Shown here: positions 1-24,243 of the stretch, piece after piece
Numbering within the stretch: the stretch's first letter is position 1
Layout: every line of letters starts with the position of its first letter
Notes under the pieces: generated by a model
Databases searched by the model: none
What the model was told of the DNA's origin: nothing
Seen by the model: only the letters and a program-made list of their open reading frames with translations
IMG/VR virus record: IMGVR_UViG_3300034190_000334
Coordinates: 1 to 24,243 of that record
Strand: one strand, 5' to 3'
Source of the DNA: a virus
Length of the DNA: 24,243 nt
Program-made: the position numbers and the translations under genes

Positions 1-735
1 TTTACCAATGACTTTGCCAATATAAACATTCCAATTCACGTTACTGAAGATACAACAGTAAGCTATCTTAAAGATGGCGAAATTATATTTACCAAAGACT
101 TGGTTTATTCTACAAATAGTGCCGACCAAGTTCAATATGTACAAAACTCATCTTTAGATGCCGATGTATTCAAGAAAAGAGTAGATGCTATTGCAGACAC
201 GACAGTTGAGGCTTTTAACTGCGTTAAGAATATCGCAAGTGATGTTTACCAGGAATTTGATGCAGATTCTATATACATAGACAAAGGAGGTGTGATTGAG
301 GTTATAAAGATAGAAGAAATCGAAGAATGCAAGTACAATCCGTATAAAGTTACATTTGTAAATAAATTCGGTACGTTGCAAGACCTATGGTTCTTTAAGA
401 GGTCGAATCTATCGCTTCAGACACAACAAGAATCGTATAAAGCAAATATCGTTACTAATGGCACTTATTCTATAAACTCAAGGCAAAAAACAGTATTTAA
501 TAAGACTGGGATGGAAAGGTTGCAGCTAAACACAGGTTTCTACCCTGAATCATACAATGAGATTTTTAGGCAACTAACTTTATCCGAAGAGGTTTGGATA
601 AACTACGATGGCGATACTTTGCCGATAACAGTAATGTCAAGTAGTTTAAACTACAAGACAAGCGTAAATGACAAGCTAATCAATTACACTATTGATGTAG
701 AGTTTGCCAATAATAAAATAAACAACATTCGATAG
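1..735 (+). CDS. tail-associated structural protein, 5' truncated
   Basis: The reading frame is open from the first base of the window to a TAG at 733-735, so 244 residues of a longer protein are visible and its true start lies upstream. It abuts the next gene, a 693-residue tail-like protein that starts at the next base, and sits two genes before the tape measure. I see no catalytic motif. The visible part is mixed, beta-rich in character, with repeated short polar and aromatic stretches. A tail or baseplate component is inferred from position only. A TTG at 100-102 could be misread as a start, but the frame continues well upstream of it. Confidence 0.75.
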   Translation, partial: FTNDFANINIPIHVTEDTTVSYLKDGEIIFTKDLVYSTNSADQVQYVQNSSLDADVFKKRVDAIADTTVEAFNCVKNIASDVYQEFDADSIYIDKGGVIEVIKIEEIEECKYNPYKVTFVNKFGTLQDLWFFKRSNLSLQTQQESYKANIVTNGTYSINSRQKTVFNKTGMERLQLNTGFYPESYNEIFRQLTLSEEVWINYDGDTLPITVMSSSLNYKTSVNDKLINYTIDVEFANNKINNIR

Positions 736-2817
736 ATGCAGCAGGTACAGTTATTCATAAAAGACGAAAATTCGGTTTACCAAAGAGTAGAATTGTTTGA
801 TGACGAAACTATATCTTTAACGCAATCTATTCAGAACGTAAAGGATGTGGCTAAGGTGTTCACGGACTTTACTAAAACATTCACAATCCCTGCTACAAAA
901 GACACTAATAAACTATTTAAGCACTACTATAACTTTGATATTACATCAGGATTTGATGCGAGGGTAAAGACAGATGGCTTGATAAAGTTAAATGGAGTTG
1001 ATTTCAAAACAGGTAAGATAAAACTTGAAGGGGTTGATTTGAAAAACAACAAAGCATCTTCTTATAGGGTAACATTTTTTGGCTCTATCGTAGAGCTTAA
1101 AGAGGTTTTAGGAGAGAGAAAGTTATCTGATTTGGATTTCTCTGCTTACAATCTTGATTACAGTCCTTCAGAAGTTAAGTCCAAGCTAATAACATCAGAA
1201 AGCTCTTCTAATCACATTATAGCACCACTAATAACTCATACCGAAAGACTTTATTACGATAGCGGTTCTCACGTTGCTAATACAGGTAACTTAGATTGGC
1301 ATACAGGGTCAGGTAGTCATAATCACGGAGTAAAATGGAATGAGTTAAAATACGCTATAAGAGTAAACAAAATAATTGAACAAATAGAAGCAGACCCATT
1401 GCTCAATTTGACATTTAGTTCTGACTTCTTTAAGAATACAAGTGTTGATGAGTTTGACCAATTATTTTTGTGGCTTCATAGAGAAACAGGAGCTGTAAAA
1501 AACTTATCTAATACCACAGGTATAGAAACTTTTATTGATGGGTTTACAGATGCGACTGCTGCAAGATTCTATGGAACTTACAGTATAAGCAATTCAATAC
1601 TCACTATACCTTCATCAGTTAGTTTCTTAAACTTTCAGTTCTTTCATTTAAACTTAGTTACCTCTTCATCAACACCATATAGTGTAAGAATAGAAAGAAA
1701 TGGCTCTCAAGTATATACCTCATCTAACAATGTAGGGAACTTAACTGTTAGGGGAACAGGAACTGATTTTTATGTTGCTCCAGGAGAATTTATTGTATAT
1801 GTTACGGCTGAATCAGCTATAACATTTAGTGATATTAATTGGAACTTCAATGAAGCTAGAACACCTCCTGTTAGCGACCCTGTAACTTTTTCTACTGGCA
1901 GCTACACTACAAACGCAAGCTTTACATTTAACGTATCTAATCAGATGCCTGATATAAAGATTATAGATTTCTTGACAGGCTTGTTTAAATGCTTTAATTT
2001 AACGGCTTATGTAGAAGGTAGTGTTATAAATGTAAAGACACTTGATAACTTTTACTTAAACCCTACTAATTATGATATAACAAAGTATGTAGATATAGAT
2101 AGTAGTCGTGTCGATGTAGCACTTCCTTACAGAGAGATAACTTTTAAGTTTAAAGATACTAAAACTTTTCTCGCTAATCAGTTCTCTGAAGTAAACAACA
2201 AAGGATGGGGAGAAGCAACTACTGGAGATTTAATAGAAGGAACAGAAAACGTATCAGGAGATTTATATAAAGTAGAAGTTCCTTTTGGGCATATGTTGTT
2301 TGAAAGACTTGATGATTTCGCAAATGGCAACCAAAAAGACATTCAGGTAGGTTGGAATGTAGATAAGAGCCAAAACGCATATTTAGGAAGTCCTCTATTA
2401 TTCTACCCTATAAACATAGATAGTGGAGGTATTTCATTTGTCGATTTAGTAGATGGAGATAATGTTCCTACTTCTAAGGTTGAAGTTGAAGATGTAAATA
2501 TGGCTTTTAATAGCGTAAGCAATAACCCTTCAACCAATCCAAACCAACTAAGTTTTTACAGAGAAATTAGCGAATGGACATTAAACACAGACTACGAAGA
2601 TACTTTGTTCTCTGACTTTTACGAGAACTATATTACTGATGTTTTTAACGAGAAGAATAGGTTAACAAAGGTAAAATCATATCTTCCTTTACGTATATTG
2701 ACAAATTACAGTTTAAGTGATACTTTTATAATCGCAGGAAATAAGTACAAAATTAACAGTATTACAACCAACCTTCAAACAGGAGAGAGTGATATGGAAC
2801 TACTAAACGAAGTATAA
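736..2817 (+). CDS. large tail-associated structural protein (baseplate or distal tail candidate)
   Basis: This 693-residue protein starts directly after the preceding stop codon, and its own TAA overlaps the next ATG by one base. The N-terminal 120 residues resemble a recurrent Bacteroidetes phage structural protein type: VELFDDETISLTQSIQNVKD, then FTKTFTIPATK, then a GVDFKTGKIKLEGV-like beta segment. The middle is Ser/Thr/Asn-rich and probably beta-sandwich. The C-terminal third repeats DxxxFxxxxxNxI-type segments and ends in a short acidic tail. No enzyme motif was seen. Its place immediately before the tape measure suggests a distal-tail or baseplate role, which is inference; only the phage structural class is reasonably secure. 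Confidence 0.7.
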   Translation: MQQVQLFIKDENSVYQRVELFDDETISLTQSIQNVKDVAKVFTDFTKTFTIPATKDTNKLFKHYYNFDITSGFDARVKTDGLIKLNGVDFKTGKIKLEGVDLKNNKASSYRVTFFGSIVELKEVLGERKLSDLDFSAYNLDYSPSEVKSKLITSESSSNHIIAPLITHTERLYYDSGSHVANTGNLDWHTGSGSHNHGVKWNELKYAIRVNKIIEQIEADPLLNLTFSSDFFKNTSVDEFDQLFLWLHRETGAVKNLSNTTGIETFIDGFTDATAARFYGTYSISNSILTIPSSVSFLNFQFFHLNLVTSSSTPYSVRIERNGSQVYTSSNNVGNLTVRGTGTDFYVAPGEFIVYVTAESAITFSDINWNFNEARTPPVSDPVTFSTGSYTTNASFTFNVSNQMPDIKIIDFLTGLFKCFNLTAYVEGSVINVKTLDNFYLNPTNYDITKYVDIDSSRVDVALPYREITFKFKDTKTFLANQFSEVNNKGWGEATTGDLIEGTENVSGDLYKVEVPFGHMLFERLDDFANGNQKDIQVGWNVDKSQNAYLGSPLLFYPINIDSGGISFVDLVDGDNVPTSKVEVEDVNMAFNSVSNNPSTNPNQLSFYREISEWTLNTDYEDTLFSDFYENYITDVFNEKNRLTKVKSYLPLRILTNYSLSDTFIIAGNKYKINSITTNLQTGESDMELLNEV

Positions 2818-2966
2818 TGATAAAAGATATAATAGAACTACTAAACTCAGATGACTTTTATGGTGGAACAGAAGCCATAGAAATTGCAAAAGGTAAATAC
2901 GAATTAAAGGATAGTATCAAGGAAGCATTCAAACAAGGTAAAAGATTAGGATATGGCACAAAGTGA
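2817..2966 (+). CDS. small overlapping ORF before the tape measure
   Basis: This 49-residue ORF begins at an ATG that shares its first base with the previous stop (TAATGA) and ends 14 bases inside the tape-measure gene. Overlaps at both ends are typical of translationally coupled phage genes. The product starts MIKDIIELLNSDDFYGG and is mostly helical and charged. Many siphophages place a tail-assembly chaperone just upstream of the tape measure. Position is the only argument for that here, because the protein is shorter than usual chaperones and no slippery frameshift site was recognised. It fills a 135-base gap that otherwise has no gene. Confidence 0.55.
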   Translation: MIKDIIELLNSDDFYGGTEAIEIAKGKYELKDSIKEAFKQGKRLGYGTK

Positions 2967-4917
2967 AAAGATAATAATTAGTGTTGAGTTAAAGGATAAA
3001 GGGGTAAAGTCAGGTCTTAAAGATACCACTTCTTCAATAGACCAAGCCACTAACGCAACACAAAATTTAGCTAATGCTGAGAAAGACGAAGCATATTGGG
3101 CAACTGAAGCAGGTCAAGCAGAGGCTTTAAGAAGTGTAAAAACTAATATCGCAAAAGGAGAGGCTAAGGCACTTGCTTTGGAAACTATCAAATTAACTGA
3201 TGCTACAAAGAAAGGTAAAACCCAAACAGGACTCAATAACGCTATTCTTACTGAGGCAGGTCGTACTGCATCTGATGCTGCTTATGGTATGCAAGGTATG
3301 GCGAACAACTTAGGTCAGTTGCTTACGTTGATGAGTCAGCACGTTAAAACAAAAGGAGGATTTATTGCTTCTATGAGTGAGCTTGGTAAATCTTTGTTTG
3401 GTATAGGTGGTATTCTAATAGGTTTGCAATTACTAATATCTTATTTGCCTCAAATACAGAAATTCTTTGAGGATGCCGCAGATTCAGCAAGTAAATTCCT
3501 TAAATCTATTAATGAAAATACAGAAAGTTTAAGACTTATAGCTACTCAGTTATCAGACCAAAATATCACTATTGAAAAGAGAAATTCCTTGTTGGCTATT
3601 TTAAAAAGAACAAACAAGGAGCTTTATGACTTGATGGTTCAAGATGGGGAATTAAACAAGGATGCAAGTCAAAGAATATTAACTTATATTGAACTACAAG
3701 AGCAGCAAAACAGGTTAAAAGAAAAGCAATCCAAGTTGTCGGAGGAGATTACCAGGATAGAAAAAGATGACTTTAAAGTAAAAAGAAAGCTACGTAATAT
3801 TGAGAATAAACATTTAGCAGAAAAGGAAAGAGCGCAAGAAACAGTTAATAGACTTCAGGAAAACGGGATTGCACTTACTGAAGAATATACAGAGTATGTT
3901 CTAACCAACGAGGGAACTATTAAAGTTCAAAAACAAAGAGCAATTACTGAAGAGGAATACTGGATAAACTTCAGTCGTAGACAAAGAAATGAAAAGGCTT
4001 TAGTAACAGACGAAATAACAGCATTAAACAGAAAGAAAGACCAATTAGCAAGAGGAGTGTTGGAATCTCAAATAAGAATAACTAAGTTGAGAAAAGAAGT
4101 TGGTTTAGATGTTCCTCCTCCAGCTCCTCGACCTCTTATACCTTTACCTGAACCTAAAGCCATAAAAGGTGCTGTTATGGGGATTGGCGAATTAGATGCA
4201 GAAGTTCTTAATCTAAATAAAACTACTGCGGACTCACCCCTCTTTAAACTTTTGAGTCTTGGGGAAGATTTACAGGATTATCAAAAAACTGCAAATGCAA
4301 TAGGCGGATTAGCACAAGGCTTTATTGATACAGAAATTCAAGCTGAAGAAGCCAAGACTGTAAAGTTAAATAATCAACTCAAAGAAAGGTTAAGCAATGA
4401 AAATCTATCTGCTGATGAGAGAAAAAAGATACAGGCTAAAATAGCTGCGAATGATATGGCTTTAGCTAAGAAGAAAAACAAATTAGCAGAAAAGCAATTC
4501 AAAATAGATAAAGCATTGGCTATATCTACAACTTTGATAAATACATTCGAGAGTGCAGTAAAAGCATATAGGTCGCAATTAACGGCAGACCCAACATCTC
4601 CATTTAGAGCTATTATTGCAGGAGCAAAGGCATCTGCGTTTGGTTTGGCTAAAGTAGCAATGATTGCAAAGCAAAAGTTCGTGCCTTCTGCAATATCAGC
4701 ACCTTCTGTTGGTGGAGATACAGGTGGTGGTGGAGGTATTGGTGGGGGGTCACCTCAAGCACCCTCTTTTAATATAGTAGGTAGTAGTGGTGTAAATCAA
4801 TTATCAGATGCTATATCAGCACAAGGAAGAAAACCTGTAAGAACATACGTAGTAGCTTCAGACGTATCTACTGCACAAGAATTAGATAGAAACATAATAG
4901 AATCAGCAAGTTTATAA
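2953..4917 (+). CDS. tail tape-measure protein
   Basis: At 654 residues this is a typical tape measure: long helical and coiled-coil stretches rich in Lys, Glu and Gln (about residues 190-370 and 450-530) and a hydrophobic segment near residues 145-170 (SLFGIGGILIGLQLLISYLP) that could enter the host membrane. Another apolar helical stretch follows, and a Gly-rich linker near residue 595. A Pro-rich stretch (VPPPAPRPLIPLPEP) breaks the coil near residue 385. In this family length sets tail length at about 0.15 nm per residue, predicting a tail near 100 nm. It is followed by the head protease rather than by tail-tip genes, which is unusual. Confidence 0.85.
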   Translation: MAQSEKIIISVELKDKGVKSGLKDTTSSIDQATNATQNLANAEKDEAYWATEAGQAEALRSVKTNIAKGEAKALALETIKLTDATKKGKTQTGLNNAILTEAGRTASDAAYGMQGMANNLGQLLTLMSQHVKTKGGFIASMSELGKSLFGIGGILIGLQLLISYLPQIQKFFEDAADSASKFLKSINENTESLRLIATQLSDQNITIEKRNSLLAILKRTNKELYDLMVQDGELNKDASQRILTYIELQEQQNRLKEKQSKLSEEITRIEKDDFKVKRKLRNIENKHLAEKERAQETVNRLQENGIALTEEYTEYVLTNEGTIKVQKQRAITEEEYWINFSRRQRNEKALVTDEITALNRKKDQLARGVLESQIRITKLRKEVGLDVPPPAPRPLIPLPEPKAIKGAVMGIGELDAEVLNLNKTTADSPLFKLLSLGEDLQDYQKTANAIGGLAQGFIDTEIQAEEAKTVKLNNQLKERLSNENLSADERKKIQAKIAANDMALAKKKNKLAEKQFKIDKALAISTTLINTFESAVKAYRSQLTADPTSPFRAIIAGAKASAFGLAKVAMIAKQKFVPSAISAPSVGGDTGGGGGIGGGSPQAPSFNIVGSSGVNQLSDAISAQGRKPVRTYVVASDVSTAQELDRNIIESASL

Positions 4918-4933
4918 TTTAAAATAAAATAAT

Positions 4934-5878
4934 ATGAGAGTAATTGAATTAATAATTGACGAAGAGCAAGAGTTCTCAGGTATAGAAGCTATCTCGATAG
5001 TAGACAAACCTGCAATACAGGAAGATTTTATAGCACTATCCAAACAAGACAAGGTGCAACTTGCTGACGTAGATACAGACAAGAGAATCCTTATGGGTGC
5101 TGCTTTGATACCTAACAAGAATATCTATCGTCAAGATAGCGAGGAAGAAGAAGGGTATTACATCTATTTCTCAGAGGCGACAGTCAAAAAGGCTTCTGAA
5201 TTATTCTTAATAGAAGGAAACCAAAACAAATCTACCTTAGAGCATCAAGCAGAGCTAAGTGGATTGTCAGTAGTTGAATCTTGGATAATAGAAGATGAAG
5301 TCCACGACAAATCACGTAAATATGGCTTAGAGATGCCTGTTGGAACGTGGATGGTATCTATGAAAGTAAACAACGAAAGTGTTTGGCAAGACTACGTAAA
5401 AACAGGTGCAGTAAAAGGCTTTAGTATCGAAGGGTACTTCTCTGAAGCAGTTAGTTTAAGCTTTTCTGAGGAGGTTGAATTAAAGAGCTTTAGTGACTAC
5501 CCTGATAGTGTAAAGAACAACGCTAAGAGAGCCTTAAAATGGGCAGAAGAGAATGGTTGGGGTTCTTGTGGAACAGGAGTTGGTAAACAACGTGCCAATC
5601 AATTAGCGAATGGAGAACCAATTAGTATGTCAACTATAAAACGTATGTATTCCTACCTAAGCAGACACGCACCTGATTTAGATTCAAGTAAATCCTACGA
5701 GGATGGTTGTGGTAAACTTATGTATGATGCTTGGGGTGGTAAGTCAGCTTTGAGTTGGGCAAAAACAAGAATATCAAGAGAAGAGAATATGTCAGACCTA
5801 ACTGAAGAGGAGGCGCAATTCGTATTGTCTAAATTGGAAACTATTATTGCAAATAAGTTAAACGAATTAAAATCCTAA
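4934..5878 (+). CDS. prohead maturation protease, XkdF-like, with extra C-terminal domain
   Basis: The N-terminal 170 residues match the XkdF-like phage serine protease family (Peptidase_S78_2). They include SIVDKPAIQEDFIAL near residues 21-35, a His-bearing strand around TLEHQ (His104) and the nucleophile-type motif VKGFSIEGYF (Ser164). Residues 185-282 form a separate domain starting at NNAKRALKWAEENGWG, with Cys212 and Cys259 and the signature GKQRANQLANGEPIS. This module recurs in phage proteins and its role is unknown. The enzyme would cleave scaffold and capsid during head maturation; scaffold and capsid genes follow directly. The ATG at 4934 lies 16 bases after the tape-measure stop behind an A-rich leader. 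Confidence 0.85.
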   Translation: MRVIELIIDEEQEFSGIEAISIVDKPAIQEDFIALSKQDKVQLADVDTDKRILMGAALIPNKNIYRQDSEEEEGYYIYFSEATVKKASELFLIEGNQNKSTLEHQAELSGLSVVESWIIEDEVHDKSRKYGLEMPVGTWMVSMKVNNESVWQDYVKTGAVKGFSIEGYFSEAVSLSFSEEVELKSFSDYPDSVKNNAKRALKWAEENGWGSCGTGVGKQRANQLANGEPISMSTIKRMYSYLSRHAPDLDSSKSYEDGCGKLMYDAWGGKSALSWAKTRISREENMSDLTEEEAQFVLSKLETIIANKLNELKS

Positions 5879-5880
5879 CT

Positions 5881-6036
5881 ATGAATCAGAACAAGAACAG
5901 AAGAGATAAGAACTTTATACCAAGCGATGCTTCTCCAAGAAGTGGTAGAGAGGGATGCCTATGTAAAAATGGCAAAACCTACTCAAGAAAGTGTTGTGAT
6001 GGTTCTGTCGGAGCTCAAGGTATCGGAAAGATATAG
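5881..6036 (+). CDS. small cysteine-motif protein
   Basis: This 51-residue ORF begins two bases after the protease stop. The N-terminal half is basic and polar. The C-terminal half carries a compact Cys cluster, GCLCKNGKTYSRKCCDGS, followed by AQGIGKI. Four cysteines within about 16 residues suggest a small metal-binding or disulfide fold. I have the impression that this GCLC...CCDGS...QGIG pattern recurs in short Bacteroidetes phage proteins, but no function is known to me. Its position between protease and scaffold suggests a minor head-assembly role, which is inference. Confidence 0.7.
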   Translation: MNQNKNRRDKNFIPSDASPRSGREGCLCKNGKTYSRKCCDGSVGAQGIGKI

Positions 6037-6098
6037 ATGAAAATCTAACACTAAACAAAATCAATATTACTTATTTATAAACTTAATAATTATTACTT

Positions 6099-6584
6099 AT
6101 GGAAAGCAAAAAAGCAACATCTGTCCTTTCTGACATTATGCAAAAGCTGTCCTCTATCGGTAAACCTGAAGAAGTAAAAGAAGAGGTAGTTGTACTATCT
6201 GAAGAAATTACTGAAGAAGAGGTTAAAGAAGAAGAGGTTGTCTTAGCTGAAGAAGATGAGGTAGCAGAAGAAATCGTAGAAGAAGTAGTAGAAGAAGAAG
6301 AAGTCGAAGAAGAAGAGCTTGACGAAGAGAAGTATGTTTCAAGAGAAGAGTTTGAAAATGCTATCGCTGACATCAAAGCAATGTTCATCGAAGTTTCTAA
6401 CGGCTACCAAGAAGAAAAATTAGAAATGTCTGCTCAAATCGAGGACTTATCTAAAGCACCTGCATCAGAGCCTTTATCTCACAGTCCTGAAGCTGAGTTA
6501 TCAAGTAAAAAACAAGTATTGTTCAGTCAGAAAAGAAAAGGCAGTACTATGGATAGAGTTCTATCTAAAATGAATCGCAAATAA
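6099..6584 (+). CDS. acidic scaffold-like protein
   Basis: This 161-residue protein sits directly before the major capsid gene, where tailed phages usually encode the scaffold. Residues about 23-90 are dominated by Glu and Val in runs such as EEVVEEEEVEEEELDEE and are probably helical and strongly acidic. The C-terminus from about residue 130 is basic (SQKRKGSTMDRVLSKMNRK), like the capsid-binding tail of known scaffolds. No enzyme motif is present. The ATG at 6099 follows a 62-base A/T-rich leader without a Shine-Dalgarno motif. The scaffold role is inferred from charge layout and position. The GAA/GAG-rich DNA creates a long serine-rich antisense frame that is not a gene. Confidence 0.75.
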   Translation: MESKKATSVLSDIMQKLSSIGKPEEVKEEVVVLSEEITEEEVKEEEVVLAEEDEVAEEIVEEVVEEEEVEEEELDEEKYVSREEFENAIADIKAMFIEVSNGYQEEKLEMSAQIEDLSKAPASEPLSHSPEAELSSKKQVLFSQKRKGSTMDRVLSKMNRK

Positions 6585-6612
6585 TAAATTAACTTAAACT
6601 AAATATTTAAAA

Positions 6613-7542
6613 ATGGCTACAACAACATCAATCACTACTACTTATGCTGGAGAATTTGCAGGAGATTACATCTCAGCAGCTCTTTTGAGTGGAGTAACAA
6701 TCGACAACGGTGGAATCACTGTTAAACCTAATGTAAAATTCAAAGAAGTAATCAAGAAAGTTGCTACTGACGGAATCGTAAAAGACGGTACTTGCGACTT
6801 TGCTGACACTTCTACAATCACTTTGACTGAAAGAATCATCGAGCCAAAGACTTTCCAAGTAAACCTTGAATTGTGTAAGGCTGATTTCAGAAGCGACTGG
6901 GATGCTATCCAAATGGGGTACTCTGCATTCGACACTCTTCCTGCTTCTTTCGCAGATTTCTTAATCTCTCACGCACAAGAAAAAGTAGCTCAGAAAATCG
7001 AGCAAAACATTTGGGCAGGTGCTGACGGAAACGAAGGAGAATTTGACGGACTTGTGGCTTTGGCTACTGCTGATGCAACTGTCGTAGACGTAGTTGGAAC
7101 TGCTATCACTGCTGCAAACGTAATTGACGAACTTGGAAAAGTAGTTGATGCTATCCCTGCTGCATTGTACGGAGCTGAAGATTTGAACTTGTACGTTGCT
7201 CAAAATGTTTATCGTGCTTACGTTCGTGCTTTGGGTGGCTTTGCTGCTGCTGGAGTAGGTGCAAATGGTGTCGGAGGACAAGGAACTAACCAAGCTCTTG
7301 GAAACGTAATGTTTGACGGAGTAAATGTATTCGTTGCAAACGGATTGGCAAACAACTACATCGTAGCTGCTGAGAAGTCTAACTTGTTCTTTGGAACAGG
7401 AATCTTGAACGATACTAACGAAGTTAAAGTATTGGATATGGCTGACCTTGACGGAAGTCAAAATGTTCGTGTAATTCTCAGATTCACTGCAACTGTACAA
7501 TACGGAATCGGTTCTGACATCGTACTTTACACACCAGCATAA
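6613..7542 (+). CDS. major capsid protein
   Basis: This 309-residue protein lies between the scaffold candidate and the tail-tube gene and is followed by an intrinsic terminator. It is Ala/Gly/Val-rich and acidic, with alternating beta and short helical segments and no membrane segment. A helix-like region near residues 120-135 (LISHAQEKVAQKIEQNIW) resembles the spine helix of HK97-fold capsid proteins, but fold assignment by eye is uncertain. Codon choice differs from neighbours, with many GAC, AAC, ATC, TTC, GCT and GGA codons, as expected for the most highly expressed phage gene. It begins MATTTSITTTYAGEFAGDYI with an A-rich leader. Confidence 0.85.
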   Translation: MATTTSITTTYAGEFAGDYISAALLSGVTIDNGGITVKPNVKFKEVIKKVATDGIVKDGTCDFADTSTITLTERIIEPKTFQVNLELCKADFRSDWDAIQMGYSAFDTLPASFADFLISHAQEKVAQKIEQNIWAGADGNEGEFDGLVALATADATVVDVVGTAITAANVIDELGKVVDAIPAALYGAEDLNLYVAQNVYRAYVRALGGFAAAGVGANGVGGQGTNQALGNVMFDGVNVFVANGLANNYIVAAEKSNLFFGTGILNDTNEVKVLDMADLDGSQNVRVILRFTATVQYGIGSDIVLYTPA

Positions 7543-7564
7543 TTAACTGAATAACTAATTTACT

Positions 7565-7594
7565 AAAGGGGTGGGTTCTGCCTATCCCTTTTTT
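7565..7594 (+). terminator. intrinsic terminator after the capsid gene
   Basis: AAAGGG at 7565-7570 pairs with CCCTTT at 7586-7591, and the inner GTGGG/CCTAT extends the stem to 11 pairs (two G-T) around the loop TTCTG. The 3' arm runs into six T residues. It starts 22 bases after the capsid stop. No promoter was seen before the next gene, so partial read-through is expected. Confidence 0.85.
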
Positions 7595-7618
7595 ATTAAC
7601 CTAAAAAAATATAATATT

Positions 7619-8182
7619 ATGGCTTGTAATTTCATAAGCGCAGGTAGAGCATTAGCCTGTAAAGATTCTGTCGGAGGTATCAAAGCAGTTATCTTTGTAC
7701 CAAACGATGCGAGTAACAAGATTGTTGCTGACGCAACAGATAGTGCTACTGGAGCGATAGATTCGCTTGTAGCTAATGTAGCAGGAGCTTACAAATACGA
7801 ACTAAAAGGAACTTCTTCTCTTGAAGAAACTATTACTGCTTCAGCAGATAACGGAACTGTTTTTTACGAACAAGCATTGAACTTGACCTTGCCAAAACTA
7901 TCGGCTACCGATACAAAAGAGATTAAGCTATTGGCAGCTTCAAGACCTCAAATCATTGTTCAAGACTATAACAATAACTATATGGTTGTAGGATTAGAGA
8001 ATGGTGCTGATGTTTCAGGAGGTACTATCGTAACAGGTACTGCTATGGGGGATATGAGTGGATATACTCTTGTATTCTCAGGAATGGAAACTTCTCCTGC
8101 CTCTCATCTTGATGTAGAATCAGATACTGGAACTGTAATAACTCTTGATGGTACTGATTCCAGCACTATTACATATTCTTAA
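7619..8182 (+). CDS. tail tube (major tail) protein candidate
   Basis: The ATG at 7619 gives 187 residues starting MACNFISAGRALACKDSVGG. An in-frame GTG at 7571 falls inside the terminator hairpin and is rejected. The protein has an all-beta look: KYELKGTSSLEETITAS, a hydrophobic strand pair LNLTLPKLS, IIVQDYNNNYMVVGLENGAD, and a closing TLVFSGMETSPASHLD. I associate this arrangement with Bacteroidetes phage tail-tube proteins. It is a single gene between two strong terminators, matching a product needed in high copy. The alternative is another major virion protein such as a head decoration protein. Confidence 0.7.
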   Translation: MACNFISAGRALACKDSVGGIKAVIFVPNDASNKIVADATDSATGAIDSLVANVAGAYKYELKGTSSLEETITASADNGTVFYEQALNLTLPKLSATDTKEIKLLAASRPQIIVQDYNNNYMVVGLENGADVSGGTIVTGTAMGDMSGYTLVFSGMETSPASHLDVESDTGTVITLDGTDSSTITYS

Positions 8183-8204
8183 TACTTAGAATATCTTTAA
8201 ATCT

Positions 8205-8235
8205 AAAAGGGGCGACATTATGTTGCCCTTTTTTT
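8205..8235 (+). terminator. intrinsic terminator after the tail-tube gene
   Basis: AAAGGG pairs with CCCTTT, with an inner CGACA/TGTTG stem (one G-T pair, one bulged G) around the loop TTA, followed by a run of seven T. It closely resembles the terminator at 7565-7594 in outer stem and T tract, so the tail-tube gene is bracketed by two similar terminators. Confidence 0.85.
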
Positions 8236-8273
8236 ATTGCAAACAAATCACTATTTCTGTATTACTTAACTGT

Positions 8274-8609
8274 ATGAAAATATTAACCACAACATCAATA
8301 CAGACAATAAAATTCATTCCAAGAGAATTAGTTTCATCTGTTATTTTGACATTAACCAATAAGAATACAAGAACTTCGTTTACTGTAAGTGTATCAGTTG
8401 TAAATTCAAATGGGTATATGAGTTTAACAGGTTCTTTTTCTTTAGTAGAGAATACTAACTATTCTATGGAAGTAACAAATACATCAGGAGATGTCATTTA
8501 CAGAGATACAATATTTTGTACAAACCAAACAGATTTTGACAAGTTCGATGTCCACAAAGACGACTACGTAACAGAGAATACTTTTGACAACGAATTTATA
8601 GTATTATAA
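8274..8609 (+). CDS. small structural or assembly protein
   Basis: The chosen ATG at 8274 gives 111 residues starting MKILTTTSIQTIKFIPREL. An upstream in-frame ATG at 8220 lies in the terminator loop and is rejected. The sequence alternates polar and hydrophobic strands (VILTLTNKNT, FTVSVSVVNSNG, YSMEVTNTSGDVIYRDTIFC) and ends in a negatively charged tail with FDNEFIVL. It looks like a small Ig-like or beta-sandwich protein. It lies between the tail tube and the portal, 9 bases before the portal gene. Function is unknown; a head-tail joining or decoration role is possible. Confidence 0.7.
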   Translation: MKILTTTSIQTIKFIPRELVSSVILTLTNKNTRTSFTVSVSVVNSNGYMSLTGSFSLVENTNYSMEVTNTSGDVIYRDTIFCTNQTDFDKFDVHKDDYVTENTFDNEFIVL

Positions 8610-8618
8610 TATATAATT

Positions 8619-9878
8619 ATGGCAAAACACAATATAAACAAGTACAGACAACCTAAGACTGCTAAGAAGCAAGGAAAGGTTCACGTAGTAAACTTCTCAT
8701 CTTATACAAGACCTGAAGTTGTAGAAGTACAAAACAGGGATTGGATAGAGTATGGAGATGACAATGATTACTTCGGTTACTTGATTGACAGATACAACGG
8801 CTCTCCTACTAATAACGCTGCGATTAATGGTATTGCAGATATGATTTATGGCAAGGGATTGGATGCAGTTGATGGAGATAGTAAGCCTGAGCAGTATGCT
8901 GAGATGAAGTCTTTATTCTCTAAGAAGTGCCTAAAAAGTGTTTGCTACGATTACAAGATGATGGGTAACGCTGCGTTTCAAGTTATCTATTCTAAAGATA
9001 GAACTCGTATTGCTCAAGTAGAGCATATTCCTGTTCAGTCATTAAGAGCAGAGAAGGCTGATGAAAAAGGAAACATAAAAGGTTACTACTACTCTAACGA
9101 TTGGTCAGAGGTTAGTAACTCAAGAAAGAACGTAAAGAGAATACCTGCATTTGGTTTCTCAAAAGAAAATATAGAGATAGTTTATATCAAGCCTTATAAG
9201 GCAGGTTACTTTTACTATTCTCCTGTTGATTATCAAGGAGGGATTCAGTACGCTGAGTTAGAGGAAGAGATTGCAAACTACCACATCAACAATATTCAGA
9301 ATGGTTTAGCTCCAAGTATGCTTATTAACTTCAACAACGGAGTGCCTTCTGATGAAGAGAGAACTGCTATCGAGCAAAGAATATACGACAAGTTCTCAGG
9401 GTCAAGTAATGCAGGGCGATTTATATTAGCCTTTAATGATTCTAAAGAGTTGTCGGCAAGTATAGAGCCAGTACAATTAAGCGATGCACACCAACAATAC
9501 CAATTCCTATCGGATGAGAGTATGAGAAAAGTTATGGTTTCCCATCGAATTGTATCTCCTATGCTTGTAGGAATTAAGGATTCTTCAGGTCTTGGAAACA
9601 ACGCAGAAGAACTACAAACGGCATCTGTCCTTATGGATAACACAGTAATCAGACCTTTACAGGTAACTATCTTAGATGAGATTGAGGAGATTCTTCAATT
9701 TAATGGCATAGACTTAGACATCTATTTTAAGACGTTACAACCGCTTGAATTTACTGATTTGACTAACGCTATTAGCGAGGCAGAGATAGAGAAGGAAACA
9801 GGTGTTAAAAAGGATTCTGAGGTAGATACAGAACAAGAAGCTCCGATAGAAGAAGAACCAACATCTCAAACAGAATAA
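8619..9878 (+). CDS. portal protein
   Basis: This 419-residue protein has the layout of phage portals of the SPP1/HK97 type. An N-terminal region includes DWIEYGDDNDYFGYLIDRYN, then SPTNNAAINGIADMIYGKGL. A clip/wing region with HIPVQSLRAEK follows, and a helical crown region holds GGIQYAELEEEIANYHINNI and later SDESMRKVMVSHRIVSPMLVG, typical of portals that bind the tail side. The acidic C-terminus ends EAPIEEEPTSQTE. Twelve copies would form the DNA channel at one capsid vertex. It is preceded by a 9-base gap and followed four bases later by a connector candidate. Its placement after capsid and tail-tube genes is atypical. Confidence 0.85.
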   Translation: MAKHNINKYRQPKTAKKQGKVHVVNFSSYTRPEVVEVQNRDWIEYGDDNDYFGYLIDRYNGSPTNNAAINGIADMIYGKGLDAVDGDSKPEQYAEMKSLFSKKCLKSVCYDYKMMGNAAFQVIYSKDRTRIAQVEHIPVQSLRAEKADEKGNIKGYYYSNDWSEVSNSRKNVKRIPAFGFSKENIEIVYIKPYKAGYFYYSPVDYQGGIQYAELEEEIANYHINNIQNGLAPSMLINFNNGVPSDEERTAIEQRIYDKFSGSSNAGRFILAFNDSKELSASIEPVQLSDAHQQYQFLSDESMRKVMVSHRIVSPMLVGIKDSSGLGNNAEELQTASVLMDNTVIRPLQVTILDEIEEILQFNGIDLDIYFKTLQPLEFTDLTNAISEAEIEKETGVKKDSEVDTEQEAPIEEEPTSQTE

Positions 9879-9881
9879 GAT

Positions 9882-10388
9882 ATGGCAAAAGCACTATTCA
9901 TAAAGAAGGCTGACTTAGTAAAAAATACGGCTATAAGTGGGAATGTTGATACGGATAAGTTCATTCAGTTTATTCGATTGGCACAAGAAATCCACGTTCA
10001 GAATTACTTAGGTACAGACTTGTACGATAAGATTAGTACTGATATTGTTGCAGGTAATTTAACAGGCAACTACTTAACATTGGTTAATGACTTTATTCAG
10101 CCGATGTTGATTCATTTCTCTATGGCAGAATATCTACCATTTGCATCGTACACTATCGCAAACGGAGGAGTATTTAGAAGCGAGGTTTCTAACGGCTCTA
10201 CCATTAGTAAAGAGGAAGTAGACTTCCTGGTACAGAAAGAAAGAGATTACGCAAACTATTATACTAACAGATTTATCGACTATATGAGCAATAATGCCTC
10301 ATCGTTGTTTCCTGAATATTACAGTAACACAAACGAAGATATTAGTCCTGATAAAGATACAGTATTTCACGGATGGAATTTAGGATAA
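9882..10388 (+). CDS. head-tail connector candidate
   Basis: This 168-residue helical protein directly follows the portal gene, the usual place of head completion proteins. It opens MAKALFIKKADLVKNTAISG and includes IQFIRLAQEIHVQNYLGTDLYDKI, a helix pattern common to gp6-like and DUF6712-type adaptor proteins. Later come FIQPMLIHFSMAEYLPF and a helical C-terminal part (KERDYANYYTNRFIDYMSNN). No enzyme motif is seen. The connector role rests on position and helical content, so the specific family is uncertain. Confidence 0.65.
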   Translation: MAKALFIKKADLVKNTAISGNVDTDKFIQFIRLAQEIHVQNYLGTDLYDKISTDIVAGNLTGNYLTLVNDFIQPMLIHFSMAEYLPFASYTIANGGVFRSEVSNGSTISKEEVDFLVQKERDYANYYTNRFIDYMSNNASSLFPEYYSNTNEDISPDKDTVFHGWNLG

Positions 10389-10492
10389 AAAAACAATACG
10401 AACCAAAGCAAGACAATAAGGAGAAACTTAAAGTCTTTCTAAAAAAGATAGAAAATGGCAAACTCAATCAACTGGGGAAAAATATACGATAG
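10373..10492 (+). CDS. very small overlapping ORF
   Basis: This 39-residue frame overlaps the previous gene by 16 bases and the next by 38 bases, filling the 66 bases between them. The product (MEFRIKKQYEPKQDNKEKLK...) is highly basic and helical. Double overlap and coverage of an otherwise empty gap favour a real gene, but the frame is short enough to be chance. It could instead be leader sequence for the gene at 10455. Confidence 0.4.
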   Translation: MEFRIKKQYEPKQDNKEKLKVFLKKIENGKLNQLGKNIR

Positions 10493-10766
10493 CACTAATT
10501 GGGGTGTTGGGGTAGACAACAATATCTCTTGGGGTATTGTTTACAAAAACTTAGGACTTGAACAATACACTAAAGACTTTCAAACAAGAGTTCTTGCAGA
10601 TGGTGGGGTAATAGAATCTTTGGGTTGTGTGAATGATTTAGTTCCTCCTTTTAGCGATTCATTAGTACCTTCCTTATTAGAAGCTCTCGAAGCACGTTCG
10701 ACATATTTCGAAAACGAACCCTTAACATTTCTTTTGCTTACTAACCTTGAAAACATTGACTTATAA
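10455..10766 (+). CDS. small structural protein with N-terminal WG repeats
   Basis: This 103-residue protein begins with three spaced WG units (SINWGKIYD, STNWGVGVD, NISWGIVYK), which suggests a short repeat forming beta-turns or a trimerisation motif. The rest is mixed helical with several acidic residues and one Cys (Cys58). Its last codons overlap the next gene by one base (TAATGG), indicating coupling with the fibre gene that follows. A fibre-attachment or tail-tip role is inferred from that neighbour. No family was identified with confidence. Confidence 0.65.
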   Translation: MANSINWGKIYDSTNWGVGVDNNISWGIVYKNLGLEQYTKDFQTRVLADGGVIESLGCVNDLVPPFSDSLVPSLLEALEARSTYFENEPLTFLLLTNLENIDL

Positions 10767-11941
10767 TGGCAAACTTATTAGAAAAAGCGAGTATCGTATT
10801 AACACCGACAGGGTATAGTGAAGATGTAATTCATAACGTAAAGCCGAGTGAATCTGATTTTGCGGATATGTCGCTTATTAAGAATGGAACGTGTACAAGA
10901 GTAAATGCACAAGGACTTGTTGAAACAGTAGCATCAGACATCCCAAGAATAGATTATTCAAAAGGAGAGGGTGCTATTTTAGTGGAGCTTGTAGGTACTA
11001 ATCAGCTTAGATACAGTGAAGATCTTACTCAAAGTATTTGGTCAGGTGCAGGTTCGTTTACGAGTTCTGTTACTATGACAGACCCAACAGGTGGTATAAG
11101 TTCGGTTTCCAATATATTTAGATATAGTTCAGGAACAAATGCAGGTAAGTTTCAAGCAGCAGCATCAGCTTCAACAGGACAAGGAGTAGGTCTTTCTGCT
11201 TGGGTTTATAACCCTGATGGTGGCACTCAACAAGTATGGATTGGATATGGGGATATAGCAAGTGGAAACGGAAGTTTTCATAGCGTTATAGGGTATTGGA
11301 AAAGAATACAACACATAACAACAGGAGGTGTAACCCCTACCACATTTTATATAGCACCTGCTGCAAGTTCCAACCTTAGAGTTTGGGGATGCCAATTTGA
11401 AAAAGATAGTGGAGTAGGTAAAGATGGAAAAGTATCAAGCTATATGCCATCTACAAGTGGGACAGGAACAAGGTCGAGAGATAACTATGCTAACGGAGGT
11501 AATTCTGCACTTATTGGACAAACAGAAGGTGTGTTTTTCTTTGAGGGTGCTTCTTTGTACGATGCAATAGCAGGAAGAGGAATGGCTTTATCAGATACAT
11601 CTCCTGCAAACAGAGTTGTACTTTATTTTGATTTTGCATCTCAAAAATTAAGGGGAACTATAAGAGATGGAGGAGGTGCGAATATCGCTATTACAGGAAC
11701 AGTATCAGACCAAACCGCATTCAACAAGGTAGCAATCAAATACAAATCAGGAGATATTGCACTTTGGATAAACGGAACGGAAGTGGCAACATCTACCGCA
11801 ACTTTTTCTTTTACATCTGATTTAAACGAGTTGGCTTTTGACCAAGGAAACGGCTCTTTACATTTAGAGGGATTCATAAAGCAAGTAATAGTATATAAAG
11901 AAATATTATCAGACGCAGAATTGGCTGCACTAACATCATAA
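10766..11941 (+). CDS. lectin-like tail fibre / receptor-binding protein, copy 1
   Basis: This 391-residue protein is one of two tandem paralogs. The N-terminal 85 residues hold CTRVNAQGLVE, PRIDYSK and a NQLRYSEDL motif, a pattern common in phage fibre and head-spike proteins. A carbohydrate-binding-module-like beta domain covers about residues 90-215 and ends VWGCQFEKD. A LamG/concanavalin-like domain follows from about 245 to the end, with the signature YKSGDIALWINGTEVATS and a final FIKQVIVYKEIL strand. It probably binds host surface glycans. Host receptor recognition is inferred from domain type and from placement before lysis genes. Confidence 0.75.
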   Translation: MANLLEKASIVLTPTGYSEDVIHNVKPSESDFADMSLIKNGTCTRVNAQGLVETVASDIPRIDYSKGEGAILVELVGTNQLRYSEDLTQSIWSGAGSFTSSVTMTDPTGGISSVSNIFRYSSGTNAGKFQAAASASTGQGVGLSAWVYNPDGGTQQVWIGYGDIASGNGSFHSVIGYWKRIQHITTGGVTPTTFYIAPAASSNLRVWGCQFEKDSGVGKDGKVSSYMPSTSGTGTRSRDNYANGGNSALIGQTEGVFFFEGASLYDAIAGRGMALSDTSPANRVVLYFDFASQKLRGTIRDGGGANIAITGTVSDQTAFNKVAIKYKSGDIALWINGTEVATSTATFSFTSDLNELAFDQGNGSLHLEGFIKQVIVYKEILSDAELAALTS

Positions 11942-11950
11942 AAACAAATT

Positions 11951-13084
11951 ATGGCATTAAAATATTTATACGTACCGAGTGGGTACAAAGCAGGTAAAAC
12001 CTACGGAGTTTTGCCGAATGCAACAAACGCAGACCTTTCTCTTGTTAGAAGTACAACAGCTACAAGAATCAACGCTGATGGACTTATTAAAACTATGGGG
12101 GCAAATGTACCAAGATTAGACTACACAGATGGGTCTTGTCCTACTTTGCTCACAGAACCCGAAAGCACAAATCTTTTGGAATATAGTGAGGATTTCAGTC
12201 AATGGGACAAAATAAACGGAGGAACAGGAGTTGTCCCTGTGGTGTCCGCAGGATTTTCTGCTCCCGACGGAACACAAGGAGCTTCGAGGGTTGTTTTTGA
12301 CCTAAATGGTGGGACTACGATTTCAGATTTTTCAAGAATAAAAGATACTGTAACGGCTACAACCCCCACAATGAGTATATTTATTAAGTCAAACGACGCA
12401 AATACCCACCAATTAAATTTATCCTATGGAGGTGGAGAATTAGGTTTGGTTACTGCTAAGCCAAACGAATGGTCAAGGGTAGAAGTACAGGCAACATCTT
12501 CGGGTTCATTTGATTATAGGTTGGAGTTAAGGGGTTCTCTCACTACTGATGATTCTGCTGACGTTTTAATATGGGGCGCACAGGCAGAGAACAAGGAATA
12601 CGCAACATCGTATATCCCTACTTCGGGTGCAGCAGAAACACGTGCAGCAGATACAGGAGTTATTTCAGGAGATTTATCTTCTTACATAAATTCATCAGAG
12701 GGTGTTTTAGAGATAAAAGCAAAGGCTTTGTTTAACGGAGGTAATGATTGCAGAATCACGTTGTCCGATGGAACTAACGATGATAGAGTGGGTTTGATTT
12801 GGTTTTCATCTCCAAACAATACTTCGGTTATTGTACAAAAAGATGCGTCAACCGTTGTAAATTCAAACTTAAATATTGACCAAACACTAATGACCACCTT
12901 CAAAATAAAGTGGAAAAGTGGAGATATTCAAGTCAAAGTGAATGGAACAGTTGTTTTAACTGATACAAGTACATTTAGTGGATTAATTCTTGACCAGTTA
13001 AGTTTCAGCAAAGGGACTGAACAATCCTTCTTTGAAGGAAATGTACAATACATTAAAGTTTACGATTCAATAACAGATTTTTAA
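11951..13084 (+). CDS. lectin-like tail fibre / receptor-binding protein, copy 2
   Basis: This 377-residue paralog starts 9 bases after copy 1. It shares the same order of landmarks: TRINADGLIKT, PRLDYTDG, a TNLLEYSEDFSQW motif, a central beta domain ending IWGAQAENKEYATSYIPTSG, and a C-terminal LamG-like domain with WKSGDIQVKVNGTVVLTDTS and a final VQYIKVYDSI strand. The two copies differ clearly in the central domain and loops while keeping the framework, consistent with duplication followed by divergence in binding surfaces. Receptor binding is inferred. It could also be a decoration fibre on the capsid. Confidence 0.75.
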   Translation: MALKYLYVPSGYKAGKTYGVLPNATNADLSLVRSTTATRINADGLIKTMGANVPRLDYTDGSCPTLLTEPESTNLLEYSEDFSQWDKINGGTGVVPVVSAGFSAPDGTQGASRVVFDLNGGTTISDFSRIKDTVTATTPTMSIFIKSNDANTHQLNLSYGGGELGLVTAKPNEWSRVEVQATSSGSFDYRLELRGSLTTDDSADVLIWGAQAENKEYATSYIPTSGAAETRAADTGVISGDLSSYINSSEGVLEIKAKALFNGGNDCRITLSDGTNDDRVGLIWFSSPNNTSVIVQKDASTVVNSNLNIDQTLMTTFKIKWKSGDIQVKVNGTVVLTDTSTFSGLILDQLSFSKGTEQSFFEGNVQYIKVYDSITDF

Positions 13085-13096
13085 TAAATATATATT

Positions 13097-13450
13097 ATGG
13101 CAATATACATAGGAAAGTACGCATTCAATTCAAAAGAACAAGCAATCGACAAAATCGAAGCTTTAGGAGTAGAACAAGACGAAGAAGGAAACGAATACCC
13201 AACGCACAAACACACTGTTGTAGAGTTAGGTTTAGAGGTTCTTGAAGAAGCAGTTTACGAGGAAGGGGAATTGGTTTCTGAAACTGTATTCGGAACTGAT
13301 TACCTTGTTGATGTTCTTTGGCAAGATTTAGAAATAGAAGAAGATGGAAGTGTAGACCACCCTTACGGATGGAAATCTTACTCTGTCGATATTGATTCAG
13401 AAGGCATCCACGGATTCTTAGGACTAAGCTACCAAGACTTAAAGATTTAA
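13097..13450 (+). CDS. small acidic protein of unknown function
   Basis: This 117-residue protein follows the second fibre gene by 12 bases behind an A/T-rich leader. It is rich in Glu and Asp and has aromatic landmarks (YIGKYAFNSKEQAIDKIEALG near the start; HPYGWKSYSVDIDSEGIHGF near the end). Nothing in it suggests an enzyme or a membrane segment. Position between fibres and lysis genes fits a fibre-assembly chaperone or minor virion protein, but I do not recognise the family. Confidence 0.7.
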   Translation: MAIYIGKYAFNSKEQAIDKIEALGVEQDEEGNEYPTHKHTVVELGLEVLEEAVYEEGELVSETVFGTDYLVDVLWQDLEIEEDGSVDHPYGWKSYSVDIDSEGIHGFLGLSYQDLKI

Positions 13451-13454
13451 TACA

Positions 13455-13607
13455 ATGACACAGGATTTGAAAGTGTATGCACTAAGCATCGGAACATTTG
13501 GAATATCAATGAGTAATTTAGACATCATTTTAAAGATTACTTTGATGCTTGTTACTATTGGGTACACAATTCAAAAGTGGGTCATAATGAATAAAAAGAG
13601 TAAATGA
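13455..13607 (+). CDS. small membrane protein, holin candidate
   Basis: This 50-residue protein has a hydrophobic stretch at about residues 5-20 and a stronger one at about 23-41 (LDIILKITLMLVTIGYTIQK), and ends in a basic tail (MNKKSK). That layout is common for small phage holins. Its stop overlaps the ATG of the endolysin gene (ATGA), which ties the two together. The role is inferred from size, topology and coupling. A second, clearer holin-like gene lies at 14235, so this could instead be an antiholin or pinholin. Confidence 0.7.
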   Translation: MTQDLKVYALSIGTFGISMSNLDIILKITLMLVTIGYTIQKWVIMNKKSK

Positions 13608-13975
13608 GATTAACAAAGAACTTTAGTTTGTCAGAGTTTGACTGCAATGATGGTACAGAAATTCCGTCTGAGTTATTGACTAATGTTTTAGAATTAGCAG
13701 AGAATCTACAAGTTCTTAGAGATTTTGTTGGAGTGCCTATTAAAATAAATTCTTCGTACAGAAGTCTTAGTCATAATGCAAAGATTGGTGGGTCAAAGAA
13801 TAGCCAACATTTATTTGCTAAAGCTGCTGACATCGTTGTTGAATCTAAAAGTCCTGAACAAGTAGCAAACATCATAAAGGTTCTTATCTCAGAAGGAAAG
13901 ATGAAACAGGGAGGAATCTCAGCATACAAGACATTCACACATTACGATATTAGAGGGCATAAAGCACGATGGTAA
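13604..13975 (+). CDS. endolysin, peptidase M15 (D-Ala-D-Ala carboxypeptidase-like)
   Basis: This 123-residue protein matches Peptidase_M15_3. It starts with LTKNFSLSEFDC and has SSYRS at about 50-53. The zinc motif is S-Q-H-x6-D (His69, Asp76), and the last ligand is in THYDIRG (His113). Length is normal for this single-domain family, and no signal peptide is present, consistent with holin-dependent release. It would cut peptide cross-links in the cell wall. The gene sits inside a lysis cassette and overlaps both flanking membrane-protein genes. Confidence 0.9.
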   Translation: MRLTKNFSLSEFDCNDGTEIPSELLTNVLELAENLQVLRDFVGVPIKINSSYRSLSHNAKIGGSKNSQHLFAKAADIVVESKSPEQVANIIKVLISEGKMKQGGISAYKTFTHYDIRGHKARW

Positions 13976-14238
13976 ATAAATTCAAAAGCACATTGTTACG
14001 TAGCTTGGTTAAAGAGCAACGTTTAACACCTTTAGAAAGACTTGCCAATAGAGTAGGTTATATGGGGACAGGATTCTTTGTTACTGCTCCACACCTTCTA
14101 CCACAGGATTCGGGAATGGTTGTTTACATACTTGCAGGTTTATTGTCATTGCCTCAAGTACTGGTAGCAAAGCAATGGAACTTAGTCATTGTGAATTTAA
14201 ACGTAATGATGGCATACTTAATACTATTAGTAAAATGA
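13969..14238 (+). CDS. lysis-cassette membrane protein
   Basis: This 89-residue protein has a basic N-terminus of about 28 residues followed by hydrophobic segments at about 29-45, 49-66 and 70-88, suggesting two or three membrane helices. It overlaps the endolysin gene by 7 bases, and its TGA overlaps the next ATG. Such a protein in this place may be a holin partner or antiholin. I do not recognise a family, and function is inferred from neighbours. Confidence 0.75.
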   Translation: MVNKFKSTLLRSLVKEQRLTPLERLANRVGYMGTGFFVTAPHLLPQDSGMVVYILAGLLSLPQVLVAKQWNLVIVNLNVMMAYLILLVK

Positions 14239-14624
14239 GTTGGATAAGCAAACTTTTAGGAACAGGCACAAAAGGAATTGGAGATTTAGCGAAGGATATT
14301 CGTGAAGCTCTCAAGGGGAAAGAACTTGATCCTAACAAACAACTTGAAACTGCCGAAAGACTTGTAGCTCTACAAGCTAAGATAAACGAAACAGAGGCAG
14401 GTCATAGAACGATCTTCGTTGCAGGATGGCGACCTTTTATAGGTTGGGTTATTGGTGCTGCCTTACTTTACAACTTTATACTACGTGACTTAATAATATT
14501 TGCACATCCTTCCTGGTCTGATCTACCTGCACTTCAAATGGATGAGTTATTCACTATTCTATTCGGTATGCTTGGCTTAGGAGGTATGAGAACTTGGGAA
14601 AAGAAGCAGGGATTAACTAAGTAA
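14235..14624 (+). CDS. 3-TM holin-like protein
   Basis: The ATG at 14235 (overlapping the previous TGA) gives 129 residues. An upstream in-frame ATG at 14175 lies within the preceding gene and is rejected. The N-terminal 55 residues are amphipathic and charged. Then comes AGWRPFIGWVIGAALLYNFI at about 63-82, a hallmark of the 3-TM holin superfamily found in gene-transfer agents and phages. A further membrane segment near 104-120 (LFTILFGMLGLGGMRT) and a short basic tail follow. It would form inner-membrane lesions that release the endolysin. It is the last gene of the late block before a 500-base regulatory region. Confidence 0.85.
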   Translation: MSWISKLLGTGTKGIGDLAKDIREALKGKELDPNKQLETAERLVALQAKINETEAGHRTIFVAGWRPFIGWVIGAALLYNFILRDLIIFAHPSWSDLPALQMDELFTILFGMLGLGGMRTWEKKQGLTK

Positions 14625-14660
14625 TTAACGACATTGTTAATAAAGTCTTAAATAAGGGTA

Positions 14661-14691
14661 TTGACTTTTGCCTACTCGTACTGTACCTTTG
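14661..14691 (+). promoter_or_regulatory. Bacteroidetes-type promoter
   Basis: TTG at 14661-14663 is separated by exactly 20 bases from TACCTTTG at 14684-14691, matching the TTG-N20-TAnnTTTG consensus. Transcription would begin near 14695, into the TCACGA repeat cluster, with no protein gene for about 440 bases. Confidence 0.7.
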
Positions 14692-14706
14692 CTACACAGG
14701 AATACT

Positions 14707-14770
14707 TCACGACACATACACATCACGAGTTAATGGAATCCAATATCACGACACTATATCGTGTTATGAT
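14707..14770. repeat. TCACGA repeat cluster with a dyad
   Basis: TCACGA occurs at 14707, 14723 and 14746; the first and third extend to the 9-base direct repeat TCACGACAC. An inverted CACGA complement (TCGTG) follows at 14759. The last two lie in a 26-base imperfect dyad at 14745-14770 with 10 of 13 matching pairs. The cluster starts about 12 bases downstream of the predicted start site near 14695, a plausible operator or origin-binding array; function is inferred. Confidence 0.6.
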
Positions 14771-14785
14771 TGTGCCAATAAAAAA

Positions 14786-14813
14786 TAAAAACAATATATT
14801 GTAGTTTTTTTTT
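14786..14813 (+). terminator. weak terminator candidate
   Basis: The perfect 12-base palindrome ACAATATATTGT (14791-14802) is flanked by an A tract and followed at 14805-14813 by nine T. The stem is A/T-only and has almost no loop, so termination strength is doubtful. It would end a transcript of about 115 bases from the promoter at 14661. Confidence 0.4.
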
Positions 14814-14845
14814 GCTTTTCATTAGGCATACTCTGCATAATTCCT

Positions 14846-14853
14846 TATATTTG
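14846..14853 (+). promoter_or_regulatory. promoter -7 element for the structured RNA
   Basis: TATATTTG is a perfect TAnnTTTG -7 element. The -33 position at N20 reads TAG rather than TTG, so this is weaker than the other two promoters and might need an activator. The predicted start is near 14857, just before the stem-loop chain. Confidence 0.55.
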
Positions 14854-14856
14854 TAA

Positions 14857-15068
14857 CATAACCGAGTGTTGGTTAATTTTTTACTTTGTGAGATGGTTAT
14901 CGTCTGTAATGGACACCATCTGTTACTCAGATATACTACAAACTACAATGAGTAGTATATCAACAAGATTGCAAGATATTGAACCATCTTGCAGTCACTA
15001 AGTTTTCACTTTGTTTGTTTGTTTTAATTGTAAAATTTGCCAGTAATTCATTTTATTGGCATTTTTTT
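14857..15068 (+). ncRNA. candidate structured small RNA, about 210 nt
   Basis: Between a TAnnTTTG promoter and a strong terminator lies a chain of stem-loops read directly from the sequence. SL1 14859-14875: TAACC/GGTTA, followed by six T. SL2 14891-14921: AGATGGT/ACCATCT plus an inner GTC/GAC. SL3 14930-14961: perfect 10-base arms GATATACTAC/GTAGTATATC, 12-base loop. SL4 14967-14996: GATTGCAAGAT/ATCTTGCAGTC, 11 pairs with one G-T, 8-base loop. The terminator hairpin is at 15038. The arm AGATGGT can also pair with a second ACCATCT at 14983-14989 inside SL4, giving mutually exclusive folds. No ORF or known RNA family was recognised. Confidence 0.6.
15038..15068 (+). terminator. strong intrinsic terminator
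   Basis: TGCCAGTAA pairs with TTATTGGCA (nine pairs, one G-T) around a six-base loop and is followed by seven consecutive T after the final A. It lies just upstream of the early promoter at 15079, so it insulates that operon from upstream transcription. Confidence 0.85.
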
Positions 15069-15078
15069 ATCTTTTATG

Positions 15079-15109
15079 TTGCATATGACAACAATATTAA
15101 CTATCTTTG
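15079..15109 (+). promoter_or_regulatory. promoter of the replication operon
   Basis: TTG at 15079-15081, 20 bases, then TATCTTTG at 15102-15109: a full match to the Bacteroidetes consensus. The predicted start is near 15113, about 26 bases before the first ATG. An AGGAGG at 15112-15117 coincides with the start site and is too far from the ATG to act as a ribosome site. Confidence 0.85.
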
Positions 15110-15138
15110 TCAGGAGGAAACATTTAAACAGATATATT

Positions 15139-15300
15139 ATGAACGAAGATTTATTAAAAATGCAGTCAGAAATGATTGAAGATCTAAGGAAGATGGTCAA
15201 AGACCAAGAGCTTGAGATAAAATATTTAGTTAACACCAAATTTTACTTAGAATCACAAGTACGAATATTACAAAAGAAAAATAATAATCTTAATTATTAA
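15139..15300 (+). CDS. small coiled-coil protein
   Basis: This 53-residue protein is the first gene after the early promoter. The ATG at 15139 is chosen because a longer in-frame version from 15037 would include the terminator and promoter. The sequence is one long charged helix with heptad-like Leu/Ile/Met spacing (LLKMQSEMIEDLRKMVKDQE, then LEIKYLV, then YLESQVRILQK). It ends three bases before the ERF gene. First-gene position suggests an early host-interaction or regulatory role; this is inference, and no family was recognised. Confidence 0.7.
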   Translation: MNEDLLKMQSEMIEDLRKMVKDQELEIKYLVNTKFYLESQVRILQKKNNNLNY

Positions 15301-15303
15301 ACT

Positions 15304-15825
15304 ATGGCAACAGAAAACACAAACATCTACAAAGCATTGGCAACATTTCAACAAGAATGTCCAGTAATTCACAAGGGAACTTCAGGGTATGGTTACAGTT
15401 ATGCTGATCTACCAACAATCTTTAGTATCATCAATCCAATTCTACAAAGTAACGGATTAGGGTTTACACAACTTATCCAGGATGGTGCAATCGAAACTAT
15501 CTTATTCCACACAGAGAGTGGTCAGACTATCAAGAGCCTTACATCTATCCCTCAAAACGTATCGTTGAAAGGTATGAATGAGTATCAAGTATTAGGTTCT
15601 GCAATCACATACATCAGACGTTACGCATTGAGTAGCTTGTTAGGGGTTGTTACAGATAAAGATACAGATGCTGCAACACCAAAGCAAGTTAGAAAGCCTG
15701 TCCTTAACGCTGCAACACCAGCATTTGAGAAGGCACTAAAGTTTGTACGAGAAGGTGGTAGCATATCAGCAATCGAATCTAAGTATTCATTAGGAACAGA
15801 AGTTAAGGCACTATTAAAACTATAA
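15304..15825 (+). CDS. erf: ERF-family single-strand annealing protein
   Basis: This 173-residue protein matches the ERF recombination family. It has IYKALATFQQECPVIHKG at the N-terminus, YGYSYADLPTIFSIINPIL, the long strand-loop of LGFTQLI, and the signature GSAITYIRRYALSSLLGV followed by DKDTDAA. These proteins anneal complementary strands and work with a 5'-3' exonuclease; a RecE-like nuclease is encoded at 21640. The C-terminal 40 residues are a separate helical tail. It is three bases from the preceding gene and two from the next. Confidence 0.9.
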   Translation: MATENTNIYKALATFQQECPVIHKGTSGYGYSYADLPTIFSIINPILQSNGLGFTQLIQDGAIETILFHTESGQTIKSLTSIPQNVSLKGMNEYQVLGSAITYIRRYALSSLLGVVTDKDTDAATPKQVRKPVLNAATPAFEKALKFVREGGSISAIESKYSLGTEVKALLKL

Positions 15826-15827
15826 TT

Positions 15828-16061
15828 ATGAAGAAGTTATTTTTTACACTATGTATGTTTATGGCAGTAGCATCATTTGCTCAGTCAGCAGAATATAGAG
15901 ATGGATTTAAAGATGGTTATTGCGAAGGGTGGAAAGATGTCAAAGGACAATACGCTTACTGCCCATACGCACCCTACCCAACATTCCCTGAATACGGAAG
16001 AAACAATTATAGAGGAGGCTACAACGCAGGATTCAAGAAAGGCAGACGAGCTGCATATTAA
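15828..16061 (+). CDS. exported small protein with Tyr/Gly-rich repeats
   Basis: This 77-residue protein starts with a clear signal peptide (MKKLFFTLCMFMAVASFAQS, probable cleavage after about residue 19). The mature part has a repeat, YRDGFKDGYCEGWKD near the start and YRGGYNAGFKKGRR near the end, flanking a Tyr/Pro-rich middle with two Cys. Similar small exported proteins seem to occur in flavobacterial genomes, so this may be a host-derived moron gene. Being inside a replication operon is odd. Possible roles such as superinfection exclusion are inference. An alternate-frame ORF over it is a shadow. Confidence 0.8.
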   Translation: MKKLFFTLCMFMAVASFAQSAEYRDGFKDGYCEGWKDVKGQYAYCPYAPYPTFPEYGRNNYRGGYNAGFKKGRRAAY

Positions 16062-16101
16062 GAATAATTATAAATAAGTAATCAATTAAAATTAGTAAAT
16101 T

Positions 16102-16377
16102 ATGAGTCAAGAAGAAAGAAAGTACGTAGGAAGAGGTAAGAAAGCAGGGAATTTTGACCTTGTCAATTTCAGTATCTCTGAATCAAAAATCAAAGACAAC
16201 TGGTTTGAGTACAACGGAGAACGTTATCTCAAGCTAACTATCGGAGCATTGAAGAACCCTGACAACTATGGGAAAACACATTCCGTTTGGATTGATAGTT
16301 ACAAGCCGAAGGAAGGTGGAAATGATGGAGGTGGTCAAGCACCAGTAAAGGAGAAGTTGAACGACTTGCCATTTTAG
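16102..16377 (+). CDS. SSB-like protein with DLPF tail
   Basis: This 91-residue protein contains FDLVNFSISESKIKDN, WFEYNGERYLKLTIGALKNP and GKTHSVWIDSYKP, plausible beta strands of a small OB-type fold. A Gly-rich linker (GGNDGGGQAP) follows, and the protein ends NDLPF. That C-terminal DLPF motif is the signature that bacterial SSB proteins use to recruit replication partners. Its neighbours are ERF and primase-helicase genes. The OB fold is not proven by eye; the tail and context are the main support. Bacteriophage SSBs often diverge strongly. Confidence 0.65.
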   Translation: MSQEERKYVGRGKKAGNFDLVNFSISESKIKDNWFEYNGERYLKLTIGALKNPDNYGKTHSVWIDSYKPKEGGNDGGGQAPVKEKLNDLPF

Positions 16378-16403
16378 GTTAAGTTAATGGTAGAAAGGTA
16401 ATC

Positions 16404-16425
16404 GGAGGGGTGTAAAATCCCCTCT
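16404..16425 (+). promoter_or_regulatory. stem-loop before the HTH gene
   Basis: GGAGGGG at 16404-16410 pairs with CCCCTCT at 16419-16425 (seven pairs, one G-T) around an eight-base A-rich loop. It is followed by ATTATC rather than a T tract, so it is more likely an RNA-stability or attenuation element than a terminator. It lies in the 66-base gap before the ATG at 16444. Confidence 0.55.
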
Positions 16426-16443
16426 ATTATCAAAACAAAACAA

Positions 16444-16719
16444 ATGAAAAACAAAGCAAGGTTTGTACACGTAAACTTAGAACTTATGACAAAAGACTTA
16501 AACATAAAAGAAGTAACGCTACTATCATTGATACAGTCGTTAGCTAAAAAGAAAGGCTACTGCTTTGCTACTAACGAGATGTTATCGGAGTCTTTAGGGA
16601 TTCACGACAGAACACTATACAGAATGCTGAATAAATTAGAGGAGGGTGGTCATATATCAAGAGTTACCCAATCTATCGGCAACTACGGAAAGGAAAGAAG
16701 AATATACTTACACGATTAA
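16444..16719 (+). CDS. winged-helix (HTH_36-like) replication protein
   Basis: This 91-residue protein has a helix-turn-helix layout: NIKEVTLLSLIQSLAKKKGYCFATNEMLSESLGIHDRTLYRMLNKLEEGGHISRV (residues about 20-74), with the recognition helix near IHDRTLYRML, then a wing with GNYGKERRIYL. This type is common at the N-terminus of phage replication initiators and helicase-loader proteins. The primase-helicase gene starts two bases after its TAA. A role in replication initiation is inferred from its place in the operon, and it could instead be an operon regulator. Confidence 0.75.
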   Translation: MKNKARFVHVNLELMTKDLNIKEVTLLSLIQSLAKKKGYCFATNEMLSESLGIHDRTLYRMLNKLEEGGHISRVTQSIGNYGKERRIYLHD

Positions 16720-16720
16720 G

Positions 16721-18463
16721 ATGGCAGAACTAAGCGACTTCATCAACTTGGATATTCAACCCAAGTCAGGAACTGCAAGACAACAGAAAGTAAAGTGTCC
16801 TAAATGTAGAGAGAGTGGCAAGACTAATTACAATGACCATTGTCTGAGTATCAATATAGACGAAGGATTGTATAACTGTCATAAATGTAGTTGGAATGGG
16901 AGAATAACAAACGGCAAGACAATCAAACAAATGATAGAAGAAACTAAACAATACAAAGCTCCACAATCAACAAGCCTAAAGTCTATAAGTGACAAAGGTA
17001 TCGACTTCCTAAAGAGTAGAGGAATCACTCAAGAGGTAATAGACAACAACAAAATCCATTCATCTTCGGATGGTAAAAGCGTAATCTTCCCATACTACAA
17101 AGAAGGTAGCTTAATCAATTACAAGACAAGAAGTATAGAGGATAAGAAGTTCTTCCAAGCTAAAGAGGCAGAACCTATTATGTATAACTACGACAGAGTA
17201 GTAAATCAAAACTTTATCGTTGTTTGCGAAGGAGAGATGGATTCATTGTCTTGGGAGGTTGCAGGAATCAATTCCCATACAACAGTCAATCAAGGTGCGC
17301 CAAACGTAGCAGATAAGAACATAGACAAGAAGTTGGAATGCCTTAACACTTGTGCTGACGTATTCAAGACCCCCCATACAATCTACATATCAGTAGATAA
17401 TGATGAGAACGGAAGGTTGTTAGAGAAAGAACTCGTTAGAAGGTTTGGAGCAGAGAGATGTAGAATAGTCGATTTCAGCCCCTTTAAAGATGCGAATGAG
17501 GTATTAGTCCAAGAAGGAGTAGAAAGCCTTCAGAAACGTATTAAAAATGCCTCTACACCGAAGGTAGACGGAATCTTTACTGTTGATGATATTACCGACA
17601 GTATGTTGGATGGTTATCGTAATGGTCAAGAGAGAGGTACAACTACCTATATACCTGAAGTAGACAGAGCTTGGACTTGGAGAGCAGGAGAGGTAAACAT
17701 TTGGACAGGTTACCAAAACGAGGGAAAGAGTTTATTCTTGAATCAGTTGGCAACAATCAAGGCAAGTGTCGATGGTTGGAAGTTCGGAGTGTTTAGTCCT
17801 GAGAATATGCCTATGAATGATTTCTTTAATGATATTATTGAAATGTATATTGGAAAGAGTTGTGACCCCTACTACAAGAATAACTATATGAGTGAGGGAG
17901 AGTACAAGCAAGGTATGGACTTCGTTAAGAATCACTTTAACGTAATCTACCCTAAGAAGAACTTTACGTTGGACACCATATTCCAAAAGGCTAAGTATCT
18001 TATAAAAACACAAGGTATTAGAGCTTTGATTATTGACCCTTACAATACTGTTCAGCACAAGATGGGTAGAGGGGAACGTGAAGATTTGTATATCTCCAGG
18101 TTTATGAGTGAACTTAAAAGGTTTGCAGTAGATAACAATATCTCAATACACTTAGTAGCACATCAAGTAACCCCACAAAAAGGAGATGATGGTAGATACT
18201 TCAAGCCTGATGTAAACAGAATTAAGGGTGGAGGTACATTTGCTGACAAGGCTGACAATGTATTGTTTGTATGGCGACCTGATAGAGCTATTGACTTTTC
18301 AAGCAGAAAGGTTATCTTTGGCTCACAGAAGATTAAGAAACAGAAACTTGTTGGATACCCTCAAGACATAGATAATATATCTTTTGACATTAAGTCATCG
18401 AGATATTCCTTTAACGGAAACACACCTTTTGTACAATTAGATAAAATGAGAATCAATGGATAA
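16721..18463 (+). CDS. primase-helicase, T7 gp4 / Twinkle type
   Basis: The ATG at 16721 gives 580 residues. An in-frame ATG at 16646 lies in the HTH gene and is rejected. Domain order: zinc motif (C26-x2-C29 ... C53-x2-C56), TOPRIM region about 165-260 (VVCEGEMDSLSWEV, SVDNDENGR, FKDANEVL), then a RecA-like helicase with Walker A GYQNEGKS (about 331-338), Walker B ALIIDPYN (about 435-442), HLVAHQVTP, and a later GGGTFADKADNVLFVW motif. It would make primers and unwind DNA at the fork. It overlaps the RusA gene by 8 bases. Confidence 0.9.
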   Translation: MAELSDFINLDIQPKSGTARQQKVKCPKCRESGKTNYNDHCLSINIDEGLYNCHKCSWNGRITNGKTIKQMIEETKQYKAPQSTSLKSISDKGIDFLKSRGITQEVIDNNKIHSSSDGKSVIFPYYKEGSLINYKTRSIEDKKFFQAKEAEPIMYNYDRVVNQNFIVVCEGEMDSLSWEVAGINSHTTVNQGAPNVADKNIDKKLECLNTCADVFKTPHTIYISVDNDENGRLLEKELVRRFGAERCRIVDFSPFKDANEVLVQEGVESLQKRIKNASTPKVDGIFTVDDITDSMLDGYRNGQERGTTTYIPEVDRAWTWRAGEVNIWTGYQNEGKSLFLNQLATIKASVDGWKFGVFSPENMPMNDFFNDIIEMYIGKSCDPYYKNNYMSEGEYKQGMDFVKNHFNVIYPKKNFTLDTIFQKAKYLIKTQGIRALIIDPYNTVQHKMGRGEREDLYISRFMSELKRFAVDNNISIHLVAHQVTPQKGDDGRYFKPDVNRIKGGGTFADKADNVLFVWRPDRAIDFSSRKVIFGSQKIKKQKLVGYPQDIDNISFDIKSSRYSFNGNTPFVQLDKMRING

Positions 18464-18851
18464 CCAACCTCAAGAAGTCATATTAGACTTGCCTATATTT
18501 ATTAAGCAAACCAAAGGCAAAGTCAAGTGGCTTACATTAAACAACTATCGTAACTGGCACTATCAGACCTCGAATGGTTTGAAAGTGAAGTTTAAGAAGG
18601 AAGTAACCCCTTTACTTAAATTTAAGATACAAGGAAAGGTTCGCATAGACTATTACTACTATGCCCCTGATAAAAGAAAGAGAGATTTGATGAACGTGAT
18701 TAGTGTTGTAGATAAGTTCTTTCAAGATGCGATGGTTGAGAGAGGTTGTATTGAGGCAGATGATCTGTCTATTGTAGTAGAAGTAAACTCAAAGTCAATG
18801 GGAATTGATAGAGATAACCCAAGATTAGTAGCAAAAATAACCAAGTTATGA
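18456..18851 (+). CDS. rusA: RusA-like Holliday junction resolvase
   Basis: This 131-residue protein matches the RusA family. A basic strand (KGKVRIDYYYYAPDKRKRD) leads into DLMNVISVVDKFFQDAMVERG and then EADDLSIV, so Asp77, Asn80, Asp86, Asp91 and Asp102/103 align with the acidic and Asn positions typical of these dimeric nucleases. It cuts four-way junctions formed in recombination or before packaging. Gene overlaps with primase-helicase (8 bases) and the sigma-like gene (4 bases) support coupled expression. Confidence 0.85.
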   Translation: MDNQPQEVILDLPIFIKQTKGKVKWLTLNNYRNWHYQTSNGLKVKFKKEVTPLLKFKIQGKVRIDYYYYAPDKRKRDLMNVISVVDKFFQDAMVERGCIEADDLSIVVEVNSKSMGIDRDNPRLVAKITKL

Positions 18852-19453
18852 TTAAACCAACAGTTTTACAAGTCCTTGCAGAGAAGCACGATGATTGGAT
18901 TAGAATGGCAAGTTCCTTCGGATTGTCTGATGATGATGTGCAAGAGATCGTTCAAGAGATGTATATTTGTGTAGAAAACGCAGTAGATGATGTAGATAGG
19001 ATTATGTACAACGACAAAGAGGTAAATACGTTTTATGTTTATACGGCACTAAAACACCTCCATTGGCAAGGATTCCACAAAGCAGGTAGGTCAAAAAAGA
19101 GAGTTGATGTAAGATACTTCTCAGAGCTAAAGCATAGCGAAGAGCAGGATGACAAGATACTGTTTCAACAGTTCTTACGGACAGAGAATAGTTTGCCTGA
19201 TGAATTTGAGCAGGAGTTGTTTGGTAATGTTACAACTGAATCTATTAGTAGCAAGGTGGAAATTATGATGGATGATTGGCATTGGTACGACAAAAAGATA
19301 TTCAATCTGTATTTCAAGACTGGTATCTCTATGAGAAAATTAGCCTCTGACACTACTATAAGTCTAAGCTCTATATTCAATACCATAAGCAACGGAAGAG
19401 GTAAGATTCAAAAGAAATTGAAAAAAGAATGGGAAATATATAACAATAATTAG
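18848..19453 (+). CDS. sigma-factor-like transcription protein
   Basis: This 201-residue protein resembles an ECF-type sigma-70 factor. Residues about 5-75 look like region 2 (GLSDDDVQEIVQEMYICVEN, then NTFYVYTALKHLHWQGFHK). Residues about 145-195 look like region 4 (WHWYDKKIFNLYFKTGISMR, then LASDTTISLSSIFNTISNGR), with an HTH and a basic tail (GKIQKKLKKEW). Between them is a divergent acidic linker. Its gene sits late in the early operon, a fitting place for a factor that activates late structural genes. Homology is moderate; it could be an anti-sigma target or another HTH protein. Confidence 0.7.
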   Translation: MIKPTVLQVLAEKHDDWIRMASSFGLSDDDVQEIVQEMYICVENAVDDVDRIMYNDKEVNTFYVYTALKHLHWQGFHKAGRSKKRVDVRYFSELKHSEEQDDKILFQQFLRTENSLPDEFEQELFGNVTTESISSKVEIMMDDWHWYDKKIFNLYFKTGISMRKLASDTTISLSSIFNTISNGRGKIQKKLKKEWEIYNNN

Positions 19454-19460
19454 TATCTTT

Positions 19461-19622
19461 ATGAAAATGAAACAAAAGAATCACACTCAGAACGAGAAGA
19501 TTAGACGATTAGAAAAGGTAGCAACTCAGCTATATGTTAGGGTTGTTCAATTAGAGAAAGCAGTTCAAGAATTATCAAAACCAAAACAACAAGATGAAAC
19601 AACCGAAGGACAAGAGGACTAA
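19461..19622 (+). CDS. small coiled-coil protein
   Basis: This 53-residue ORF lies 7 bases after the sigma-like gene and overlaps the next gene by 29 bases. It is basic at the N-terminus, helical with heptad-like spacing in the middle (IRRLEKVATQLYVRVVQLEK) and acidic at the C-terminus. No family was recognised. Coverage of an otherwise empty gap and strong helical character favour a real gene. Confidence 0.6.
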   Translation: MKMKQKNHTQNEKIRRLEKVATQLYVRVVQLEKAVQELSKPKQQDETTEGQED

Positions 19623-19995
19623 AGCCTACAAGGATTGGAAGGCTAACCAAGAGAAAGGGTCAGAAGGACTTGGCGACACTATCGCTAAAGTAACAGAGGC
19701 AACAGGAATAAAGAAGGCAGTTAAGTTTCTTGCTGGAGAGGACTGTGGATGTGATGAAAGGCAGGAGCGTTTGAACAGAATATTTAAGTACAACAAACCT
19801 GAATGTCTTAACGAAGATGAGTATAAGTATATTGCAACTTGGATTGAGAACGGAAAGGACAAGCTTAATAGTAAACAGCTCAGGGAAATGAATGTCATCT
19901 ATAACAGAGTGTTTAAGAAGAAGTTTAGATGTCAAAAATGTTCTGCACCGAGAATGATGAAAGAACTTGTTACCTACTTCAATGATTACAAGTAA
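19594..19995 (+). CDS. cysteine-rich phage protein of unknown function
   Basis: This 133-residue protein has a lysine-rich N-terminus, then EGLGDTIAKVTEATGIKKAV and a GEDCGCDERQERLNRIF motif near residues 48-65. A later single Cys (KPEC) and a C-terminal CQKC complete five cysteines, which suggests metal binding. I associate the GLGDTI...ATGIKK...GEDCGC pattern with Flavobacteria phages, though no function is known to me. It overlaps the genes on both sides, consistent with one transcript. Confidence 0.75.
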   Translation: MKQPKDKRTKAYKDWKANQEKGSEGLGDTIAKVTEATGIKKAVKFLAGEDCGCDERQERLNRIFKYNKPECLNEDEYKYIATWIENGKDKLNSKQLREMNVIYNRVFKKKFRCQKCSAPRMMKELVTYFNDYK

Positions 19996-20431
19996 TATCG
20001 AAACAAAGAACTACAACAGTTTTCACGAAGATTTAAAGAAAGGTAAGGTTTACGAGAAAGAGGTGTTGTATATGATACAAAAAAAGTATCCTAAATCACA
20101 CGAGATAAAAGGTTACTTTAAAGAGTATGACATATTTGTTCCTGAGAAGGGGTTTGGTGTAGAAGTTAAGTCAGACCAAAAGAGTAAGTACACAGGAAAT
20201 ATAGTTATTGAGATAGAGTTCGATGGAAAGGCATCAGCTTTATCAACTACAAAAGCTAAGTACTGGGTAATTTATGATGGAGATAATTACAATTGGTTTC
20301 TTGTAGACAACATACATAAGTGTATAAGCGAGAATAATCCAAGAGCAGTTAGTTTTATAGGTAATGGAGATACAAAATCTAAAAGAGCCTATTTGATACA
20401 GAAGAATACACTATACAAATACAAAGAATAA
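19982..20431 (+). CDS. PD-(D/E)XK nuclease candidate
   Basis: The ATG at 19982 is preferred over the TTG at 19967 and gives 149 residues. The sequence has the core of a PD-(D/E)XK fold: an early helix with KGKVYEKEVLYMIQKK (Glu27), then YDIFVPEKG (Asp50) and FGVEVKSDQ (Glu61-x-Lys63), followed by a strand-helix ALSTTKAKYWVIYDG. This is the pattern of small phage resolvases and restriction-like nucleases. Substrate is unknown; DNA recombination or repair fits the neighbours. It overlaps the previous gene by 14 bases. Confidence 0.7.
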   Translation: MITSNIETKNYNSFHEDLKKGKVYEKEVLYMIQKKYPKSHEIKGYFKEYDIFVPEKGFGVEVKSDQKSKYTGNIVIEIEFDGKASALSTTKAKYWVIYDGDNYNWFLVDNIHKCISENNPRAVSFIGNGDTKSKRAYLIQKNTLYKYKE

Positions 20432-20433
20432 TT

Positions 20434-21147
20434 ATGAAAGATTTCAGACCAAGATTACGAGGCAACAAGTTAAAAGCCTTTGAGAACATTACCAAAGACG
20501 AAAACAGAGTATTAGTCATTGGAGATTTACACGAGCCATTTTGTCTTGATGAGTACCTTGCACATTGTCAAGAGGTTTACGCAAAGTACAACTGTAACAA
20601 GGTTGTCTTTATTGGAGATGTTATTGACTCACATTATAGTTCATTCCACGAGTCTGACCCTGATGGTCTTGGTGGTGGTGCTGAGTTAGACATTGCTATC
20701 TTTAGATTAGAGCGATGGTACAACGCATTTCCGAATGCTTACGTAACAGTAGGAAACCACGACAGAATCATCTCAAGGAAAGCATTTAGTAGTGGAGTTC
20801 CAAAGGCTTGGATAAAGTCCTTTAACGAGGTTCTAAACGTGCCTAATTGGAAGTTTGTGGATAGAGTTGTGATTGACAATACTCAATACATTCACGGAGA
20901 AGGTGGTACTGCACACGCTAAATGTAGAGCTGATATGATGAATACAGTTCAAGGGCATCTACATACTCAATGCTATACCCAATGGTTTGTTGGTGCTAAC
21001 TTTAGAGTATTCGGCACACAAGTAGGTTGTGGTATTGACTTTGATAAATACGCTTTTGCTTATGCAAAACGAGGCAAGAAACCTGCTATTGGATGTGCAG
21101 TAGTGTTGGGTGGTAAAACAGTTGTAAACGAATTAATGGAATTATAA
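20434..21147 (+). CDS. calcineurin-like metallophosphoesterase
   Basis: This 237-residue protein carries all family motifs in order: GDLHEP (Asp31, His33), GDVIDSH (Asp62, Asp65), GNHD (Asn108, His109, Asp110), YIHGEG (His154) and GHLHT (His175, His177). These bind two metal ions. Substrate cannot be read from sequence: related phage enzymes act on phosphoproteins, nucleotides or DNA ends. It starts two bases after the nuclease gene and sits in the replication and recombination operon, which favours a DNA or nucleotide role. Four Cys between 54 and 199 are not obviously conserved. Confidence 0.85.
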   Translation: MKDFRPRLRGNKLKAFENITKDENRVLVIGDLHEPFCLDEYLAHCQEVYAKYNCNKVVFIGDVIDSHYSSFHESDPDGLGGGAELDIAIFRLERWYNAFPNAYVTVGNHDRIISRKAFSSGVPKAWIKSFNEVLNVPNWKFVDRVVIDNTQYIHGEGGTAHAKCRADMMNTVQGHLHTQCYTQWFVGANFRVFGTQVGCGIDFDKYAFAYAKRGKKPAIGCAVVLGGKTVVNELMEL

Positions 21148-21148
21148 G

Positions 21149-21385
21149 ATGATGGAACAAGTATTATTAGACAGAATTAGCGATATAGTGAATGCACCAG
21201 CAACAGATAGACAGAAAATAGATGGTCTGTTAGAGTTAGATGCAAGATTGTACACAGAGCTTGGAGTAAACTCTACTAAGGCAGATAAGTTAGAAACAAG
21301 ACGTAAAAGTCGTATTATTTATAGAGAGATTCGTTCCATAGATAAAAAGGATGGGAATCTATTGTTAAACCATTTAGATAAGTAA
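21149..21385 (+). CDS. small helical protein of unknown function
   Basis: This 78-residue protein begins one base after the phosphoesterase stop. Its first two codons are both ATG, so the start could be three bases later. It is charged and helical (LLDRISDIVNAPATDRQKID, LLELDARLYTELG, RRKSRIIYREIRSI) and has no recognised family. The sequence fits a small DNA- or protein-binding helical bundle, but that is inference. Confidence 0.65.
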   Translation: MMEQVLLDRISDIVNAPATDRQKIDGLLELDARLYTELGVNSTKADKLETRRKSRIIYREIRSIDKKDGNLLLNHLDK

Positions 21386-21386
21386 T

Positions 21387-21542
21387 ATGCCAATTCCAAA
21401 AGTTAAGAAGTACGAAACCAATAAAGAGTATATCAGACGTTGTATGGGGAATGCTTTAATGACCCAAGAGTACTCAGATCCTGACCAAAGATATTCGGTT
21501 TGTCAGATGGCATTCAAGAAAAACTTTGACCCAAAGCAATAA
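21387..21542 (+). CDS. small phage domain protein (RCMxN ... QRYSVC type)
   Basis: This 51-residue ORF starts one base after the previous stop. It contains EYIRRCMGNALMTQEY, then DPDQRYSVCQMAFKK. I associate this Arg-Cys-Met ... Gln-Arg-x-x-x-Cys pattern with a short domain common in phage proteins, sometimes attached to maturation proteases. Two Cys (19 and 39) are probably paired or metal-binding. It ends 16 bases before the promoter at 21559. Function unknown. Confidence 0.7.
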   Translation: MPIPKVKKYETNKEYIRRCMGNALMTQEYSDPDQRYSVCQMAFKKNFDPKQ

Positions 21543-21558
21543 TTTAACGTAAAAGTTA

Positions 21559-21589
21559 TTGACATTTGTTACATTTATTGTTATATTTG
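21559..21589 (+). promoter_or_regulatory. promoter of the second early operon
   Basis: TTG at 21559-21561, exactly 20 bases, then TATATTTG at 21582-21589: a full consensus match and the same spacing as the promoters at 14661 and 15079. The predicted start is near 21593. Confidence 0.85.
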
Positions 21590-21592
21590 CAT

Positions 21593-21618
21593 AGAGGGAG
21601 TTGATAATAGCTCCCTTT
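21593..21618 (+). promoter_or_regulatory. 5'-terminal leader hairpin
   Basis: AGAGGGAG (21593-21600) pairs with CTCCCTTT (21611-21618), extended by TTG/TAG to 11 pairs including three G-T. The loop is ATAA. The predicted transcription start falls on its first base, so the mRNA would begin with this hairpin, a known way to stabilise transcripts. It sits 21 bases before the ATG. Confidence 0.7.
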
Positions 21619-21639
21619 AATGTAAAAACAACTAACAAT

Positions 21640-22425
21640 ATGAACGATAAAGTAACAACATTTGATGGCAAGGAATGGCTTATCAAAGATTTAGAAGAGA
21701 AAGCGATAGATGATTCATTTTACTATGGCTACCTCGCTAAGAATGTACTTAGCAGTAGTTCTGTTAAGCTACTAAACAAATCCCCTAAAGACTACAAAGA
21801 TATGTTAGAAGGGGTTCAGAAAGGTTCTAAAGCCTTAGAAGAAGGTAAGCTCATCCACACAATGCTATTAGAGCCTGAGAAATTGTCTGAGGTTAATGTT
21901 GTGGAATCTACTACGAGAGCTACCAAAGTATTCAAAGCAGCACTTGCTGAGAATCCAAACACATTTACTCAGAAGGAGTTTGACAATTGCAGAGGTGTAG
22001 CTGATGCCGTTTTAGGTAATAGTTCGGTGTCCTCTTTTATGGAAGGATGTGATGCAGAAGTTCCTGTGATTGGAGAGATTTCAGGTGTTCCGTTTAGAGC
22101 GAAGGCAGATTTAATCTCTTTAGAGAAAGGCATTCTACTTGACATAAAGACTACTGGAGATATGGATAGATTCAAATGGAACGTACAGAACTTTGGCTAC
22201 CATATGCAAGTTTATATATATTGTGAGTTGTTCGGCATATCTTACGATGACTTCTACTTCTTGGTAGTAGACAAGAAAACAAAAGCCGTTGGTGTATTTA
22301 GTGTAACAGAAGAAACCTACTTCAAGGGATTGACAGAAACAGAGAAGGCAATCGACCAATACAAGAAATACTTTGTAGACAAGGAAGAGGATGTAGATGA
22401 CTTCACAATATTTGGAGAGGTGTAA
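21640..22425 (+). CDS. RecE/DUF3799-like PD-(D/E)XK exonuclease
   Basis: The ATG at 21640 gives 261 residues. A TTG at 21601 lies in the leader hairpin and is rejected. The family motifs are visible: ALEEGKLIHTMLLEPEKL (His73), VPFRAKADLI (Asp158), LLDIKTTGD (Asp168-x-Lys170) and YHMQVYIY (Gln190). This layout matches RecE-like and DUF3799 nucleases that degrade duplex ends to give single strands for an annealing protein, here ERF at 15304. The nuclease and its partner are in different operons, which is notable. It overlaps the next gene by one base. Confidence 0.85.
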   Translation: MNDKVTTFDGKEWLIKDLEEKAIDDSFYYGYLAKNVLSSSSVKLLNKSPKDYKDMLEGVQKGSKALEEGKLIHTMLLEPEKLSEVNVVESTTRATKVFKAALAENPNTFTQKEFDNCRGVADAVLGNSSVSSFMEGCDAEVPVIGEISGVPFRAKADLISLEKGILLDIKTTGDMDRFKWNVQNFGYHMQVYIYCELFGISYDDFYFLVVDKKTKAVGVFSVTEETYFKGLTETEKAIDQYKKYFVDKEEDVDDFTIFGEV

Positions 22426-22628
22426 TGGAGGATGAGCAGAAACAGGAAATAATACTCTACGGCTATCGAGATTCATTAATGCTCTACGATGAGGGATTAT
22501 CAATAGACGATATAAAAGAAGTATTAGAGTTATACGAACAAAGAGAACTGTACCTCACTTGTGCAGGAATTAAATTAGCAATAGACGAATTAATAGATAA
22601 ATATGGAAATGACAGCGTTAGAAATTAG
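22425..22628 (+). CDS. small helical acidic protein
   Basis: This 67-residue protein starts at an ATG sharing its A with the nuclease stop (TAATGG) and overlaps the next gene by 26 bases. It is acidic and helical, with a Leu/Tyr-rich stretch (LMLYDEGLSIDDIKEVLELY). No family was recognised. Coupling to the nuclease suggests it might regulate or bind it; this is inference. Confidence 0.65.
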   Translation: MEDEQKQEIILYGYRDSLMLYDEGLSIDDIKEVLELYEQRELYLTCAGIKLAIDELIDKYGNDSVRN

Positions 22629-22977
22629 ATTAAAGATAGAGAGTGATTTTGATGTAAGATTGAGAAATCAATCAAGACTTAGAGAATATGTATATCCACG
22701 AGCGGTGTACTTTAGACTATGTAGAGAATACACAGACTTGACGTTACAGGAGTTGGCTGAATCTATGAACCTTAAAACCCACGCAACAGTACTAAGGTCT
22801 TTGAACTTTACGTTCTACGATATGCTTTATGAGAACAAGTACAAGAACTATTACGAGAAGTTCAGAAGGCAGATGGAAGGCAATCCAACATTGGAACACG
22901 AGAACAAATTGCTCAAGATAAAGATTCAAGAGTTGGAGAATGTTGTAGAGGGGTATAGATTTAAACTCATAGGATAG
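22603..22977 (+). CDS. DnaA domain IV-like DNA-binding protein
   Basis: This 124-residue protein carries, at about residues 25-70, a close match to the DNA-binding domain IV of DnaA: YVYPRAVYFRLCREYTDLTL, then QELAESMNLKTHATVLRSL. It lines up with the conserved pattern PRQ...LAKELT..SLPEIG..FGGRDHTTVLHA, with T-H-A-T-V in place of D-H-T-T-V. There is no AAA+ ATPase part. A C-terminal coiled coil follows (LEHENKLLKIKIQELENVV). It may bind a DnaA-box-like origin or repress host initiation; either is inference. A second in-frame ATG at 22609 is possible. Confidence 0.7.
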   Translation: MEMTALEIRLKIESDFDVRLRNQSRLREYVYPRAVYFRLCREYTDLTLQELAESMNLKTHATVLRSLNFTFYDMLYENKYKNYYEKFRRQMEGNPTLEHENKLLKIKIQELENVVEGYRFKLIG

Positions 22978-23106
22978 ATGGAACACTTAGACGAAATACT
23001 ATTAAGGATTCTTAACAAGCCAAGTGATAAGCAGGTTACTATATTTGATTTGATAGAAGAGCAAAGAATAAATAACTTGGATGTAGAATATACAGAAGTA
23101 AAATAA
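22978..23106 (+). CDS. small acidic ORF
   Basis: This 42-residue frame starts immediately after the DnaA-like gene's stop and ends immediately before the next ATG, filling the gap exactly. It is acidic and helical (MEHLDEILLRILNKPSDKQV...). No family was recognised. The perfect abutment at both ends is the main evidence that it is translated. Confidence 0.6.
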   Translation: MEHLDEILLRILNKPSDKQVTIFDLIEEQRINNLDVEYTEVK

Positions 23107-23310
23107 ATGATAGACTACAATCATAAGGCACAACAATACTGTATAGCTAATGACATAAAGATATATCCTATTGTAGTTACCAAGACTGTATTCGAGATAG
23201 AGATAGATTACAATGGAGATATAACAAGGAGCGACAAGAGATACAACGCAAAGAAAACCCAACAGAAGATTTGGGAATTGTATAACCACTTTTATAAAAA
23301 CAGAAAGTAA
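23107..23310 (+). CDS. small basic protein of unknown function
   Basis: This 67-residue protein is basic and tyrosine-rich, with a beta-hairpin-like part (YPIVVTKTVFEIEIDYNGDI) followed by a helix with KKTQQKIWELYNHFYKNRK. It might bind nucleic acid, but no family was recognised. It starts directly after the previous stop and ends one base before the next gene. Confidence 0.65.
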   Translation: MIDYNHKAQQYCIANDIKIYPIVVTKTVFEIEIDYNGDITRSDKRYNAKKTQQKIWELYNHFYKNRK

Positions 23311-23311
23311 T

Positions 23312-23533
23312 ATGGAGGACAAGATAGTACAGACAGTTATAGAGGCTTATAAGGAGCGTTCTAAGGTAGGAATAGAAAAATATGGTAAGACAATGGAGAG
23401 AGAAGATTTGAGTGCCTTAGATTGGCTACAACATCTCCAAGAAGAATTAATGGATGCGACTTTGTATATCGAGTCCTTGAAAAGAAAATACAGACTAATT
23501 ACAACAGGAACAATGAAAAACATAGAACTATGA
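23312..23533 (+). CDS. MazG / dGTP-diphosphohydrolase N-domain-like protein
   Basis: This 73-residue protein resembles the helical N-terminal domain of phage dATP/dGTP diphosphohydrolases: GIEKYGKTMEREDLSALDWL, then QHLQEELMDATLYIESLKR. The E-E-x-x-D helix (EELMD) is the metal-binding feature of MazG-like nucleotide pyrophosphatases. It is much shorter than full enzymes, so it may act as an oligomer or be only a domain relic. Nucleotide-pool control is inferred. Its TGA overlaps the next ATG. Confidence 0.7.
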   Translation: MEDKIVQTVIEAYKERSKVGIEKYGKTMEREDLSALDWLQHLQEELMDATLYIESLKRKYRLITTGTMKNIEL

Positions 23534-23748
23534 CACAAAAAGAAAAAGTAAATACTATTATATCAGAAATAGAAGGATTTATGTTTGAGTTCACACCACA
23601 AAATAAGTCGGATAAAGAATCTATGCTAAGCTATTTTTCCTCTATGCTTTGTGCATTAGATGTAGACATTGCTATTGGAGTTATGAGGGAACTTGGAGAT
23701 GAAGGAAAACACCAAGCCTTAGCTATTAAAATAAATTACGGATATTAA
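23530..23748 (+). CDS. small acidic protein of unknown function
   Basis: The ATG at 23530 overlaps the previous TGA and gives 72 residues. A longer frame from 23422 lies inside the previous gene and is rejected. The protein is acidic and helical (KVNTIISEIEGFMFEFTPQN, then MLSYFSSMLCALDVDIAIGV). No family was recognised. ATGA coupling links it to the MazG-like gene, so a shared nucleotide role is possible but unproven. Confidence 0.65.
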   Translation: MTQKEKVNTIISEIEGFMFEFTPQNKSDKESMLSYFSSMLCALDVDIAIGVMRELGDEGKHQALAIKINYGY

Positions 23749-23761
23749 AACAAATATAATT

Positions 23762-23962
23762 ATGAGCGAACTTAAAAAATGTACAATATCAGGAATCATA
23801 GACCTTGAGGAAAACTTCCACAAAGGAGGATTACATCCATACGTTAAATTTGTAGAACAGTTTAGAGCAAGGCATCAGATACCTGTAAAGGATTTAAGGA
23901 GTTTCCTGGATGAAGTTAATGAAGCTCAAAAGAGTAACATAAACAAATTACTAAAACAATAA
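23762..23962 (+). CDS. small protein of unknown function
   Basis: This 66-residue protein starts MSELKKCTISGIIDLEENFH and has a basic and aromatic middle (VKFVEQFRARHQIPVKDLRS) with a helical C-terminus. One Cys, no membrane segment, no recognised family. It follows a 13-base A/T-rich leader, as for other genes here, and is followed by a tiny membrane protein. Confidence 0.6.
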   Translation: MSELKKCTISGIIDLEENFHKGGLHPYVKFVEQFRARHQIPVKDLRSFLDEVNEAQKSNINKLLKQ

Positions 23963-23966
23963 CATT

Positions 23967-24062
23967 ATGGATTGTGATATTTTAGCAGCAGTACTGGTAG
24001 TAGTATTCGGAGTGATAGTTACAGTAAGATTTATTATAATTTCATTAGAAAAAGAAGAATAA
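23967..24062 (+). CDS. tiny single-pass membrane protein
   Basis: This 31-residue protein has a continuous hydrophobic segment (ILAAVLVVVFGVIVTVRFII, residues 5-24) and an acidic end (LEKEE). Tiny membrane proteins are frequent in phage early regions and often modify the host envelope or block superinfection; that role is inferred only. It starts four bases after the preceding stop. Confidence 0.55.
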   Translation: MDCDILAAVLVVVFGVIVTVRFIIISLEKEE

Positions 24063-24064
24063 TT

Positions 24065-24243
24065 ATGGAAGGAAAAGATTGGTATTTAAGTGCAGGATTG
24101 TTTAACGGAATCCTATTTGGCACAAGAACGTATGAGTATTTTGGAACGAGAGAGGAAGATGATAACAGGTATTACATTGTTGATTACGTATTGTATTTTG
24201 GATTCGTTCAGTTGATTTTAACAACGTCAAAGATTATTGATGA
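24065..24243 (+). CDS. 3'-truncated ORF, possible membrane protein
   Basis: The ATG at 24065 opens a frame that stays open for 59 codons to the end of the window. It begins MEGKDWYLSAGLFNGILFGT, contains an acidic loop (TREEDDNRYY), and then a hydrophobic segment (IVDYVLYFGFVQLILTT). This suggests one or two membrane passes. The C-terminus is outside the window, so family and length cannot be judged. Only two bases separate it from the preceding tiny membrane protein. Confidence 0.6.
   Translation, partial: MEGKDWYLSAGLFNGILFGTRTYEYFGTREEDDNRYYIVDYVLYFGFVQLILTTSKIID

Follow-up and report, generated by a model that had tools for sequence, protein, structure and literature searches.

A structured, leader-like RNA unit between the lysis and replication genes of a putative Bacteroidota phage

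Described systems and the phage locus

The putL and putR antiterminator RNAs of phage HK022 are about 70 nt long, form two stem-loops, lie just after an early promoter and need no phage protein (PMC9378689). They suppress terminators in cis via the beta-prime zinc-binding domain. The RNA described here comes from the window, by which we mean the whole stretch of DNA that was analysed, a 24.2-kb IMG/VR fragment (IMGVR_UViG_3300034190_000334, positions 1-24,243), and it is compared with put by layout only. Its core also consists of two stem-loops, hp2 and hp3, with a span of 71-76 nt; the core begins 48-53 nt after the -7 box of its promoter, P2, in eight phages, and it precedes early genes. However, the put stems meet at one junction (G35/G36), whereas hp2 and hp3 are separated by 8-13 nt, and the core model scores 12 bits or less, which is noise, in an 8-kb stretch of HK022 (26.0-34.0 kb). 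Because the stems are further apart and a sequence match is absent, we consider the layout to be put-like but the core not to be a member of this group. The two also differ in that the window phage has a Bacteroidota-type host and that antitermination by its core is hypothetical.

Other structured leader RNAs that lie ahead of a terminator in a mobile element or operon are canT, EAR and conAn2 (PMC11658703), although the activity of canT was shown for a 452-nt sequence, which is much longer than the window core (PMC11658703). Riboswitch-type leaders combine a conserved core with a variable platform, and the same can be said of this RNA, the platform being a terminator in the window and its close relatives (the window group) and a translated gene in contigs L147-L149; however, there is no Rfam riboswitch match, and an alternating terminator/antiterminator fold was not found. 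We know of no sequence family that canT, EAR or conAn2 shares with the window core. Finally, independent sRNAs have been reported in Flavobacterium, one of which is strongly structured and regulates proteases (PMC9723704). By description only, the Rfp18-type sRNAs are like the window unit in having a TAnnTTTG promoter, in being structured and in being independently terminated (PMC9723704), but they are chromosomal, whereas the unit is phage-borne. No description of this RNA was found in searches of an open-access library, and a non-exhaustive search of the same library yielded no phage-encoded structured regulatory RNA from Bacteroidota phages.

The fragment comes from a tailed phage. Portal, capsid and tail genes are followed by an M15 endolysin and by holins, the last of which ends at 14624; after a gap of 0.5 kb come the replication genes, with an ERF annealing protein, then an O-like initiator and then a DnaB-type helicase (Table 1). 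The unit lies in this gap, between the lysis genes and an early operon that starts at 15139, which is where the original prediction had placed it. We infer that the host belongs to the Bacteroidota, because the region has perfect TTG-N20-TAnnTTTG promoters (14661 and 15079) and because relatives of the ERF protein are present in Bacteroidota genomes.

Promoters, hairpins and terminator

Table 1. Positions of the predicted features of the RNA unit and of nearby genes in the window.
Feature	Position	Strand	Remarks
P1	14661-14691	+	TTG-N20-TACCTTTG; of the sigma-A type of Bacteroidota; precedes the unit; kept in L008, L005 and L016
P2, promoter of the unit	14822-14853	+	TTAG (14822-14825), 20 nt, TATATTTG (14846-14853)
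hp1	14859-14875	+	Weak 5' hairpin or operator-like TAACC..GGTTA; 88% of cells paired, no covariation
hp2	14891-14921	+	7-bp outer stem, 4-nt bulge UAUC, 4-bp inner stem, loop GUAAU
ATG frame	14909-15001	+	30 codons, inside the RNA; frameshifted in L003 by a 1-nt insertion
hp3	14930-14961	+	Perfect 10-bp stem (14930-14939/14952-14961), 12-nt loop AAACUACAAUGA (14940-14951)
hp4	14967-14996	+	11-pair stem (14967-14977/14986-14996), 8-nt loop; window group only
Linker	15001-15037	+	T-rich, unstructured, ahead of the terminator; similar ones in L005 and L149
Intrinsic terminator	15038-15068	+	9-bp stem (15038-15061), 6-nt loop, seven T to 15068
P3	15079-15109	+	TTG-N20-TATCTTTG; promoter of the early operon
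ORF	15139-15300	+	First of the early operon; ERF next
ERF	15304-15825	+	Early operon, driven by P3
O-like initiator	16444-16719		Encoded near the RNA unit
DnaA C-terminal (box-binding) domain protein	22603-22977		Pfam PF08299; late in the early operon

P1 and P3 are perfect Bacteroidota promoters, one on each side of the unit. P2 has TTAG rather than TTG as its -33 element, and this is kept in 10 phages. The same 10, which include L017 and L120, share the pattern TTAG-N19/20-TA(T/C)NTTTG followed downstream by a conserved GAGTGTT, and the boxes are kept even though the sequence between and upstream of them differs in L147, L149, L017 and L120. The TAnnTTTG consensus occupies positions -12 to -5 (PMC9723704), and the P2 transcript is expected to start near 14858. 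Transcription from P2 to the terminator would give an RNA about 211 nt long (14858-15068), and the gene order suggests that P2 would be an 'early' promoter.

The 212 nt from 14857 to 15068 have a predicted fold of -56.9 kcal/mol compared to -38.0 +/- 4.3 for shuffled sequences (z -4.4; 0 of 200 shuffles were as stable). A perfect stem of at least 10 bp was found in only 4 of 1000 dinucleotide shuffles. With G-U pairs allowed, a stem of at least 11 pairs was present in 86 of 1000, and therefore the 11-pair stem of hp4 is by itself weak evidence. The opposite strand of the unit is likewise unusually stable; this is expected of palindromes, which means that the strand cannot be told from fold energy alone. 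However, there are more G-U wobbles than A-C mismatches on the + strand (13 vs 4 and 15 vs 6 cells in two alignments), which, together with the T-tract, indicates that the + strand is the RNA strand. The wobbles also argue for an RNA rather than a DNA palindrome. One A-C mismatch occurs in hp3 of L015, where the predicted pairing is down to 0.05 in the full-length fold.

Seven terminator-like sites are present in 1.3 kb compared to 0.3 expected, but only the one at 15038 has a full T-tract. Its stem has predicted pair probabilities of 0.85-1.0 in four phages, and an antiterminator pairing that would compete with it was not found in the predicted folds of these four.

The original prediction listed a TAnnTTTG -7 element, 10-base arms at 14930/14952, an 11-pair stem at 14967/14996 and a strong terminator with seven T, and all of them are present. 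It also listed four stem-loops, and hp2, hp3 and hp4 can be retained. The first small stem, hp1, finds no support in the relatives; its closing C-G pair is broken in three of the five that were compared, although the GAGTGTT inside it is kept in 10 of 10 phages. The statement that the unit contains no ORF has to be modified, as an ATG frame of 30 codons exists, but this frame is broken in L003 and is probably not a gene.

Conservation and covariation among relatives

The unit was found in four further phage contigs, being whole in L003, L008 and L015, whereas L097 ends inside it. The core and hp4 (14891-14999) differ from the window by 0, 1 and 4 substitutions in 109 positions among the three complete copies. 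In comparison, 9-16% of the positions in the next ORF differ, and fourfold sites in the neighbouring genes mostly have values of 0.05-0.34. Still, the least variable part of the region is the overlap of two holin genes near 14180 and not the RNA. Within this group the loops and hp4 are nearly invariant; the changes include a double change in hp4 of L015 (14971/14992, G-C to A-U) and another in the terminator of L008 (15044/15055, U-A to G-U). Taken alone, the covariation in the window group is modest, since 20 of 500 shuffles were equally good.

Two minor observations concern these contigs. L097 and L017 both end at the RNA unit, either within it or where it starts, and such breaks are expected if co-occurring phages share the unit nearly identically. 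In L003 (about 4360-4520), an insert of about 100 nt with 35-nt copies of TTTTTTTTRCTTTTCATTAGGYATACTCTACATA on both sides lies between P2 and an upstream unit (unit A, see below); it looks like a small cassette that was inserted or duplicated.

More distant relatives place the core in a different context. A pattern scan with GGACACCATCT...ACTACAAT found L016, in which only hp3 and the inner part of hp2 are left, directly upstream of a small gene; almost all of its hp3 stem is different and the 12-nt loop is kept. The protein of this small gene, and not the RNA, was used to retrieve L147, L148 and L149. In all three, P2 is followed by hp2 and hp3 within the 5' UTR of the same early gene, with the ATG about 18 nt after hp3, and they score 65-71 bits with a covariance model built before they were included. 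The window differs from them in having a terminator and P3 between the core and the genes.

The stems of the core have been rewritten between the two sub-groups. In hp3, both partners of 6 of the 10 pairs differ when the window group is compared with L016/L147/L149, and the loop ACUACAAU is unchanged while the stem is almost wholly rewritten in L147-L149. The outer stem of hp2 covaries as AGATGGT/ACCATCT, ATATGGT/ACCATAT and AGTTGGT/ACCAACT, with double changes in two outer pairs (L147, L149), and its inner part is invariant. Double changes were found in 8 of the 21 pairs of hp2-hp3 in an alignment of seven distinct sequences that fall into two sub-groups, most of these changes being on the one split between the sub-groups; they occupy 19 cells compared to 7.8 in shuffles. 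Ninety-five percent of the cells are paired compared to 31-51% when the arms are slid, and none of 500 shuffles reached the covariation score. The stem ends in the rows of this alignment were trimmed manually; since the hp3 arms have equal lengths in all rows, the placement of gaps has no influence on the pairing. Compensatory changes and conservation in relatives had been set beforehand as one test of the original prediction, and both were found, with strong covariation in hp2-hp3. Judged by this comparison with its relatives, the RNA is real.

What lies behind P2 varies. The window group has hp2, hp3, hp4 and the terminator; L149 has hp2 and hp3, then genes for MDIEQ and NinG and then a T-rich trailer with a terminator; L120 has another small gene. 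In the more distant L005 and L007, the equivalent place is occupied by a T-rich stretch and a terminator, and hp2-hp4 are absent. Thus the window unit resembles an operon of which only the leader and trailer are left, yet it is strongly conserved.

Several smaller features occur at the same junction. A 47-aa ORF (METYRGYEIRKN...) is present at the late/early junction of L016 (860-1003) and L120 (6431-6550), and a hairpin ahead of it has arms that change in step (AACACC/GGTGTT vs AACAGC/GCTGTT). Unit A (window 14661-14815) is a predicted second small transcription unit under P1 and is well conserved up to its terminator, an A/T-only terminator-like palindrome that is interrupted by inserts in L003, L015 and L016. 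A pairing of the hp3 loop with this terminator (14798-14807, ATTGTAGTTT, the complement of the loop) was considered and rejected, because it is not conserved and is absent from L015.

Rfam 15 gave no match in the window at the gathering cut-off, which agrees with the original prediction that no known family could be recognised. At permissive thresholds the unit had only weak matches below the cut-off, and Rfam gave none in L147, L149 or the L016 contig. Blastn against cultured phages, plasmids and E. coli genomes produced nothing or scattered weak matches. Covariance searches of three samples of about 395 genomes each, Bacteroidota genome samples included, gave nothing convincing; there were three marginal matches (L136, L150 and L151; 25-29 bits), and about one per sample is expected by chance. 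The match in L150 is antisense inside an ORF. L136, a Bacteroidota genome, has a tracrRNA-like sequence with a terminator at 1380-1500, divergent from a cas9-like gene, and the marginal match is just beyond it. A CRISPR mimic was considered here, but the match is outside the tracrRNA-like stretch and, on inspection by eye, no anti-repeat is common to the two; it was judged to be a chance match. Chance matches were also obtained in pattern scans with CTGTARTGGACACCATC (L108-L110), AAGATATTGAACCATCTT (L121-L127) and AACCGAGTGTTRGTTAA (L117-L119), the last of which also found L120, which is real. An hp3-like hairpin in L029 is located within coding sequence, and the recurrence of GGACACCATCT in the terminase gene of L008 was judged to be a coincidence.

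Possible modes of action

The explanation that we favor, although tentatively, is that the unit is a new structured phage RNA that arose from a 5'-leader module and that its core acts in cis, as a leader or attenuator. The window RNA would probably be a new switch-like control RNA. The placement of the core in the 5' UTR in L147-L149 and its position in L016 favor either a leader/attenuator or an sRNA that arose from a leader, and cis action is the simplest single mechanism because both contexts share one promoter whose transcripts start with a folded core. The core would fold on leaving the RNA polymerase and act on the transcript from P2. In the default state, transcription in the window would stop at 15068 and yield an RNA of about 211 nt; an active core, by touching the polymerase or by binding a phage or host factor, would permit read-through of 15068, which would add to the expression of the recombination/replication operon from P3. 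In L147-L149, the core would control the gene directly behind it. We infer transcription, cis action and early timing from sequence features, and a hypothetical role in the early/late switch fits the position of the unit. Several observations count against a cis leader. The set of sequences is small and most double changes fall on one split, hp3 of L015 is predicted to pair poorly in the full-length fold, and an antiterminator pairing able to open the terminator was not found in the folds of the four phages. P3 is already a perfect promoter for the early operon, so read-through from P2 would be dispensable, and hp4 and the terminator give the window copy the look of a finished small RNA.

The latter appearance leads to the main rival, a real if doubtful possibility, in which a trans-acting sRNA of about 211 nt made from P2 would regulate phage or host messages, having evolved from the leader of an operon that lost its genes. 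Its pairing seeds would be provided by the loop of hp3 or by the two ACCAUCU repeats (14915-14921 and 14984-14990). For the window copy, such a leader-derived sRNA is almost as likely as a cis leader: the unit has its own promoter and a strong default terminator, its loops and hp4 hardly vary in the window group, and independent sRNAs are reported in Flavobacterium (PMC9723704). However, the core in L147-L149 is an mRNA leader and not a separate RNA, and although sequences complementary to the loop and to ACCATCT are present in the window, no target conserved beyond its coding conservation was found. The original prediction of a dedicated sRNA gene of about 210 nt therefore survives in its structure, size, conserved promoter and terminator, but not in its dedication, since the core serves as an early-operon leader in L147-L149.

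It is unlikely, but would be consistent with the layout described above, that the core is a protein-independent processive antitermination RNA, i.e., a separately evolved analogue of HK022 put in Bacteroidota phages. If so, the core would stay on the polymerase and carry P2 transcripts past 15068 and past later terminators.

The gene content behind P2 also raises the question of whether the unit is a relict of an emptied operon, a leader and trailer with no present function. L149, where two genes separate the same leader from the trailer, and L120, with its different gene, are what would be expected, but we consider a relict improbable because the core is conserved and because, once the genes were lost, both hp4 and the terminator underwent compensatory changes.

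A leader peptide or small protein, with an ATG in the hp2 loop opening a frame whose translation is controlled by the hairpins, is slightly more improbable. The ATG is kept everywhere except in L016 (GTG), three of the four changes to the frame in L015 are synonymous, and the frame, which has 28 codons in L147 and 99 in L149, joins the downstream gene in L149. Nevertheless, the insertion in L003 alters the frame, and so do indels in L147 and L016. The two sub-groups would have unrelated peptides, and the hp3 differences in L147/L149 alter amino acids while preserving pairs.

Least credible is a DNA-level element, either a replication origin or an operator array with palindromes acting as DNA, because, although the unit lies between late and replication genes with an O-like initiator and a DnaA C-terminal protein encoded nearby, the origin-linked role in the original prediction is left unsupported by the G-U wobbles of the + strand, by conserved loops on rewritten stems, by the tie to a promoter and terminator, and by a search for iterons within the unit that found none.

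Returning to the favored leader-type RNA, the unit offers boundaries, a conserved loop and a structure backed by covariation, it occurs naturally both as a terminated RNA and as an mRNA leader, and it could be used as the seed for a new RNA family.

Two further observations concern the promoters. P3 is overlapped by an imperfect inverted repeat, TGTTG-CATATGA-CAACA (window 15076-15093), which is largely kept in L005 and is a possible operator for early-gene control. In L005 (4634-4667) and L007 (4620-4655), the P2 position is occupied by a near-perfect palindrome between the -33 and -7 boxes (AACATAATATGTT and AACATATTATGTT, respectively), which is likely to be a repressor operator.
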